NCBI GenBank assembly: GCA_017622845.1
Contig: JAGAQJ010000047.1
Location: 1 to 64,000, forward strand
Direction: 5' to 3'
Origin: Lachnospiraceae bacterium
Lineage (GTDB): Bacteria > Bacillota > Clostridia > Lachnospirales > Lachnospiraceae
DNA length: 64,000 nucleotides
Shown: positions 1 through 64,000 of the stretch, one piece after another
Layout: the number at the start of each line of letters is the position of its first letter
How positions within the stretch are numbered: the stretch's first letter is position 1
Position numbers and translations under genes: made by a program
The notes under the pieces: model-generated
What the model was told of the DNA's origin: nothing
Database searches by the model: none
The model's input: the letters and a program-made list of their open reading frames with translations, nothing else

Positions 1-146
1 ATGGAGCTATCTGTTCCCATTCCTGATCAGTCAATTCATAACGCCTCAACATAATCAACACCCCTTTTTCTTTATTTTACCATAAAAAAGAGAGATGAAC
101 ATATTTTTTGTGCATTTTTTATTTTTCAAACACGCTCTAGATTATA

Positions 147-1048
147 TTAATCCTTCATCTTTATTGCAAGCACTTTTTCACTTTCGCCAGTTTCATTAGA
201 TAATAATTCACTTAGTTTTTCCGCAATTTCATCTGGTGTCATAATTGCAGCATTCATTGCCATTTTACCAACCAACGAAGGACTAAACTGTTGTACTTCC
301 TGTTTTGTAATATTATGCCATATTGGAAGAATTAATTTTCCACCATTTGACTCTCTTTGAAACAGCCCTTCTAATTCATAGTTTGTCCAATATTTACTTA
401 TATAGCTACGCGATAATATTACAACACCAAATTTAGACTTTTTTAACCCCTTATCTATTTCTGCTCGTATACTATCCCCCATCTAATTGAAACGGCATCA
501 TACCAAACTTTTAGATTAAATTTTTGTTGCAAAATTCTCACAAATTCATCTGCAAAACTTTCTTTATCTTCAGTAGCATGTGAAACAAAAACATCATACT
601 CCTCTTCAGGTCCCGAACCAATTAAAATTCTTTCGTTTTTCACAACCTCTCCTGACATTTGGATTTGATCTGTCAATTCTTTAATTTGTTTTTCGTATGC
701 TGCATATAAATTTTTTTGCTGTTTTTCTACCTTTTTAGCTTGTACCAGTTCCTCTTTTTGTAACTTTCCGGCAGCATCAACTCGACGTTTTCTTTTATCC
801 GCCAGCTTTTGATTAACAGTTGCTTTATCCGAAAGAATCTTTGAAAGATTCTTTTGACAGCTCTCAATCTGTCTCGTCTTGGACTGCAACATACTTTGTG
901 AAGTATTTTTTGTGATACTTCGTTGTATATTATCAATTTTTCTCGTCTTCTCGGCTTCTTTTTTAACCAATTCGACCATTTTCTTTTCTAAATCAGCAAT
1001 ATCCTTATCAATTTGATTTACTACACGTTGTGCCTGTTCAACACTCAT
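147..1048 (-). pseudogene. Coiled-coil TIR-domain protein, frameshifted
   Basis: The gene is split over two frames. The upstream part (from 1048) has a Lys/Glu/Gln-rich coiled coil over about residues 5-140, then the start of a TIR domain (YDVFVSHATEDKE, then KVWYDAVSIRWG). The rest of the TIR fold is in the second frame, from about 482 down: GDSIRAEIDKG, FGVVILSRSY and YELEGL, whose Glu sits where NAD-cleaving TIR enzymes have their catalytic Glu. A run of five C on the plus strand (476-480) marks the break; six would restore WGDSIR and a protein of about 300 residues. The start is ATG 1048, preceded by GGGAG. It is the last gene of the restriction-modification island. Bacterial TIR proteins are often NAD-depleting defence effectors, but that role is inferred here. 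The break could be decay, phase variation or an assembly error. Confidence 0.75.
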
Positions 1049-1119
1049 TGTCAAACTCCCTTCCATCTTCATTCTATATTCGAAGCACTATACAATACAT
1101 CCACTACAATCACTCCTAT

Positions 1120-1210
1120 GTAGATATGGGGATTACTTGCTATACTCTTATTCTTCCGCTCACTATCGGACATAAACTACACTGATTTCACAGGTCGCAC
1201 CCATATCTAC
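1120..1210. repeat. 11-bp perfect inverted repeat between HEPN and TIR genes
   Basis: GTAGATATGGG at 1120-1130 is matched exactly in reverse complement at 1200-1210, with about 69 bases between. It lies in the 210-bp gap between the HEPN-like and TIR genes and could form a long-range RNA stem. A 34-codon open frame runs out of it and its TGA overlaps an ATG (1072) upstream of the TIR start. I cannot assign a function. Confidence 0.4.
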
Positions 1211-1283
1211 TTATTATCAAATCACCCGTATCATAATTTCCTGTCACTATAACATTATGTTTATTTGCAAAACGCTTCACAAT

Positions 1284-2400
1284 CTAGTTGTTCATAAAAT
1301 CAATTTCAGAAAAAGTATCTAAATCTTTATTTATTTTCATCAAATCATCATCTAATTCCTGAAAGATACTTTTTACTAATTTACTGAGGATAACATTACT
1401 TTTCTCCAATGTTTCTGCATCGCTTATTTTTTCTTGTCCATATTTAAAGTGTGCAATCTTACATCTTGTAGCATATATATAATCTGACACTGTTTTTTCT
1501 TTCTGTTCAGATTTTATTTCATTCTTATTGACATAATTACACACATAATCATAATATTCCTCCAGCACTCCACTTAAAGCATATTGACATATAATTTGAT
1601 TTATACAACCATTTTCTGGAAAATGAATTTTTTCAGAATCAATCATCAAAACCATTTTCTTCGTTTCTCCTTCCATATCATATTTTTTCGAAAGATCAAG
1701 TGCTTTACAAATAATAAATAGGTACTCAATACATCTATATAGCTGCAAAAAAATCATCGAGGCATCTCTAGTTTGTGCAATATTCCCTAAAATTGAAATA
1801 ATACACTTACTTGAATCCATTTCCAGTATTTGAAGTATATTTGATGTCAATTCCATGTTCTGACCATAATCACGATTATCATAAAAAAACATCATATATA
1901 ATAAACGATCCAAATCCTCCTTATAATACATTTCAAAATCCTGATTATCAAATTCAAACAATGTATAGTTTTGAATCATCTCAAAAACAACATCACATTC
2001 ATATTCCATATCTTCTGTAAAGCCAAAAATTCTGTCATATACCATGTACCCTGTTGTCTCATTACTAATTGTAAGCATTCGCTCATTAAATAGCAATATA
2101 CCAATACCATACAATACATCCTGGTTATTAACATAACTTGATTGATCTCGAATAAATGATTGCGGTATTTTTTTTACACATATATATGTATGTATGTAAA
2201 TTATATTTAATCAACGCTATTCTCTCATCTAAGAGAACATTACTGCATATATATTTTGCTTTTTCAACCACGTCATATGCACATCGCGATAAATGAATCC
2301 TCCGTTCTACATCTGGGATTTTATTTTGCATATCTTCTGGCACAAAATCTCGCAAAATACTAAACATCTTCCTCTGTTGTTCTTTTATATTTCTTGACAT
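1284..2400 (-). pseudogene. HEPN-like protein, frameshifted
   Basis: Two minus-strand open frames join into one protein of about 371 residues. The N-terminal frame starts at ATG 2400 (ribosome site GGAGAG; the ATG shares one base with the stop of the gene before) and runs to MCKK. The C-terminal frame stays open upstream of its apparent TTG start (2114), reading KKIPQSFIRDQSSYV, so it has no start of its own. The break falls in a run of eight T on the plus strand (2168-2175); seven would restore the frame. Near the C terminus ATRCKIAHFKYG holds an RX4H motif as in HEPN ribonucleases (ApeA-like). HEPN proteins are frequent RNA-cutting effectors in phage defence. That family link rests on one motif and the mostly helical character, so it is tentative. 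Confidence 0.6.
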
Positions 2401-3584
2401 TATTCTCTCCAAAAATCTCCTAATGACAAAATCTCAGCTATATCCACATATTTTAACATACTCATAAATGCATCTTTAAACATAATACGCATTTCATCTC
2501 CTATTCTAGTTTTCGGCAAACCTGCGCATTTGGCATTAAGAATTTCCAAACTCAAATAATCCTCATTTATCGCTTTATTATTCTCTAATGCTTTTAGAAT
2601 TGAAAACATCTGTTTCTTATAATCATCACATTTTTCAACAATTTTCTCTTTGCTCCTATCAACAGATATTTTCCCCAAAATATATTCCGCACTGGCCACA
2701 ACAAACCCAACGCAAGCTGTTGAACTGGCAAAAATATCTTTTCCTTCAGTAAATTGCCCCTGTTCTTCACATTTCTTCCCATATTCAGAAAAAGCCAAAT
2801 CTAATTTACACATCATTCCTAATATACAAATAAATATGCTAAACGAGCCTTCTTTTTCTATTGATTCCATTACATCAAAACGCTGATATTCTTCTGCCAA
2901 TTCATCAGAAACATTAATCTTCACATTTCTAATGTTAAAACCCAAATACAGTTCTATGATTGCTGATTTATGATATTTGCCAGCCTGTGTTCTTCTTTTA
3001 CCATCGTCAATAGCATAAATGTCTATTTTATCCTTAAGTTCTGGATAAATTTTATAGAGTTCATTCTCTATATTTTTTGATAAATTCCCATATATTACCT
3101 CAATCTGTCGCCGTGTATTCCATGGTGTTTGTCCCGTATTTAAAACTAACATTCTGTATAATAATTTTTCACTATTATCTGCAACCCAAAATTCTACTCG
3201 TATTTTTCTTTTTTCATTTCCAGAAAAATTTTTAAAATAGATATTGCTTCTTTGCATACCATCAATTATAGACACCGTACATCCACTAAAGATTTCCAAA
3301 CTATTGTACTCTTTGCCTTCTTGCAATTTTTCTATATGCGTTTTCTCAGTCTGTATTCCCAAAACAACTTGTGGAAAAATCGTTCCTCTGCAAAAATCGT
3401 CCTGCATTCTTTTTCTTATTCGTGCAGCAGCAGCAGACTTTGTAATCACACCTCTTTGTCCCTCAAAATTTCCATTTGCATTAAAAGAATCAAATGCCAA
3501 ATCTTTATATTCTTCTAATAACATGTCTGTTAAAACAGATGTGCACTCACTTCTCGTATCTTTATCAATTGCTATCACTCTCAT
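2400..3584 (-). CDS. DGQHR/DndB-like protein (tentative)
   Basis: A soluble protein of 394 residues. Two segments suggest the DGQHR family, which includes DndB and resembles ParB-type folds: SIIDGMQRSNIY near residue 108, and LNTGQTPWNTRRQIEV near residue 148, like the LNT-Q-P stretch of those proteins. Members are found in DNA-modification and phage-defence loci and may act as DNA-sensing or regulatory parts. The start ATG 3584 has a good GGAGG site. The gap to the restriction enzyme gene upstream is 100 bp, and the stop overlaps the start of the HEPN-like gene by one base (TAATG), so the two are probably translated together. I do not recognise a catalytic site. The assignment needs a profile search. 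Confidence 0.5.
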   Translation of the reverse strand: MRVIAIDKDTRSECTSVLTDMLLEEYKDLAFDSFNANGNFEGQRGVITKSAAAARIRKRMQDDFCRGTIFPQVVLGIQTEKTHIEKLQEGKEYNSLEIFSGCTVSIIDGMQRSNIYFKNFSGNEKRKIRVEFWVADNSEKLLYRMLVLNTGQTPWNTRRQIEVIYGNLSKNIENELYKIYPELKDKIDIYAIDDGKRRTQAGKYHKSAIIELYLGFNIRNVKINVSDELAEEYQRFDVMESIEKEGSFSIFICILGMMCKLDLAFSEYGKKCEEQGQFTEGKDIFASSTACVGFVVASAEYILGKISVDRSKEKIVEKCDDYKKQMFSILKALENNKAINEDYLSLEILNAKCAGLPKTRIGDEMRIMFKDAFMSMLKYVDIAEILSLGDFWRE

Positions 3585-3684
3585 TTTATACCTCCATCTT
3601 TCCAGATCTTACAAACATTATTCAATTGGCATATCCATTAGATTAATATATTATACTTCATTTTAGTTTTAGTATTCATCTATA

Positions 3685-4770
3685 CTACTTAAACCTTACC
3701 TGCAAATTAAACTTAATAAACATTTCTCCATCTTCTTCGTACAGGCTCATATACTCATGTCTGCTTGTAGATGCCCTTTCCAAGATAGTATTATCCAAAA
3801 GATACTGCTCAAAGAAATTTCTGTTATAAATGTGATATGCCAATATCTCGCCATCAGCTTTTACAATAATGTAACCTCCATTAGCTTCATCAAGTCCATC
3901 CCATTTCTTTGCAGGCTTCATTCCCAACGCACAGGAACAGAGGAATTTCTTAAATTTATATTCATACATCATGGCATCCCCATATCCAAGCGGATCACGT
4001 TCTCCAGCAAGTTCAACCAACTTACCACATTCTTTAATATCTTCTTCATAGTAATACAAAAGCATATTACCAATAATTTGCGGCATACTACTGTCTACCA
4101 TAATCAAATTACGCCTAAATCCCGGATGTTCCATGCCGGCATAACTGATAGAACCACCAAACTCTTTTATGGCTTTCACTCTGTCCTTAATTTTTGTTGG
4201 CGTATCTATCGCATTGATTTCCTGTGCCTGTTGCGTTGTAATACCGGTAACTTTATAAATGAAGTTCGTGGTTTTCCCAGCATTAAGTAATGTTGGAGCA
4301 TTTCCCACTTCAGATTTAATGGAAAATCCCACATTACGAATATAATTCGTATGTATATCCTCAATTTGCATGGAAATGTCTGTTGTATCAGAAGAAGGCG
4401 CTTTTATCTTTGTTACCTTAATACCGTTAGCAAATTCCGCTACTTCTTCCAATTCGAAGCTGCCACTGTTGTTTGCTATTTCCTGTAATAATCTGTTTGC
4501 ATTGTCATCCAACTCTTTTCTTGATACGGTCATAACCATCTTTGACTGCACTTCAATATGAACATTTTCATCAGTGATTACATAATCAATGGTATGTCCT
4601 TTTTGTTCTTCACGCATAATTTTCAAAATCGGATAGAAGACATCGTCAATCTTTTCTACCTTCTCATTCGCAGCATAAACACGACCCTGACTTAACAATT
4701 TCATAAATGCATATAATTCAGACCATTCACCTTTGTTTCCTGACATTTTGCTGTTGTTCTTATTTGCCAT
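3685..4770 (-). CDS. HpaII-family type II restriction endonuclease
   Basis: This encodes a type II restriction enzyme of the HpaII family (361 residues), whose known members cut CCGG. Typical family segments are visible: NKGEWSELYAFMKLL at the N terminus, VFYPILKIMR, VGFSIKSEVGNAPTLLNAG in the middle and KTTNFIYKVTG after it. DYVITDENVHIEVQSK may be the acidic part of the active site. The start chosen is ATG 4770 with GGAAGGTG upstream; a TTG two codons earlier is possible. The gene starts inside the end of the methylase gene, so the two are translationally coupled. CCGG as the target is inferred from the family, not shown by the sequence. Confidence 0.88.
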   Translation of the reverse strand: MANKNNSKMSGNKGEWSELYAFMKLLSQGRVYAANEKVEKIDDVFYPILKIMREEQKGHTIDYVITDENVHIEVQSKMVMTVSRKELDDNANRLLQEIANNSGSFELEEVAEFANGIKVTKIKAPSSDTTDISMQIEDIHTNYIRNVGFSIKSEVGNAPTLLNAGKTTNFIYKVTGITTQQAQEINAIDTPTKIKDRVKAIKEFGGSISYAGMEHPGFRRNLIMVDSSMPQIIGNMLLYYYEEDIKECGKLVELAGERDPLGYGDAMMYEYKFKKFLCSCALGMKPAKKWDGLDEANGGYIIVKADGEILAYHIYNRNFFEQYLLDNTILERASTSRHEYMSLYEEDGEMFIKFNLQVRFK

Positions 4771-5761
4771 TCTCAAGCACCTTCCTTATCTCTTTTGCTA
4801 TTGCTTCAATTACATTGACCGTTACACTGTTGCCAAACTGCTTATACAGATGAGTATCTGCCAGTTCTAATTTAAAATTGTCCGGAAATCCTTGCAATCT
4901 CGCCCATTCCCTGGGGGTTAGTTTTCTTATTCCTTCTCTGTTTACCTCTCCTTTTATATGAGTAACGGGGGTAAAATCTTTTAATCTTCTATCGACTATC
5001 AGATTTCTTTCCCTTCCCATGCCTCCGCAGACGATAGCTCCAGCCTGCCCATTAATATCACGAATTTCATAACCAAATCCATTTCCTTTCGCTTTATGTC
5101 TTTCCTTATGGCGTTTTAGCGTTTCCATATAAGTAGTGGAAAGATAGTATTTTACACTTACAGTATTTTCTTCCATTATATCTTTTATCTTTGTATCGGA
5201 ATTTTCCCCCTCCGGAAATTTAAAACCTGTACTGTCTATGTTGTTGCGAAATGCAACAATATAAATACGCTCTCTATTCTGAGGAACACCAAAGTCTTTG
5301 CTGTTTAAAACTTTATCATAAACCGTATATCCAATCTGTTCAAAAGCCCGCTTGATTACTTTAAAAGTTCTTCCTTTATCATGAATAGTCAGACCTTTCA
5401 CATTTTCACAGAAAATTACTTTGGGCTGATGATATTCGCAAATACGAACTACATCTTGAAACAGGGTTCCTCTGCACATTCCTTTATAATCATCATCAAA
5501 TCCCATTCTTTTACCCGCCATTGAAAATGCCTGACATGGAAATCCCGCTAAGCAAATATCAAAGTTCGGTATTTCTTTTTCGTCAATTTGTGTTATATCT
5601 CCTGCTATTTCAAAATCATCAGCGTAATTAGCACGATATGTCTTTTGTGCATATTCATCCCACTCACTCACGAATACAGTTGAAATATCCTCTCCAAAGG
5701 CATTTTCGAACCCTTTTCGTATTCCACCTATTCCTGCAAATAAATCTATTGATGTGTACAT
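4760..5761 (-). CDS. DNA (cytosine-5) methyltransferase, HpaII-type
   Basis: A C5-cytosine DNA methylase of 333 residues with the ordered motifs of the family: I (DLFAGIGGIRKGFENAF), IV with the catalytic Cys (GFPCQAFSMAG), VI (ENVKGL), VIII (QNRERIYIVAF), IX (RKLTPREWARLQGFPD) and X (YKQFGNSVTVNVI). The target-recognition region is about residues 205-265. It protects host DNA from the adjacent HpaII-family endonuclease, most likely by methylating CCGG. The start is ATG 5761 with AAGGAGA upstream, 11 bp after the Vsr gene, and its end overlaps the restriction gene. Confidence 0.93.
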   Translation of the reverse strand: MYTSIDLFAGIGGIRKGFENAFGEDISTVFVSEWDEYAQKTYRANYADDFEIAGDITQIDEKEIPNFDICLAGFPCQAFSMAGKRMGFDDDYKGMCRGTLFQDVVRICEYHQPKVIFCENVKGLTIHDKGRTFKVIKRAFEQIGYTVYDKVLNSKDFGVPQNRERIYIVAFRNNIDSTGFKFPEGENSDTKIKDIMEENTVSVKYYLSTTYMETLKRHKERHKAKGNGFGYEIRDINGQAGAIVCGGMGRERNLIVDRRLKDFTPVTHIKGEVNREGIRKLTPREWARLQGFPDNFKLELADTHLYKQFGNSVTVNVIEAIAKEIRKVLENGK

Positions 5762-5772
5762 ATCCGTCTCCT

Positions 5773-6219
5773 TTAATCAAGTATATCTTCTTCACTCATT
5801 GTATTTTCAAATATGGTTTCTTCAACGACCTTCACGCATTGATCCACATCTTTTTTGATATCCTTGCCCCAAAATCTTATAACAGTCCATCCCATAAACA
5901 TTAATTGCTTATTGATTTCTTCATCTCTTTCCCTGTTTCTTGCTATCTTTTTTATCCAAAAATCAGCATTCTTTCCACGTTCAAGCTGTTTCTTTAAATC
6001 ATCCCAGTCTTTTCCATGGAAAAATTCACTGTCACAAAATATGGCTATCTTATATTTTGTGAGTACAATGTCAGGTTTCCCAGGCAATGAACTATAATTT
6101 TTACGATATCGATACCCTTTCTGCCATAGTGCTTTTCGCAACTTCATCTCGATACCTGTGTCTTTATTCTTTATGCGGCTCATATTTTTATGGCGTTGCT
6201 CTTTTGTCAACCTGTCCAT
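5773..6219 (-). CDS. vsr: Very short patch repair endonuclease
   Basis: A Vsr endonuclease of 148 residues. It nicks beside T:G mismatches left when 5-methylcytosine deaminates, and so limits the mutagenic cost of the neighbouring C5 methylase. Seen in the sequence are the family start (MDRLTKEQRHKNMSRIK), the metal-site region (GKPDIVLTKYKIAIFCDSEF, followed by FHGKDW) and the C-terminal GWTVIRFWGKDI. The start is ATG 6219 after TTGGAGTG, giving the usual Vsr N terminus; an ATG three codons upstream has poorer spacing. It lies between the XRE regulator and the methylase in one operon. Confidence 0.92.
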   Translation of the reverse strand: MDRLTKEQRHKNMSRIKNKDTGIEMKLRKALWQKGYRYRKNYSSLPGKPDIVLTKYKIAIFCDSEFFHGKDWDDLKKQLERGKNADFWIKKIARNRERDEEINKQLMFMGWTVIRFWGKDIKKDVDQCVKVVEETIFENTMSEEDILD

Positions 6220-6234
6220 AACAAACACTCCAAA

Positions 6235-6444
6235 CTATTCCGTATCTTCAACCACTTCCATAATATCAGACACATTACATTCCAAAGCTTCACATATTTT
6301 CAACAAAATATCCGTATTAACATTTTCATTTCTCCCTAACTTTGCAATGGAAGCCGAACTAATATTAGCCTTCTCTGCTAAATCCTTTTTCATCATTTCC
6401 TTATCAATCAAAAGTTTCCATAGCTTTTTATAACTGATTTTCAT
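6235..6444 (-). CDS. XRE-family regulator, possible RM controller
   Basis: A 69-residue helix-turn-helix protein. MKISYKKLWKLLIDKEMMKK begins a Cro/C1 fold, with the turn and recognition helix at about residues 21-45 (LAEKANISSASIAKLGRNE). The start is ATG 6444, preceded by GGAGG at good spacing. The longer open frame from 6519 has no such site and would add 25 residues not typical of the family. As first gene of the restriction-modification operon it may act as a controller (C) protein that times endonuclease expression, or as a simple repressor. No operator could be assigned with confidence. Confidence 0.82.
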   Translation of the reverse strand: MKISYKKLWKLLIDKEMMKKDLAEKANISSASIAKLGRNENVNTDILLKICEALECNVSDIMEVVEDTE

Positions 6445-6529
6445 ATGTGCCTCCGTTTCATCGAACATACTTTCTCTTAGCATATCATGTTCCTCAATTT
6501 TATGCAATATCTTTTTCACAATTAGATAG

Positions 6530-6608
6530 AGTAAACTTACTGTCAGTTGGAGAGTCGCAGAGAGTTCCTGCCATGAATCTGTCCAGACTTGATTTCTTTA
6601 AGTTTACT
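6530..6608. repeat. 10-bp inverted repeat upstream of the RM operon
   Basis: AGTAAACTTA (6530-6539) is matched exactly in reverse complement at 6599-6608. The pair lies between the regulator start and the ISLre2 remnant. It may be an operator pair for the XRE protein, or the end of an old insertion that landed beside the island. Nothing else is recognisable in this gap. Confidence 0.4.
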
Positions 6609-6626
6609 TCTTTCCTGTGCCTGCTG

Positions 6627-7145
6627 TCAAATATTACTTAGCCTTTCCCTGCTTGCCAATTTCTTTCTGATTTCAACACTCGGAATGGCTGCCTGCATCC
6701 TCTCCAGATACACCCTGTCGCTGTCATGCTGTCCGTGGAGCAGTTTCTTCAGATATTCTCTGGCAAATTTCGGCTCCGCATCCTCTGTTCCTGTTGCTTC
6801 AAGCTGCTTGTGACCCCGGCGGTAGTGTACCAGTTCTATGACTTTTTCCTCTCCATAATCCCTTACATAGCACCTCATCCAGCACATGGCATCTGCCCCT
6901 GTCTCACTCCAGCACATGGGTCTGGAACTCATTCTGTCCGAATACACATGGCTTACATGCCCCTCCGCACTGCACCCGTACACATTTTTATCCTGCATAC
7001 GAAGCACTGCACTGTCCCAGTTATTCAGCACATACTCTTCACATTCATTCACTGCCTTTTCATTCGGGGCACATTTCCGTACTTCCTTCAGGGTCTTTAC
7101 AAATTTTTCCTTTTCACCCTTATACAGTGCCTTCCACAGGCTTGC
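6627..7145 (-). pseudogene. ISLre2-family transposase, C-terminal remnant
   Basis: The open frame carries the C-terminal part of an ISLre2 (UPF0236) transposase: LWKALYKGEKEKFVKTLKEV, then VYGCSAEGHVSHVYSDRMSS, SETGADAMCWMRCYVRDYGE and LVHYRRGHK. The N-terminal two thirds are missing. The first dozen codons of the open frame (to 7190) lie antisense to the neighbouring ATPase fragment and are not part of the transposase. The remnant abuts a plus-strand ATPase fragment at about 7145-7150, so the element was truncated by a rearrangement. It should have no transposase activity. Confidence 0.85.
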
Positions 7146-7149
7146 CCTG

Positions 7150-7522
7150 GAAAAACGTAAGACACTGGTCATTATCATTGATGAAGCCAACTATATCAAC
7201 AATGCTGTACTGAATGACCTGAAAATCCTGTTCAACTTTAAAATGGATTCCAGGGACAGGGTCGTCATTCTCCTCGCAGGACTTCCATCCCTGAACAATT
7301 CCCTGCGTCTGGGTATTCATGAGCCCCTGCGCCAGCGCATCGTCATGAATTATAACCTTGAGGGCATGACAAAAGAAGAAGGGCGCAGCTACATACAGGC
7401 AAAACTGAAAGGGGCAGGCTGCACCCGGACTGTCTTTGAGGATGCCTCTGTTGAAGCTGTACTAAACGCAGCTGACGGAATGTCGCATATCATCAACAAG
7501 CTGTGTAATGCCAGCCTTCTGA
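7150..7522 (+). pseudogene. ExeA/TniB-like transposition ATPase, internal fragment
   Basis: An internal fragment of an AAA ATPase of the ExeA/TniB type that works with DDE transposases. It begins at Walker B (KTLVIIIDEANYINN) and continues through LILFNFKMDSRDR-like helices, VVILLAGLPSLNNSLRL, the arginine finger region (HEPLRQRIVMNYNL) and a C-terminal lid (DGMSHIINKLCNASLL). The Walker A part and true start are missing: they are replaced by the antisense ISLre2 remnant. After about 7522 the frame runs into an IS1634 transposase read in another frame. The fragment is non-functional. Confidence 0.75.
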
Positions 7523-8425
7523 TTGGTATTGCAGCGATGCCAGTCTGGCTTCACAAAGCAATCGCAACTTCAATCATATGGGAAAACGAGCATTTATTGT
7601 CACCCAATCTATCAAAAAACTTCGAAAAGAAGATAAGGAACTGGCTCAGAACGGAAAAGATTTCAGAAGACTATCTGACCATAGAAAAATTGATTTGAAT
7701 AACCTTGAAGGAGACGAAACAGATCAGCTCTACTATAAAGAAATTCCTTACACCAGTGGGAATCCAGATCAGCGTCCGATAATTACATACTCTCCTAAAT
7801 ATGCTGCTTATCAGAAATCTATCAGAGATGCTCAGGTTGAACGCGCCAAGACTATGATTCAAGATGGTTCCACAAAAAAGAACAGAAAGAAACCCAACGA
7901 TCTGGCACGTTTTATAGACAAACCGGCGGCAACAAAAAATGGTGAAGCAGCTGATATCCATTACTATCTGGATGAAGAAAAAATTTTAGAAGAATCCGAA
8001 TATGATGGTCTGTATGCAGTATGTACAGATCTTTTGGATGATGAGGTTGGAGAGATACTAAAAGTAAGCGAAGGAAGATGCAGATAGAGGAATGTTTCAG
8101 AATCATGAAAACGGATTTTTCTGCAAAGCCCGTGCATGTCCAAAGAGATGAACGTATCAAAACTCATTTTCTGATATGTTTTCTGGCACTCTTACACTAT
8201 CGTCTTTTAGAAAAACAGCTTGGTGAAAAATATACTTGTAGTGAAATACTTGAAAAACTAAGAGAAATTAACTTTGTTGATTTGCAACAGCAGGGTTTTA
8301 TTCCTACTTACACAAGAGATAAATTGACTGATGACTTACATGATGTTTGTGGTTTTAGAACTGATTACCAATTCATCAGTAAAAGTAAGATGAAAGAAAT
8401 TCAAAAGCTAAGTAACGGACGATAG
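7523..8425 (+). pseudogene. IS1634-family transposase, C-terminal part, frameshifted
   Basis: This is the C-terminal part of an IS4-superfamily (IS1634-type) transposase. It starts abruptly at about 7523 with YCSDASLASQSNRNFNHMG, which contains the second catalytic Asp region, and continues with KRAFIVTQSIKKL, ITYSPKYAAYQKSIRDAQ and DGLYAVCTDLLDDE. The last part is EECFRIMKTDFSAKPVHVQR, which holds the catalytic Glu. A single missing G near 8080 (TGCAG where TGGCAG would give RWQIEE) splits it into two frames, 7578-8087 and 8078-8425. It is both truncated and frameshifted. Confidence 0.85.
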
Positions 8426-8445
8426 ACATTACTAACTAAAGAGCG

Positions 8446-8510
8446 TGACAACGAAGAAAATCGCTGAAATACCCTAGTTATAAGCAGTACAGCGATTTTT
8501 TTCGTTGTCA
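8446..8510 (+). terminator. Long hairpin after IS1634 remnant
   Basis: Arms at 8446-8466 and 8490-8510 (21 bp each, nearly perfect) enclose a 23-base loop. The 3' arm contains T7. It lies 20 bp after the transposase stop and may be the element's terminator or part of its right end. Confidence 0.5.
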
Positions 8511-8584
8511 ACTGTCAAAGACAGGATTGTACAGAATCCTCTAACAAATTACAATAAATAATAAGGCAGTTGCCTTCCTTAGAA

Positions 8585-8815
8585 GTAGCAGTTCAGCCGT
8601 ATGGATTATTTTAATCAGGACGAAGGTCGGCAGTGTACTGATAACTGTTCAGCTTTATGATTTCAATGAACAGAAAACGGCAGATAGTATCCTGCAGGCT
8701 GCCTGGTGGAGAATGGTGATATTTCCTTATACGATGAATTAGGAAATTCCCATTCGGAATCCATGGCAGCCGGAGGGATACTATCTGCCGTTTTCGTCCG
8801 GTTGTCAATACATAA
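8585..8815. repeat. Dispersed hairpin element, copy A
   Basis: The non-coding stretch between the IS1634 remnant and the ABC operon holds a structured repeat. It begins with GTAGCAGTTCAGCC (8585-8598). A perfect 19-bp inverted repeat, AAAACGGCAGATAGTATCC (8674-8692) against 8776-8794, extends inward as an imperfect stem to a loop near 8730. About 60 bp (8636-8698) recurs in the opposite orientation at 31319-31382. No coding potential is seen. Confidence 0.65.
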
Positions 8816-8830
8816 AAGGCTGGCTGGTTT

Positions 8831-9529
8831 CTAATCAATCCCGTCCGACAAGCATCCATCAATTATCTTTACGATTCTTTTTGCCTTTTTTGCTACTTTT
8901 AAGTCGTGTGTAATCATAACAATGGTATTGCCCATTTCATTAAGCTCGTCAAAGAGTTTCAGCACTTCCTGACCGCTTGCGCTGTCAAGCGCCCCTGTCG
9001 GCTCGTCGGCAAGCAGAATTGCAGGATTGGAAGCAAGCGCACGCGCAATCGACACACGCTGCTTCTGACCGCCGGACAGTTCGCTTGGCTTGTGGTCAAG
9101 CCGATGGTCAATTCCTAACAGCTTGACGATTTCCCTGCACTGTTTTTTCGCCTCTCCATGGCTCATGCCTCTGATAATCAGCGGCATAATGATATTCTGC
9201 ATAACATTGTAAGTCGGAATCAACTGATAATTTTGGAAAATAAATCCGATTTCCTTGTTCCGCACCTCGGTCAATGCGCTTTCGGGCGTCTCATGAATCG
9301 CTCTTCCATTCAGATAATATTCTCCGGAGTCAAGCAGGTCCATGCACCCGATAATATTCATCAGTGTCGTTTTGCCGGAGCCGGAGGGACCAAGGATTGC
9401 TACATACTCACCCTTTTCCACACAGAAATTGACATTCTTTAGTACAGGAACCGTATCTTCACCCAGTTGATAGCCTTTATTAACATTTTTTATCTCTATG
9501 ATGCTTATGACAATACACCTCCCATTCAT
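8831..9529 (-). CDS. MacB/LolD-type ABC transporter ATP-binding protein
   Basis: The ATPase of a MacB-like ABC system, about 232 residues. It has Walker A (GPSGSGKTTLMN), Q-loop (IGFIFQNYQLIP), signature (ELSGGQKQRVSIARAL), Walker B (ILLADEPTGALD) and switch His (MITHDLKVA). It pairs with the FtsX-type permease encoded two genes upstream and should energise outward transport or extraction from the membrane. The start is uncertain: ATG 9529 gives MNGRC, but a strong GGGAGGTG lies just inside and would suit a rarer ATT or ATA start near 9514, before IEIKNVNKGY. An ATG at 9553 would overlap the gene upstream. It is last in the operon. Confidence 0.9.
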   Translation of the reverse strand: MNGRCIVISIIEIKNVNKGYQLGEDTVPVLKNVNFCVEKGEYVAILGPSGSGKTTLMNIIGCMDLLDSGEYYLNGRAIHETPESALTEVRNKEIGFIFQNYQLIPTYNVMQNIIMPLIIRGMSHGEAKKQCREIVKLLGIDHRLDHKPSELSGGQKQRVSIARALASNPAILLADEPTGALDSASGQEVLKLFDELNEMGNTIVMITHDLKVAKKAKRIVKIIDGCLSDGID

Positions 9530-9537
9530 TATGACTG

Positions 9538-9936
9538 TTAATCCACAATCCATATTTTTATCACTTCTTCCACATCCTGCGTCTGCTGCATCAGCAGCTT
9601 TATCACATCTCCGTTTGCAAGGCGTGAAAAAGTTGTGCTGGTTCCAAGCTTTGTGATGACCTCTGTGCCTACTGGTATTTGAAGCTGTCCTTCCTCCTGC
9701 GTTTCCTGATATCCGCCATTCTCCTGTTCCTCAACAATCACGTATGATATTTCATTTCCTATGGCTGCGATTATCTTTGCAAACACAAACGACTGTCCGT
9801 TTTCCAATACAATTGTCTTCTCTGCATCTGACTGCTGTTTGTCTGCACGCTGTTGAAAAATCCTTACAGACAATGCCGCTGTCACAGCAATTGTTATAAT
9901 CAAAATAATAATTACTATCTTATTCCGTTTGCTCAT
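9538..9936 (-). CDS. Small membrane-anchored accessory protein of the MacB-like operon
   Basis: A 132-residue protein of unknown family. It has one N-terminal membrane segment (KIVIIILIITIAVTAALSV), then an extracytoplasmic part that looks beta-rich (residues 40-132, ending KIWIVD). The start ATG 9936 has TAGGAGAC upstream. It sits between permease and ATPase with 26 bp and slight overlap on either side, so it is almost surely co-translated with the exporter. By position it may be an extracytoplasmic partner of the permease or fusion proteins. I could not assign a domain. Confidence 0.7.
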   Translation of the reverse strand: MSKRNKIVIIILIITIAVTAALSVRIFQQRADKQQSDAEKTIVLENGQSFVFAKIIAAIGNEISYVIVEEQENGGYQETQEEGQLQIPVGTEVITKLGTSTTFSRLANGDVIKLLMQQTQDVEEVIKIWIVD

Positions 9937-9962
9937 TTTGTCTCCTATGCCCTTTCCAACGA

Positions 9963-11306
9963 TTATTCATGGTTCAGCGCTACAACCGGAATCAGTGAAG
10001 ATGCCTTATATGCAGGGTAAAATCCAAAGACAGTTCCCGTCAGAACACCGAATGCAAGCGACAATCCGGCTCCCGTCACCGACAGCTCCACTCTCACGGA
10101 AAAGCTTTCGATAATCGGGGTAATGCCAAGTGCCGCTATCACACCAAGCACGGCTCCTATAAAGCTCATTACGCTCGCTTCAAACAGAAATTCCAGCAGA
10201 ATATCTTTTTGGGAGCAGCCGAGCGCTTTTAAAATACCAATCTCATTGGTGCGCTCCTTGACTGACACGAACAATACGTTCATAATACCGATGCCGCCTA
10301 CCACAAAGACAATCGCTGCCATTGCAATCAGCAATAATTGCAATGTGTCATTAGACTTTGATGCAGCCTCCATCTTGGTTCCTGCATCGGAAATCGTAAA
10401 TTCCGCATTCGGATAGCTGTCTGCAAGAACGATTTCTATGTTTGCAATAACGTCCTCTACCTCATTGACATCTGCCGCAATCACGGTTATCGTAGGACTG
10501 ATATTTTGTCCGGTGATATATTTAATACCGGTTTCATAAGGAATAAAAATCGCCGTATCAGGACTGATGCCTGATGAAACACTTCCCATTTCCTCAAGCA
10601 CACCGCTGACTGTATATGGCCGCGAGTCTATGTAAACAACATCGCCATATGCTGAATATGCGCTGTCAAACAGCTCTTTTGCCACACTGCTTCCAAGCAC
10701 ACAATACTTTTCCTTCTTCTCGTCATTGTCCTCTGTCAGAAATTCACCGATTGTCATAGTCATGTTGCTGATGGAAGCGTAATTGCTTTTTACACCTGCA
10801 ATCGTATATGAGGCTGCCTCCTCCAGAGAACCGCCTTCTGTCTCACAGGTCGTCGTATAGGAGATGGTGACGTCGGAAAGGTTCGGAACAAATACCTCTA
10901 AATCCTCCATGTCATCTTCCGACAGAATAATTTTCTCCTGATTCATGCGGTCGTCATTATTCCTGCCAAAACCGCCTCCGAAGCTGCCTCCTCCCATGTC
11001 AGGCATACCTCCGCCAAAGCCTCCTCCCCTTCCTCCGCCGGAGGGCGCTGCCCCCATGTCAGGCATACCTTCGCCAAAGCCTCCTCCTCCGAATTCCACA
11101 GCATTGCTTTCATAGGAAATATCAATTGCTCCTGCATTGAGGTTTTTAAACTGCTCCGCAACCTCCATCTGTCCGCCCGTACCGATTGCGAGCACCAGCA
11201 TGATAGTTGCAGAACCTACGATAATACCAACGGAGGTCAGGATTACCTTGAATTTATTCTGCGAAAGATTGATAAAAACAAGCCTTAATAACTCGGATAT
11301 TCTCAC
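9963..11306 (-). CDS. MacB/FtsX-family ABC permease
   Basis: A 447-residue permease. Its N-terminal segment (IILTSVGIIVG-like, residues 18-42) anchors a large extracytoplasmic MacB_PCD domain, followed by three C-terminal membrane helices (about 325-440) with the FtsX signature VKERTNEIGILKALGCS. Unusual for the family is a Gly/Met/Pro-rich loop at about residues 70-110 with repeated GMPDMG, the same motif as in the tail of the first fusion protein of this operon. The start is GTG 11306, whose GTGA overlaps the stop of the preceding gene. It forms the membrane part of the exporter with the ATPase at 8831-9529. Confidence 0.92.
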   Translation of the reverse strand: MRISELLRLVFINLSQNKFKVILTSVGIIVGSATIMLVLAIGTGGQMEVAEQFKNLNAGAIDISYESNAVEFGGGGFGEGMPDMGAAPSGGGRGGGFGGGMPDMGGGSFGGGFGRNNDDRMNQEKIILSEDDMEDLEVFVPNLSDVTISYTTTCETEGGSLEEAASYTIAGVKSNYASISNMTMTIGEFLTEDNDEKKEKYCVLGSSVAKELFDSAYSAYGDVVYIDSRPYTVSGVLEEMGSVSSGISPDTAIFIPYETGIKYITGQNISPTITVIAADVNEVEDVIANIEIVLADSYPNAEFTISDAGTKMEAASKSNDTLQLLLIAMAAIVFVVGGIGIMNVLFVSVKERTNEIGILKALGCSQKDILLEFLFEASVMSFIGAVLGVIAALGITPIIESFSVRVELSVTGAGLSLAFGVLTGTVFGFYPAYKASSLIPVVALNHE

Positions 11307-12937
11307 TGTCCACTCACCTTTCCTTCGATCAGAGCGACATCTCCATCCGAAAGTCCTTCCACGATTTCTACATTAACACCGTCCGAAAAGCCTGTGACAA
11401 CGTCTTTTTCCATGATATTGCCGTCCGCATCATACATCTTTACATAGGAACGGGTGCCGTCTCTCAAAATAGCCCTGTTTGACACATAGAACACTTCCTT
11501 CGTCTCTTTTGTGACAAAGGTAACATCTCCCGTCATGCCTTCATACAATCCCGATACATCTCCCTGAATGGTAATTGTAACAGTATAGTACAGCCCGCCT
11601 GTGCTGCTGTCATACTCTGCATCGGATACCTCGCTGATTACTCCGGTATAAAGCGCATCAGGGTATGCCGTATAGGAAATGTTCACGCTGCCCTCCTTGT
11701 CAATGGATTGGAAGTCCTCCTCGCTCAGTGCGACATCCATTGTCACTGCCTCCTGATCATACAGCACGATAAGCCCTGAATCCTTGCTTACGGAATCGCC
11801 GGAAGCAAGCTCTACCTGCGTGACAACGCCGCTGTACTCTGCAAGCACCGTATTATCAACGATATAAGCGTCAAACTCCGCAAGCTTTGCCTGTGCATCT
11901 TCGTAGCTGCTTTTTGCATTTTGAAGCTCCTTATCAAGGCTTTCTGTCTGTATCTGATACCATTTGGAGGCGCTGTCGGAATAATAGGTATCAATATCAT
12001 AGGTCTGTTTTGAAGCAAGCTTTCCTTTCTCAAGCTCCAAGTTTGCCTGATTGAGTTTCCGCATTGCCTCCTCGATTTCCAGCGTCAGGCTTTCGTTCTG
12101 CTCCGTAAGAGTTTCCACCTGCTCTGTAAGCTTCTCTACAAGCGCCTCGGCTGTTTCCCTTGTATTTTCATATACCGTATAATAATAGGGATTGTCATAA
12201 CGTCCTGCATAATTCTCCGAAACAGCGCCTTCCGCTTCTTTCAGATAAGCATTTGCCTCGTTCAGCTCATCCTGCACCCTGGTAAGCTCCAAGAGATTTT
12301 CGTTCAGCTCATCCTGTTTCTCATTCACTGCCTGTACCGCGTCATCAACTGCCTCCTGCAGGTCAGCAAGCTCATTGTCGTAAATAAACTGAGCATATTT
12401 TCCATTTGTAATATAGGTCTCATAGCCCTGCTGCGCCTGCAGCCTTGACTCTTTCTGTTCTGTCTGGATAGTCTCATATTCATTCTTGGTTTCGCTGACA
12501 TCTTCCTGCAGGGTGTTTCTGATTTTGTCGACGCTCTCAGCAGTCAATGTATAAAGCACATCGCCTGCCTCGATTTTCTGTCCGACAGTTACATACACCT
12601 CCTCTATCTCAAGTGACTGCGACTGTGAGGTAAACTGTGCTTCAAAGGAAAACATCTGCATACCGCCGCCCATTCCGCCAGCCGATGATGTGCCGGAGGT
12701 CTGTGTATCGCTGCTTACGAGGGCGCTGATATCTAAATCAAAGGTCTGCTCTACCGTACCGATACTGACGGAGGACTCGTCAGTGATGCCGACTGTCAAA
12801 GTGCCGTATTCAACTGCCGTTTCCCGATATACAGAGCTTTCCTCCTCTGTGCCGGAGAACAAAATGATTGCCGCGACTGCTGCTGCAACCACGAGGATTC
12901 CTGAGCCTGCTGCTGCGATTTTGATTTTATGGTTCAT
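11303..12937 (-). CDS. Membrane-fusion (HlyD/MacA-like) protein 3
   Basis: An adaptor protein of about 544 residues. An N-terminal anchor (IAAAGSGILVVAAAVAAIIL) is followed by a lipoyl half (EEVYVTVGQKIEAGDVLYTL), a long coiled coil at about residues 150-370, the second lipoyl half (VVTQVELASGDSVSKDSG) and beta-barrel regions. Such proteins extend MacB-type permeases beyond the membrane; in Gram-positives they are often part of peptide or antimicrobial export. The start is ATG 12937, overlapping the stop of fusion protein 2 by 11 bp; an upstream start at 12961 is less likely. It is the third of three tandem paralogues. Confidence 0.88.
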   Translation of the reverse strand: MNHKIKIAAAGSGILVVAAAVAAIILFSGTEEESSVYRETAVEYGTLTVGITDESSVSIGTVEQTFDLDISALVSSDTQTSGTSSAGGMGGGMQMFSFEAQFTSQSQSLEIEEVYVTVGQKIEAGDVLYTLTAESVDKIRNTLQEDVSETKNEYETIQTEQKESRLQAQQGYETYITNGKYAQFIYDNELADLQEAVDDAVQAVNEKQDELNENLLELTRVQDELNEANAYLKEAEGAVSENYAGRYDNPYYYTVYENTRETAEALVEKLTEQVETLTEQNESLTLEIEEAMRKLNQANLELEKGKLASKQTYDIDTYYSDSASKWYQIQTESLDKELQNAKSSYEDAQAKLAEFDAYIVDNTVLAEYSGVVTQVELASGDSVSKDSGLIVLYDQEAVTMDVALSEEDFQSIDKEGSVNISYTAYPDALYTGVISEVSDAEYDSSTGGLYYTVTITIQGDVSGLYEGMTGDVTFVTKETKEVFYVSNRAILRDGTRSYVKMYDADGNIMEKDVVTGFSDGVNVEIVEGLSDGDVALIEGKVSGQ

Positions 12938-14747
12938 TCTGCCTGCCCTCCCACTGACCATTTTGTCCTGGATTTTCCTGATTATCCTGTCTCATTTCTC
13001 CGGAATTTTCGCTTTCATGGCTCTGCTTTTCATGATTCATTTTATCCTCATTCTGACTTTCCTGCTCTGCTGCTTCCTGATTCATTCCTTGAGATTCTTT
13101 ACTATCCTGCATCTGATTTCCCTGCTTTCCTTCTCCGGAGTTTTCATTTTTCTGTGTCTGATTTTCCTGCTCCGTCTTTTCTGCCGGCTGATAAATGTAA
13201 TATGTATCTCCTTCCTTCAGCCCTGTCGTAATCTCAATGCTTTCCCCATTGGAAAAGGCTGTTGTGACAGGCGTCAGTACATAGTCGTTGTCCTTCTGCA
13301 CATACACATAGCTCTTACCATTTTCCTCTGTAACTGCCTTTGACAATATATAGACGACTTCGTCTTTTTCCTCTGTAATAAAGGTAACGTCCGCTGTCAT
13401 GCCGCCATAAAGCTTTGAGGTATCGCCTTCTATTGCAATGACAACCGGATAGCTGATGGTTGCAGCGCTTCTGCTTGTCGCTGTTGTAGTGATGGACTGA
13501 ATCGTACCTGTATAACTTTCTCCCTCATATGCGGTGAAGGCAATAGATACGCTGTCTCCAACCTTCATAGTAACCACGTCCTCCTGCGAGACATCAACCG
13601 TAATGGTCATGTTTTCCGCCTCTGCAAAAGAAATAATTGTTCCGGCATTGACAAGATAATCGTCTTTTTCATAACTGATTTCCGTGACTATGCCGCTGCC
13701 TGCTGCATAGATTGTACCGTCCCCGACAAATTCCTCAAAAGCAGCAAGCTTCTCCTCTGCCTCCGAAAGCGCTGTCTGCGCGCTGGTCAATGCATTTTCA
13801 TAGCTTGTCAGGCTGCTTTGATATTTGGTATCTGCTATCGAGCCGCTGATATTAGAGCTTTCGGACTTTTGCTTTGCTGTCAGCAGCTCCTTTTCCAAAA
13901 GCTGCTGGTTGTATGCAATTTCCTCCTGAATTGCATAAACCTCATTTACCTTATCCTCTATCTGTTGGTTAGACTCGTCAAACTGGCTGAAAAAGTTCTC
14001 ATAGGACTCTCTTGCTGTCATAAAAGTCTGTGCCGCCTCTACCTTATTCGTTACAAAATCCTCGCTGGCATCTTCCAAGGCTTCCTTTGCATCCTCATAT
14101 GCCTCTGTAACATCTGCCTTCTGTTCCCGATAGTCTTCCTCTGTCAGGTCAAGCTGTATCTGATAGATATCTGCCAAGAGCTGTTCAATCTCAAGTGTTT
14201 TTGCCGCAAGGTCATTTGACAGTCTTGCAATCGTATTGTCATAGGACGCTTGTGCAAGAGCAGCATCAAGCATTGTTTCGTTATGGGAAAGCCCTGCTTC
14301 CAAAACGCCGAGGTTATATGCGGTCTGTGCATTAGAAAGCTCAATCTGCGCATCTGTTACAGCGTATTTGAGTGATTTTCTGACGTCTTCAATACTGTCC
14401 TGTGTAAAGCTGCATATCTTGTCGCCCTCGCTGATACGCTGTCCGACTGCAGCATATACCTCCTCAACTCTTAAATAGTCCTCGCTTTCTTCCTCATCAT
14501 CATCCTCATCATCTTCTTCCTGCGTTGTCACATCAATATCATATACCTGCGTTGTCGTGCCCAGCTCTACAGTCCCTCTTTCCGTCACAATGCTCTGCAG
14601 TGTACCGCGCTGTGCCTCATGCCCGCTGTACACCATTTCCACCTGTCCTTCCTGACTTGATTTCCAAAGTGTATAACCTGCCGCACTGCCCATTATGACA
14701 ATGACAAAGCCAATCGCGAAAATTTCTTTCCTGCGCTTTTTACTCAT
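12927..14747 (-). CDS. Membrane-fusion (HlyD/MacA-like) protein 2
   Basis: A 606-residue paralogue of the neighbouring adaptors: N-terminal anchor (EIFAIGFVIVIMGSAAGYTL), acidic linker (EEDDEDDDEEESED), lipoyl halves (EEVYAAVGQRISEGDKIC and IVTEISYEKDDYLVNAG), a long coiled coil and a beta-barrel domain. It ends in about 80 residues of low-complexity Gln/Glu/Asn/Ser sequence, finishing GRQNEP; fusion protein 1 ends GGRQNE, which points to tandem duplication. The start ATG 14747 has GGAGGAAG and overlaps the stop of the first gene. The tail is probably disordered and outside the membrane. Confidence 0.88.
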   Translation of the reverse strand: MSKKRRKEIFAIGFVIVIMGSAAGYTLWKSSQEGQVEMVYSGHEAQRGTLQSIVTERGTVELGTTTQVYDIDVTTQEEDDEDDDEEESEDYLRVEEVYAAVGQRISEGDKICSFTQDSIEDVRKSLKYAVTDAQIELSNAQTAYNLGVLEAGLSHNETMLDAALAQASYDNTIARLSNDLAAKTLEIEQLLADIYQIQLDLTEEDYREQKADVTEAYEDAKEALEDASEDFVTNKVEAAQTFMTARESYENFFSQFDESNQQIEDKVNEVYAIQEEIAYNQQLLEKELLTAKQKSESSNISGSIADTKYQSSLTSYENALTSAQTALSEAEEKLAAFEEFVGDGTIYAAGSGIVTEISYEKDDYLVNAGTIISFAEAENMTITVDVSQEDVVTMKVGDSVSIAFTAYEGESYTGTIQSITTTATSRSAATISYPVVIAIEGDTSKLYGGMTADVTFITEEKDEVVYILSKAVTEENGKSYVYVQKDNDYVLTPVTTAFSNGESIEITTGLKEGDTYYIYQPAEKTEQENQTQKNENSGEGKQGNQMQDSKESQGMNQEAAEQESQNEDKMNHEKQSHESENSGEMRQDNQENPGQNGQWEGRQNEP

Positions 14748-16605
14748 TCTGTCTTCCTCCCATATCCGGTATTCCGCCTGCCGGCATCTCTCCCATATCC
14801 GGCATGTTTTCCATGTCAGGCATATTCTCCATATCAGGCATATTCTCCATGTCAGGCATATTCTCCATATCAGGCATTCCTTCGGATTGATTTTCTCCGG
14901 ACATCTCTCTCATATCCGGCATTCCGCCCTCCGGCATCTCGCCAAACATCACGGTCGCTGTCAGGTTTGCGCTTAACCCGCTGATATCTCCTTCAATAGA
15001 TACCATAACAGTATATGTAACAGATGTTTTACTGTCAGAAGACGCAATCGGATTGATGCTCTCAATCACGCCCTCAAAGCTTCCCTGCTCAGAAAACATG
15101 ATATATGCTTTTTCTCCGACAGAGAGCTTTGCAATATCTTCCTGTGATACGGAAACGGACACTGTAAGCGAATCAGCATTGCTGTACGCGAGTATCATAT
15201 CGCCGCCTGCCAACGGCTGTCCCTCCCTTGCGCGTACCATCATCACGGTTCCGGCGCTGTCTGTGTACAGATAACCGTCTCCTACAAGCTCCTCAAACAA
15301 AGCAAGATTCTCATCGGCTTCCTCTTTCTCGTCCTTCAGACGTTCCAACGCATCTTCAAGACTTGTAAGCTTCGTATTGTAATCACTTTGCGCTGTCTGC
15401 CCCTTTGCAACAGTAGTTTCATATGTTGTCTTAGCGCTCAGACTTTCCTTTTGATATGTTATTTCGGCGTCGGTGTAATCCTCACGCGCTGTTTCGAGCT
15501 GGTTATAGAGCTTCTGCAGCTTAAGCTCCGCTCCTACAAGTTCTTTCTTGTAAGCTTCCTGTGCTTCTTCATATTCCTCCTCTGCTTCCTCTGCTTCTTC
15601 CTCAAGCAAGGTCACGGTCTTTAATATCCATTTCCTGTCATTGGCAGCCTCCTGCGCCTCTTTCATCGCCGCTGAAAGTCCGCCCTTGCCCTGCATCATT
15701 CCGTCTTCCGGAGCGTTCTCCGATACTTCTTTCTGCATTTCATTATCCGTGTCGTTTGAATCGCTGCCATTGTCTGTGTTGTCTGAATCGTCAGCATTAT
15801 CTGTGCTGTCTGAATCGCCGCCATTGTCTGCAGCGCTTCCTGACAGAGTTGGCAGTGTCATCATTTGATTGTCTCCCTGCGCTGTGCCGCTCTCAAGCTC
15901 CTCCTCGGTTACCTCCCAGTATTGTATGCGGTTGTTGTACAGGTCCTTGGCATCTTCGTATGCTTTTTTGAGCTTGTCAAGCTCATAGTCCTCATAAAAG
16001 GTATCGTTTAAAACAGCATTATAATACTCATCGTACGCTTCCTGTGCCTCCTGATACGCCTTTTGCGCCGCCGCAAGCTCTGTGTCAAGCTCTGCCAGCG
16101 CATCTGTATAGACCTGCTGCGCATAAGAAGCTTCCAAGACTGCCACGTCATAGTCGTACTGCGCCTGAATCCTGCTTTCCTCATATGTGACAGCGCTGCT
16201 GCGGTATGCTAAATCTGCACTTAACGCTGCATTTTCCAGTTCCTCTCTTGCTGCGCTGATACTTTCGTCAGTGAACTTCACATATTTGTCGCCTGCGGCT
16301 ACAGTATCACCATTTGACAAATATACCTCCTCCACATAGAGACTGGTATCCTCCAGGAAATCAATGTCAAAGGTAACGGCATCCATTCCTACAGCAGTTG
16401 TGCCTGCTGCAGTAACCATATCGCCGCTCATGCCCTGCCCCCAATCCATACGATGATTCTGTTCCTCGCCGTCCGGCCTCTGCCGTGTACTGACATATCT
16501 CCAGATGCTTGCCGCTGATGCTCCCGCCACCACAGCACAGATTCCAAATACACCCAGTTGCTTCATCTTCCGCTTTCTGACAAGCATTTGCTGTTCCTTT
16601 TCCAT
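14740..16605 (-). CDS. Membrane-fusion (HlyD/MacA-like) protein 1, Met-rich tail
   Basis: First gene of the export operon, 621 residues. It has an N-terminal membrane anchor (LGVFGICAVVAGASAASIW), a lipoyl half (EEVYLSNGDTVAAGDKYV), two coiled-coil stretches split by an Asp/Asn/Ser/Thr-rich linker (about residues 250-300) and a second lipoyl half (GTVMMVRAREGQPLAGGD). The C-terminal 60 residues consist of repeats of MPDMEN and related units. Met/Asp-rich repeats could bind metal ions or act as a flexible protein-binding tail; the sequence does not decide. The start ATG 16605 has AGGAGG. A regulated promoter lies about 60 bp upstream. Confidence 0.9.
   Translation of the reverse strand: MEKEQQMLVRKRKMKQLGVFGICAVVAGASAASIWRYVSTRQRPDGEEQNHRMDWGQGMSGDMVTAAGTTAVGMDAVTFDIDFLEDTSLYVEEVYLSNGDTVAAGDKYVKFTDESISAAREELENAALSADLAYRSSAVTYEESRIQAQYDYDVAVLEASYAQQVYTDALAELDTELAAAQKAYQEAQEAYDEYYNAVLNDTFYEDYELDKLKKAYEDAKDLYNNRIQYWEVTEEELESGTAQGDNQMMTLPTLSGSAADNGGDSDSTDNADDSDNTDNGSDSNDTDNEMQKEVSENAPEDGMMQGKGGLSAAMKEAQEAANDRKWILKTVTLLEEEAEEAEEEYEEAQEAYKKELVGAELKLQKLYNQLETAREDYTDAEITYQKESLSAKTTYETTVAKGQTAQSDYNTKLTSLEDALERLKDEKEEADENLALFEELVGDGYLYTDSAGTVMMVRAREGQPLAGGDMILAYSNADSLTVSVSVSQEDIAKLSVGEKAYIMFSEQGSFEGVIESINPIASSDSKTSVTYTVMVSIEGDISGLSANLTATVMFGEMPEGGMPDMREMSGENQSEGMPDMENMPDMENMPDMENMPDMENMPDMGEMPAGGIPDMGGRQNE
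14801..14872 (-). repeat. 18-bp tandem repeat encoding MPDMEN
   Basis: Four 18-bp copies (ggcatrttytccatrtca on the plus strand) lie in frame in the tail of fusion protein 1, each coding six residues. Copies differ only at silent or near-silent sites, so copy number could change by slippage without breaking the frame. Confidence 0.85.
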
Positions 16606-16661
16606 AACCGCCTCCTAAGCCCGAAAGTATATTTCGCTCTTTTATAATAAAACTAATAGCT

Positions 16662-16694
16662 ATTATAAAAAGCTTAGTTAAAATGTACTTGAAA
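16662..16694 (-). promoter_or_regulatory. Regulated promoter of the export operon
   Basis: Reading the minus strand: two half-sites, TTTCAAG and TTTTAAC, separated by TACA (11-bp spacing), then nine bases, then TATAAT (16667-16662). The same arrangement stands upstream of the response-regulator gene (18769-18801). OmpR-type regulators bind 11-bp-spaced direct repeats, and there is no good -35 box, so activation by the adjacent response regulator is likely. A palindrome (TTTTATAATA and its complement, about 16640-16670) covers the -10 region. Confidence 0.6.
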
Positions 16695-16721
16695 CGGTTT
16701 GTGAAAATTATGTGTATATAG

Positions 16722-16757
16722 AAAAAAGACCCACTGTCTGCACAACAGTAAGTCTTT
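16722..16757 (-). terminator. Intrinsic terminator after histidine kinase gene (distal)
   Basis: On the minus strand a stem of AAAGAC..ACTGT against ACAGT..GTCTTT is followed by a T run. It is the second of two tandem hairpins and separates the kinase gene from the export operon. Confidence 0.7.
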
Positions 16758-16776
16758 CCATCATTTTTTTCTAAAA

Positions 16777-16828
16777 TAGCGTCAATGTACAGGGAACAAC
16801 ACGCCTCAGACCCTGTACACTGACGCTA
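16777..16828 (-). terminator. Strong hairpin after histidine kinase gene (proximal)
   Basis: An 18-bp nearly perfect stem (TAGCGTCA.TGTACAGGG and its complement) with a 16-base loop lies 9 bp past the kinase stop and is followed by TTTT. It probably ends the two-component operon. Confidence 0.75.
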
Positions 16829-16836
16829 AACAAACC

Positions 16837-18063
16837 CTATATCACAACCTTAAAAAGAATAGACCCTCCATCAGGGCTGTCTGCTGTTATTTTCCCACCA
16901 TGGGCTTCCGCAATCGCCTGTGCAATCGACAATCCGATTCCGGAGCCGCCTGTGTTGGTTGAGCGCGATTCATCAGGACGGTAAAAACGGTCAAAGAGAC
17001 GATTCAGGTCTGTGATATTCTGCAAGTCGCATGTATTAAACACCTCCAGACAGACTTTATTATGTCTGCGGTAAATGTTCATGCGGATTTCGCCGCCTGC
17101 ATCAGAATATTTCACTGCATTATCAAGAAGGATTGACAGCATTTGCTGAATCATGCTTCTGTCTCCCTCCATCTTCAAATAATCTTCAATACTCTGATTG
17201 TATCTCTTTCCCTCTGCCTTCGCAAGAGCGGCAAAAGGCTCTGCAATCTCCCATGCTGCATCACTGAGCGAAAATACAAGCTTTTCCGGTAAAGGGGCTT
17301 CCTCGTCCAGCCGGGAAAGCGTCACCAGCTCACCTACAAGCTTTGTCAGGCGCACCGTCTGCTTCTGAATATTAGCAATCCACTCGTCATCTTCATATTC
17401 CATTGCCGCAATATCGGCACTGGTTGCAATAGACGTCAGCGGTGTCTTCAGCTCATGTCCTGCATCTGTGATAAAACGTTTTTGACGCTCAATATTTCTG
17501 ACATACGGTTGTATCGCACGATGGGAAAAAAGCAGAACCAGCAAAAAAACGGCAAGCAGACTGAGCATACCAATACTGACAGACACAATCAGCAGAGACT
17601 TTCCAAACTGCAATGAATCAAAGACATTTAAGAAAATGACCGTACTGCCGTTTTCCTCTGACTTTACCAGATAACGGTAATCCTTATAATATCCTCTCTC
17701 CCGTCCTTTCGAAAGAACCTTTTTTGCATATTCTTCTGCATCACTTTCATCGACAGAGGAAATATAGTCTCTGCTTATCAGCACAATGTTTCCACTTTCG
17801 TCACAGCGGACAATGAAAAAACGCGTGGTAAATTCCGCCTCCGGTCCTCTCGCCCATGGTATCTCTGAATCCGGCGGACGTCTCCTTTCCGGCTGTGAAG
17901 CTTTTCTCTGCTCATGCGCAAGGATTCCCTCGTTCAGACTGTCCTGAGACGCTGTCATCTGATAATAACTGACCAGGTTAATTCCTGCTACGATAACCAG
18001 CATAACCATTCCGAATGCAAGCATGGCTACCAAAATAAACCGCCGCTGCATCTTCTTTAACAT
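16837..18063 (-). CDS. Sensor histidine kinase
   Basis: A membrane histidine kinase of 408 residues. It has a first membrane segment (about 12-35), an extracytoplasmic sensor domain of about 120 residues that starts with a proline/arginine-rich stretch (ERRRPPDSEIPWARGPE), a second membrane segment (about 157-180), the phospho-acceptor domain with the H-box GHELKTPLTSIATS, and a HATPase domain with N (LLDNAVKYSDAGG), G1 and G2 (GGSGIGLSIAQAIAEAHGG) boxes. It overlaps the end of the response-regulator gene by 7 bp. With the MacB-like exporter downstream it resembles systems that sense antimicrobial peptides or envelope stress; the ligand is unknown. Confidence 0.93.
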   Translation of the reverse strand: MLKKMQRRFILVAMLAFGMVMLVIVAGINLVSYYQMTASQDSLNEGILAHEQRKASQPERRRPPDSEIPWARGPEAEFTTRFFIVRCDESGNIVLISRDYISSVDESDAEEYAKKVLSKGRERGYYKDYRYLVKSEENGSTVIFLNVFDSLQFGKSLLIVSVSIGMLSLLAVFLLVLLFSHRAIQPYVRNIERQKRFITDAGHELKTPLTSIATSADIAAMEYEDDEWIANIQKQTVRLTKLVGELVTLSRLDEEAPLPEKLVFSLSDAAWEIAEPFAALAKAEGKRYNQSIEDYLKMEGDRSMIQQMLSILLDNAVKYSDAGGEIRMNIYRRHNKVCLEVFNTCDLQNITDLNRLFDRFYRPDESRSTNTGGSGIGLSIAQAIAEAHGGKITADSPDGGSILFKVVI

Positions 18064-18734
18064 GTCATCTCCTCCAGCGAATACCCCACTCCGCGAACCG
18101 TCTTAATTTCAATATCTGCCTTTAAGGTTTTCAGCTTCTTGCGCACAAAACCGATATAGGTCCAGACAACATCAATATCCGCCTCCGAATCCTGCCCCCA
18201 CACCTTATCCATCAGGTAATCTGTCGAAAAGACATGATGGGGATTTCTAAGAAACAGCTCTGTCAGTTGAAATTCCTTATTATTTAACCGGACAACCTCT
18301 GTCCCGTTAGAAAGCTCATAACGGTTGCAGTCAAGCTGCACGCTGCCAAATGCCAGAATATTATCGGCAAATCCTGCATTTCTGCGAACAAGCGCTTTCA
18401 CCCTCGCAATAAATTCTCTGCTCGCAAAAGGCTTGGGAAGATAGTCATCTGCCCCTGCCTCCAAGCCTGCCACCCGATCCTCTATCTCAGCCTTAGCCGT
18501 GAGCATCATAATCGGGACTGTCGATTTCTCTTTTCTGATATTTGCAAGCACCTCTAAACCGTTTATCTTTGGCATCATGATATCCAGTACAACAGCATCA
18601 TACTCCACGCCATGAAAATAATCCAATGCATCTGCTCCGTTATGTACAATATCCACGGAAAATTTACTTTTCTCCAATAGGAATTTCAATCCCTTGGCAA
18701 GCTCTATCTCATCCTCAGCAATTAAAATGCGCAT
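18057..18734 (-). CDS. OmpR-family response regulator
   Basis: A two-domain response regulator of 225 residues: receiver with acidic pocket (IAEDE), phospho-Asp (VVLDIMMPKINGLEV), Thr (MMLTAKAE) and Lys (YLPKPF), then a winged-helix DNA-binding domain (about 130-225, ending TVRGVGYSLEE). The start is ATG 18734, which has GAGGAGG seven bases before it. A longer frame from 18809 would place the promoter inside the gene. The gene's promoter (18769-18801) has the same direct repeat as the export operon, so autoregulation is likely. Confidence 0.94.
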   Translation of the reverse strand: MRILIAEDEIELAKGLKFLLEKSKFSVDIVHNGADALDYFHGVEYDAVVLDIMMPKINGLEVLANIRKEKSTVPIMMLTAKAEIEDRVAGLEAGADDYLPKPFASREFIARVKALVRRNAGFADNILAFGSVQLDCNRYELSNGTEVVRLNNKEFQLTELFLRNPHHVFSTDYLMDKVWGQDSEADIDVVWTYIGFVRKKLKTLKADIEIKTVRGVGYSLEEMTC

Positions 18735-18768
18735 GACAGGACCTCCTCTTTTATGTAAGTCTCTAACC

Positions 18769-18801
18769 ATCATACCGCAGCTTGTTAAAATGTACCTGAA
18801 A
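18769..18801 (-). promoter_or_regulatory. Autoregulated promoter of the two-component operon
   Basis: On the minus strand TTTCAGG, TACA and TTTTAAC are followed by nine bases and TATGAT (18774-18769). Half-sites, spacing and distance to -10 match the export operon promoter at 16662-16694. Transcription would start around 18762, between this motif and the ribosome site. Confidence 0.6.
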
Positions 18802-18828
18802 TCCTGCAAATGCCAAGCTCTGTCCGGT

Positions 18829-18873
18829 CAGAAGCATAGTGTACTGACTACTTGTCAACACACTACGCTTCTG
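18829..18873 (-). repeat. Inverted repeat at the end of the YbaN gene
   Basis: Imperfect 15-bp arms at 18829-18843 and 18860-18873 include the stop codon of the YbaN gene. It may end transcription from upstream or protect the mRNA end, but no T run follows. Confidence 0.5.
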
Positions 18874-19255
18874 TCTGCTCTGCACTGATGGTCTTCACGC
18901 CGAATATGAAATAAATCATATGACAAATCCACACTACTGTCAATATGACTCTGCCCACCGGAACACGGCTCATCATTGCAAAACCGATTCCCATCAGTAC
19001 TGTCACGCAGACGATAATCATTGTTTTCGTCTGCGCTGTCATTCCCTTCTTTTGTACAAAGGACTCTAAGTGTTTCTTATACATATTCGTCCCAATAAAC
19101 CAGTCATGCAGCCTTTGAGACGAGTTCGCAAAAAAGAACAACGTTGCAAGGAAAAACGGAACGGTTGGCAAAATGGGCAGCGCAATTCCAATACAGCCCA
19201 GTGCCATGCAAATACAGCCAAGACACAGAAATATCAATCTTTTCAAACGAAACAT
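18863..19255 (-). CDS. YbaN/DUF454-family inner membrane protein
   Basis: A small membrane protein of 130 residues with the DUF454 layout: N-terminal hydrophobic pair (LIFLCLGCICMALGCIGIAL), the family's LPILPTVPFFL stretch, FFFANSSQRLHDW, and two C-terminal membrane helices. Its function is unknown. The start is ATG 19255 with AGGAGG upstream, two bases after the stop of the YgbA-like gene; this gives the usual N terminus, unlike the frame from 19291. It is last of the operon that begins with the ABC pair at 21-23 kb. Confidence 0.85.
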   Translation of the reverse strand: MFRLKRLIFLCLGCICMALGCIGIALPILPTVPFFLATLFFFANSSQRLHDWFIGTNMYKKHLESFVQKKGMTAQTKTMIIVCVTVLMGIGFAMMSRVPVGRVILTVVWICHMIYFIFGVKTISAEQTEA

Positions 19256-19257
19256 CC

Positions 19258-19614
19258 TTATAATCCTCCTTTTTCTGCGGAATCCAGCCACCTTTTTTCT
19301 TTATTGGTTTCTATGACATGCCGTATCGCTGCTACAGGATGATGTAAAATCATTCTCGGACCTGAAAAACGCATAACCTCCCGGATTTTCTCCCTCATAT
19401 CCGGCTTGTAGCAGTGCACCTTGCAATTAGAACAAAAGGTTTTCTGTTCCATAAACGGACATTTGTCGCTGCGCTGTCTTGCATAAGCATTCAATGCAGC
19501 ACAATCGTTGCAAAAACCAGTCCTTGTTCCATGCTTCTTTTTGCAGTACAGGGCAATCATTTCGGATACCATTGCCTTTTCCCGTTCCCTCTTTATCTGC
19601 TCATTCTTTGTCAT
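19258..19614 (-). CDS. YgbA-family (nitrous oxide-stimulated promoter) protein
   Basis: A soluble protein of 118 residues of the YgbA_NO family, named for a nitrosative-stress-induced gene in enteric bacteria. Conserved cysteines form likely metal ligands: GFCNDCAAL, KCPFME and FCSNCKVHCYKPDMR. C-terminal segments RFSGPRMILHHP and AAIRHVIE also fit the family. In other bacteria members are linked with recovery from NO stress and iron-sulphur handling, but the biochemical role is unclear. It starts next to the stop of the ABC gene upstream and is followed after two bases by the YbaN gene. Confidence 0.85.
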   Translation of the reverse strand: MTKNEQIKREREKAMVSEMIALYCKKKHGTRTGFCNDCAALNAYARQRSDKCPFMEQKTFCSNCKVHCYKPDMREKIREVMRFSGPRMILHHPVAAIRHVIETNKEKRWLDSAEKGGL

Positions 19615-21290
19615 CAGCTCATCCTCCCTCCTGTCTTGGACAGGCTTTCCACAGAATAAACAATATCAGCAATACGCATAGTCGACTGTCGATGAGATAC
19701 CAACACAACCGTTTTTCCCTCCCGCTCTTCATTAAGAGACTTTAAAATGACTGCTTCATTCAGACTGTCAAGATTGCTGGTCGGTTCATCCAGCAACAAA
19801 AACGGTGCATCATGCAGAAAAGCACGTGCAAGTCCCAAGCGCTGCCGTTCACCTCCGGAAAGCGTATCTCCAAGCTCACCTACTGCCGTGTCGTACCCCT
19901 GCGGCAGACTCATAATAAACTCATGCACTGACGCTTTCCTGCAGGCCGCCTCTATCTCTGCGTCTGCTGCATCAGGCTTTGCAATCCGCAGATTGTTTTT
20001 GATGCTGTCATGAAACAGATGCGTTTCCTGCGTCACAAAGCTCTCCATATCACGGAGATTTGCAGTATTGATTTCTCCAACGTCTGTACCGGAAATACTG
20101 ACACTTCCCTTCTGTACCTCCCAAAACCGCATAAACAGCTTTAACAGTGTGGATTTTCCACTGCCGCTCCTTCCTGAAATTCCAACAACAGTTCCCTCTG
20201 GTATCTTTAATGACACCTCATCAAGAATGGTTTCCATACCGTAAGAAAATGTCACCCTTTCGGCGGCTGCGCCGCTAAAAGAAAGCTCCGGCTTTTCTGT
20301 AACTTCCTTCACAACAGGCGTTTCCTCCAAAATATCCAGTACGCGATTTCCTGCCGCAAAGGTATTCTGCAAAGTACTTCCCAGATTTGCCAATGCCACA
20401 CAAGGTCCAAAAGAGCTCATCAGTGCAATTGTCGGAATCAGCACCCCTGCAAATTCCACTGAACCTGACTGATACAGCCAAGCCGATGCAGACAGCATGA
20501 AAAGGTCAAAAACAAGAATAACCGTATTGGTCACTGCCATATTGCGCCCGGCTATCCCTTTCATCCGTTCCTCATCCTGCGCCAGCGCATCTGTTCTTGC
20601 ATTCATCTCCATCAGTCGTTTTTCACCCTGTCCATACTGAAGCATTTCAGAAAGTCCCCGCAGGCTGTCAAGAACAAAACTGCTTAAAGCTCCCGATTTC
20701 GTACGAAACCTCATGCCATTATCACCACTTAACCTGGAAGTGATAAGCGGAATAATAATTCCAACAAACAGATAAGCTGCCAGTGCAAGCACTCCAAGCC
20801 CCCAATGAAAACTGCCTATAAACAGACACATCAAAATAGTATACAGAAAAGCAATCGCAGCAGGAGAAATCGTATGTGCATAAAAAACCTCCAAAAGCTC
20901 AATATCAGAGGTAATTACGGAAATCAGATCACCTTTATCCCTGCCTTCCAGCTTTGCCGGACACAGCTTCCTAAGCGCCGCAAACACTTTATCACGGATA
21001 AGCGCCAGCAGTTTAAATGCAATGTAATGATTACACGCCTGTTCCGCGTAGCGCAAAAGACCGCGCACCAGTGCAAAAATGACAACTGAGAAAAAAATGG
21101 CAGTCAGACTAAACGGCTCATCAATTTCCAATAGCTCCAGCACTGCATAACCACCTAAAACTGTAATAAATGTAGCACTGAGATGCCCTATCAGTCCCAT
21201 AAAAACTGCAAGCAGCATAAAACCGGTAAGCGGCTTTACCAGTCCAATCAGACTCAGCATTACATGAAACCCACTTCGTTTTTTCATCAT
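19614..21290 (-). CDS. ABC exporter half-transporter, CydC-like
   Basis: A fused permease-ATPase of 558 residues. About 310 residues of membrane domain come first (six helices). The ATPase has Walker A (GISGRSGSGKSTLLKL), Q-loop (ESFVTQETHLFHDS), signature (LSGGERQRLGLARAF), Walker B (LLLDEPTSNLD) and a switch His (VLVSHRQS). It resembles CydC of the CydDC thiol/haem exporter family, and its ATG overlaps the stop of the CydD-like gene (ATGA), so the two should form a heterodimer. With no cytochrome bd genes in view, the CydDC role is not proven. Confidence 0.85.
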   Translation of the reverse strand: MMKKRSGFHVMLSLIGLVKPLTGFMLLAVFMGLIGHLSATFITVLGGYAVLELLEIDEPFSLTAIFFSVVIFALVRGLLRYAEQACNHYIAFKLLALIRDKVFAALRKLCPAKLEGRDKGDLISVITSDIELLEVFYAHTISPAAIAFLYTILMCLFIGSFHWGLGVLALAAYLFVGIIIPLITSRLSGDNGMRFRTKSGALSSFVLDSLRGLSEMLQYGQGEKRLMEMNARTDALAQDEERMKGIAGRNMAVTNTVILVFDLFMLSASAWLYQSGSVEFAGVLIPTIALMSSFGPCVALANLGSTLQNTFAAGNRVLDILEETPVVKEVTEKPELSFSGAAAERVTFSYGMETILDEVSLKIPEGTVVGISGRSGSGKSTLLKLFMRFWEVQKGSVSISGTDVGEINTANLRDMESFVTQETHLFHDSIKNNLRIAKPDAADAEIEAACRKASVHEFIMSLPQGYDTAVGELGDTLSGGERQRLGLARAFLHDAPFLLLDEPTSNLDSLNEAVILKSLNEEREGKTVVLVSHRQSTMRIADIVYSVESLSKTGGRMS

Positions 21291-23023
21291 CTATCCCCGT
21301 CCTTTCCGTAATTTTCCAGACTCTGCTGCGTATTCCACAATCTTGCATAAAAATCATCCCTTGCCAGCAGTTCCTCATGAGAACCTGATTCGCAGACCGT
21401 TCCCTGATTCATCACATAAATGTTGTCTGAAGATGTCACATTGGCAAGTCTGTGTGAGATGAGGATAACTGTTTTTGTTTTCGCCAGACAATGGATCTGC
21501 TCCATAATATCATTCTCACTCTCTACATCAATATTTGAGGTAGCTTCATCAAAAATGTATAGCGGGCTGTCATGCAGCAAAGCCCTTGTAAGTGCCAGAC
21601 GCTGACGCTGTCCGCCGGAAAAGTTAGCGGCATTCTCTGTAAGCAGCGTGTCCAGTCCCTTATCATTTTGCAGGAAATCCGCCAGCTTTGTCCGTTCCAG
21701 TACTGCCCATAGCTCATCATCCGCTGCATCCGGTTTGCCCATCAACAGGTTATCGCGCACGGTTCCCTTAAAGAGGTAGTTCTGATGGCTGACATAAGTA
21801 AAATTCTTCATCAGGCTTTCTTCATTGATTGTCTTCAATTCTGTCCCACCAACGGCAACCGTACCTGTGTAGCCCTGATTCCGCCCCATAAGAATCGCTG
21901 CCATAGTAGACTTACCGCAGCCGGACTCTCCCACGATTGCAGTAAAAGAGCCTTTCGGAAACTCCATACTCACATCTTGCAGGATTTTCCTGTCTCCATC
22001 ATAGGAAAAATGCAGATTGGAACACACGATCGAACAGTCTGTGGGGACCTGAGCTGTCTTTGTTTCTGATTCCGGCAAATCAAGCAGCCGGAAAATTTTG
22101 TCACTCGCTGCCATGCCATTCATGGCGATGTGAAAAAAGGAACCAAGCTGCCGCATCGGAATAAAGAAATCCGCTGCCAGCAGGATAATCAAAAGGCAGC
22201 CCGAGAGTGAAACCTGCCCTTTCGCGTATTGTGTCGCTGCCATAATCACGCCAAGCGCTCCCCCGCCGTAAGCAATTAAATCCATGATGGTAATGGAATT
22301 GAGCTGCATGGTCAAAACCTTCATAGTAATCTTTCGGAAATTTTCTGACTCTCTGTTCATTTCCTCATGTTTCCATGCATCTGCCTGATAAATTTTCAGC
22401 GTCGTAAGTCCCTGCAGATTTTCCAAAAAAGTATCACCCAATGCCGTATATTGTCCCCAGTACTTTGCCAACAGCTTTTTTGCCCATGTCTGCACTGCTG
22501 CAATAGCAATCGGTATCAATGGTACACAAATGAGCAGCACAATTGCAGATGGGATGTTGACAAAGCAGAGATAAACGAACAATGTAAAAGGCGCAAGCAT
22601 CGCATAAAAGAACTGGGGAAGATAGGCACCAAAATAAGTTTCCAACTGGTCTACCCCCTCCACTGCAACCTGTACGATTTCACTGGTCTGCACCTGCTCA
22701 TTATAGGAAGCGCCCAAACTAAGGAGCTTCCGGTATATTTTCTCTCTGAGTGTCCTTTTCACTGCCTTAGAAGAAAGATATCCCATACGGGACGCGCCTA
22801 TGGTACAGACAAAACGAACGATAACCGCAATGACTGCCAATGCTGCCGTCATGACAACGGTATGTTTGTTCACCGTTTTCGTAAACAAACCTGCCAGCAG
22901 CCGCGTAATCCCTGTCATCATAGCAATATTTGCTGCCAGGGAACACCATTGAAGCACGACATTTCCCGCAATAAATTTTTTACTTTCGCTGACTGTTCCA
23001 ATCAGCCGTTGATTAATCATCAT
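21287..23023 (-). CDS. ABC exporter half-transporter, CydD-like
   Basis: A fused permease-ATPase of about 578 residues, partner of the gene that overlaps its end. The membrane domain covers about residues 15-310. The ATPase has Walker A (GESGCGKSTMAAILMG), signature (FSGGQRQRLALTRALLHD), Walker B (LYIFDEATSNID) and switch His (ILISHRLANV), so both sites of the pair look competent. The start is probably ATG 23023 (MMINQRLIG) behind AAAGGTGG; the frame opens at 23044. It has its own promoter within the preceding terminator, with a palindrome just downstream. Confidence 0.85.
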   Translation of the reverse strand: MMINQRLIGTVSESKKFIAGNVVLQWCSLAANIAMMTGITRLLAGLFTKTVNKHTVVMTAALAVIAVIVRFVCTIGASRMGYLSSKAVKRTLREKIYRKLLSLGASYNEQVQTSEIVQVAVEGVDQLETYFGAYLPQFFYAMLAPFTLFVYLCFVNIPSAIVLLICVPLIPIAIAAVQTWAKKLLAKYWGQYTALGDTFLENLQGLTTLKIYQADAWKHEEMNRESENFRKITMKVLTMQLNSITIMDLIAYGGGALGVIMAATQYAKGQVSLSGCLLIILLAADFFIPMRQLGSFFHIAMNGMAASDKIFRLLDLPESETKTAQVPTDCSIVCSNLHFSYDGDRKILQDVSMEFPKGSFTAIVGESGCGKSTMAAILMGRNQGYTGTVAVGGTELKTINEESLMKNFTYVSHQNYLFKGTVRDNLLMGKPDAADDELWAVLERTKLADFLQNDKGLDTLLTENAANFSGGQRQRLALTRALLHDSPLYIFDEATSNIDVESENDIMEQIHCLAKTKTVILISHRLANVTSSDNIYVMNQGTVCESGSHEELLARDDFYARLWNTQQSLENYGKDGDR

Positions 23024-23061
23024 GTGTACTTTCCACCTTTCCATACACTTTTACAGTATCT

Positions 23062-23075
23062 AACTTATGTAAGTT
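23062..23075. promoter_or_regulatory. Palindromic candidate operator
   Basis: AACTTATGTAAGTT is a palindrome with six-base arms, about 10-25 bases past the predicted transcription start of the CydD-like operon. Its position would suit a MarR- or TetR-type repressor. No such regulator is encoded nearby. Confidence 0.45.
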
Positions 23076-23091
23076 GTTTCTAATCTAACTC

Positions 23092-23120
23092 ATTATACAA
23101 AAAAGGGGCTTATCAGTCAA
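23092..23120 (-). promoter_or_regulatory. Promoter of the CydDC-like operon
   Basis: On the minus strand TTGACT (23120-23115) is 17 bases from a perfect TATAAT (23097-23092). The -35 box lies in the loop and 3' arm of the terminator of the upstream gene. Confidence 0.7.
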
Positions 23121-23137
23121 TCTGATAACCCCCTTTA
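23098..23137 (-). terminator. Terminator of the upstream ABC exporter operon
   Basis: On the minus strand a 12-bp stem (GGGGTTATCAG and complement) with a five-base loop is followed by six T. It starts 14 bp after the stop of the exporter gene at 23151. Confidence 0.85.
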
Positions 23138-23150
23138 ATTTTAGACCTTC

Positions 23151-24968
23151 TCATGTTGCAAATCCGGCATACTGTGTCATATAAAGTTCGTAATATTTTC
23201 CTTTTTGTGAAAGCAGCACATCATGACTGCCGCTTTCTACAATCTCTCCATGATCCATAACAACAATCCTATCTGCATCACGAATTGTAGACAGACGATG
23301 CGCAATCACAATACTGGTACGGTTACGCATGACAAGCTGCATGGCATCCTGAATCGCCTTTTCCGTGCGTGTATCTACATTGGAGGTAGCTTCATCCAAA
23401 ATCAGAATTTTAGGATCAGCCACAAAAGCACGGGCGATAGCAAGAAGCTGTCTCTGCCCCTGACTGATATTCTCCCCCGACCCTGTCAACAGAGTATCAT
23501 AGCCTTTCGGCAGATTTTTGAGCATCTCCTTACAACAGCTCATTTCCACTGCATTCTCAAGCTGCTTTTCTGTGGCATTTTCATTACCGTATCTTAGATT
23601 ATCCCGCACTGTACCGCTAAATAAAACGGTATCCTGCAAAACAATCGCTACATTCTGCCTCAGGCTTTCCCGTGAAATATTATGTATATTTTGTTGATTA
23701 ATCCGAATCTCTCCACTATCAATATCATAAAAACGCATCAACAGATTGACAATTGTTGTTTTACCGCTTCCGGTCGCGCCGACAAGAGCGATTTTTTTAC
23801 CGGACGGCACAGTCAGTGTAAAATTCCGAATGACTGGACATCCCAAAGCATAGGAGAACTGTACCTTATCAAAGGTAACAGCCGCCGTCTTGTCATCAGC
23901 CAGTTTTTCCCCTGATTTATCTTCATTTGCCTCATCCAATACTGTAAATACGCGTTCTGCACCTGCAATGGCAGTCTGCAGCTGACCGTAAATCTGTGCA
24001 ATTTCATTAATTGGACGGCTAAACTGCTTTGCATAAACAATAAAAGCCGAGATAACTCCAACCGAAATCAGACCCTTTACTGAAAAATATCCGCCAAAAG
24101 CTGCTATAATCACAAATCCAATATTGCCAATGCAGTTCATAATCGGTCCCATGACACCGCTGAAAATATCCGTTTTAATACCTGCCCTCGTGAGAGAATC
24201 CGAAGTTTGGCAAAACTCTTCCGTTGTAATATCCTGATGGTTGTAAGCCACAACCGTGCGATAGCCTGATACCATTTCTTCAACTGTGCCGTTCAGTTGT
24301 CCAAGAAGCATCTGCCGCCTGCGTGAAAATTTGCGAACCTTCCCTGAAAGAATCTTCGTGGCAAGCAGCGTCAGAATCACAGTTGCAAGACTGAGCAATG
24401 CAAGCTGCCAGCAATACCACAGCATAATTGCCACAGTACCGATAATTGTCAGGACACCGGAAAACAAGGACGGAAGGGACTGGGAAACTGTCGTGGAAAT
24501 ATTCTCCACATCATTTGTCATACGGCTCATCACATCTCCATGAGAATGCGTGTCGAGATACCGGACAGGCAGGTCTACAATCTTCCCAAACAGTTCTTCC
24601 CTCATCCGCTTCACAATACGTTGACTGAGTTTTGCACTGAACAATCCCTGCAAAAGCTGGCTTGCACTATAAAGCAAATCCATAGAAAGCATCAGAATCA
24701 AAGTCTTGGCAAAGCTTCCGGTTCTTGTTGCTGCAATAATATCGATGGCTTTGCTTTGCAGACTAGGTGCATAGACACCGCACAGCGTGCCAAAAATGAC
24801 AGTAACAAGCATGCAGAGTACCATTATCTTTTCCTTCACAAAATAGGAAATAATCCGCTTCAGGGTAGTTTTCACATCCTGTGCGTACTCCACTTCCACA
24901 AACCTCTCACGTGCCCGCATGCCGGGAATATTTCTAAGTGCCAGCTTTTGCTCCTTATTCTCATCCAT
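23151..24968 (-). CDS. ABC exporter half-transporter, consensus half of heterodimer
   Basis: A multidrug-type permease-ATPase of 605 residues. Six membrane helices (about 35-330) precede an ATPase with Walker A (GATGSGKTTIVNLLMRF), signature variant (NISQGQRQLLAIARAF), Walker B with catalytic Glu (ILILDEATSNVD) and switch His (IVIAHRLSTI). The start is ATG 24968, preceded by GGAGGAAG; it overlaps the stop of the partner gene by 8 bp. A longer frame from 25061 would intrude far into the partner. Together with that gene it should form a heterodimeric exporter; the substrate is unknown. Confidence 0.88.
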   Translation of the reverse strand: MDENKEQKLALRNIPGMRARERFVEVEYAQDVKTTLKRIISYFVKEKIMVLCMLVTVIFGTLCGVYAPSLQSKAIDIIAATRTGSFAKTLILMLSMDLLYSASQLLQGLFSAKLSQRIVKRMREELFGKIVDLPVRYLDTHSHGDVMSRMTNDVENISTTVSQSLPSLFSGVLTIIGTVAIMLWYCWQLALLSLATVILTLLATKILSGKVRKFSRRRQMLLGQLNGTVEEMVSGYRTVVAYNHQDITTEEFCQTSDSLTRAGIKTDIFSGVMGPIMNCIGNIGFVIIAAFGGYFSVKGLISVGVISAFIVYAKQFSRPINEIAQIYGQLQTAIAGAERVFTVLDEANEDKSGEKLADDKTAAVTFDKVQFSYALGCPVIRNFTLTVPSGKKIALVGATGSGKTTIVNLLMRFYDIDSGEIRINQQNIHNISRESLRQNVAIVLQDTVLFSGTVRDNLRYGNENATEKQLENAVEMSCCKEMLKNLPKGYDTLLTGSGENISQGQRQLLAIARAFVADPKILILDEATSNVDTRTEKAIQDAMQLVMRNRTSIVIAHRLSTIRDADRIVVMDHGEIVESGSHDVLLSQKGKYYELYMTQYAGFAT

Positions 24969-26712
24969 GCACTTCTTCCTCCTTTCCAATCTGGGAATGA
25001 TAGATATCCTGATAAACAGCACAGCCAGCCAGCAGTTCCTCATGAGTGCCGACCGCTGCAATTCTGCCGTTTTCTAAAACGGCAATCCTGTCTGCTCTGC
25101 GGACTGATGCAATCCTCTGAGCAATGATAATTTTTGTGCTTCCCGGATTTGTTTTTTGCAGAGCTTCATAGAGATTTGCCTCTGTTTTCAGGTCAAGAGC
25201 ACTGGTAGAATCATCAAAAATCAAAATTTCCGCCGCTTTTATAATTGCTCTTGCGATGGAAATCCGCTGCTTCTGACCACCCGATAAGCTCATACCACGC
25301 TCTGCAACTATCGTTTCATAGCCATCCTTTGTAGAAGAGATAAAATCATCAGCCTGTGCAATCACAGCAGCTGCCTTTATCTCTTCCTGCGAAGCTTCCG
25401 GTGCACCCCATGCAATATTTTCCCCGATGGCTGCACTGAACAGCTCACTCTTTTGCAGCGTCACCGCAACCTTTTCACGCAATGCTTTTTGATTGTATTC
25501 GCGCACATCAATACCATCCACTAAAACAGCGCCGTCCGTCACATCGTAAAAGCGCGGAATAAGACTGGCAAGGGTCGTTTTTCCGCAGCCGGTTGCTCCC
25601 ATGATAGCAACAGTTTCCCCCTTATGTACAGTAAGATTGATATGTTCCAAAACCATTCGCTCCGTACCGGGATATGAAAAGGAAACATCCCGAAACTCAA
25701 TCGCACCCTGCTGCTTCGTTTCCCCTGCAAAGCCTCCATCCTTCAGCTCTGGTTCGCTGTTTAGCACTTCCTTGACACGTTTCCATGATGCAAGTCCTCT
25801 TGATATCCCCTGAAACAGCATAACAAGCATCAAAATACCATTTAAAAGCTGAGTGGCATAAGTAATTGCCGCCATGATCTGTCCCGGAGTCGCCCCACTG
25901 TCACCTGCCTCATAAGAACCGACCAGCAAAACGACAGTGATCACTACGTACATCATTGCATTCATCACCAGATTCATAAAAGCAAAAATCACAAGTACAC
26001 GAAGCTGTGTTTTAATCAATGCATCGTTTGCCTTTCCAAAACGCAGCTTTTCATATATCTCCCGAACACATGCCTTGATGATGCGGATACCGGACACATC
26101 CTCCTGCATAATGGCATTGATGGTATCAAGCTGCGCCTGTAATTGGGAAAACAATGGATTTGCTTTCATAAGACAAAATACAAGACAGCCGACAATAAAT
26201 GGGAATGCACAAAGTACGATAAGTCCGAAGTCTCTGTTCAAACGAAACATAAAATAAATGCTTCCAAACATCAAAAGAGAGGTTCGAATCATACCACGAA
26301 CAAATTGGGAAACAAAGTTCTGCACCTGTGTAATATCATTGGTTACCCGTGTCACAAGGGATCCGGTTCCAAACCGGTCGAGTTGCGGAAAAGAAAATGT
26401 CATAATTTTGCGAAAGCAGTCTTTCCGCATTTCGTTCCCAATATTTTGTCCGGACAGATGCACAAACACGTTATTTAAGGAGCCGCAAAAACCGCCAAAC
26501 AGAACAAGACCTATCATTTGAAGACCCAATGTCCATATAACATGGAGGTCTCCGATTCCTCCATTATTCAGCCCCAATACTCCCTCGTCCACAATCCGGC
26601 TCATAATACTGGGCTGTATCAAATCCATAAGTACCTCTCCAATCATAAATAATGCGGCTATAACAGCAAAATGCAGATATTTTCTGACATACTTCCACAT
26701 AAATCTATACAC
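24961..26712 (-). CDS. ABC exporter half-transporter, degenerate half of heterodimer
   Basis: A permease-ATPase of 583 residues. Walker A (GATGCGKTTLASLIPRF) and the signature (LSGGQKQRISIARA) are normal, but Walker B reads ILIFDDSTSALD, with Asp for the catalytic Glu, and the switch His is Gln (KIIIAQRIASV). This is the pattern of the degenerate subunit in heterodimeric exporters such as BmrCD or TM287/288. Its partner at 23151-24968 has the normal residues. The gene lies 44 bp after the cytidylate-kinase-like gene, probably in one operon with it and the MATE gene. Confidence 0.9.
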   Translation of the reverse strand: MYRFMWKYVRKYLHFAVIAALFMIGEVLMDLIQPSIMSRIVDEGVLGLNNGGIGDLHVIWTLGLQMIGLVLFGGFCGSLNNVFVHLSGQNIGNEMRKDCFRKIMTFSFPQLDRFGTGSLVTRVTNDITQVQNFVSQFVRGMIRTSLLMFGSIYFMFRLNRDFGLIVLCAFPFIVGCLVFCLMKANPLFSQLQAQLDTINAIMQEDVSGIRIIKACVREIYEKLRFGKANDALIKTQLRVLVIFAFMNLVMNAMMYVVITVVLLVGSYEAGDSGATPGQIMAAITYATQLLNGILMLVMLFQGISRGLASWKRVKEVLNSEPELKDGGFAGETKQQGAIEFRDVSFSYPGTERMVLEHINLTVHKGETVAIMGATGCGKTTLASLIPRFYDVTDGAVLVDGIDVREYNQKALREKVAVTLQKSELFSAAIGENIAWGAPEASQEEIKAAAVIAQADDFISSTKDGYETIVAERGMSLSGGQKQRISIARAIIKAAEILIFDDSTSALDLKTEANLYEALQKTNPGSTKIIIAQRIASVRRADRIAVLENGRIAAVGTHEELLAGCAVYQDIYHSQIGKEEEVHG

Positions 26713-26755
26713 TCCGTTCTATTTCCTGATAATCACCTGCAGATAAGTACTGTTA

Positions 26756-27358
26756 TCACCTCTCTCGTTCTGTATTCAGAATATCAAAAAGGAGATTTAC
26801 GCTTCCCTCAATGCCAAACATACTGCTGTCCAGTGTCAAATGATAATTTTCCGCTCTGCCCCACTCTCGTTCTGTGTAGTATTTGTAATTAATGGCACGC
26901 TTCTTATCCTTTTCCCGAAGACGTTTTAACGGCTCTGTCTCAGTCTCTCCATAAACCTCAACAATCCGTTTTGCCCGGTCAGCCTGCGGTGCGTGGATAA
27001 AGACATTCAGCACATCATCGCGTTCCCTCAAAATGTAATCCGCACAGCGTCCTACAATCACACAAGGTTCTTTCCCGGCAATCTCCTGAATCTTCTTTCT
27101 CTGCTCGTTCCAGAGGTAATCGCTCACGGACATTCCATTCACGCTGCGTCCCACAAAGGCATAGGAAAACGGGTGCATCGCAGGTGCGTATTCTCCCTGC
27201 TCCTCAATATACTTCTTTGCAAGTCCTGTCTGTTCTGCCAGCTTCTCAATCAGTTCCTTATCATAGCAGGAAACCCCAAGCTTTTCTGCCAACTGTTTTC
27301 CGATTGTTCTGCCGCCGCTTCCAAACTCACGGCTGATTGTGATAATTCTTTTCTTCAT
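26756..27358 (-). CDS. Cytidylate-kinase-like family protein
   Basis: A 200-residue protein of the cytidylate-kinase-like (AAA_26) family. It opens with KRIITISREFGSGGRTIGKQ, a P-loop variant, followed by LGVSCYDKELIEKLA and VIVGRCADYIL, and has the lid-type arginines KRIVEVYGE. The last third, MRNEY-like in kinases, reads RAINYKYYTEREWG here. Members are common in clostridia, often beside transporters, and their true substrate is unknown. Start ATG 27358 follows GGAAGGTAA, 24 bp after the MATE stop. Confidence 0.85.
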   Translation of the reverse strand: MKKRIITISREFGSGGRTIGKQLAEKLGVSCYDKELIEKLAEQTGLAKKYIEEQGEYAPAMHPFSYAFVGRSVNGMSVSDYLWNEQRKKIQEIAGKEPCVIVGRCADYILRERDDVLNVFIHAPQADRAKRIVEVYGETETEPLKRLREKDKKRAINYKYYTEREWGRAENYHLTLDSSMFGIEGSVNLLFDILNTERER

Positions 27359-27382
27359 ACGGATTACCTTCCTTTCCTTTGC

Positions 27383-28765
27383 TTATGCAAGTTTTTTAAT
27401 TACTTTTTTATTTATCTGCAGCATAAATACCGTTCCTATGATGACGGATACTCCCTCTGCAATCAAAAAGGTCAGCCATACAAGCCACATGTAATCCATG
27501 GACTGACGGGCCAGCAGAGAAAATCCCCACGCTACCGGAAGTACAAAAACAATCTGTCTGCACACGGATATGACAAGCGATTGTATTCCTGCATCCAGTG
27601 CCTGGAAAATTCCCTGATATGCAATGTTTGCCCCCGCAAACAAGAAGCTTAGAGAGACAATGCGTATTGCCTGCACACACAGATTCTTCGTTTCACCTGA
27701 CAAACCGAACACCGCTGCGAAAGGCTCAGCAAACAGTTCTAATACGATAAGCCCTGCCGCCATCACAATCAAAGTATATGACATTCCATATCGTATGCCC
27801 TCCTGAACTCTCTTTTTGCTCCGCATTCCATGATTGAAGGATACAATCGGCGTGATGGCATCTCTGAGTCCAAATGCTGCAAATAATATAAACTGCTGGA
27901 TTTTATAATAAAGTCCATAGGCTGTTACGACAGACTCTCCGATTTTTCCAAGGATAATGTTCAAACCATAAGTCATTAATGACATCAATGCCTGCGCGAT
28001 AATTGCCGGCAGACCAATCGTATAGATTTCTCCGATTGTGCGGAGCGAAGGCTTTAAATAACACAATTTATTTTCAATTTCCTTGTTATATTTCAAATGA
28101 AAGATAAGTCCCATTAATCCGGAAGCAATCTGCCCGATTACTGTCGCATAAGCGGCTCCCCGCACGCCAAGCTCCGGCATTCCAAGCCAACCGTAAATAA
28201 GAATCGGATCAAAGATAATATTGATGACTGCTCCGACAACCTGTGCGATTGTAGAATAGATTGAACGTCCTGTCGCCTGCAGTAATTTTTCGAAAATATT
28301 AAAAAATACGATTCCCATCGATATCACACAGCAAATGCCAAGGTAATCCTCCGCCATCGCTTTAATCTGCTCATTCTGTGTCTGCGAAGCGATATAAGGC
28401 TTCACTCCGAATATACCAAACAGCAGATAAACCACATAAATGACAATCGCGAGGAAAATTGCATTTCCTGCTACCTGACTTGCCTTCTGCCTGTTTCCCT
28501 GACCGATGCTTTTTGCCAGCAGAGCGTTGGTTCCCACACCTGTACCGATTCCAATAGCAACCATGAGCATCTGCACCGGAAATGCCAGTGTCAATGCATT
28601 CAACGCCATCTCTCCGTTTTCCGGCATGTTGGACACAAAGGCACTATCCACAATATTATAAACTGCCTGCAGCATCATGGACAGCACCATAGGAAGTCCC
28701 ATAGACAGCATCAGCTTGTTTACCGGCATCGTTCCCATCCGGTTTTTTGTTTCTTCTTGTTTCAT
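27383..28765 (-). CDS. MATE-family efflux transporter
   Basis: A multidrug and toxin extrusion protein of 460 residues with twelve predicted membrane helices in two similar halves. Typical MATE features are visible: N-terminal MGTMPVNKLMLSMGLPMVLS, the AVYNIVDSAFVS helix, and second-half segments such as IGLPAIIAQALMSLMTYGLN. MATE pumps use sodium or proton gradients to expel cationic drugs and metabolites; the substrate here is unknown. It appears to head an operon with the cytidylate-kinase-like and ABC exporter genes. Confidence 0.92.
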   Translation of the reverse strand: MKQEETKNRMGTMPVNKLMLSMGLPMVLSMMLQAVYNIVDSAFVSNMPENGEMALNALTLAFPVQMLMVAIGIGTGVGTNALLAKSIGQGNRQKASQVAGNAIFLAIVIYVVYLLFGIFGVKPYIASQTQNEQIKAMAEDYLGICCVISMGIVFFNIFEKLLQATGRSIYSTIAQVVGAVINIIFDPILIYGWLGMPELGVRGAAYATVIGQIASGLMGLIFHLKYNKEIENKLCYLKPSLRTIGEIYTIGLPAIIAQALMSLMTYGLNIILGKIGESVVTAYGLYYKIQQFILFAAFGLRDAITPIVSFNHGMRSKKRVQEGIRYGMSYTLIVMAAGLIVLELFAEPFAAVFGLSGETKNLCVQAIRIVSLSFLFAGANIAYQGIFQALDAGIQSLVISVCRQIVFVLPVAWGFSLLARQSMDYMWLVWLTFLIAEGVSVIIGTVFMLQINKKVIKKLA

Positions 28766-28852
28766 AATATAACCTCCTAAAAATTCATCGGAGTCTTTTC
28801 AGGAAAGCTTCCACAACCTGTCGTAACATTCAGCCATGCAGAAATGATTGTG

Positions 28853-28891
28853 CAAAAAAAATGCGTAAACCCCAATCTGGATTTACGCATT
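28853..28891 (-). terminator. Intrinsic terminator of the DUF4272 gene
   Basis: On the minus strand AATGCGTAAA pairs perfectly with TTTACGCATT around a 12-base loop, followed by eight T. It lies about 70 bp past the stop at 28960. Confidence 0.88.
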
Positions 28892-28959
28892 CTATGCCAC
28901 TCGACGTTCCTTATTTTATCAGTGAAATTTTAAAAAGTCAAGTCTGTATTTTTTCAAAA

Positions 28960-30189
28960 TTATGTATTAGGCTTTACCTTATCCCAGTCTGTTATGCCAT
29001 CGGCACCGGTCAGCCAGTTCAAGGCATAATGCCACTCATATACAATTTCTCCGTCAACTGCCTCTATTCTTTTTTGATTGATGCGTGCATCGACACATGC
29101 CCAATCATAACGGAATATCAAATCCTGCATATCCAATATTTCGTCCTTGCTCCTTAACACAACTTTTTCCATCAGGCTGTTAAAATCATGATTCCACATG
29201 ATTTTCCCGATTTCTGCGGCATCACATATTTTCACCGGTTCACCAAGCTCCATCAGATTCAATGCCCATAAAAGCACTGCACAGCACTCATACCGCCAGC
29301 CAAACTTTGCATGAAGCTTTGGAAAATCCAGCGGATGACTTGTATATTCCCGCTCCTCATCAGACAGCCAGTATGATATCTGATACTGTTCCTCTAAACT
29401 TTCCAGCATGCCTTTTACCATTTCTTCTGCTTTCTCATCCTCATAATTACATGCTTCAGAACATACTGCCGCCGCAAATATTCCGCTCAGCCTGTGAATG
29501 ATTTCTTCCTTCGCGGGTATCTTACATTCTGACTCATATACTGCTGCCTTCAGATGTTCCATGCAGTTTAACCCCTTCTCCCTGCACTTTTGTATGGAAC
29601 GCATTTTTCTATCGATATCACACTGCTCCTCCGGAATATCCTTATCTAAGAGGCTGCTGTCCGCTATCGGATAAAATTCCTCCAAATCCGTCTTTCCATC
29701 AATAGAAATCAGCAGTCTTCTATCTGCCTGATAAAGATACATGTTTGGATGAAGCACAAAGCCCTTTAGCTTAACTGCGAGAAGATATACTGCCGCAATC
29801 AAATACTCTGTTCTGTCCGAATCTTCATTTACTGTAAATTCAATACCTATAACACAGTTAAATAGTAATATCTGCCGAATAGCTCCTTCCTTTAATTTCT
29901 TATTTTTCAAAGGAGACTGCATGAAGAAATTCGCCATACCGCTTGTATGAGCAGAAATCTGACTTGATCCGCTCATCACATGAAAAGTTACCTGGGAATG
30001 ATCCTGTAATGTAATCCGAAATCCCCCGTCCGGTATCTCTGAACAGTCAATCATTGTCTCTGAAAAAATTTCCGCTGCCATCTGCATGATATCACTTGTA
30101 TCATTGCGGCAGGAATATACAGTGAGTACTGCATTTTGTTCCTCAGTATTTTTCTTGACGCTTTGTTCCTTTTTTCTAAACAACCCCAT
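28960..30189 (-). CDS. DUF4272-domain protein
   Basis: A soluble protein of 409 residues whose C-terminal half is a DUF4272 domain: SYWLSDEEREYTSHP, then FGWRYECCAVLLWALNLME, and a C-terminal WHYALNWLTG. The N-terminal part (about 1-190) is mixed alpha/beta and unassigned. The function of DUF4272 is unknown. The start is ATG 30189 (MGLFRKKEQ), with GAGGAGG correctly spaced; the frame opens eight codons earlier. It is 54 bp after bioB, so it may be in the same transcript. Confidence 0.8.
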   Translation of the reverse strand: MGLFRKKEQSVKKNTEEQNAVLTVYSCRNDTSDIMQMAAEIFSETMIDCSEIPDGGFRITLQDHSQVTFHVMSGSSQISAHTSGMANFFMQSPLKNKKLKEGAIRQILLFNCVIGIEFTVNEDSDRTEYLIAAVYLLAVKLKGFVLHPNMYLYQADRRLLISIDGKTDLEEFYPIADSSLLDKDIPEEQCDIDRKMRSIQKCREKGLNCMEHLKAAVYESECKIPAKEEIIHRLSGIFAAAVCSEACNYEDEKAEEMVKGMLESLEEQYQISYWLSDEEREYTSHPLDFPKLHAKFGWRYECCAVLLWALNLMELGEPVKICDAAEIGKIMWNHDFNSLMEKVVLRSKDEILDMQDLIFRYDWACVDARINQKRIEAVDGEIVYEWHYALNWLTGADGITDWDKVKPNT

Positions 30190-30243
30190 TCCATTTCCTC
30201 CTCTATCAATCAAAATGTTACTGTCCGCCCGGTTTCGGAAGCA

Positions 30244-31212
30244 TTAAAGCCTCACCTCATATCCAAGCTGCCCCAAAAGCTCTATGTCCGTACTAATTGT
30301 GATGCCTGCAGTCGTAAGCATATCCCCTGAAATTGCCGCATTCGCTCCGCTTCGAAAACATTTCTCTCCTTTATCTCCTACAAGTCCGCGTCCTCCAGCC
30401 AGTCTTATATTTCCATCAGGAACAAGGAAACGGAATATGGCGACAATACGGCACAGCTCATCATTGGTGAGAATTCTGTTTTTCTCATAGGGCGTTCCTT
30501 TTATGGGATTCAGGAGATTGACCGGAATTGATTTTACTCCCAATTCCCTTGCGGTGAGCACCATATCAATCCGATCCTCCATTGTCTCGCCAAGTCCCAT
30601 GATTCCACCGGAACATATGCTTAATCCTGCATTTTTAGCTGCCAGCAGCGCGGCGATCTTTTCGTCATAGGTGTGCGTGGTGCAGACCTGCGGAAAATAT
30701 CGTCTGGAGGTTTCCAGATTACAGTGGACCCTTGATGCACCTGCCTGCTTAATCTTTTGAAACTGCTCCGTCGTTAAAAGTCCAAACGACACGCATACCT
30801 CAATCCCTACCTGCCGGCGAATCTCGCGGATGCTCCCGCATACCTGCTCTACTTCTCTGTCATTGAGACTTCTGCCGGAGGTCACGATAGAATACCTAAG
30901 CACTCCCTGTTCTTTGTTGTATCTGGCACCTGCTAAAAGCTCCTCTGTGGACAGCAATGGATAGGTTTCCTCACAGCTTGTGTGATAGTGGGCACTCTGC
31001 GCACAATATTTACAATCCTCTGAGCATCTCCCGCATTTACCGTTTATAATGGTACACAGGTCAAATTGATTTCCGCACATTTTTTCCCTGATTTCATTTG
31101 CGGCATCTGTAAGCTCATCCAAGGGAACCTTCACAAGCGCTAAGGCTTCCTCCCTTGTGACATCTTTTCGCTTGTATATTTTTTGTTTTAATTCTTTTAT
31201 TAAGCTCATCAT
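30244..31212 (-). CDS. bioB: Biotin synthase
   Basis: The radical-SAM enzyme that inserts sulphur into dethiobiotin to make biotin, 322 residues. The CX3CX2C cluster motif (CSEDCKYC, about residues 62-69) binds the [4Fe-4S] cluster, while CVSFGLL, HCNLETS and the IRLAGGRG stretch supply the usual ligands to the [2Fe-2S] cluster. Start ATG 31212 follows AAAGGTG. No other bio gene is present in the window, so the cell may take up dethiobiotin or encode the remaining steps elsewhere. A BirA-type operator overlaps its promoter. Confidence 0.95.
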   Translation of the reverse strand: MMSLIKELKQKIYKRKDVTREEALALVKVPLDELTDAANEIREKMCGNQFDLCTIINGKCGRCSEDCKYCAQSAHYHTSCEETYPLLSTEELLAGARYNKEQGVLRYSIVTSGRSLNDREVEQVCGSIREIRRQVGIEVCVSFGLLTTEQFQKIKQAGASRVHCNLETSRRYFPQVCTTHTYDEKIAALLAAKNAGLSICSGGIMGLGETMEDRIDMVLTARELGVKSIPVNLLNPIKGTPYEKNRILTNDELCRIVAIFRFLVPDGNIRLAGGRGLVGDKGEKCFRSGANAAISGDMLTTAGITISTDIELLGQLGYEVRL

Positions 31213-31229
31213 GTTGTATCACCTTTCGT

Positions 31230-31259
31230 TGTTAACGTTGTATTATATTTGAGTTAACA
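31230..31259 (-). promoter_or_regulatory. BirA-type operator and bioB promoter
   Basis: TGTTAAC and its exact inverse GTTAACA are separated by 16 bases, matching the spacing of biotin-repressor (BirA) operators in Firmicutes. A TATAAT box (31247-31242, minus strand) lies in the spacer, so bound BirA would block RNA polymerase when biotin is plentiful. A weak TTAAGC may be the -35 box. The ribosome site of bioB follows immediately. Confidence 0.75.
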
Positions 31260-31318
31260 TTTATAGCTTAACAACAGCGCAGAAAAAAGTCAACTTTAAA
31301 AATCATAGATACAGGCAA

Positions 31319-31653
31319 CCTGCAGGATACTATCTGCCGTGTTCTGTTCATTGAAACCTCAAAATCGAACAGTTGTCAGTACACAGAAGGTCGGCAGTTC
31401 TATGCCGGTACAGGCTGGCGGAGAATGCTGACATTTTCTTATGGGTGATTCGATACATCAGCGTAAATCCGCATAGACGCGGATTTAGGACGAAACGCGT
31501 CCATGGACGGCGCGTAGAGTCCGGTCGCGGGCGTATTCTAAGACTTTGGCATCACCCATTAGAAAATTCGCATTCGAAGTCCAACCGCCTGTACCAGCAT
31601 AGAACTGCCAACCTTCGTCCTGTCAGAACTAATCCATAAGGCTGAACTGTTAC
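31319..31653. repeat. Dispersed hairpin element, copy B
   Basis: A 335-bp non-coding structured repeat between bioB and the 72-residue gene. Residues 31319-31382 match 8636-8698 in inverted orientation. Arms 31386-31415 and 31587-31616 pair at 28 of 30 positions, and the stem continues inward with TTTTCTTATGGGTGAT-like arms (to about 31448 and 31551). In the centre AAATCCGC pairs with GCGGATTT and a near-palindrome surrounds TCCATGGA. The right end, AAGGCTGAACTGTTAC (31638-31653), matches the start of copy A in reverse complement. Confidence 0.65.
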
Positions 31654-31661
31654 ATACGTAC

Positions 31662-31880
31662 TCAATACTCTTTGGAAATCTCAGATAACTCAATATTATA
31701 TTTTTTCAAAAAGTAATTCATATCTTTATCATTTTTGATTAACATCACTTCTGTAAATATGCCTGTAGCTTTGTCCCGAAAGCCTGCCACCTGCTCTCCG
31801 TTACAAATGCTTGCCCTGATAATTGGTTTTTGTTTCTCTTTGTTATAAGGTTCTACTTTTATTTTTTTGTCAAAAAACAT
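31662..31880 (-). CDS. Small conserved hypothetical protein
   Basis: A 72-residue protein: basic N terminus (MFFDKKIKVEPYNKEKQ), then PIIRASICNGEQVAGF, which reads as a beta pair, and a helical C terminus (NDKDMNYFLKKYNIE). Start ATG 31880 follows GAGGAGG, which supports a real gene. It resembles small clostridial proteins that databases sometimes label aspartate dehydrogenase, but it is far too short for an enzyme of that type. Its function is unknown. Confidence 0.65.
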   Translation of the reverse strand: MFFDKKIKVEPYNKEKQKPIIRASICNGEQVAGFRDKATGIFTEVMLIKNDKDMNYFLKKYNIELSEISKEY

Positions 31881-31949
31881 TTTGAAAACCTCCTCTTCTA
31901 GTATGATTCATGGTAATTTTCGCTTACCTCCTTAGGCTGTGGAATTTTT

Positions 31950-31983
31950 AAAAGAGAATTGTCTCTTGAGGCAATTCTCTTTT
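31950..31983 (-). terminator. Hairpin after the PD-(D/E)XK gene
   Basis: AAAAGAGAATTG pairs perfectly with CAATTCTCTTTT around a ten-base loop, about 80 bp after the stop at 32062. It is followed by TTTTAAAAATT on the minus strand, so the T run is imperfect. Confidence 0.65.
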
Positions 31984-32061
31984 AACTTAGTTATTTTTGT
32001 ATATCATTTTAACTTCAACAGCTGACTTATTCCCTATAAATCATTAGCATCAGTTTCTTTG

Positions 32062-32991
32062 TTAGAAATTCTCTGCACTGTTAAGGATTTTTTGTACTTC
32101 TTCAATACTCCTGCCTGTAGCAGCAGATATCTTATCAATGGGTATTCCAATATTATATAATTGTATCGTTATCCTTCTCTGTTCTTCTGCTCGTCCTTCT
32201 TCTCGCCCTTCCTCTCGTCCTTCCTCTCTTATTCCTTTAACAAATACCTTCTCATCAAATTCTGTTATACACATACTAAACACCTCCGATTCATGCTTTA
32301 CCAGAAAATCCCTTAATATATCCTTTTCTATACAATCTTTTACAGCACTACGAACAGCCGTCTCAATAGACATTCCTTGTTCCTGATTTCTTCTAATCTT
32401 ACTTACCAAATACACATATTCTGAAAGTGGTTTGCATTCTGACAACAACTTATCATTTTTCTCGGGATTAATATTTAACACCTTTGCTGTCCATTCAAAG
32501 TCATGATTATCTGTCTTGTTCATAAACGCATTTGACAGCCTTTGGATTTCCACTGCCGGTCTGTCATCTGCTCCATTATATAAAACTACATACTGCGGTG
32601 TTGGAATTTTTACCAGCTTTGTTCCATAAATATTTAATTCATTCGTCCTAATGTATTGGTCATACAGTTGCCCAAAATACATGAGTCCTCTCAAAGGCAT
32701 ATTAGGGTTAACACAACTTTGCTGTTCCCACACAGACAGATTACCATCCAAAAGGATTGATGCGTCGTTTTTCATCTTGATATAAATAACATCATCAATT
32801 GTTGTAATTGTAATATCATTTACATCTGTATATTTTGTATTATTTAATGCATTATACAGAAGCAGATTGTTTTCTTTATATTCTTCATTTCCAAATAAAA
32901 GCCGAAACAAATTATCTTTATGCTTACGTGCTACCTTAATGTCCTCTGTTGTATCGCCCAAATTATGCACCTCGTCATCTGTTTTCTTCAT
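32062..32991 (-). CDS. PD-(D/E)XK transposase-like protein (Rpn family)
   Basis: A protein of about 309 residues of the Rpn/PD-(D/E)XK putative transposase group, often found in many copies in clostridial genomes. The nuclease core is visible at FRLLFGNEEYKENN, then ASILLDGNLSVWEQQSCV, where Asp and the E-Q pair take the places of the catalytic residues, and MPLRGLMYFGQLYDQYI. Near the C terminus GREEGREEGRAEEQRR is the charged repeat typical of the family, followed by a helix-turn-helix-like end (DKISAATGRSIEEVQK). The start is uncertain: ATG 32991 is preferred over the TTG at 33024. Perfect 16-bp inverted repeats flank this gene and its neighbour. Confidence 0.75.
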   Translation of the reverse strand: MKKTDDEVHNLGDTTEDIKVARKHKDNLFRLLFGNEEYKENNLLLYNALNNTKYTDVNDITITTIDDVIYIKMKNDASILLDGNLSVWEQQSCVNPNMPLRGLMYFGQLYDQYIRTNELNIYGTKLVKIPTPQYVVLYNGADDRPAVEIQRLSNAFMNKTDNHDFEWTAKVLNINPEKNDKLLSECKPLSEYVYLVSKIRRNQEQGMSIETAVRSAVKDCIEKDILRDFLVKHESEVFSMCITEFDEKVFVKGIREEGREEGREEGRAEEQRRITIQLYNIGIPIDKISAATGRSIEEVQKILNSAENF

Positions 32992-33045
32992 TGTAGCATT
33001 ATCACACAGGGGTTGCAAGTGCAATCCTTGTCAGTCCTAACGTTT

Positions 33046-33061
33046 GTAACAGTTCAGCCTT
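33046..33061. repeat. 16-bp inverted repeat partner of 31638-31653
   Basis: GTAACAGTTCAGCCTT is the exact reverse complement of the right end of hairpin element B. The pair brackets the small hypothetical gene and the PD-(D/E)XK gene (about 1.4 kb). The remaining sequence up to 33152 shows no gene. Confidence 0.6.
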
Positions 33062-33152
33062 GAGTCTTTCAGCCACTGCGTTTTCTTACGAGGTTTGCAG
33101 CGAGTACAACCCTCTGAGCTGATACACGTTTCTATGTTTAAGTGATAACTAC

Positions 33153-35282
33153 TCAGATTTTTATGCATTCGGCCGATACCGACAATGTTACGACCATCAC
33201 CGGATTTTCACCCTTCATCATATGATAATCCCCCACCTGCTCACAACGTGATACCTGCATCGTAACGATGTCTGCATTTTTGATATTCTTTTCCTTAATA
33301 TAAGCTAATATCTCACTTTGTGTTTCAAGTGTTATGGCGTTTACCACGATATGAATATCTCTATTTTTCTCATAAAGCTGCTTTAGGATTTGACTTAAAT
33401 TTCCGCTGCTTCCGCCGATAAACGCATGCGTCGGCGCCGGAAGTTCCCCGAAGGCCTGCGGTGCAGTTCCTTCTATTATAAAAAGATTATCGCATACCGC
33501 TTTACTCGCATTCTTCCTAATCAATACCGCTGCATCAGGCTTTTTTTCGATAGCGTATACCGTTCCATCTTTGATGATATTGGCGCACTCCACTGCCACG
33601 GAGCCTGTTCCTGCCCCGATGTCATACAGAATGGAATCAGGCTTAAGCATAAGCTTTGCCACTGACACTGCCCTGACCTCATCTTTTGTCATGGGAACCT
33701 TTCCCCTTGTGAAAAAATTATCAGGAAGATGAAAATGCGGAATGTGGTTTCCTGTCTTTTCCAGTATGAATGCAATCAGACCTTTTTCTGAAAAATCCAA
33801 AAATTTTTCCGGTTCTCCTGTGTATATCCGCTCATCATCATAAGACAGGTTCACTGCCACATGCATTTTTACCTCACCAAGGTCATACTTCATAAGCCGG
33901 GCGGCAGTTTGCCGTATATCCTCAGAACTGCCTGCTAAACTAAAAAGTTTTCCTCCGTGTTTTATTTTATTCATGAGATACGCGTTCCTTCCATGTATAC
34001 TGCACAGCTCTATATCCTGCCACTGTATACCAAGCTTTGCCGAAAACGCCTGAACGGTTGTAATCCCCGGCAGAATGTACAGCTTAAACAAAATATTATT
34101 GCCATGATTGTCAGTATGCATATACTGCATGTCAGACCCCATAATCCGCATAAATGCCGCTGCTCCGCTGTAAAATCCCGTATCTCCTGAAAATACTGCT
34201 GCTGCCTGTCTGACTGTGCGATGCTCTATGAGATACGAAATGATTTTATCCGCATTGTACAGCTCTACTTTTTGAGTCTTTACCCAGTCAAGTGAAGCAA
34301 GGATACGCTCTGCCCCGAAAATAACCTCCGCCTGCTCACATGCTTGCGCTGCTTCTCCTGTAAGCTGCTTCTTATTTCCTGCCATGCCAATGCCAACTAA
34401 GGTCAGTTGAATCGTATCCGTCTTTTGAGGTGATTCCTGTCTCTTTCGTAAACGATTCTCATCTTCCCTTTGAATTTCAGCACTGATATCCTTTTGTTCT
34501 TCTCCACTGCATAGTTCCGTTACACGTACGAGTGTCTCTTGAAATGAAATTCCTCCTTCCGCCGGACGCGATATCACAACTGTGGTAACCTGTTCCCTTT
34601 CAGCCGCTGCAAGCTTCTCCGCAAAGCCTCCCGCTCTCCCGGACTCCTTTGTGAGCATATACTTAGCATGGCTTAACCGTAACATAAGCCTGTTTGTCTC
34701 TGCGTCAAAGGGACCCTGCATCGCATAGATTTTAGCGCCCTTGATGCCTGCCTTCTCACATAGACTGATTGACTCTGTATTTGGAAGTACTCTGACATAT
34801 AATCTGCCGGTGTCATCAATCTGTTCTGCTATTTTTCCGATTTCCTTACTGCCTGTGGTCACAAAAATATTACCCGAAACCGTATTGAGATACGCAATCG
34901 CTTCCTCCACTGATGGCACAATCACGAGATTGGAAGAAATATTGGTCTGATTCTCCTGATACGCTGCCCTGAGACATCTAATCAGCTCTACGCCGCAATT
35001 GCTGCAGGCTTTTTTTATATTCTCCGAAACTTCTGTTGCATAAGGATGGGTTGCATCTACTACTACACGAACCTCAGAATTTTTTATAAAGTTTTCCATT
35101 TCCGTCATTTGCATACGTCCTGTGTGCACAGATATATATTCAGACGCTTTCACAGCCTCAGCCATTAATTCATGACCATATTCTGTTGCTACTGATACAA
35201 TGCTTGCAATTCTTTGTTCCGCCAATTCTTCAGCAAGCTTTCTGCCCTCACTTGTTCCTGCAAATACCAATACTTTTTTCAA
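33153..35282 (-). CDS. Triple fusion CobK-CbiE-CbiT (precorrin-6A reductase / C5,15-methylase)
   Basis: A 709-residue fusion of three corrin-ring enzymes. About 1-260 is CobK/CbiJ, the NADPH-dependent cobalt-precorrin-6A reductase (KKVLVFAGTSEGRKLAEEL, then VVDATHPYATEVSENIKKA). About 290-500 is CbiE, a C5-methyltransferase (LTLVGIGMAGNKKQLTGEA, FSGDTGFYSG). About 520-700 is CbiT, the C15-methyltransferase and decarboxylase, with a Rossmann SAM site (ILYDIGAGTGSVAVECA). CbiET fusions are common; CobK in front is less so. A charged linker near residues 262-290 joins the first two. It is the last gene of the operon, 10 bp after CbiH. Confidence 0.93.
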   Translation of the reverse strand: MKKVLVFAGTSEGRKLAEELAEQRIASIVSVATEYGHELMAEAVKASEYISVHTGRMQMTEMENFIKNSEVRVVVDATHPYATEVSENIKKACSNCGVELIRCLRAAYQENQTNISSNLVIVPSVEEAIAYLNTVSGNIFVTTGSKEIGKIAEQIDDTGRLYVRVLPNTESISLCEKAGIKGAKIYAMQGPFDAETNRLMLRLSHAKYMLTKESGRAGGFAEKLAAAEREQVTTVVISRPAEGGISFQETLVRVTELCSGEEQKDISAEIQREDENRLRKRQESPQKTDTIQLTLVGIGMAGNKKQLTGEAAQACEQAEVIFGAERILASLDWVKTQKVELYNADKIISYLIEHRTVRQAAAVFSGDTGFYSGAAAFMRIMGSDMQYMHTDNHGNNILFKLYILPGITTVQAFSAKLGIQWQDIELCSIHGRNAYLMNKIKHGGKLFSLAGSSEDIRQTAARLMKYDLGEVKMHVAVNLSYDDERIYTGEPEKFLDFSEKGLIAFILEKTGNHIPHFHLPDNFFTRGKVPMTKDEVRAVSVAKLMLKPDSILYDIGAGTGSVAVECANIIKDGTVYAIEKKPDAAVLIRKNASKAVCDNLFIIEGTAPQAFGELPAPTHAFIGGSSGNLSQILKQLYEKNRDIHIVVNAITLETQSEILAYIKEKNIKNADIVTMQVSRCEQVGDYHMMKGENPVMVVTLSVSAECIKI

Positions 35283-35292
35283 CGCAAACCTC

Positions 35293-36108
35293 CTATATTT
35301 GATACCCTCTTGGGGTTACCATCTTATCTCCGATTATTTTGGTATTGGAATTTCCAATATAGACGGTAGTAAACATGTTTACCGGAATTTCTCTCAATTC
35401 ACCCAACGTACATACTTTGGTATTAGTTCCTTCCCTGTCAATGTTTTCAACAAGTCCACAGACTCTTGTAGCAGGAAGCGTCTGCAACAGCAGGTCACAC
35501 GCTTTTTGCAGATAATCATGACGCTTGTGACTAGATGGATTATATAATACGATTCCCATATCCGCGCCTGCACATGCAAGAAGCCGCTTCTCTATCATTG
35601 TCCATGGTGTCATCAAATCGCTTAAGCTGATTACCGCAAAATCATGCATTAGCGGCGCTCCAAGGTATGCTGCCCCCCCATTTGCTGCTGTTACTCCTGC
35701 TATCACTTCTATCACAATGCTCTTAAGCTTGTCCAACCTGTCTGGGACGGCGGTCGGCTGTACTGACTCACGCTTCATTTCCTCAAGTACTTCATACATC
35801 AGTCCTGCCATGCCATATATCCCTGCATCACCGCTACTGATGATAGCGACTTTCTTTCCTTCAAGCGCTTCATTGATGGCAAGTCTGCATCGTTCTGTCT
35901 CCTGCCGCATCGGGGTAGTCAGATATTCCTTACCCTGAAAATAGTCTTGTATCAATGCTGTATACACCTGATATCCTACAATCGTATCGCTCTCACTCAG
36001 CGCCCATATCGCCCGTCCTGTCATCATATCATAATCTCCGGGACCGATTCCCACTACAGAGAGCCTGATACGGTCTGCAGTGATTCTGTCTGTTGTTCTA
36101 CTCACCAA
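35293..36108 (-). CDS. cbiH: Cobalt-precorrin-3 C17-methyltransferase
   Basis: A SAM-dependent corrin methylase of 271 residues that methylates C17 and contracts the ring. The tetrapyrrole methylase fold shows in LSVVGIGPGDYDMMTGRA, VAIISSGDAGIYGMAGL, ITAANGGAAYLGAPLMHDF-like residues and MGIVLYNPSSHKR. The frame opens with TTG (36108), then GTG; GGAGG is seven bases before the TTG, so a non-ATG start is likely. It overlaps the end of cbiG by 11 bp. Confidence 0.93.
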   Translation of the reverse strand: MVSRTTDRITADRIRLSVVGIGPGDYDMMTGRAIWALSESDTIVGYQVYTALIQDYFQGKEYLTTPMRQETERCRLAINEALEGKKVAIISSGDAGIYGMAGLMYEVLEEMKRESVQPTAVPDRLDKLKSIVIEVIAGVTAANGGAAYLGAPLMHDFAVISLSDLMTPWTMIEKRLLACAGADMGIVLYNPSSHKRHDYLQKACDLLLQTLPATRVCGLVENIDREGTNTKVCTLGELREIPVNMFTTVYIGNSNTKIIGDKMVTPRGYQI

Positions 36109-37492
36109 AACGAATCCTCCTTGTTATCTCACCGATTGCCAGCGTCATGCCATTCTGACAGGTCTTCTGCTGCAGCAGTCTTTCTGCACCTGCTGCCATC
36201 ACCGACCGCTCACATACATTATCTGCCCCCACTGTCTGCCGGACAAACTCTGATGCCGAAAAGCTTCCCTGCTGCTTCATCAGAAGCTCTGCCGGAAAGG
36301 TGACAAACCGCCAGTTGTATTTCTGACAAAGCGCGATGATTCCCTTTTCCTCTGCTTTTTTGTCTATTGATGCGATACAGCAGACACTTTCCATTGCAAG
36401 CTTCCGTGCCTCAAGCTGTTTTGTCAAAAAGCACTCAAGCTCCGACATGCTTTTTCCTGATTTACAGCCTACTCCAAGTATTAAATTCTTAGGATAGAGC
36501 TGTAATATCGTTTGATTAGCCTCGACAGACTTCCCAAAATGTTTGGAATGCTGCATGCAGAGCTGTAATATCGTTTTTGTAACCTCTGTATTACTGTGTT
36601 GAGTACTTTCCGCCAACTCCCCATTCGTATATAAATATGGGAGCTTTTTATTAGAAATCAATACAATTGCCTGCGAATCATACTGGTCTGACGCTGCTAT
36701 TTCATCTCCTGTTTTTATCACCCTGACTTCCTTTGGAGTTTCCGTCTTACAATCATCAAGCTCCACCATCTCGTCAAGAATCATATCCACACGTTTCCCC
36801 TGCAGTACTGCGGCGGAAATGTGTTTTACTTTTCCCAGTTCTCCAATCACTAAATCGTTGTTCTTTGCAAAAAGGTCCACTGCAAACCGACAGTTTACAT
36901 CGGTTGCTGTCGTAATAACGGGTACGGCACCTGTTATTTTACTAATAAGCTGTGCTGTCTCATTCGCCCCCCCAAGGTGCCCCGACAGTATTGGAATTAC
37001 ATATCTTGCATTATCATCCATCACAAGCACCGCTGGGTCAGTATCCTTTCCATTAATAAATGGTGCAATGCTTCGCACTGCTATCCCGCATGCACCAATA
37101 AAAAGAAGCTGCTCCCCTGAATGAAATCGGTTCCTCGTCCATTCTGAAAGTGTACTGTCCAAAAGTTGTGCATATTGCGGTCCGGTATGTTTTATTTCTA
37201 AGGTATCGCAGACTTTACAGGTTGTCATATGCTCACAATCAGGCGCTTTATCCGGGGTATCTTCTAAAATATTCTTTATAATATTCCCCTTTTCATCCTT
37301 CTTTCCTTTATATTCTTCTATCTGAATATCATTTTCCTGATTATGGCTTTCTTGCTTGTCGTCCTTTTTTATCCCGCTTTTTATATCAGTTCCTTGTGTC
37401 TCTGTTTTTTGCAATTGAATTACATTGACATAATAACAAATGTTATTTCCGACTTTCAATCCATTCTCTGTAAAACTGATAATATGCAGCAT
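36098..37492 (-). CDS. cbiG: CbiG, cobalt-precorrin 5A hydrolase, with linker insertion
   Basis: CbiG opens the lactone of cobalt-precorrin-5A and releases acetaldehyde; 464 residues here. The N-terminal domain is recognisable by IGACGIAVRSIAPFI and PILSGHLGGANETAQLI, and the C-terminal domain by LILGVGCKSGKSMSELE and SIDKKAEEKGIIALC. An unusual feature is about 80 hydrophilic, Lys/Asp/Gln-rich residues inserted after the first strand (about residues 23-105), where most CbiG proteins have a short loop. The start is ATG 37492 (MLHIISFTENG), with AAAGAGGTG upstream; the frame opens at 37609 but that would overlap cbiF. Confidence 0.93.
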   Translation of the reverse strand: MLHIISFTENGLKVGNNICYYVNVIQLQKTETQGTDIKSGIKKDDKQESHNQENDIQIEEYKGKKDEKGNIIKNILEDTPDKAPDCEHMTTCKVCDTLEIKHTGPQYAQLLDSTLSEWTRNRFHSGEQLLFIGACGIAVRSIAPFINGKDTDPAVLVMDDNARYVIPILSGHLGGANETAQLISKITGAVPVITTATDVNCRFAVDLFAKNNDLVIGELGKVKHISAAVLQGKRVDMILDEMVELDDCKTETPKEVRVIKTGDEIAASDQYDSQAIVLISNKKLPYLYTNGELAESTQHSNTEVTKTILQLCMQHSKHFGKSVEANQTILQLYPKNLILGVGCKSGKSMSELECFLTKQLEARKLAMESVCCIASIDKKAEEKGIIALCQKYNWRFVTFPAELLMKQQGSFSASEFVRQTVGADNVCERSVMAAGAERLLQQKTCQNGMTLAIGEITRRIRFGE

Positions 37493-37520
37493 CTTCTGCA
37501 CCTCTTTCCTGTTTCCAAGA

Positions 37521-38288
37521 TTATAACTGCTTTTTGACAGCTTCTCTATATTCCGTTGCGAAGTTTGGATTATATAAATCGCTTCGACGGTAGCTTGTAT
37601 GGGTGACAACGCTGCCCACGATAATAAGAGCTGTTTTGGCTATATGATTCTCTTTCACAGCTCTAGGCAGCGTATCAATAGTACAAATAACCTTTTTCTC
37701 ATCAGCCCATGTTGCTTTATATACCACTGCAGCAGGCGTATCTTTGGAATATCCTCCTGTTAACAATTCTTGTCTGACCTGCTCTGCCATGCCGACACTC
37801 AAAAACAACACCATTGTAGCTCCATGCGACGCAAAAGCCTGAATACTTTCCCTCTCTGGCACTGGCGTGCGCCCTGCCATGCGCGTGATTATGACGCTCT
37901 GTGATACATCCGGCAGCGTGTATTCCATGTTAAGAGAGGCTGCCGCTCCAAATATGGAACTTACCCCCGGACAGCTCTCGTATTCAATTCCAAGTCTGTC
38001 AAGCTCATCCATCTGTTCACGCACCGCCCCAAATATACCAGGGTCTCCTGTATGCAGCCGCACGATATCCTTTTTCTCACGATGTGCTGCTTCCATGACA
38101 CTGATAACTTCTTCCAGTGTCATTCTGCTGCTGTCATAGATACTGCATTTTTCTTTGGCATAATCTAAAAGCTCTGGATTTACTAAAGAACCTGCATATA
38201 TAATAACATCTGTTTTTTGAAGTAACTTCATGCCGCGAACAGTAATTAAATCAACAGCTCCCGGCCCCGCTCCAACAAAGTGTACCAT
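37521..38288 (-). CDS. cbiF: Cobalt-precorrin-4 C11-methyltransferase
   Basis: A SAM-dependent methylase of 255 residues acting at C11. Its N terminus, VHFVGAGPGAVDLITVRGMK, is the family's glycine-rich loop; DIVRLHTGDPGIFGAVREQM, CPGVSSIFGAAASLNMEYTL and TRMAGRTPVPERE also fit CbiF/CobM. It lies 28 bp before cbiG and about 120 bp after the Cys-rich hypothetical gene. Confidence 0.95.
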   Translation of the reverse strand: MVHFVGAGPGAVDLITVRGMKLLQKTDVIIYAGSLVNPELLDYAKEKCSIYDSSRMTLEEVISVMEAAHREKKDIVRLHTGDPGIFGAVREQMDELDRLGIEYESCPGVSSIFGAAASLNMEYTLPDVSQSVIITRMAGRTPVPERESIQAFASHGATMVLFLSVGMAEQVRQELLTGGYSKDTPAAVVYKATWADEKKVICTIDTLPRAVKENHIAKTALIIVGSVVTHTSYRRSDLYNPNFATEYREAVKKQL

Positions 38289-38411
38289 AAATTTGTCTTT
38301 TCCTTTCTATAATGTCAAGCCCTAAATCACTGATTTTTCAGGCTTTTCCCTCTATTACAACAGTTTACGATATTGTATCAGTTTGCGAACATTGAAATGC
38401 TTTCCTGCATT

Positions 38412-38858
38412 TCACACGCGTGAATAAATGATGCGGACAGGGGTATTCATCAGCTTTTCCACCTCTATTATACACTCCTCCATCAGTTCTTCTCTTGGAT
38501 TCATAATATCAATTTCTGCACAGGCAAAGCCGCAGGGAAAATCATACTGCAATTCATTCAACGAAGAATCTTTATTGCAGCAGGGTGTCTTTATGTCAAG
38601 CTTCCTAAAATTATTTTCGTAAGCCTTATTCATCGCTTCCGTCCACCATTCAGTAAACAGGGATTTTCCACAATAGGGACAACTGATATCTTGAAGATAA
38701 CCGCCGCAATCAACAAATGCAGGCGTTTCATATATATGTGCCTCCACAGAATATGCAATAATGCAGGACTGCAAATATTTAACAGCTCTGTCTGCCGTTT
38801 GGGGAGATATCCTTCTGTCCGAACCAGCCGGAATAATCTTTATATAATAATCTGACAT
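38412..38858 (-). CDS. Cys-rich conserved hypothetical protein in the cobalamin operon
   Basis: A soluble protein of 148 residues that I do not recognise. It has a zinc-ribbon-like pair (CPYCGK at about residues 60-65) and a further CCNKDS (about 97-98), separated by TEWWTEAMNKAYENN, so four or more cysteines may bind a metal. It sits between cbiL and cbiF, which have clear corrin roles, 27 bp after cbiL's predecessor end. A weak hairpin (38394-38413) overlaps its stop. A function in cobalamin synthesis cannot be claimed from position alone; it may be an unrelated insertion. Confidence 0.65.
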   Translation of the reverse strand: MSDYYIKIIPAGSDRRISPQTADRAVKYLQSCIIAYSVEAHIYETPAFVDCGGYLQDISCPYCGKSLFTEWWTEAMNKAYENNFRKLDIKTPCCNKDSSLNELQYDFPCGFACAEIDIMNPREELMEECIIEVEKLMNTPVRIIYSRV

Positions 38859-38885
38859 TGAAATCCTCCAATTTTTATAACTTTG

Positions 38886-39623
38886 CTATTTTATCATAAC
38901 AATAGAGAAATACCCTGCTTCCTCAGGTATTTGCTCCAATCCCACATAACACCTTTCTCCCTCCATGCCGCAGTTTTCTACCATGAAGATTTCTCTGACT
39001 TCTGCTGTACATTGCTTTGAGCGCAGCAGACGTTTCAGTTCTGAAAGTCTTCTTCCGACTTTCATAAAAACCTTTGTCCCCGGCATTGACAATGCCAGCT
39101 CCATGTCATAATTTGCCGGAATAATATGTATCTGCTCCTCTTTCACGGATAATGCCTGCCCTAATCTTCCTGCTGCCGCACAAAAAGACGGAACTCCATT
39201 GATAATTTCCGTCCGATATCCCAGTTGAGCTATCAGCCTGTCAATGTACATATAGGTAGAATAAACTGTCGGATCGCCAAGTGTGAGAAATGCCACATTT
39301 TTTCCCTTTTCTAATATTACTGCAATCTTTTCGGCTGCTTTCTTATGATAACTGTGCCACTCCTGAATATCCTTTGTCATCGGCATAGGCAATTCCAGCC
39401 AGTGCCTGTCTGACGACTGTCTGCCAAGTTCCGGTATTGCCTGTACTGCAATCTGATATGCCGCGGATTCCTGCCTTACCGCATTCGGTACCGCGATATA
39501 TTCGCATTCGTTCACTAATCTGACTGCTTTCAATGTCAAATATTCCGGGTCTCCCGGTCCGACACCAATGCCATAGAGACAGCCTCTATTCTTATCAGCC
39601 TTATTTTCCGTATTCGCTTCCAT
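38886..39623 (-). CDS. cbiL: Cobalt-precorrin-2 C20-methyltransferase
   Basis: A SAM-dependent methylase of 245 residues that methylates C20 of cobalt-factor II or cobalt-precorrin-2. It shows LYGIGVGPGDPEYLTLKAVR, the FLTLGDPTVYSTYMYIDRLI stretch and PSFCAAAGRLGQAL, all typical of CbiL/CobI. The start is ATG 39623 (MEANTENK) with AAGGAAGG upstream, two bases past the stop of cbiD; the frame from 39677 would run into that gene. Confidence 0.94.
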   Translation of the reverse strand: MEANTENKADKNRGCLYGIGVGPGDPEYLTLKAVRLVNECEYIAVPNAVRQESAAYQIAVQAIPELGRQSSDRHWLELPMPMTKDIQEWHSYHKKAAEKIAVILEKGKNVAFLTLGDPTVYSTYMYIDRLIAQLGYRTEIINGVPSFCAAAGRLGQALSVKEEQIHIIPANYDMELALSMPGTKVFMKVGRRLSELKRLLRSKQCTAEVREIFMVENCGMEGERCYVGLEQIPEEAGYFSIVMIK

Positions 39624-39625
39624 CG

Positions 39626-40837
39626 TTATCCTTCCTTTATAAAGTCCCTCAAAAACAATTTTGCATGTTCGGTGCATGCAAGCTCTCCAAAATCATTTGC
39701 AAATACAATAACTTCAACTTGTGTCTTGTCACTTCTTTTCCTGACATAATACGCTATCTTACTAATCATCTGCTTCATCGCCGCTTCCAGATATCCGCTG
39801 CTTTGCAATAACTGCAAAGCCTCCTCCGTCGTAATGCAATCAAGGATTTTCCTGCAAAGCTCCGCATCAGCACCTGCTCTCAGTGCATGCGCCACCAGAA
39901 GCTCAAGCCGCGCATCTGCATTGGCAGAATGCGTATTCATAATGCCTCCCGATACCTTAATCAGCTTTCCGATATGTCCTGCCAGCAAAAGTCTCTGAAA
40001 TCCCAGCTCATTGGCAGTATCTATCATTTCCCCTATATAATTACTGCATTTTACTGCTTCCTCAATATCAATACCAAAATGTTCATATAAAAAGCTTCTG
40101 CCATAATTTCCGGGGGAAACCAGCAGCACATGACTCTCCTTTTCGGCAGACTCCCTTTTCACGCTCATTTCTACACGTATCGTATCAATCAATGCCTTTT
40201 CACTCATAGGTTCCACGATTCCGCTTGTTCCAAGCACTGATATCCCTCCCTCGATACCAAGGCGCGGGTTGAAGGTTTTTGCCGCAAGCTCAACTCCGGC
40301 AGGAATACTGACACACACTTGAACGAGTCCCTTATAGTCATATTCCTCACAGACCTGCGTCACTTGTTCTGCAATCATCTTCCTCGGAATGCTGTTAATG
40401 GCAGCAGCGCCAACCGGCTGCTCTAATCCTTTTTTGGTCACTCGTCCGACACCGGTTCCTCCATCAATATTGATGCGCAGCTCATTGATTTCCTCTGCTG
40501 CTGCAGTGCCTTCTTGTCTGACAAATGTAAGTTTTGCGTATACCAGTACTCCGTTTGTAATGTCAGGGTCGTCACCGCTTTGTTTTTTGATTGCGCAACA
40601 GGTGATATCTTTTTTATCCGCTTCAAAAAATGCTTCTTCGACCGCCAAATCCAGCTCAATCCCCTTTGGTGTCATAAGAATGACATGTTCCGGCGCCTCT
40701 CCTGTAAAATACATATAGGCAGCCGCCTTTGCCGCTGCCGCCGCACACGAACCTGTCGTGTAACCATATGCCAGCTTTTTACTGCCTTTTTGAAGAAATT
40801 GTTCCATATATCTGATACCGGAGTGTATCTCTGCCAT
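39626..40837 (-). CDS. cbiD: CbiD, cobalt-precorrin-5B C1-methyltransferase
   Basis: CbiD methylates C1 in the anaerobic route; 403 residues. Family segments include GYTTGSCAAAAAKAAAYMYF near the N terminus, VGRVTKKGLEQPVGAAAINS, GISVLGTSGIVEPMSEKALI and LAGHIGKLIKVSGGIMNTHS. The start ATG 40837 lies 28 bp after the transglutaminase-acetyltransferase gene. Confidence 0.95.
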   Translation of the reverse strand: MAEIHSGIRYMEQFLQKGSKKLAYGYTTGSCAAAAAKAAAYMYFTGEAPEHVILMTPKGIELDLAVEEAFFEADKKDITCCAIKKQSGDDPDITNGVLVYAKLTFVRQEGTAAAEEINELRINIDGGTGVGRVTKKGLEQPVGAAAINSIPRKMIAEQVTQVCEEYDYKGLVQVCVSIPAGVELAAKTFNPRLGIEGGISVLGTSGIVEPMSEKALIDTIRVEMSVKRESAEKESHVLLVSPGNYGRSFLYEHFGIDIEEAVKCSNYIGEMIDTANELGFQRLLLAGHIGKLIKVSGGIMNTHSANADARLELLVAHALRAGADAELCRKILDCITTEEALQLLQSSGYLEAAMKQMISKIAYYVRKRSDKTQVEVIVFANDFGELACTEHAKLFLRDFIKEG

Positions 40838-40865
40838 TTTTAACTGCCTCCATGAATCATATACA

Positions 40866-41927
40866 TTATTTCAGTTCCATTTCATTTTCCATTTTTACAA
40901 ATCCATATTTTTCATACAATGGCCGTCCCATATCAGTTGCCTCTAACGCAATCTGTGACACGCCCCGTTCCCTCACAGCCTTTACCAGTAAATCCAGTGT
41001 ATGAAATGCAATTCCCTGTCTGCGGTATTCCGGTGCAGTGTACATATTCATAATATAAGCCTTTTTGCCGCCCGGATTATGAAAGGTTGGCATAACCTGA
41101 TAAAAACTCACACCACCTGCACCAATAAATGTTCCATTGTCATATACAAAATATGCTATGTGTTCGCCAGTTTCCAATGCACGCCTATAATATGCATAGG
41201 ATTCCTGTTCTACGAAAGACATATCCTCATCCTCTGACAGCTTATTCGCTGCACGAAGAACGATTATTCTTGTTCTTACCAGTTCATCAATATCTTCCAG
41301 CGCTGCTCTTTTATATTCAAATATATTATCCGGCAGACAGTTCAGATACATATGAAGCGCATCCGTATTCTCTTCCAGCACTTTCATTAACTTATCAGAA
41401 GGGTTTGCATAAACAATCCCATAATCCTCTTCTCCAAGAGCACTGCGCACCGGAAAAGCTAATTTTTCCTGCTCTAAATCAAACTGGGCATCTACACCGG
41501 CTTTATTGCCTCTTGCATCCAAACGAATCCATTTATCCAATGACTTTATATAAACAGCGTTTAAGGCATGAATGCAAAATCCGGTATCAGGCACATCTCC
41601 CAACGTGAGACGCTGATAACAAATACCCGTTGGTATCCCGCATGCTCTAAGCATAGCAGTAAGAAGATTCGCCTTTGCCCAGCAGATACCTACACCCTGT
41701 TCCAACACTTCTGTTGCAAACTTCGTCACTCGCTTGTCCTGTACATCCCATGAATGTTTTATTTCATCACGCACAAACTCATACACAGCCTTAGTCAAAG
41801 AGATTTCATCCGTATATTTCCTCTTAAATTCATTAGCATTTGATAGAATGCTGCCATCGTTCCAATTTATGTATTTCGATACGGATAAATAATCATCTAT
41901 GGTATCTTTTATAATGAATTCTTTCAT
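40866..41927 (-). CDS. Transglutaminase-like / GNAT acetyltransferase fusion
   Basis: A 353-residue fusion. Residues about 30-165 form a transglutaminase-like domain with the catalytic triad visible: Cys in GVGICWAKANLLTAMLRA, His in FCIHALNAVYI and Asp in WIRLDARG. Residues about 205-353 form a GNAT acetyltransferase: GTFIGAGGVSF, the acetyl-CoA loop APEYRRQGIAFHTLDLLV and a C-terminal PLYEKYGFVKME. Neither activity belongs to the known corrin pathway, although the gene sits between cbiC and cbiD with 23-28 bp gaps. It may modify a protein or small peptide-like compound, or may be a passenger. Confidence 0.85.
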   Translation of the reverse strand: MKEFIIKDTIDDYLSVSKYINWNDGSILSNANEFKRKYTDEISLTKAVYEFVRDEIKHSWDVQDKRVTKFATEVLEQGVGICWAKANLLTAMLRACGIPTGICYQRLTLGDVPDTGFCIHALNAVYIKSLDKWIRLDARGNKAGVDAQFDLEQEKLAFPVRSALGEEDYGIVYANPSDKLMKVLEENTDALHMYLNCLPDNIFEYKRAALEDIDELVRTRIIVLRAANKLSEDEDMSFVEQESYAYYRRALETGEHIAYFVYDNGTFIGAGGVSFYQVMPTFHNPGGKKAYIMNMYTAPEYRRQGIAFHTLDLLVKAVRERGVSQIALEATDMGRPLYEKYGFVKMENEMELK

Positions 41928-41950
41928 TACACGCTATCCCTCTATCCAAT

Positions 41951-42604
41951 TCACATATACAGCAGCGCATTCATTATTGCCGCCGCCACATTGCTTCCGC
42001 CTTTTCTTCCCTTTGCCACAATATACGGCACATTTGTCTGCATAATAAGCTCTTTGGACTGAACCACATTGACAAAGCCTACAGGCACTCCGATAATCAG
42101 CCCCGGCTTTAAGCTGCCATTCACAATCATCTCATAAAGCTGAATCAATGCCGTAGGCGCGTTTCCGATGGCAAACACCAGCTTCCTGCCCTGCTCTGCC
42201 AGTTTTGCCGCCTTTTCCATGCTTACAACCGCCCTTGTAACACCGCGCCTTTTTGCTTCGGCTGCCACATCTTCATCTGCCATAAAGCAATATGCACGGC
42301 CGCCATATTGTGCGAGTTTTTTCTTATTGATGCCTGCCAGTGCCATATTGGTATCCGTAATAACATAACAATTGTTATGCAATATTTCTAATGCAATATC
42401 CACTGCGTTCTCCGAAAACACGAGATTATCAAGATACGAGAAATCGGCAGTTGTGTGGATTGCTCTCTTTATGATTGGCTCCTGCTTTGGGTCAAGAACC
42501 CTGTCTGAATACTCTTTTGCAAGAATCTCTCCAATCATTTCAAAGCTTCGTCTCTCAATATCAGCCGGAGCCACCTGCTCCAGCTCAGCATAAATCCCTT
42601 CCAT
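41951..42604 (-). CDS. cbiC: Cobalt-precorrin-8 methylmutase
   Basis: CbiC moves the C11 methyl to C12 to yield cobyrinate; 217 residues. It shows IKRAIHTTADFSYLDNLVF with the catalytic His, then the phosphate-like loop VITDTNMALAGINKK and GLIIGVPVGFVNVVQSKELI. Start ATG 42604 follows GGGGGATT; a TTG two codons earlier is possible. It is separated from cbiP by a 240-bp structured gap. Confidence 0.94.
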   Translation of the reverse strand: MEGIYAELEQVAPADIERRSFEMIGEILAKEYSDRVLDPKQEPIIKRAIHTTADFSYLDNLVFSENAVDIALEILHNNCYVITDTNMALAGINKKKLAQYGGRAYCFMADEDVAAEAKRRGVTRAVVSMEKAAKLAEQGRKLVFAIGNAPTALIQLYEMIVNGSLKPGLIIGVPVGFVNVVQSKELIMQTNVPYIVAKGRKGGSNVAAAIMNALLYM

Positions 42605-42649
42605 ATGCAATCCCCCGGTTTATATCAATATGCCTTTTATTTCTTTTTC

Positions 42650-42782
42650 GTAACTGTTCAGTACCCTCACAGTTACATGCAAAAATCCATTTAAAATCGG
42701 CTCCGCCGATGGGATTTTTGCCTTCTGCCCCAGGTTATCTTACGGTCAGCGCAGTAAATGCGCGGACCTACTGAACAATTAC
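42650..42782. repeat. Miniature inverted-repeat element between cbiP and cbiC
   Basis: GTAACTGTTCAGTA (42650-42663) is matched in reverse complement at 42769-42782, 13 of 14 positions. Inside, AAAAATCC and GGGATTTTT with the inner pair ATCGG/CCGAT form a long stem (42680-42719), followed by a GCGC hairpin. The terminal GTAACTGTTCAG resembles the ends of elements A and B (GTAACAGTTCAG). The stem may act as a terminator in either direction within the operon. Confidence 0.6.
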
Positions 42783-42853
42783 TCTTTTTCTAAATTTCTT
42801 TTTCATCATTCTGTATAGCAGCTATTATCCATCACACTTTGCTATTTTCTTTT

Positions 42854-44383
42854 CTAAATTCCCTCTTTAATAATTGTATATATCTGCTTCATGTCCATTG
42901 CACTGCGCAATTCGTCTGCCAGCTTGTCATACTGCTGTTCCTTGTATTCTTTATAGTCGAGAATATGTACTGTCGGAGCAATTATTCCTTTTCTTTTTGC
43001 AAGTGCTTTTATCATTGTCTCTACAATCTCATGCCTGTCAAAGATTCCATGCACATAGCTTCCGTACACAAGCTCAGAAGCATATCCCTCCTCCTTACAT
43101 ATGCCGGATATTTTATCCTCTATGCAGGTCAGACAGCAGCGCTCTGCCCCTGTACTTTTTCCCATATGAATTTCATATCCTGTTATTTCCAGTCCGCTAA
43201 GCTCTTGGAATACGCCTGTTATTTTTTTAACAACACCTGTTACCTGTGTTCGTTCTTTTTCCTGTTCAAAACTGGTTGTCATTGGAATAAGCCCCATTCC
43301 GCGAAGCGCATTGCCTGCGTTTTGCGACAGCTCGGCGCCTGTCTCGTCGACAATCCTTTCTCCAAGCATCTGATAACCGCCGCATATTCCAAAAATAACA
43401 CACTCTTTTGCATGATATTTTCGCAGAATGTTTGCTTCCATTCCTGACTCTCTGAGCCATCGAAGGTCATCAAATGTATTTTTGGTGCCGGGCAGGATAA
43501 TCATATCGGGACTTCCAAGCTCGCAGGGTCTGCTCACATAGCGAAGCGAGACGCCTTCTATATTTTCCCAGATATTAAAATCCGTAAAATTCGAAATGTG
43601 CGGAAACCGAATCACTACGATATCAATATCCGCTTTTTTTCTAACAGCAAATCTGTCCGTAAGGCTGTCCTCGTCCTCAAGTGCAAGCTCCATATATGGG
43701 ATTGTTCCTAGCACAGGCTTTCCGGCAAGCCGCTCAAGCGTCTCTATCCCACTGTCAAGAATTGTCTTATCGCCACGGAATTTGTTAATCACAAGTCCTT
43801 TTACCATGGCTTTTTCTTCTTCCTCCAAAAGCATCATTGTACCACATAATTGCGCAAACACACCGCCTCTGTCAATGTCACCCACAATCAGGACAGGTGC
43901 TTTTGCGATGCGCGCCATTCCCATATTGACAATATCATCTGATTTTAAATTAATTTCCACAGGGGAGCCTGCGCCTTCTATAATAACAAAATCATTTTCT
44001 GATGCAAGCTTTTCAAAAGCATATCGGATATCAGGGATAAGCTGCTTTTTGTATGCGAAATATTCTCGCGCGCTCATATTTTTATAGACTTCGCCATTCA
44101 CAATTACCTGTGAGCCTGTCTCGTTTGTAGGCTTTAGCAGGATTGGATTCATATAGACGCTCGGCTCTATCCCTGCCGCCTCCGCCTGCATCACCTGTGC
44201 CCGTCCCATTTCAAGCCCTTCCCTTGTAATATAGGAATTCAGCGCCATATTCTGAGATTTAAAAGGCGCTACCTGATAACCGTCCTGCTTCAGCACACGG
44301 CATAAGCCCGCCACAAGCAGACTCTTTCCTGCACTTGACATGGTTCCCTGTATCATCAATGCTTTTCCGTTTTTCGCTTCCAT
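42854..44383 (-). CDS. cbiP: Cobyric acid synthase
   Basis: CbiP/CobQ amidates four side chains of adenosylcobyrinate diamide using glutamine and ATP; 509 residues. The N-terminal synthetase has a dethiobiotin-synthetase-like P-loop (QGTMSSAGKSLLVAGLCR), VEINLKSDDIVNMGMARIAK and LIVGDIDRGGVFAQL. The C-terminal class I amidotransferase has the nucleophile Cys in CVIFGICGGYQMLGERI and the His in SYVHGIFDRHE. It lies between cbiA and a structured repeat before cbiC. Confidence 0.95.
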   Translation of the reverse strand: MEAKNGKALMIQGTMSSAGKSLLVAGLCRVLKQDGYQVAPFKSQNMALNSYITREGLEMGRAQVMQAEAAGIEPSVYMNPILLKPTNETGSQVIVNGEVYKNMSAREYFAYKKQLIPDIRYAFEKLASENDFVIIEGAGSPVEINLKSDDIVNMGMARIAKAPVLIVGDIDRGGVFAQLCGTMMLLEEEEKAMVKGLVINKFRGDKTILDSGIETLERLAGKPVLGTIPYMELALEDEDSLTDRFAVRKKADIDIVVIRFPHISNFTDFNIWENIEGVSLRYVSRPCELGSPDMIILPGTKNTFDDLRWLRESGMEANILRKYHAKECVIFGICGGYQMLGERIVDETGAELSQNAGNALRGMGLIPMTTSFEQEKERTQVTGVVKKITGVFQELSGLEITGYEIHMGKSTGAERCCLTCIEDKISGICKEEGYASELVYGSYVHGIFDRHEIVETMIKALAKRKGIIAPTVHILDYKEYKEQQYDKLADELRSAMDMKQIYTIIKEGI

Positions 44384-44430
44384 CGTCCTGCAACCCTTCC
44401 GTATTTATTTTCAGCATTTTCTCGTATATG

Positions 44431-44512
44431 TCACAACACTTCACAGGCTCACTCGCGTCGCTCTGCCGCACCAGAATTTCCCTTTTTCCTATATACATCA
44501 CAACACTTCACA
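44431..44512. repeat. 15-bp direct repeat at the cbiA 3' end
   Basis: TCACAACACTTCACA occurs at 44431-44445 and 44498-44512 with similar bases beside it. Read on the minus strand both encode VKCCD(V/I)Y, one in the cbiA frame and one in another frame, so the 3' end seems to have been partly duplicated. Confidence 0.5.
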
Positions 44513-45822
44513 AACCTGCATGCGGCATCTCTGTTTCCATAAAAATACAAATGTGGAAATCCTGCATACAGCCTGTCATCTGCCACCACACAGGCATATT
44601 GCAAAGACCGGCTTAGCTTTTCTGCCATAAATCCGGCTCCGCAATCCGTACTATCCCAATAATGGAACTCATGTGCGACAAGCGTCTGCCCTTTTTGACA
44701 CAGCATATTGTCGGATAAAGCTTTAAGACTTACATAACCAAACCGCTGCAGCTTATCTGTCCGATAGCCGTCCGACTCCAAAAATCCTACCATATCGTAT
44801 ACGATGCCGTTTTTGTCCTCCAGACTTTTCTGAAGATATAAAAAACCTCCGCATTCGGCAATAGTCGGAATTTCCGACTTTAACAGCTCTAAAAGCTCCT
44901 GCCGAAAACCTTTATTTGCAGAAAGCTTGTCCGCATACAGCTCAGGATAACCGCCCGGAAGAATCAGTCCGTCAAGTCCGTCAGGCATATGTGTATCCCA
45001 AAGCGGAGAAAACGGCACAATCTCACAGCCAAGCTCTCTCAACAGCTCCAAATTATCCTCGTACCAGAAACAGAACGCCTCATCTCTTGCTATCCCTATC
45101 CTTACACGCCCACCATGAACAACCGGCTGAGGCATTACCATCTGAAATGCAGGTCTTTCTGCCTGTTCCGCAATCTTTACTATTTTATCCATGCACAGAT
45201 ATCTTGCTGCTGCGTCTGCCAGCAGTGCAAGCTTTTTTTGGATATCCTTGATTTCTTCTGCTGTCACAAGCCCCAAATGCCTGCTCTCAAGCTGTGCCTC
45301 CTTAATGTATGGAAATCGCCCAAAATATGCTGTCTGCATCTCCTCGCAAAGACGCTCTGCCTCAGGCACCATGCTCTCAGGAAGCCTGTTAAAAATAAAT
45401 CCTGCAATCCGGCTTGGATTCCGAAAGGTGAGGAAACCCTTCATCACAGCGCCGATAGATTGTCCCATTCCCTTGCAGTCGATAATCAATATGACAGGTG
45501 TAGCAGTCTGACAGGCTATCTCCCACGAGGAACCTGACGCACCTGCACCGTCGTAATATCCCATAACACCTTCTATAACCGAAATATTGCCCTTATTTTT
45601 ATATAAAATCGTATTCAGCGTATTACTGTCGCAAAAGCAACTGTCGAGATTTCTTGCTCTGGTACCGATTACCCTGCCATGAAACATCGGATCAATATAA
45701 TCTGGTCCGCATTTAAACGAGCTGACATCATACCCGTCATTGACAAGCTTCTGCAATACCGCACAGGTAATGGTTGTCTTGCCGCTTCCGCTTTGTGTCC
45801 CTGCCAGCATGATACGCCTCAT
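44449..45822 (-). CDS. cbiA: Cobyrinate a,c-diamide synthase
   Basis: CbiA amidates the a and c side chains of cobyrinate; 457 residues. It has the P-loop LAGTQSGSGKTTITCAVLQK, DYIDPMFHGRVIG and the amidotransferase Cys in IAECGGFLYLQKSLEDK. GLILPGGYPELYADKLSANK precedes it, and the His lies in VAHEFHYWDS. The start ATG overlaps the stop of the ATPase gene (ATGA). The last 20 residues, past VKCCDVYRKK, look like added sequence after a small duplication. Confidence 0.95.
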   Translation of the reverse strand: MRRIMLAGTQSGSGKTTITCAVLQKLVNDGYDVSSFKCGPDYIDPMFHGRVIGTRARNLDSCFCDSNTLNTILYKNKGNISVIEGVMGYYDGAGASGSSWEIACQTATPVILIIDCKGMGQSIGAVMKGFLTFRNPSRIAGFIFNRLPESMVPEAERLCEEMQTAYFGRFPYIKEAQLESRHLGLVTAEEIKDIQKKLALLADAAARYLCMDKIVKIAEQAERPAFQMVMPQPVVHGGRVRIGIARDEAFCFWYEDNLELLRELGCEIVPFSPLWDTHMPDGLDGLILPGGYPELYADKLSANKGFRQELLELLKSEIPTIAECGGFLYLQKSLEDKNGIVYDMVGFLESDGYRTDKLQRFGYVSLKALSDNMLCQKGQTLVAHEFHYWDSTDCGAGFMAEKLSRSLQYACVVADDRLYAGFPHLYFYGNRDAACRFVKCCDVYRKKGNSGAAERRE

Positions 45823-46898
45823 TTACAGCCCTCCTCATACAACATACGGTTTTTCTCATTCATTGTTCCAAACTCCGTCAGGCAGCAGATTACTTTTTCA
45901 CAGTTTTTCATCACTTTCCTTGCCCTGTCATAATGCTCCTCTGAAATTGGCTCAAAAGCCTTCTCTGTAATCACAATGGAAGCAAGCTTCTTTGCCACCT
46001 GATACTCCACATCATTTTCGTGAAGGACTCCTGCCGCAAAGGCAGTCCCTTCCCTGTGCAGCTTCCGGTATGTCGCAATACCGCTTCCGTTTCCGCCAAT
46101 CACAAAGACCTTCGGAGTTCCGGTTACAGGCTCAAGCTCCATAAAGCCCAGCTCCGCATTATAGCTTCCCTTTGTTATCCCATACAAGTCTCTGATGTAT
46201 TCAGAGGTAAAAATCTCCTGCGGCGGCCCGCATCTGTCGATTTTATTTTCTCTGATACACACCACTACATCTGAAAGCTTCTGAGCCAAATCCAGCTCAT
46301 GCAGTGACATTATCACAGTCATATTCTGCTCCCGAACCAGTTTCTTCAATATTTCCAGCAATTCCAGCTTATGCTTGATATCAAGAAACGAGGTCGGCTC
46401 GTCCAGTATCATAAGCTCCGGCTCCTGACAGACAGCCCTTGCAAGCATAATGCGCTGTCTCTGTCCGTCGCTCACATCAGAAAAACGACACATTGCAAGC
46501 TCTGCCGCCTGCACAAGTTTTAATGCCTCGTTTACCTTATGCCGGTCACTCTCTGAAAGCAGTCCGAGTTTTCCGGTATAAGGATACCGACCTGTGCTCA
46601 CGACATCAAAGCAGGTCATCAGCTCCGGTTCTATGCGCTGTGTCATCACCATCGCGACCTGCTTTGCAAGCTCTGAGCCGGACATATCCTTCATGGCTCT
46701 GCCGTCTATATACACAATACCACCGATAGGCATAAGCTGTCTCGTGAAATTTTTTAAAATCGTAGATTTTCCTGCTCCGTTTGGTCCTATCAAGGTCATA
46801 ATCTGCCCTTTTTTCAGGCAGAGATTGATATCCCCGATAAGCACCTTCCCACGATAACCGACAGAAAGCTTCTCTGTACGTATATAATCTTTATCCAA
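45819..46898 (-). CDS. BtuD/FecE-type ABC ATPase with C-terminal extension
   Basis: An ATPase for cobalamin, cobamide or siderophore import, 359 residues. Walker A (GPNGAGKSTILKNF), signature variant (DVSDGQRQRIMLARAV), Walker B (LMILDEPTSFLDIK) and switch His (IMSLHELDLAQ) lie in the first 255 residues. The C-terminal 100 residues (KVFVIGGNGSGIATYRKLHR onward) form an extra Rossmann-like domain seen in clostridial relatives within corrin loci; its role is unknown. It works with the permease and binding protein encoded just upstream. Confidence 0.9.
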   Translation of the reverse strand: MDKDYIRTEKLSVGYRGKVLIGDINLCLKKGQIMTLIGPNGAGKSTILKNFTRQLMPIGGIVYIDGRAMKDMSGSELAKQVAMVMTQRIEPELMTCFDVVSTGRYPYTGKLGLLSESDRHKVNEALKLVQAAELAMCRFSDVSDGQRQRIMLARAVCQEPELMILDEPTSFLDIKHKLELLEILKKLVREQNMTVIMSLHELDLAQKLSDVVVCIRENKIDRCGPPQEIFTSEYIRDLYGITKGSYNAELGFMELEPVTGTPKVFVIGGNGSGIATYRKLHREGTAFAAGVLHENDVEYQVAKKLASIVITEKAFEPISEEHYDRARKVMKNCEKVICCLTEFGTMNEKNRMLYEEGCK

Positions 46899-46928
46899 AA
46901 CCCTTCACTCCATTTCTGCTGCCCCTCG

Positions 46929-47951
46929 TCATGCTTTCCGCATCATCATATAAAGAACCACAGGTGCGCCAAACACTGCAGTCACGGAACTGATGCTAAG
47001 TTCCGTAGGTGCAAATAATGTGCGCGCCGTCAAGTCGCAAAAAAGGCAGAACACTGCTCCGCCCATAAAACATGCCGGTATCATAATAATCGGCTTTGCC
47101 GTTCCAAACAGCATTTTCATAAGCTGCGGCACTGCGATTCCCACAAAGGAGATAGGGCCTGCAAATGCCGTCACACAGGCAGAAAGCACGCTGGAAAGCA
47201 ATATTAAAAATACGCGGAATACTTTGACATTCACGCCCATATTCCGCGCATAATCCTCACCAAGCTGATACGCACCTATCGGCTTTGACAGCAAAAAAAC
47301 GCACACCAGCGTGACAAACACGACCACTGCCATAATGCGCACATGATACCAGCTCATGCCGGAAAAGCTTCCAAGTGACCAGTTGTGGAGATTTACAATA
47401 TTAGAATCCTCTGCAAAGGTAACCACAAAATCTGTGACTGCCGAACAGATATAGCCAATCATGACACCGCACACAACAAGCGTAGACATACTTGTTACAC
47501 GCCTTGCCGCCAAAAGCACCACTCCCATGGAAAGCATAGAACCTGCAAATGCCGCGAGCACCATGACAATAGAGCTTGCATGAATCCCTCTTTCAAGAAA
47601 CCAAATCATGCTCAGCGCCACAATCAGCTTTGCCCCTGAGGAAATTCCAAGAACAAAAGGTCCTGCAATCGGATTGTGAAAAAAGGTCTGCAGCAAAAAT
47701 CCCGAAACCGAAAGCGCTCCGCCAAGAATCGCCGCCGCAAGCACTCTGGGCATGCGGATATCAAGGATGATGCGGTATGCCATCTCCTCCTGAAAAATCT
47801 GTGAGAGGGAGTATGTGACACTTCCTGTATTTACGCCCAAAAACACAAACATTACCAGCAGAATACTTAATATGCCATAACCTGTCATGTACCGTAAAGC
47901 TCTGTTCTTCGGCATCATAGACATAAATTGCAAAGTCTTTCTCTGCAGCAT
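46929..47951 (-). CDS. BtuC/FecCD-type ABC permease
   Basis: A membrane permease of 340 residues with about ten helices, of the vitamin B12/iron-chelate type. Family segments include LDIRMPRVLAAAILGGALSV, FFHNPIAGPFVLGISSGAKL and FVGIAVPQLMKMLFGTAKPI. The start is ATG 47951 with GGGAGGTG upstream; a GTG one codon earlier is equally placed. Given the riboswitch and neighbours, a corrinoid or cobalt-chelate substrate is likely. Confidence 0.92.
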   Translation of the reverse strand: MLQRKTLQFMSMMPKNRALRYMTGYGILSILLVMFVFLGVNTGSVTYSLSQIFQEEMAYRIILDIRMPRVLAAAILGGALSVSGFLLQTFFHNPIAGPFVLGISSGAKLIVALSMIWFLERGIHASSIVMVLAAFAGSMLSMGVVLLAARRVTSMSTLVVCGVMIGYICSAVTDFVVTFAEDSNIVNLHNWSLGSFSGMSWYHVRIMAVVVFVTLVCVFLLSKPIGAYQLGEDYARNMGVNVKVFRVFLILLSSVLSACVTAFAGPISFVGIAVPQLMKMLFGTAKPIIMIPACFMGGAVFCLFCDLTARTLFAPTELSISSVTAVFGAPVVLYMMMRKA

Positions 47952-48085
47952 CACATATCACCTCCCAACATATTAAATCTGATGACGTTTAAACATTTAT
48001 TCTTCTGCCAAATCTATAACAGATGCTTCTTTGTCCAAGCTTAACACTCCTGCCAAATCCATAGCAGCAGCAGCATTTCAGACAG

Positions 48086-49348
48086 TCATTCGTGCTCCTG
48101 CCTCAGCCGATGCAAATAGGTCAGTTCTTCATCGCGAACTGTATTGTCAGTCAAAATCTTATTGAAATCCAGTATCATATCCGCAAGTCCTGTGCTTTCC
48201 TGAAACATATTCTTACCGGTACACCATACATTTCCTGATTTCACAGCCTTAAAATCCGCAAAAAGCGGACTTTTTTCCAATAGCTGCTCTATATTTTCAA
48301 GCTCTGCATCAATTGCACTGTTATAAATGAGATAATCTGCCTCTTTTGCCCGGTCATAAAACGTCTCCATCTGAATTGTCATGGTGGAAAGAGCATTGTC
48401 CTCCTCCTCACCAAGCTCGTCAAACACATACTTTCCGCCTGCAAGTGATATCATCTGCGCAACATAGTCCTTGGATTTCCGCACATTGACAGCCCCGTTT
48501 GAAGTTACGTAGAAAAATGCCACGCTTTTCGGTTCTCCTTCATTCAGCACTATATTTTGCAGTACGCCTTCCTGACTTTCAAAATAGCTGCATGCCGTAT
48601 CAAGCTGATTCATCAGCACGCCATACAGCTTAATCCACTCCATTCGCCCAAGCGGATTTGTCTCATAGCTTGAGTATTCTACCAATACAGGAATACCAGC
48701 GTTTTCAAGCTGTTCCTTAACCTCAGGGGTATGATAAATCATCGTAGATTCTATCGCCAAGTCACATTGCTCTGATAGAATCAACTCATAATCCGGCGCA
48801 CTGTACTTTCCTGCAAACAGCATCTCTCCATTCTCCATGGCGGCTTTTGCCTCCGGAATGTACCAGCCGTCCACATCAGTTCCCGAAAGCCGGATATTTC
48901 CGATACAGTTGATTGCGCGGAACAAATCCATGGCAGACGTCGCCGTCAGGTAAACATGGTCAAACGGCTGCTGTAAAATCACAATCTCCTCATCTGCCCC
49001 CTCAGGAACAGCCTTTCCCTCAGGAACCAGCAAATATCTGTCGCTGTCTTTCAGGGTAATCAGTGCATAAACATCATCATAGTAATCCACAGTAAAGCAT
49101 TGTGCATAGTTTAACTCCATGCTTCTTGTCATGCTCATCTGCTGCCAGACAGGAGCCGCAGCTTCCTCCGTGTGTGCAGCATTTTCACCGGATAGCCCGG
49201 ACACGGTACCCGTTTCAGCTTCTAACGCGTCTACTATGATAGCATCTGCAGAAGTCGTAGATTGCTCACTTGCAGCACCGCAGGCAGTCAAAAACAAAGC
49301 AGTCATCACCACAGCAAAGATGACACTTATATTTTTTGTCTTTTTCAT
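48086..49348 (-). CDS. BtuF/FecB-type substrate-binding lipoprotein
   Basis: An extracytoplasmic binding protein of 420 residues. A signal peptide ends in a lipobox (FLTACGAAS), followed by a linker and a periplasmic-binding fold of class III: ALITLKDSDRYLLVPEG, ATSAMDLFRAINCIGNI, CDLAIESTMIYHTPEVKEQL and the C-terminal half to the stop. The start is ATG 49348 with GGAGGAG five bases before; an ATG at 49366 overlaps the stop of the upstream gene. It should feed corrinoids or a related chelate to the BtuCD-like complex. Confidence 0.9.
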   Translation of the reverse strand: MKKTKNISVIFAVVMTALFLTACGAASEQSTTSADAIIVDALEAETGTVSGLSGENAAHTEEAAAPVWQQMSMTRSMELNYAQCFTVDYYDDVYALITLKDSDRYLLVPEGKAVPEGADEEIVILQQPFDHVYLTATSAMDLFRAINCIGNIRLSGTDVDGWYIPEAKAAMENGEMLFAGKYSAPDYELILSEQCDLAIESTMIYHTPEVKEQLENAGIPVLVEYSSYETNPLGRMEWIKLYGVLMNQLDTACSYFESQEGVLQNIVLNEGEPKSVAFFYVTSNGAVNVRKSKDYVAQMISLAGGKYVFDELGEEEDNALSTMTIQMETFYDRAKEADYLIYNSAIDAELENIEQLLEKSPLFADFKAVKSGNVWCTGKNMFQESTGLADMILDFNKILTDNTVRDEELTYLHRLRQEHE

Positions 49349-49365
49349 GCGCTCCTCCAAATCCA

Positions 49366-50394
49366 TTAAGATTCACTCACCTTCTGCAGCGTTGCAGAAT
49401 TAAAATAAAGTGTGTAGTCAATCTCATGCGGCGTGCTCATTGCTACTGTATCAGCTACCACTGCAAGCTTCCAGTCAAAGCCTGCAACCGGAATCTCAAA
49501 GGTTGAATTTCCCTCTGTAGGAAGCATCTCATATTTCTCACCATCTACCAGCATGTAGTCGTAATTCGAGCTGCCCCATATAATGGTCGCCGTAACCTTC
49601 TGATTTTTAACGGTAATCGTACATGGAGACTCTACTGATGCTTTGCCGGAACCGCCCTCTAGCGCCACTTCTACCGTATATGTACCGTCCTCAAGTCCAA
49701 GGGACTCTGCCGTGACGAGCGTGCCTTCGCCAAGCGCCTTCTGCGGGAGAGAATCGCTTCGAAAAACAAGCTGCCTGTCATACCATTTTTCCTTCTTTTT
49801 GCTGTAAGCAGCACAATTTATCGGCTGGTCAAGCGCATCTACAGGTACGGTGAAGGTGTGCACACCATTGTCCTCTGCAAAAGAAATATAGTCCTCCTCT
49901 GCAGCCTCCACTGCTTCTGCGCCTGTTCCCATATAAACATAGAGATAACCTGTTCCGCTCATCGTCATGACTGCTGTCATCTCACCATTTTCTACAGTCA
50001 GCTCACATGCCGGAATTTTGAACATTGATGAGGAGGAATCCACGACTACAGAATATGTTCCCTCCTTTAAGGAATCCACGTAAACAGGCGTAAGCGTCTC
50101 CCAATCATTTTCCTGTGCTGATGCCATCTCATCTGCTGTCGCTACTTTATCGGAGGCCGTCTGTTCTGTCTGAGACTGCATATCCTGTGTTTCTGCTGTC
50201 TGTCCGGATTCTGCCTGCTCCTCTTGTGTCTCTGCAATCTGTCCGGATTCTGTCCGCTCCTCACGTGTCTGAGCATTCTCCATGGTATTTTGTTGTATTG
50301 TCTGCTGTGTATTGCCTGCCCCACAGCCTGTCATAAGCTGTGCACAAATCATTATAGAAACGATTGCCTTAATCTTTGAATTTTTCACATTCAC
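49366..50394 (-). CDS. Lipoprotein with two NEAT-like beta domains
   Basis: A surface lipoprotein of about 342 residues. The signal ends at LMTGCGAGN, then a Thr/Gln/Glu-rich linker with repeated ESGQ(I/T)AET units (about 25-95). Two similar beta-rich domains follow: the first around EGTYSVVVDSSSSMFKIPAC, the second around DGTYTVEVALEGGSGKASVE. Both resemble the iron-transport-associated/NEAT-like domains found beside cobalamin and haem importers in clostridia. It may capture or pass on a tetrapyrrole. The start is probably GTG 50394 with AGAAGG upstream; the frame opens at 50457 inside the chelatase gene. Confidence 0.7.
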   Translation of the reverse strand: MNVKNSKIKAIVSIMICAQLMTGCGAGNTQQTIQQNTMENAQTREERTESGQIAETQEEQAESGQTAETQDMQSQTEQTASDKVATADEMASAQENDWETLTPVYVDSLKEGTYSVVVDSSSSMFKIPACELTVENGEMTAVMTMSGTGYLYVYMGTGAEAVEAAEEDYISFAEDNGVHTFTVPVDALDQPINCAAYSKKKEKWYDRQLVFRSDSLPQKALGEGTLVTAESLGLEDGTYTVEVALEGGSGKASVESPCTITVKNQKVTATIIWGSSNYDYMLVDGEKYEMLPTEGNSTFEIPVAGFDWKLAVVADTVAMSTPHEIDYTLYFNSATLQKVSES

Positions 50395-50425
50395 ACCAAG
50401 CCTTCTGCTTTTTCCTTCTCTATTC

Positions 50426-51499
50426 TTAATTAAGTTGATCAACAGCCGCCTGCGCATGCTCTACAAAAATATTCTGTATTGCCTCAAGCTCGCCAAGTCC
50501 GCGTAAAACACACTCTACTTCATAACCTGCATTTTCAAATACTGACTTCCACGAATCCTCCTCATCTCCTGCCATATCATTGTTTGCATGGTCTCCTGCT
50601 ACAATCATAAGCGGCTCCAGCACTACCTTCTTGTATTCTCCTGCCTGCACCTGCGCTAAAACATCATCAACTGTAGGCTCTGCCTCTACAGTACCGATAT
50701 AATAATTATCATAGCCTGCATCTTTCAGCATCTCCTGCATCTTTGCATAGACACCATTGGAATCCGCTTCTGTTCCGTGTCCCATAAAGCAAATTGCGGT
50801 TGTTCCGTCATCGTACTCTGCCGTAGCCTCCGTGATTGCAGCGATAACCTTCTCAAAATCCTCATCGCTTGTAAGAAGCGGTTCCCCTACTACAACCTGC
50901 TCAAAAGCATCTGCATAGCCTGCCACCTCGTCAATTACATCATTATATTCAAGACCATTCATAAGATGTGTCGGCTGAATCACAAGCTTCTTCACGCCAT
51001 TATCCACTGCTCTGTCCAGCGCTTCCGTTACATTATCAATCGCAACATTGTCACGGCTCTTTACATGGTCAATGATAATCTGGCTTGTGAATCCTCTGCG
51101 CACATCAAAGTCCTCAAAGTTTTCCTCAAGTGCCGCCTCAATAGCGCCTACTGTAAGTCTTCTGCTGTCATTGAAGCTGGTGCCAAAGCTTACTACCAGA
51201 AGCTCATTCTCTCCGATACCGTCTTCGTTTCTCGGATTGTCAAGCGATGCATCTCCTGTATTGTAATTTTCTTCATCATCTGCTTCTGTTGTAGTTTCTT
51301 CAGATACTTCTGTGGAAGCTTCCTGTGTCGTCTCGACCATTATCGTTTCCTCCTCTGCTTCTGTTACAGTCCCGGCTGCTGCTGTCGTCTCTGCAACTGC
51401 TGGTACGCTTTCATCTGATTCAGACTTGTCTCCACAGCCTGTCATAAATGCTCCTGCCATACATGTGCAAAGTAAAACCGATAACAATTTCTTTTTCAT
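50426..51499 (-). CDS. cbiK: Lipoprotein sirohydrochlorin cobaltochelatase
   Basis: CbiK inserts Co2+ into sirohydrochlorin, the first committed step of the anaerobic cobalamin route; 357 residues. The chelatase part (about 95-357) has LLVVSFGTSFNDSRRLTVGA, the likely metal-binding His in VIQPTHLMNGLEYND and in CFMGHGTEADSNG, and LEPLMIVAGDHANNDM. Before it stands a lipoprotein signal (LLCTCMAGAFMTGCGDKSES) and a Glu/Thr-rich linker of about 65 residues, so the enzyme should be anchored outside the membrane, as in the periplasmic CbiK of Desulfovibrio. ATG 51499 has AGGAGGAC upstream. It heads the operon behind the riboswitch. Confidence 0.92.
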   Translation of the reverse strand: MKKKLLSVLLCTCMAGAFMTGCGDKSESDESVPAVAETTAAAGTVTEAEEETIMVETTQEASTEVSEETTTEADDEENYNTGDASLDNPRNEDGIGENELLVVSFGTSFNDSRRLTVGAIEAALEENFEDFDVRRGFTSQIIIDHVKSRDNVAIDNVTEALDRAVDNGVKKLVIQPTHLMNGLEYNDVIDEVAGYADAFEQVVVGEPLLTSDEDFEKVIAAITEATAEYDDGTTAICFMGHGTEADSNGVYAKMQEMLKDAGYDNYYIGTVEAEPTVDDVLAQVQAGEYKKVVLEPLMIVAGDHANNDMAGDEEDSWKSVFENAGYEVECVLRGLGELEAIQNIFVEHAQAAVDQLN

Positions 51500-51699
51500 A
51501 ATCTTGTCCTCCTGATTGATAAATGATTTGTATACTCCGAATCACGATAAATCGAAAAGGACACAAGAAAAAAATCTGCCAGCAAAATCACTGACAGAGT
51601 AAATGATCCACAGCCTTTTATAGCAAAACAAGGCAAAGAAAAATAAAGTCTTTGCGACTGTGATACGGTACGACCAATTACTCGTGATCCGGAATCTCT

Positions 51700-51935
51700 T
51701 CCTGTACCAATAACCGGCAGGTTTCCTGGCTTACCAATCAACGCACAAAACCGCCTTCCCGATATGATCAGTGACTATGCCTGACAATTTCCTGTCAGAC
51801 ATGATGGTTTTGCACTCCCGGCTTACAGTGACGAGATCGTACAGGATTTGCACCTGTTTCCCTTTTAACCATTATCCTGATTCTTCTTCTCAATCAATAT
51901 CTGCTTCATCAGGTAATGGCACCGACTATTCTTAT
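51700..51935 (-). promoter_or_regulatory. Cobalamin riboswitch
   Basis: The leader of the cobalamin operon shows the conserved parts of the B12 aptamer in order on the minus strand: GGTGCCATTACC, GGTTAAAAGGGAA, ACAGGTGCAAATCCTGTACG, GTCACTGTAAGCCGGGAG, AGTCACTGATC with GGGAAGG, then the box AGCCAGGAAACCTGCC (51730-51715). Downstream pairs GGTAC/GTACC and GCAAAG/CTTTGC (to about 51610) may form the expression platform. It should repress the whole operon when adenosylcobalamin is abundant. Confidence 0.93.
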
Positions 51936-51947
51936 TCGATTGAAAGC

Positions 51948-51976
51948 ATCATAGCACAATGCACGAAAAAATACAA
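51948..51976 (-). promoter_or_regulatory. Promoter of the cobalamin operon
   Basis: On the minus strand TTGTAT (51976-51971), 17 bases and TATGAT (51953-51948) lie just upstream of the riboswitch aptamer. The transcript would start near 51940. Confidence 0.7.
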
Positions 51977-52011
51977 CCTTTAATTGTTAAAAATTGTTAA
52001 GTCGTAATCCA

Positions 52012-52713
52012 TTACTCCACCTTCATCATTCGATACCCGACCCCGATATGCGTCTGGATATACTGTGGGGAGTTTGGGTCAGGTTCCAGCTTTTTGCGAA
52101 GCGTGGCCATAAACACACGCAGAGAAGCAACATCATTATCCCAGCTTCGCCCCCAAATATGCTGCGTAATAAAAGTATGCGTCAGTACCTTGCCTGCATT
52201 TTTGGACAACAGACACAGAAGCTTATATTCTATTGGCGTCAAATGCAGCTCCTGTCCGTTCAGATAAGCGCATCCGCCGGCATAATCCACACGCAGCCCT
52301 CCATTAATAAATACAGAGCTTGCCGTCAGCATTTCAGCCGTCATGAAGGAAAGCCTGCGCTGAGTAACCCGGAGTCTCGCCAACAGTTCCTCAACAGAAA
52401 AAGGCTTTGTCAGATAATCATCTGCACCTGCATCCAATGCTTCAATCTTATCGTTATCCTCGCTTCTGGCGCTAATGACAATAATGGGAAGATTTGACCA
52501 TGAACGGATATTTTTGATGACTTCCACTCCGTCCATGTCCGGCAGCCCCAAATCCAAAAGAATAATATCCGGATTATGGGAGGCGGCCTCTAAAATCGCT
52601 GTCTTTCCATTCGGTGCTGACAAGTAACGGTATTCATTTGTTTTTAATGTTGTTGCAATCAGATTGCGTATCGGAGGATCATCCTCCACAACCAATATCA
52701 AAGGTTTATTCAT
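52012..52713 (-). CDS. kdpE: Potassium-responsive response regulator KdpE
   Basis: An OmpR-family response regulator of 233 residues. The receiver has VVEDDPPIRNLI, phospho-Asp in IILLDLGLPDMDGVEVIKN, IVISARSEDNDKIEALDAGA and YLTKPF; a winged helix follows (to IQTHIGVGYRMMKVE). It overlaps the end of kdpD by 8 bp. KdpE activates kdp genes when potassium is scarce or turgor falls. Confidence 0.93.
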   Translation of the reverse strand: MNKPLILVVEDDPPIRNLIATTLKTNEYRYLSAPNGKTAILEAASHNPDIILLDLGLPDMDGVEVIKNIRSWSNLPIIVISARSEDNDKIEALDAGADDYLTKPFSVEELLARLRVTQRRLSFMTAEMLTASSVFINGGLRVDYAGGCAYLNGQELHLTPIEYKLLCLLSKNAGKVLTHTFITQHIWGRSWDNDVASLRVFMATLRKKLEPDPNSPQYIQTHIGVGYRMMKVE

Positions 52714-55393
52714 TTAAATCTACCTCCCTTGCCGGTAATGTAAATGTAAACACAGTTCCTGTGGGCTGATTGTCTGATACGTCAATCCCTCCTCCGTGAG
52801 CTGTGACAATGGATTTGCAAAGGGACAGCCCAAGCCCCATGCTTCTGCGGCTGTCCGCAATTTTGTTGGCTCCGCTGTAAAACATTTCAAAGATATGCGG
52901 CTTTTGCTCGTCCGGAATGCCTGGTCCGTTATCGGAAACAGATACCGCAATCCATTTTCCTTCCTTTTTCATGCCGATTTCTATCACAGAACCGGCAGGC
53001 GTGTATTTGATAGCATTATCTACCAGATTGATTAACACCTGAACAATCAGCTTTGCATCAATATAAGCCAGAAGCATCTCCTGTCCGGTACGGACATGAA
53101 TTGTATGCTCCCTGCTTTTCCGGTTGATATGACGCAGCGCCTCCGCGGCTACCTCGTCCATCAGCTCCACCGACCGGGTCAGGTTTACCTGCCCTCCTTC
53201 GATTCTGGTAACAGCCAGCAGATTCTCTACCAGATTGATAAGCCACATGGAATCATCATAAATATCAGCAAAGGTTTGTATCCTCGTTGTGTCATCCATT
53301 TTCTGATAATTTGCCATCAGATTTCCGGCACTCCCTGAAATAGAGGTCAACGGCGTGCGCAGATCATGAGAAATGGCACGAAGCAGATTGGCACGAAGCT
53401 GCTCATTCTTTGCCAGAACCGCTGCTTCTTCCTTTTCTCTGGAATTTCTCATGTTTTCCAGCGCTAATGCACATTCTCCGAGGATGGACAGCATCACACT
53501 TTTCTCAAAGGAATCCAGCGGAATTTCATCCATGCAGATTCCCACTACGCCATACACCCTGCTGTTCTGCCGAATGGCAAGATACAGGCACTTTGCATTT
53601 GCCAGAGTATCCGTAGCAGCTCCTGCGCGCTTATTATTTCTAAGCACCCATTCGGCAACCGCTCTTTCGTTCTCCGTCACCAGTTCTGTCTGTCTGCTGT
53701 CTGCAGTACGGTAAATGCCCGGCTCCCCCACATTCTTCCCATCAGAAGGATAGATAACTAAATCTCTCTTCAGCAGCTTTGTAAGCTGCCCTGCCGTTAC
53801 CCGGAAAATAGCATTTTCGTCCTTCTCTTTTTGCAGAAGCTGGTTTGTTTCCAATAAAATCTTTGTCCGGAAAGCCGCCTGCGCCGACTGTCTGGCATTT
53901 TCCTTCAGCTTCGTTGCAAGGGAGCCGGTAAAAAATGCCACCATAAACATGATGGTAAAGGTAATCAGATAGTCCGGATCGTTAAAATGAAACGTAAAGC
54001 GAGGTATCGTAAAAAAGAAGTTAAATACCAGCACACTCACAACGGAAGTTACAAGCCCACAGAGTCGGTTTGTCGTAATAATGGATGTAACAAGAACCCC
54101 AAAAATATAGACTGCTATGATATTCGCCTCGGTAAATCCAAGAGTGTAAAACGCATAACCAATCAGCGTAGCCGCCAGCAGAACCAGAATGCTTTTTCCG
54201 ATATCCCTTACCTTTACTACCTGGGGAAGCTTTCGTTTCACAGGGCGGTATTCCAATACCGCAGCATCCGGAATCACATGAATATCCATATTGGGCGCTG
54301 CGGCAATCAGCCGTTCCGTCAATGCAGGCTTACTGAATATACTTTTTCTGGTTGCCGTACTGCGCCCAATCACAATTTTAGAAATGCCGGAAAGTCTTGC
54401 AAACTCTGCGATCTGATAAGGAACATTCTCACCATAGGTAGTTTCAATGGCTGCGCCAAGCTGTTCGGCAAGACGCATATTTTCCCGCAGCCTTTTTTTG
54501 TCCTCATCTTCCATAGCTGCTGCGGCCGGAGTTTCTACATAAAGAGCAGTAAAATTTCCTTTAAATGCCCGCGCCATTCTGGCGGCAGTCCGAATAATCT
54601 TCGCATTAGACGGAGAAGATGAAAGACATACTAAAATATGTTCATCCGTATAATAATCGCTTCGGCTTTGAATTCTGGCGCTTTCTGTCAGCAGATTCAC
54701 CCTGTCGGCACAACGTCTCAGGGCAATTTCACGCAGGGCAGTCAGATTTTCCACTGAAAAGAAATTAGCTGCCGCGCGTTTTGCCTGTTCTTCCTGATAA
54801 ATATTTCCGCCTGCCATTCGCTCCAGCAGCTCCGCCGGTTCTATATCCACCAGTTCCACCTGATCCGCCTGATCAAACGCAGAATCCGGAATGCGCTCCC
54901 GAACCATAATTCCGGTAATGGAAGCAACCGTATCATTCAGGCTTTCAATATGCTGGACGTTAACTGTTGTATAAACATTGATGCCCGCGTTTAATAACTC
55001 CTGCACATCCTGATAACGCTTCGCATGACGGCTTCCCTCCGCATTCGTATGTGCATACTCATCCACTAAAATCAGCTGCGGTTGTCTGTTCAATGCAGCA
55101 TCAAGGTCAAATTCATGAAGCGTAATTCCTTCATAGGAAACTCGTTTTGCCGGAATCCGTTCCAATCCTGAAAGCAATGCAGTTGTCTGCGGACGGGCAT
55201 GCGGTTCAATGTACCCGAGAACAACATCCATGCCGCGCTCTTTCGCCTGATGCGCCGCCTGCAGCATAGCATAGGTTTTTCCCACACCTGCGGCGTAACC
55301 GAAAAATATCTTTAATTTTCCTTTCGTTTTTTTTGAAATATCATTATTAATCGCACGCAGCAGCTGATCCGGATTCTGTCTTGGCAGCTCCAT
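52706..55393 (-). CDS. kdpD: Sensor kinase KdpD
   Basis: The potassium/turgor sensor kinase, 895 residues. The N-terminal KdpD domain (about 20-230) has an ATP-binding loop (FFGYAAGVGKTYAMLQAA) and VDEYAHTNAEGSRHAKRYQD. A universal-stress-like domain (about 250-375), four close membrane helices (about 400-500), a GAF-like region, and the kinase core follow: RAISHDLRTPLTSISGSA (H-box), LVDNAIKYTPAGS (N) and DNGPGIPDEQKPHIFEMF (G1). Full-length, unlike the short sensor forms. Confidence 0.95.
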   Translation of the reverse strand: MELPRQNPDQLLRAINNDISKKTKGKLKIFFGYAAGVGKTYAMLQAAHQAKERGMDVVLGYIEPHARPQTTALLSGLERIPAKRVSYEGITLHEFDLDAALNRQPQLILVDEYAHTNAEGSRHAKRYQDVQELLNAGINVYTTVNVQHIESLNDTVASITGIMVRERIPDSAFDQADQVELVDIEPAELLERMAGGNIYQEEQAKRAAANFFSVENLTALREIALRRCADRVNLLTESARIQSRSDYYTDEHILVCLSSSPSNAKIIRTAARMARAFKGNFTALYVETPAAAAMEDEDKKRLRENMRLAEQLGAAIETTYGENVPYQIAEFARLSGISKIVIGRSTATRKSIFSKPALTERLIAAAPNMDIHVIPDAAVLEYRPVKRKLPQVVKVRDIGKSILVLLAATLIGYAFYTLGFTEANIIAVYIFGVLVTSIITTNRLCGLVTSVVSVLVFNFFFTIPRFTFHFNDPDYLITFTIMFMVAFFTGSLATKLKENARQSAQAAFRTKILLETNQLLQKEKDENAIFRVTAGQLTKLLKRDLVIYPSDGKNVGEPGIYRTADSRQTELVTENERAVAEWVLRNNKRAGAATDTLANAKCLYLAIRQNSRVYGVVGICMDEIPLDSFEKSVMLSILGECALALENMRNSREKEEAAVLAKNEQLRANLLRAISHDLRTPLTSISGSAGNLMANYQKMDDTTRIQTFADIYDDSMWLINLVENLLAVTRIEGGQVNLTRSVELMDEVAAEALRHINRKSREHTIHVRTGQEMLLAYIDAKLIVQVLINLVDNAIKYTPAGSVIEIGMKKEGKWIAVSVSDNGPGIPDEQKPHIFEMFYSGANKIADSRRSMGLGLSLCKSIVTAHGGGIDVSDNQPTGTVFTFTLPAREVDLNE

Positions 55394-55581
55394 TTACTGT
55401 ACTCCTTTCAGGGTTACTGTATACCGGTACTTGCATTATACCACATCCTGGCGATTTTCCAATGTCAGCTTTTATACAGTATTCCCGTCTTCCATGTATT
55501 TCATAAAGTTTTCTGCAGCGGATGCTCCTGTTTCTTCTTTTCATATGGCATTTTGTATGAAACAGCAGCATAACTTTTTTC

Positions 55582-55731
55582 CTATTTTCTTAAAACCTTT
55601 TCATCTGTTTCCGTCTGTCTATCTTCTTCCTCCCGGTTTTCCTCCAGAAAAATATCCAGTTTTCTCATAAGAAACCAACCAAAAACAAAAGTTGTCAGCA
55701 CCACTGTCAGTAACAGAAAATCCTGCATCAT
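55582..55731 (-). CDS. Small membrane protein between ktr genes and kdpD
   Basis: An open frame of 49 residues, too short for usual calling. It starts ATG 55731 (a second ATG at 55728) with TTGAGGCGAT upstream, 21 bp after the RCK-protein gene's stop. One membrane helix (LLLTVVLTTFVFGWFLM) is followed by a highly charged tail (EENREEEDRQTETDEK). It may be a subunit or regulator of the potassium channel, like other small membrane proteins of transport complexes. The remaining gap to kdpD (55394-55581) shows no gene. Confidence 0.6.
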   Translation of the reverse strand: MMQDFLLLTVVLTTFVFGWFLMRKLDIFLEENREEEDRQTETDEKVLRK

Positions 55732-55752
55732 ATCGCCTCAAAATCCTCCGTT

Positions 55753-56400
55753 TTATATCCGAAAGCATTTCTGGATATCTTTATTCCTGCCAAGCACCAG
55801 CATCGTATCCTTTGCCTCCATAATCATGTCCGAAGAAACAGAAAGCTCCAGTTTCCCGTTTTTCCGAATTCCCATGATATTAATGCTGAATTTTTTGCGG
55901 ATATCAAGCTGTCCGATAGTCCGGCCCGCCCAATCCTGCGGAACAGGAATTTCAAATATGGCATGTTCTTCGTCCAGTTCGATATAATCCAGAATATGGT
56001 CAGCACTGTAGCGGATAGCGGTCCATTTGGCAAGCTGCTTTTCCGGATACACTACTTCATCCGCACCATTGCGCAGGAGAAATTTTGCCTGTACATCTCT
56101 GGCTGCTCTGGAGACAACCAGCCTTGCACCCAGCTCCTTTAATAACGAGGTTGTCTCCAAAGAACTTTGAAAGTCATTTCCTATGGCAACAATGCAGACA
56201 TCGTAATTGCGGATGCCAAGGGATTCCAAAAACTCCGCATTGGTACTGTCTCCAATCTGAGCGCTGGTTACAAAAGGCAGCACTGTGTCCACCCTTTCTT
56301 CCACATGATCCACCGCCATGACCTGATGCCCTAACTGATTTAAATGTAAGGCAATATGCTTCCCAAACCGCCCCAGCCCGATTAAAAGTATTGATTTCAT
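55753..56400 (-). CDS. TrkA/KtrA-type RCK gating protein
   Basis: A cytoplasmic regulator of potassium uptake, 215 residues. RCK_N (about 1-120) binds nucleotide through SILLIGLGRFGKHIALHLNQ and the acidic AVDHVEERVDT; RCK_C (about 140-215) has LDIRKKFSINIMGIRKNGK and ends LGRNKDIQKCFRI. It lies 17 bp after the channel gene and is the natural partner of that KtrB/TrkH-type subunit. Confidence 0.93.
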   Translation of the reverse strand: MKSILLIGLGRFGKHIALHLNQLGHQVMAVDHVEERVDTVLPFVTSAQIGDSTNAEFLESLGIRNYDVCIVAIGNDFQSSLETTSLLKELGARLVVSRAARDVQAKFLLRNGADEVVYPEKQLAKWTAIRYSADHILDYIELDEEHAIFEIPVPQDWAGRTIGQLDIRKKFSINIMGIRKNGKLELSVSSDMIMEAKDTMLVLGRNKDIQKCFRI

Positions 56401-56417
56401 ATTGTCTGTTTCCTCCT

Positions 56418-57752
56418 TTATCCAACTGTAATTTTCTCCTGCGGCAGTCTTGACGGCGTTTTCCTTGTACCGGATAATGCAGCAAAAATCAATGTGAGTC
56501 CTCCGACCCGCCCAAGGAACATCAGCAGTATTAAAATAAGCCTTGACAAAATACCAAGCTCTGATGTAATTCCAAGCGACAATCCCACTGTTCCTACCGC
56601 AGAAGCAGCTTCAAACAGGCAGTCAAGCATAGGAAGTCCTTCTGTAATGCTGATAATCAGCCCGCCAAAAAAGAACAATACAAGGTACATCAGTAAAATT
56701 GTTGCTGCATTTTTTACAACATTGCCGTCAATCCGCCGTCCGAAAAAACAAGTATCCTCCCTCCGGCAGAAGGTAGAAACCGCCGTGGCCAATAAGACGG
56801 CAGCCGTTGTCGTTTTCATTCCTCCGGCAGTAGAACCAGGGCTGCCTCCAATCAGCATCAGCACAATGATAATCCATTGCCCCGCTTCACTGATTTCTGT
56901 CAAATCAACAGTATTAAAGCCTGCCGTCCTCGGTGTTACTGCCTGAAAAAGAGAGGTGAAAGCTCTCTCTTTGGGTTCAAGGGAAGAAAATTCATAAAAA
57001 TAAAAATATATGAATGGGGCAGCCAGCAAAATTACAGTTGCCGAAAGAATTACCTTGCTCTGCATCCTGTATTTATGAAGATGCAATCGGCTTGTCCGAA
57101 TATCATCCCATGTCAAAAAGCCAATGCCGCCCACGATAATCAGCATCATTACCGTCAGGTTAATGACCGGCTGCGACGCATATCCAGTCAGGGAAGAAAA
57201 AGGCGTTTCCGTTCCCATCAGGTCGAACCCTGCATTGCAGAACGCAGATACCGAATGAAACAGCGCCATCCAAAATCCTTTTATTCCAAAGTCCCTGCAA
57301 AACACGGGAGCCATGGCTGCGGCTCCTGCCAATTCAATAAGCATTGTAATCTTTACAATAAAATTCGTCAGCCGGACAATACCGCCCACCTTAGGAGCTG
57401 CAATCGCCTCCTGCATGGTACTGCGCTGCATTAGGGAAATTTTTCTTCCTGAAATCATCGCAAAGACAGCCGCTACAGTAATTACCCCCATGCCGCCAAT
57501 CTGAATCAAAAGCAATATTACAAACTGTCCGAAGGACGACCAATACGCTGCAGTATCATGAACTACAAGCCCTGTTACACAAACAGCGGATGTGGATGTA
57601 AACAAGGCATCAAAAAGCGGTGTCCATACTTCTTCACGGCTGGATAACGGCAGCATCAGTAAAAATGTTCCCAACAAAATCACACCGGAAAATCCAAGAA
57701 TAATCACCTGAAAAGAGGTTAATTTCCTTTTTTTATGAATCCATGCGTTCAT
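56418..57752 (-). CDS. KtrB/TrkH-type potassium channel subunit
   Basis: A 444-residue membrane protein with eight or more helices and four P-loops of the Trk/Ktr/HKT superfamily, such as TSTSAVCVTGLVVHDTA, SAFCNAGFDLMGTETPF, AVTPRTAGFNTVDLTE and AASAVGTVGLSLGITSE, each with the filter glycine. It imports K+, probably driven by Na+ or membrane potential, with the RCK protein encoded next. An AT-rich direct repeat upstream (57835-57857) suggests control by KdpE. Confidence 0.93.
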   Translation of the reverse strand: MNAWIHKKRKLTSFQVIILGFSGVILLGTFLLMLPLSSREEVWTPLFDALFTSTSAVCVTGLVVHDTAAYWSSFGQFVILLLIQIGGMGVITVAAVFAMISGRKISLMQRSTMQEAIAAPKVGGIVRLTNFIVKITMLIELAGAAAMAPVFCRDFGIKGFWMALFHSVSAFCNAGFDLMGTETPFSSLTGYASQPVINLTVMMLIIVGGIGFLTWDDIRTSRLHLHKYRMQSKVILSATVILLAAPFIYFYFYEFSSLEPKERAFTSLFQAVTPRTAGFNTVDLTEISEAGQWIIIVLMLIGGSPGSTAGGMKTTTAAVLLATAVSTFCRREDTCFFGRRIDGNVVKNAATILLMYLVLFFFGGLIISITEGLPMLDCLFEAASAVGTVGLSLGITSELGILSRLILILLMFLGRVGGLTLIFAALSGTRKTPSRLPQEKITVG

Positions 57753-57834
57753 ACACGCTGCGCTCCTTTACATCTCTTTATCCTGTCTTTATATTAAAAC
57801 GGATTTCGTAAAGAGAGCAAAAGAATATATGCGT

Positions 57835-57857
57835 CTGTATTAAGACTGTATAAAGAT
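57835..57857 (-). promoter_or_regulatory. Candidate KdpE site before the Ktr genes
   Basis: On the minus strand TTTATACAG and TTAATACAG stand as an 11-bp-spaced direct repeat, preceded by ATC. A similar string, ATCTTTATATAC followed by TTTTAAG, lies before kdpF (62591-62609). OmpR-family proteins such as KdpE bind such repeats. Confidence 0.4.
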
Positions 57858-57904
57858 ATCCGGCTTTGACAAGGGAACATGATTTTTTGCCTGCTATGTT
57901 CATA

Positions 57905-58516
57905 TCAGTTCTTCAAAATGCCATCCAGCATTAGATTTACTTCCAGAACATTTACGGTTTCTTCCCCAAAAATACCTAAAAATCTGCCTTTCTTGCATTT
58001 ATCAATCATCTCCCTGACTGCATCCTCTGTCATATTATTAGCCTTCGCAATTCGTGCCACCTGATACTCTGCCGCTGCCGGCGAGATATGCGGGTCAAGT
58101 CCGCTTCCGGAACAAGTCACGAGGTCGACCGGAACTGCAGTCCCATCCATATCGGGATTCGCGGTCTTAAGCTTTTCTGCACGTTCTGCCACCAGTTCTT
58201 TGTATTTCCCGCTTGCAGGAGATAAATTGGAGGGAGATGCATACATCAGCATATTTCCGTTTTCGTCCTTATAGGTGGAAATGTCCAGGTTCATAATACG
58301 TCCCCACATATGAGCATCGTCCGTATATTGCTGTCCAAGCAGCTCGCTGCCGTATTTTTTTCCGTCTACTTCTATCATGCTGCCATTTGCCTTGTCGGGA
58401 AAGATAAGCTGTGCCGCCACGGTCACAATACCAGTATAGAAAATTCCACATACCACCGTAAATATAAGAAAAATCGTCAATGCTTTCGGCAGTGTTCCTT
58501 TTATTTCTTTCATCAT
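57905..58516 (-). CDS. kdpC: Potassium-transporting ATPase subunit C
   Basis: KdpC, 203 residues. A single N-terminal membrane helix (ALTIFLIFTVVCGIFYTGIV) is followed by a soluble domain with the conserved VTCSGSGLDPHISPAAAEYQ and ARIAKANNMTEDAVREMID. It completes the KdpFABC pump, stabilising the complex. ATG 58516 is 11 bp after the kdpB stop. Confidence 0.95.
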   Translation of the reverse strand: MMKEIKGTLPKALTIFLIFTVVCGIFYTGIVTVAAQLIFPDKANGSMIEVDGKKYGSELLGQQYTDDAHMWGRIMNLDISTYKDENGNMLMYASPSNLSPASGKYKELVAERAEKLKTANPDMDGTAVPVDLVTCSGSGLDPHISPAAAEYQVARIAKANNMTEDAVREMIDKCKKGRFLGIFGEETVNVLEVNLMLDGILKN

Positions 58517-58527
58517 CGTAACCTCCT

Positions 58528-60597
58528 TTATACGAATCCGGTCATAACCAGAAAAATATCAATCAGCTTCACAAAGATAAAGGGAGCTGCCAGACCACCC
58601 AGCCCATAAATCAGAAGATTCCGTGAGAGCAGCTTTCCTGCTGAAACTTCCCTATACTTCACACCCTTCAGCGCCAGCGGAATCAGGGCAATAATAATCA
58701 ATGCGTTATAAATAATTGCAGAAAGCACTGCGCTCCGGGGTGAGTGAAGCCTCATAATGTTGAGTGCTGACAGTCCCGGATAAAGCCCCATAAACAGCGC
58801 CGGGATTATGGCAAAATATTTTGCCACATCGTTAGCTATGGAAAAGGTTGTCAGGCTGCCGCGTGTCATCAGAAGCTGCTTGCCGATACGGACGATTTCA
58901 ATAAGCTTCGTCGGCGAAGAATCCAAATCCACCATATTTCCGGCTTCCTTTGCCGCCTGCGTTCCGCTGTTCATTGCAACTGCCACATCTGCCTGCGCCA
59001 GTGCCGGCGCGTCGTTGGTACCGTCTCCGGTCATGGCTACCAGATGACCCTTTGCCTGAAAATCCCGAATCATGGAAAGCTTGCCCTCGGGCGTTGCTTC
59101 CGCTAAAAAGTCGTCAACGCCTGCCTCTGCAGCAATCGCTGCAGCCGTTACCGGATTATCTCCTGTAATCATAATGGTTTTGATACCCATTTTCCGAAGA
59201 TCGGCAAATTTTTCCTTTACACCCTGCTTGATAATATCCTTTAAATAAATTACGCCGAGAATTCTATGGTTTTTGGCTACAACTAACGGCGTACCGCCTT
59301 TCTGTGCAATCTCTTTGACAACCTGACTGCATTCTTGGGAATACCTTCCGCCTGCCGCCGTGACATAGGACTGCATAGCATCTGCCGCACCCTTACGAAT
59401 TTCGCTTCCATCAAAATCTACGCCGCTCATGCGGGTTACCGCCGTAAAGGGAATAAATTTCATGCCTTTATCACTCAGACTGCGTCCGCGAATCCCAAAC
59501 TGCTCTTTTGCCAAAATAACGATACTCCTGCCCTCCGGCGTCTCATCCGCCAGCGAAGAAAGCTGTGCAGCATCAGCAAGCTCCTTTATATCCGCACCAT
59601 CCACCGGAATAAATTCGGAAGCCTGACGATTTCCCAAGGTAATCGTACCTGTCTTATCCAGCATCAGAATATCAACATCTCCGGCTTCCTCAATTGCCCG
59701 ACCGCTCATGGCAAGAACATTCGCCTGATTCAGTCTTGACATTCCTGCGATGCCTATCGCAGAAAGCAGGGCGCCAATCGTGGTGGGAGCCAGACATACA
59801 AGCAGGGCGACCAGCGTCGTTATGGAAGTCGGATTCGGGATTCCTGCCAGCTTCGCTGAAAAATCCGAATACGTATAAAGCGATACAGTAACCAAAATAA
59901 AAATGATTGACAGCGCAACCAGAAATATCTGCAGCGCAATTTCATTGGGAGTCTTTTTCCTTGCAGCCCCTTCTACCATAGCAATCATCTTATCCAAAAA
60001 GCTCTCTCCGGCTTCGCTGGTTACCCGAACTATAATCCAGTCCGATAAAACAGTAGTGCCTCCGGTAACCGCACTGCGGTCTCCTCCCGCTTCCCGGATA
60101 ACCGGAGCAGACTCTCCGGTTATCGCGCTTTCATCTACGGAAGCGGCTCCTTCCACCACCTCACCGTCAGCAGGAATCTGTTCGCCGGCCTTTACAATCA
60201 CAAATTCGTCCTTTTTCAGTGCAGCGGAAGGAATAACCGTAATGCTGTCCTTTTTTTCTGCGGAAGGAATCCTATGGGCGTCCACATCCTTCCTTGATGC
60301 CCTAAGCGAATCTGCCTGCGCTTTCCCTCTGCCTTCTGCAATTGCCTCGGTAAAATCAGCAAACAGAACCGTAAACCACAGAATTACTGCAATTGCCAGC
60401 GTATAACCGCCGGGAGCATCCTTTACGCCAAAAAGTGATACCAGCCAAAGAATACTGGTGAGAATTGCTGAAACAAATACCAGAAACATCACCGGATTTT
60501 TCGCCTGTGTTTTGGGATTTAATTTTATAAAAGAATCTTTTACTGCCCTGCCGAACAACTTTTTATCGGCAAAGGAACTTTTTTGTTTGGTATTCAT
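58528..60597 (-). CDS. kdpB: Potassium-transporting ATPase ATP-binding subunit
   Basis: KdpB, 689 residues, the P-type ATPase subunit of the Kdp pump. It has the actuator motif [20 protein letters not shown], the phosphorylation site [18 protein letters not shown], a nucleotide-binding domain (IRKGAADAM), and the hinge [20 protein letters not shown], then [19 protein letters not shown]. The start is ATG 60597 (MNTKQKSSF), with GGAGGCGG upstream; a frame opening at 60696 would overlap kdpA and add a non-family stretch. Confidence 0.96.
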
Positions 60598-60613
60598 ACA
60601 ATAACCGCCTCCT

Positions 60614-62428
60614 TTATGTGATACTGCCGAAGAACTCAGCCAGCGGTCCAAGCGCCAGTGCCGGGAAAAAGCTGAGTGCACCGATAAGCAATACAATGAA
60701 AATCAACAGAAATACAAACATGGCGTTCGTGGTGGACAATGTACCTGCTGTCGCAGCAATTTTCTTTTTCTGTGCCAGATTTCCGGCAATTGCCAGCGTG
60801 CCGATTACCGGCAGGAAGCGGACAAACAGCATAACCAGACCAATACTGACATTCAGGAAGACCGTATTTGCATTAAATCCTGCGAAAGCAGAACCATTGT
60901 TGCCCCCTGCAGAGCTGTATGCATAAAGCAGCTCTGAAAAGCCATGGGCGCCCTCATTATTCAAGCTGTCCATGACAGATGGAACCACTGCTGCAATACC
61001 GCTGCCCACCAAAATACCAATTGGTGTTGCAAGGCAGACGAGCACAGCCCACTTCATTTCATAGGGTTCAATCTTCTTTCCCAGAAATTCCGGCGTTCTG
61101 CCGACCATCAGACCTGCGATAAATACCGTAAGAATTGCAAAGGCAAGCATGCCATAGAGTCCGCAGCCGGTACCGCCGAAAATGACTTCGCCAAGCTGCA
61201 TCATCAGCATTGTTACCATACCGCCAATCGGCGTATAGCTGTCGTGCATGGAATTGACCGAACCATTGGATGCTGCTGTAGTAAACGCCGCCCATGTGGA
61301 AGACGCTGCAATGCCAAACCGGGTTTCTTTTCCTTCCATGTTGCCGCCGGCCTGATTAATCATGGAAATGTTTATAGTACCATCCTGTGCAAGCTGCGGA
61401 GTCGCCATCTGTTCATTGAACGCAATGATACCCAATGCAATCACAAGGCAGATAAACATTGCCATAAAAATTGCAATTCCCTGTTTCTTATTTTTAACAG
61501 CCTTTCCAAAGGTAAAGCATAGGGCGGCAGGAATGAGCAAAATGGAAAGCATTTCAACTAAATTGGTAAATGCGTTGGGATTTTCCAACGGATGCGCAGA
61601 ATTTACGCCCATGAATCCGCCGCCATTGGTTCCTGACTGCTTAATGGCTACCTGACTGGCTGCAGGTCCCATCGGAACAAACTGCTCTGTAATGATTTCT
61701 GCATCAGGGAGCAGGACGCCATCCATCATGACTGTTCCGGCTTCCGTGTCTATTACCGCCTCTTCCAAAATATCTCCCTCTGCACTGACTGCAACAGGTT
61801 CTGCTAAAGCTACCTTTTCCGCGCCTTTCAGGTTTTGAATCACGCCTCCGCCCACAAGCAGCAATGCAATCACGAGATTGAGCGGAATTAATATGTGTAT
61901 GACAATGCGGGTCATATCCACCCAAAAGCTTCCAAGCCCTGTTTCCTTTACTTTTACGAAACCGCGAATCATGGCAAATAAAACAGCAATACCGGTAGCT
62001 GCTGAGACGAAATTCTGAACAGTAAGCCCTAAAGCCTGTGTCAGATAGCTCAACGTGGATTCCCCGGAATATGCCTGCCAGTTGGTATTGGTCACAAAGC
62101 TGGCAGAAGTGTTGAATGCCAAATCCCACCTTACGCCTGGTAATCCCTGGGGATTTCCCGGAAGTACGCCCTGCAGAAGCTGAAGCAGAAATAAGAATAC
62201 CAATCCGATACCGGAAAAAATCAATACGCTTACAGCATATTTTTTCCATGTCATCTGTTCTTCTCTGTCTGTTTTCAGCATCTTATAAATCAGATTCTCG
62301 CAGGGCGTAAGTATTTTTGACAAGAATGTTTTTTCACCATTCATGACCTTTTTTATGTAATTACCCAGCGGAACTGCCAATAAAATCAAAATGGCAAGAT
62401 AAAGAATGTACTGTATCACAGTCATCAT
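60614..62428 (-). CDS. kdpA: Potassium-transporting ATPase subunit A
   Basis: KdpA, 604 residues, the K+-selective channel-like subunit. Pore loops are visible at [38 protein letters not shown], the [20 protein letters not shown] loop and [17 protein letters not shown]. It is longer than many KdpA because of about 35 extra residues (near [18 protein letters not shown]) before the second pore loop, probably an outer loop. Its ATG overlaps the stop of the kdpF frame (ATGA). Confidence 0.95.
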
Positions 62429-62517
62429 ACCTGATCATCTCCTTTCATTAAAATGCAGACATACCACAGCAGCATTGCCGCTGCGCATACGCCAAGAACT
62501 GCGATTATAATTTGCAT
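62425..62517 (-). CDS. kdpF: KdpF-like small subunit
   Basis: A 30-residue frame with one membrane helix (IIIAVLGVCAAAMLLWYVCI), then LMKGDDQV. KdpF is a known small hydrophobic subunit that stabilises the Kdp pump and is always first in the operon. The ATG at 62517 has GGAGGAAAAAG well placed, and the stop overlaps the kdpA start. Its size and place support the call; sequence conservation in KdpF is low. Confidence 0.75.
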   Translation of the reverse strand: MQIIIAVLGVCAAAMLLWYVCILMKGDDQV

Positions 62518-62590
62518 ATCTTTTTCCTCCTTTGCTGGAAATATAATAGTTCTTTTTTTCTAAAAACGGTGTTAGGCATTTGGGGGCAGC

Positions 62591-62609
62591 CTTAAAAGTA
62601 TATAAAGAT
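62591..62609 (-). promoter_or_regulatory. Candidate KdpE site before kdpF
   Basis: ATCTTTATATAC with TTTTAAGG (minus strand) matches the motif before the Ktr genes at about 17 of 23 positions. A possible -10 (TATATT) lies about 50 bases downstream, before kdpF. Confidence 0.35.
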
Positions 62610-62800
62610 TAAAACCACCCAAAAAGCCATGCCATTGGAAAAACAACAGCAACGGTACTGATGCATACGCAGATTAACACAAAGACCGGCATTCCTACAA
62701 AGACGGAAAGGAATCCAAGAAACGGATGCCTCCATAGAAACCGCTCTGCTTTTACATCAAATTTGCGTTCAAATTTTTGGATTGATTTTGAGATATGCAT
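62609..62800 (-). CDS. Small membrane protein upstream of kdpF
   Basis: A 63-residue protein with a basic N-terminal half (KSIQKFERKFDVKAERFLW) and a long hydrophobic C-terminal half that could form one or two membrane helices (PFLGFLSVFVGMPVFVLICV, then AVVFPMAWLFGWF). It is read in the same direction as kdp, 92 bp before kdpF, with GGAAGTG before its ATG. The family is unknown. It may belong to the potassium operon or be separate. Confidence 0.55.
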   Translation of the reverse strand: MHISKSIQKFERKFDVKAERFLWRHPFLGFLSVFVGMPVFVLICVCISTVAVVFPMAWLFGWF

Positions 62801-62941
62801 AACCCTTCACTTCCTTTTCATCTCTGTGCAATAAGCATATACCACAGAAAATTAAAAAAGGAAAAGGGTATGGAAGTTGAGATTAAGATGTTGTAAAAAT
62901 AAGAATCCATAGAAGGTAATAATACAAAAAAATGATAATAC

Positions 62942-62966
62942 AAAAAGGCACTTACCGTGCCCCTTT
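62942..62966 (-). terminator. Terminator of the cobD gene
   Basis: On the minus strand GGCAC pairs with GTGCC around a five-base loop, followed by five T. The stem touches the cobD stop codon. Confidence 0.75.
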
Positions 62967-64000
62967 ATTCCTGTCCGATTATGTCAGAAGGTTCTGTAAG
63001 AGCCTTCAGCGTCTCCCTAAGCGTTTCCACAAGCTGCTCATTATCCGCCCTGTCCCTCACTGCAGTGCGGTACCAGCCAGCTCCCAAGCCGTCAAAATTA
63101 CTGCAGCTTCGAAGCAGCATACCTTTCTCAAGGCATTTTTCAGCCAGCCATTCTGCCTGAGGCTCGTTTTGTACTTCAAAAAGCAGGAAATTTGCAGCCC
63201 CTTCATATACCTTGAAACAATCATATGTATTTTCCAGCTTTTTCAGCTCGTTATACAAAAATATGCGCTCCCCGGCAATCCTTTCTCTGCTCCATTCGTC
63301 AAACCTGTGTTCCTTTATTTCAGAAATCGCCGCAATTCCTGCGCACTGAGCCGGCAGGGAAATGTTCCACGGCTGCAGTGAATCCTTCATTTTTTGTATC
63401 AGTGCCTTGTTCGGGCTAATTCCGTATCCTAACCGAAGACCCGGCATGGCAAAAAGCTTTGTAAACGACTTTAAGATCAAGAGCCTGTCGTATGAAATGC
63501 TTTGGATATCCCTGCATATGGTATAAGACTCATGCCCTTTTACAAGCTCCATGAAGCTCTCGTCCGCTAAAAACCATGCCCCGACGCGCTTACATGCTGC
63601 AATCATTTGCAAAATCAAGCTTTTCTCTATCAGCCTTCCCGTAGGATTATTCGGATTGCAGACACAGACCAATTCAATATCTTCTGTGATTTGATTCAAG
63701 ATATCTTCTGTGATATCAAAGCTGTTATTTTTTGAAAGGTAATATTTTTGCACTGTACAATGCGGAACCTTAGCAGTCAATGCCTGTTCATATTCATAAA
63801 AAGTCGGTGCCGGCAGGAATACTTTTTTAGGCTGCAAAGCATCTGCAAACGAAAAAATAATCTCCGCCGCACCATTTCCGCATACATAATTCTGTTCGTT
63901 CATTCCCCACATCATATCATTTTCTGCATCATATCCTGCAATTGCTTCCGTAAGCCCTGTATTCTGCATCTGCGGATAATGAATGGACAGCTCTACTCCC
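62965..64000 (-). CDS. cobD: L-threonine-O-3-phosphate decarboxylase (partial, runs off right edge)
   Basis: At least 345 residues of a class I/II PLP-dependent aminotransferase-fold enzyme. It reads YVCGNGAAEIIFSFADAL, VCVCNPNNPTGRLIEKSL, ADESFMELV and the PLP-Lys in LILKSFTKLFAMPGLRLGYG. These fit CobD, which makes aminopropanol phosphate for the nucleotide loop of cobalamin, rather than the close relative HisC, given the cobalamin genes in this region. The N terminus lies beyond 64000; the frame is open from the edge (VELSIHYPQMQNT), so the ATG at 63969 is not the true start. Confidence 0.82.
   Translation of the reverse strand, partial: GVELSIHYPQMQNTGLTEAIAGYDAENDMMWGMNEQNYVCGNGAAEIIFSFADALQPKKVFLPAPTFYEYEQALTAKVPHCTVQKYYLSKNNSFDITEDILNQITEDIELVCVCNPNNPTGRLIEKSLILQMIAACKRVGAWFLADESFMELVKGHESYTICRDIQSISYDRLLILKSFTKLFAMPGLRLGYGISPNKALIQKMKDSLQPWNISLPAQCAGIAAISEIKEHRFDEWSRERIAGERIFLYNELKKLENTYDCFKVYEGAANFLLFEVQNEPQAEWLAEKCLEKGMLLRSCSNFDGLGAGWYRTAVRDRADNEQLVETLRETLKALTEPSDIIGQE

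Follow-up and report, generated by a model that had tools for sequence, protein, structure and literature searches.

What are the genes that follow an HpaII restriction-modification (R-M) operon at the start of a Lachnospiraceae contig (JAGAQJ010000047.1), and is their position behind a restriction system meaningful? The window analysed here is the whole 64,000-nucleotide stretch that begins at the first base of this contig. A first-pass annotation had suggested that three genes behind the R-M genes, encoding a DGQHR-like, a HEPN and a coiled-coil TIR protein, may form a separate defence module. All the genes that it named are present at their given places on the minus strand, with family matches as strong as 1e-121 that cannot be due to chance (Table 1). 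The DGQHR-like and HEPN proteins are, however, almost certainly DzbA and DzbB, the two components of the already known Dazbog system, reportedly that of Millman et al. 2022. What sets the locus apart is the placement of this two-gene system at the end of a C5-methylating R-M operon, and the same arrangement is seen again in distant bacteria.

Table 1. Features of the locus in the window, listed in minus-strand order.
Feature	Coordinates	Strand	Evidence
HTH regulator, probable R-M operon controller	6235..6519	-	PF13443 HTH_26 8.2e-19
Vsr mismatch endonuclease	5773..6228	-	TIGR00632 2.9e-40, PF03852 1.3e-29
C5-cytosine DNA methyltransferase, HpaII/CCGG group	4760..5761	-	PF00145 4.1e-98; TIGR00675 2.3e-103
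HpaII-family restriction endonuclease	3685..4776	-	PF09561 5.4e-121, whole profile
dzbA of Dazbog, single open frame; putative sensor of modification, GmrSD_N (DUF262)-like	2400..3584	-	PADLOC DzbA PDLC03835 2.6e-50, 2-369 of 393
DGMQR motif of DzbA, residues 108-112	3249..3263	-	two alignments
dzbB of Dazbog, broken into frames 2412-2128 (first) and 2114-1284 (second)	1284..2412	-	DzbB PDLC03836 1.1e-6 (second piece)
HEPN R-x4-H motif of DzbB (RCKIAH)	1449..1466	-	sequence
dzbB-TIR gap, single copy in genome, holds inverted repeat	1073..1283	-	fold z -1.05, not clearly better than shuffles
PDC-S66 coiled-coil TIR protein, broken into frames 1072-455 and 482-147	147..1072	-	PDLC05062 1.1e-46 and 2.9e-50

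The HpaII-type operon is real: the HTH, Vsr, C5 methylase and nuclease genes are each identified by profile, the nuclease adjoins the methylase, and from the HTH gene through the nuclease gene neighbours lie 6 to 11 bases apart or overlap. The HTH frame has a GTG start at 6519 and in-frame ATG codons at 6483, 6468 and 6444. The methylase shares 51-68% identity within a group formed by the window and the loci L018, L019, L020 and L132, and the target of the system, taken from the HpaII family name, is presumably CCGG. The operon resembles known HpaII systems in its nuclease and methylase families, accompanied by Vsr and an HTH gene, and differs from them in that another defence pair follows the nuclease gene; in the related system of L132 the Vsr gene lies downstream, and the 4 kb examined there contain no dzbA. 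In the window, 100 bp separate the nuclease gene from dzbA, which overlaps the ATG of dzbB by one base, and a further 211 bp separate dzbB from the TIR gene.

DzbA of the window is 73% identical to that of locus L012, and the D, G, Q and R of its motif are invariant across 48 aligned sequences. The family belongs to the ParB/GmrSD_N/DndB fold group, in line with the DGQHR/DndB-like label of the first-pass annotation: hhalign of the DzbA family gives 92.7% for GmrSD_N and 22.8% for DndB, against 0.1% and 0.6% for two control families. PF03235 (GmrSD_N) is matched by 37 of the 48 family members, and by the window protein alone not at E 1. A DUF262 relationship of DzbA is likewise given in the consulted part of PMC10952713. 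DzbA thus resembles the modification-dependent type IV enzymes GmrSD and BrxU in its GmrSD_N core with QR and DGxQR, whereas Dazbog, according to the same part of that source, has no DUF1524 domain; the partner of DzbA is a HEPN protein, and RNA rather than DNA is therefore the likely target. A sequence search of solved structures with DzbA returned a single match (E 0.21) of unrelated name. The family phrog_27603 in PHROGs matches DzbA strongly (6.2e-84), three queries of phage records gave no DzbA match, and one query of E. coli genomes gave none at the DNA level. All 25 loci of a second alignment, from viral contigs, lie on contigs already in our set; L002-L004 have no dzbA by profile, and in one match search three matches beyond the window's own genome were weak fragments.

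The locus is like Dazbog in its two adjacent genes, with the DzbA profile matched over nearly its full length and that of DzbB over the C-terminal two thirds; it is unlike Dazbog in being built onto a type II C5 R-M operon and in its broken dzbB. The HEPN gene had been taken for one open frame, and its division into two had been missed. The first piece has no profile match, and each of the two can be aligned to the unbroken DzbB of L012 (44% and 33%). The reading frame breaks off at or close to an A8 tract (2175-2168), and the Dazbog pair, as assembled, is therefore probably inactive. An intact dzbB frame directly follows dzbA in 94 of 126 other loci (L077 and L084, in which dzbA itself is split, were counted as intact); the other 32 comprise 16 without a profile match and 10 on short contigs, both set aside in this comparison, and 6 that were flagged. 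A broken dzbB occurs in the window and in L019, two of the three HpaII-linked loci. The R-x4-H motif noted by the first-pass annotation is present as RCKIAH; its R and H are invariant across 41 DzbB relatives, and 79 of 85 relatives retain an R-x4-5-H pattern. The family matches the ApeA-type HEPN weakly (13 of 41 members, best 0.0011), and ApeA was also the best match, at E 0.25, in a sequence search of solved structures with DzbB.

The coiled-coil TIR protein is also present, with its pieces covering positions 1-189 and 187-280 of the 282 in the profile of the PADLOC candidate PDC-S66, a coiled coil plus TIR. Its gene had likewise been read as a single frame and is broken, unlike PDC-S66 proper; comparison with the frames of four relatives places the loss at a run of five G (G5, 480-476). 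Both tracts, A8 and G5, are the longest or only such homopolymers in their genes; the two breaks may be real mutations or assembly errors, and programmed frame shifting or phase variation at the tracts is possible. The TIR gene is probably a neighbour outside Dazbog that belongs to the separate candidate family PDC-S66. A single module of DGQHR-like, HEPN and TIR proteins could draw on their consecutive order on one strand in the window and on L072, where DzbA is of the same clade as that of the window and a protein 2.5 kb upstream of dzbA combines a coil of the PDC-S66 type with a CHAT domain. Yet the window's own profiles found no PDC-S66 TIR in the examined flanks of the 126 other Dazbog loci, where a wider profile gave two weak matches in long frames (1083 and 1557 aa), and the three genes thus do not recur together; the three-gene module is therefore not supported. 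PDC-S66 relatives are present in other genomes of the same class, and those examined have neither dzbA nor HpaII alongside in flanks of up to about 1.5 kb, and the 211 bp before the TIR gene also speak against the module, which is largely refuted and hardly credible now. Homologues do lie mostly apart from one another where the TIR protein is concerned, but not in the case of the DzbA-DzbB pair. ThsB models match the TIR gene, and no Thoeris ThsA is among the matches listed for nine proteins, on a contig whose start at window base 1 leaves one side unseen. The 211 bp gap was also considered as the site of a structured RNA, a reading rejected on the lack of Rfam support, the fold score (Table 1) and the single copy of the gap. 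At E 1 over window positions 1-9000, Rfam gave only a microRNA model, below its cut-off and outside the operon; a promoter scan gave 32 promoter-like sites against 31.9 in shuffles, and a terminator scan found none.

How often does Dazbog lie beside C5 methylation? Our set comprises 127 dzbA loci, including that of the window's own genome (L001), with the best 80 of 247 GTDB relatives used; the other 126 loci form 95 clusters at 70% identity. A C5 methylase lies within 2.5 kb of dzbA in 10 of these 95 non-redundant loci, in addition to the window, and is absent within that distance from 85 (L105, in which dzbA and an opposite-strand C5 methylase are 123 bp apart, was dropped, its cluster being represented by L106 with the methylase at 2.8 kb). 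Among genes of at least 200 aa, C5 methylases account for 11 of 292 near dzbA and 1 of 291 at 5-10 kb (Fisher 0.006). Across 49 genomes (40 clusters) the genome-wide density of PF00145 would predict 0.22 linked loci, and 8 (in 7 clusters) are observed, a comparison in which genomes with flanks of at least 5 kb were picked by eye after the linked loci were already known, three equally wide loci without a C5 methylase (L031, L064, L082) were omitted by oversight, making the full count 8 of 52, and the methylases near dzbA were found with our own profile and the genome density with PF00145. These 8 loci are partly related and represent about four DzbA lineages. No C5 methylase was found in the stretches examined around the nearest DzbA relatives of the window (L012-L017), and HpaII systems are mostly without Dazbog in the sequence seen. 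We consider it likely that the link between Dazbog and C5 R-M systems is non-random.

The linked loci involve several R-M types. The order Vsr, methylase, nuclease, dzbA, dzbB is found in Flavobacteriales (L020, HpaII) and in Microvirga (L043, Eco29kI), and also in Ignavibacteria (L018, BsaWI-like) with an HTH gene in front and one extra gene; in L081 the linked R-M system is DpnII, of the N6-adenine type. On a tree of 95 DzbA sequences the linkage label needs 7 changes, at least 5 of them by well-supported branches.

Based on these data, we lean towards a reading in which the Dazbog pair has been appended to a type II C5-cytosine (HpaII) R-M operon as a second line behind restriction; functional coupling of Dazbog with C5 R-M systems is, in our estimate, a little short of an even prospect. 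An R-M system of this family methylates the CCGG sites of its host and cleaves DNA that lacks the mark, and phages can escape restriction by methylating their own DNA. Reviews, among them PMC10952713 in the part consulted, describe Dazbog as a phage defence triggered by viral methylation, in agreement with the modified-DNA half of the earlier suggestion that modified or cut DNA serves as a cue, and one review reports that methylases can activate it by an unclear mechanism. In a cell with such a locus, a phage that had methylated its DNA and so evaded the cleavage of unmethylated DNA, from which host CCGG methylation would spare the cell, could meet DzbA, which from its family relationship might bind and respond to the phage modification or to the phage methylase. 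DzbA would then activate or release DzbB, a predicted HEPN RNase by its motif, and shut the cell down. To act as a second line, Dazbog would have to be blind to the mark of the linked methylase. A fuller two-tier version of this reading is tentative and rather unlikely as a whole: unmodified phage DNA would be cut, foreign cytosine methylation would trigger DzbA and the DzbB RNase, DzbA would be tuned to ignore its own linked mark, the repeated recruitment of Dazbog to C5 systems, of the CCGG type and others, would follow from this tuning, and where tuning fails, self-attack would have left its trace in the broken dzbB of two of three HpaII-linked loci.

A serious rival, quite possible though below even in our judgement, is mere co-travel of two kinds of mobile system, R-M and Dazbog, that accumulate in shared islands, so that shared transfer and not function is selected. 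The operon lies on an AT-rich island (GC 0.334 vs 0.447) bordered by transposase remnants, plasmids or viral contigs carry some of the linked loci, and integrase is the commonest Pfam family (4) among 58 close same-strand neighbours, with C5 methylase at 3 (56 of 59 neighbours, together with L043 Eco29kI and L013 HsdR, which lie outside the 150 bp limit and were included by hand). C5 R-M is missing from most Dazbog loci, and the excess over other defence loci is modest: among 40 TIR defence regions, a selection from 82 listed matches, one has a C5 methylase within 2.5 kb and one more within 6 kb, which gives Fisher 0.038 for 8/49 vs 1/40 and 0.17 for 10/95 vs 1/40, with control taxa not matched to the Dazbog set. 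Shared transfer fits less well with an enrichment that concerns C5 methylases, and not the amino-methylase motif (8/292 near dzbA vs 5/291 at 5-10 kb), and that drops beyond 2.5 kb, or with an order and strand kept in several phyla across gaps before dzbA of 2 to about 200 bases.

Alternatively, DzbAB could guard the R-M system in the manner of PrrC-PrrI, with the R-M proteins or the host mark restraining it, loss or inhibition of R-M freeing the HEPN toxin, and phage methylases disturbing the balance. PrrC-PrrI itself and the at least 16 R-M-linked HEPN clades described in the consulted part of PMC3710099 offer models for a HEPN protein as a second line beside R-M, and dzbA directly follows the nuclease gene in L019, L020 and L043. 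The locus differs from PrrC-PrrI in its type II C5 system and its separate sensor protein. The HEPN family MAE_28990, placed by the same part of that source in an operon with ParB nuclease and DNA methylase genes, does not detectably include DzbB (1 of 41 members, E 0.044). A C5 R-M partner is absent from most Dazbog loci, and no PF00145 match was found for 8 of 49 genomes with Dazbog (drafts for the most part); DzbAB therefore seems not to need an antitoxin methylase, and we regard a guard role as improbable.

Returning to Dazbog as a second line behind restriction, a system that shares an operon with a cytosine methylase cannot respond to 5-methylcytosine indiscriminately. The loci with such a link are therefore natural pairs of a sensor and a mark that it tolerates, and such pairs could reveal what triggers Dazbog, be it methylation, through its sequence context, amount or timing, or the enzyme of the phage.

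By profile search, the DGQHR-like and HEPN genes downstream of the HpaII-type restriction-modification (R-M) genes are assigned to Dazbog. The PADLOC DzbA profile matches the window's DGQHR-like protein over nearly its full length (2.6e-50), and the DzbB profile matches the second HEPN piece (1.1e-6). The first-pass annotation had suggested that the pair and the TIR gene may form a separate defence module; the profiles make the pair the known DzbA and DzbB. With Pfam at E 1, relatives of DzbA match GmrSD_N (DUF262) in 37 of 48 cases and DndB in 9 of 48, and the window's DzbA alone matches neither. Comparison of the DzbA family profile gave 92.7% for GmrSD_N and 22.8% for DndB (two control families: 0.1% and 0.6%), which agrees with the listing of Dazbog among DUF262 systems without DUF1524 in the available part of PMC10952713. 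Invariant positions of DzbA (n = 48 sequences) include Q43, R44, D108, G109, Q111, and R112; in DzbB (n = 41), E223, R308, and H313 are likewise invariant, numbered on L012, a Dazbog locus in a Eubacterium MAG. A relaxed R-x4-5-H pattern lies in the last 45% of DzbB in 79 of 85 sequences, and 13 of 41 members match an ApeA-type HEPN (best E 0.0011). DzbA (window 2400-3584) and the two TIR pieces (window 147-1072) each match a PHROGs family of unknown function, phrog_27603 (6.2e-84) and phrog_15646 (4.2e-42 and 1.2e-31), respectively, so that relatives of both are carried by phages or prophages. Three further GmrSD_N matches in the same genome (contigs C7, C33, and C68 of G000), one with an internal stop, are other modification-sensing candidates there.

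The operon occupies the very start of its contig (G000:C30), in an AT-rich stretch (GC 0.334 over 1-6640 vs 0.447 over 8400-64000). On inspection of the sequence, a transposase frame, which we take to be IS5-like, begins at the contig end, and the remnants upstream of the island are probably broken mobile elements. The gap between dzbB and the TIR gene holds an inverted repeat around GTAGATATGGG and CCCATATCTAC, present in one copy in the genome.

Features of the operon and its surroundings in the window
Feature	Position	Strand	Remark
HTH regulator	6519-6235	-	
Vsr	6228-5773	-	
C5 cytosine methylase	5761-4760	-	
HpaII nuclease	4776-3685	-	
Gap, HpaII nuclease to dzbA			100 bp
DGQHR-like protein (DzbA)	3584-2400	-	
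HEPN protein (DzbB)		-	directly after dzbA in reading order
Gap, dzbB to TIR	1073-1283		211 bp
TIR protein	147-1072	-	last in reading order
Remnants with UPF0236 and AAA_22 domains	6627-7698	UPF0236 minus, AAA_22 plus	upstream, adjoining the island

The run from HTH to TIR is present on one strand and in the order first described, but the HEPN and TIR genes are each split over two frames; frames are unbroken in dzbA and the R-M genes. The first ~90 codons of dzbB lie in one frame and the remainder in another, the frame being lost at or near the A8 tract 2168-2175, which is the longest homopolymer in dzbB; the pieces are 33% and 44% identical to the intact DzbB of L012. The TIR gene is split at its only G5 tract (476-480), a site that four relatives read through in a single frame, and intact relatives are known for both genes. 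Slippage sites, mutations, mixed populations, or assembly errors are all possible explanations. In the HpaII-linked locus L019, codon 38 of dzbB (11170-11360) is an in-frame stop. By profile, dzbB is intact in 12 of 14 C5-linked loci examined; the exceptions are L019 and L010, and in L010 an open frame carries the motif despite lacking a profile match. Broken dzbB occurs in two of three HpaII-linked loci (the window and L019) against 3 of 98 others, where it is short or split (L022, L065, and L076), a comparison chosen post hoc on draft assemblies (Fisher 0.006). This may be the trace of self-attack, or nothing.

Several kinds of R-M system accompany Dazbog: HpaII (window, L019, L020), a BsaWI-like nuclease (L018; E 1e-4, below the cut-off), Eco29kI (L043), MvaI/BcnI by annotation (L010, a Moritella plasmid), GIY-YIG proteins near the methylase (L037, L058), and MTaX1 (L070). 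HpaII, BsaWI, Eco29kI, and MvaI/BcnI presumably all cut CC..GG-type sites. At L081 (8163-9935), a fused D12 N6-adenine methylase and DpnII nuclease lies 19 bp upstream of dzbA. The order Vsr-methylase-nuclease-dzbA-dzbB on a single strand recurs in L020 and L043, in L019 with no Vsr detected, and in L018 with a leading HTH and one extra gene. One CCGG-type group (51-68% identity) takes in the window's methylase, those of L018, L019, and L020, and that of the unlinked L132; the remaining linked methylases are 21-39% identical to this group where aligned. Among the loci examined, HpaII is found more often without Dazbog than with it: HpaII occurs in 4 of 398 genomes of the phylum, three of them without dzbA in ~1.5 kb flanks (two with partial HpaII genes), and of seven plasmid records that contain HpaII, none belongs to the ten with dzbA. 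Elsewhere, at L045 (976-13579), three genes for C5 methylases lie no more than 8 kb from a single Dazbog pair, and a Schlafen AlbA_2 protein lies 15-53 bp upstream of dzbA on the same strand in L014 (8288-9961, by Pfam), L015 (8235-9962), and L017 (8266-9948), the latter two similar by eye.

C5 methylases are in strong excess near Dazbog over their genome-wide density. They occur somewhere in the stretch retrieved at 20 of 127 loci, our own included, and within 2.5 kb of the pair in 10 of 95 representatives (clusters at 70% identity). Among genes of at least 200 aa, C5 methylases make up 11 of 292 within 2.5 kb and 1 of 291 at a distance of 5-10 kb (Fisher 0.006); for the amino-methylase motif the counts are 8 of 292 and 5 of 291 (0.58). 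Across 49 Dazbog genomes, selected by eye for wide flanks with the linked loci already known, 138 C5 methylase pieces (Pfam) in 234 Mb predict 0.22 loci with a methylase within 2.5 kb, and 8 were observed; including three equally wide, unlinked loci that had been omitted gives 8 of 52, with the reading unchanged. These genomes form 40 clusters and the linked loci seven, or about four lineages by tree: L019 with L020; L037 with L045, L047, and L058 (the placement of L037 weakly supported); L043; and L070. Over other defence loci the excess is suggestive only: among 40 TIR defence regions of the window's class, a C5 methylase lies within 2.5 kb in one region and within 6 kb in one more (Fisher 0.038 for the 49 genomes, 0.17 for the 95 representatives). 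Genes were called mechanically, the profile for C5 methylases was built from the window's own enzyme and may miss distant ones, and rates from the GTDB scan apply to its sample, the best 80 of 247 relatives. Placing the C5 label on the DzbA tree takes seven changes, at least five by well-supported branches; the tree leaves 22 of 92 inner branches unresolved and has flagged long branches. In it the window's DzbA clusters with Bacillota that lack a linked C5 methylase rather than with L019 and L020.

The TIR gene, which covers PADLOC PDC-S66 in two pieces, looks separate from Dazbog. Profile search found no relatives of the window's TIR pieces in L001-L130, the Dazbog survey loci (127 with dzbA, own genome included). 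A wider profile, built from seven relatives and the two pieces, gave weak matches at L100 (2.5e-6, 1083-aa frame, 6.5 kb from dzbA) and L069 (0.0094, 1557 aa, 2.7 kb). PDC-S66 at E 0.001 is found in 82 of 391 genomes of the class, many as weak TIR-domain matches, and a full-length DzbA in that sample only in the own genome, with three weak fragments besides; among 34 loci from the HpaII and PDC-S66 queries, with ~1.5 kb flanks, dzbA occurs only in the window's. The proposed three-gene DGQHR-HEPN-TIR module finds no backing in these surveys. Against a separate TIR gene counts L072 (Neobacillus, in the window's DzbA clade), where a PDC-S66-like coil (4.8e-8) fused to CHAT lies 2.5 kb upstream of dzbA. 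In this protein (6070-7514) CHAT replaces TIR, and a small gene precedes it with a motif that resembles, by eye, the start of the TIR proteins of L138 and L139 (D-S-x-NF-x2-YK-x-G). This gives PDC-S66 the look of a modular family whose effectors can be exchanged.

Dazbog itself is already known, as are HEPN genes within R-M operons: the consulted portion of PMC3710099 links at least 16 HEPN clades to R-M and places one HEPN family in an operon with ParB nuclease and DNA methylase genes. In the open-access literature, as far as its texts were available, we found no account that places Dazbog within C5 R-M operons. Activation of Dazbog by methylases is reported, with its mechanism described as unclear, in the accessible part of PMC12409349, and Dam is named as an activator in that of PMC12926258. 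From reviews and the anatomy of the proteins, we propose that DzbA would act as a GmrSD_N-like sensor of modification and DzbB as the HEPN effector. Methylation of the host by the linked enzyme would have to be tolerated. The C5 R-M system would then form the first line, and its evasion by methylation would itself create the trigger for Dazbog.
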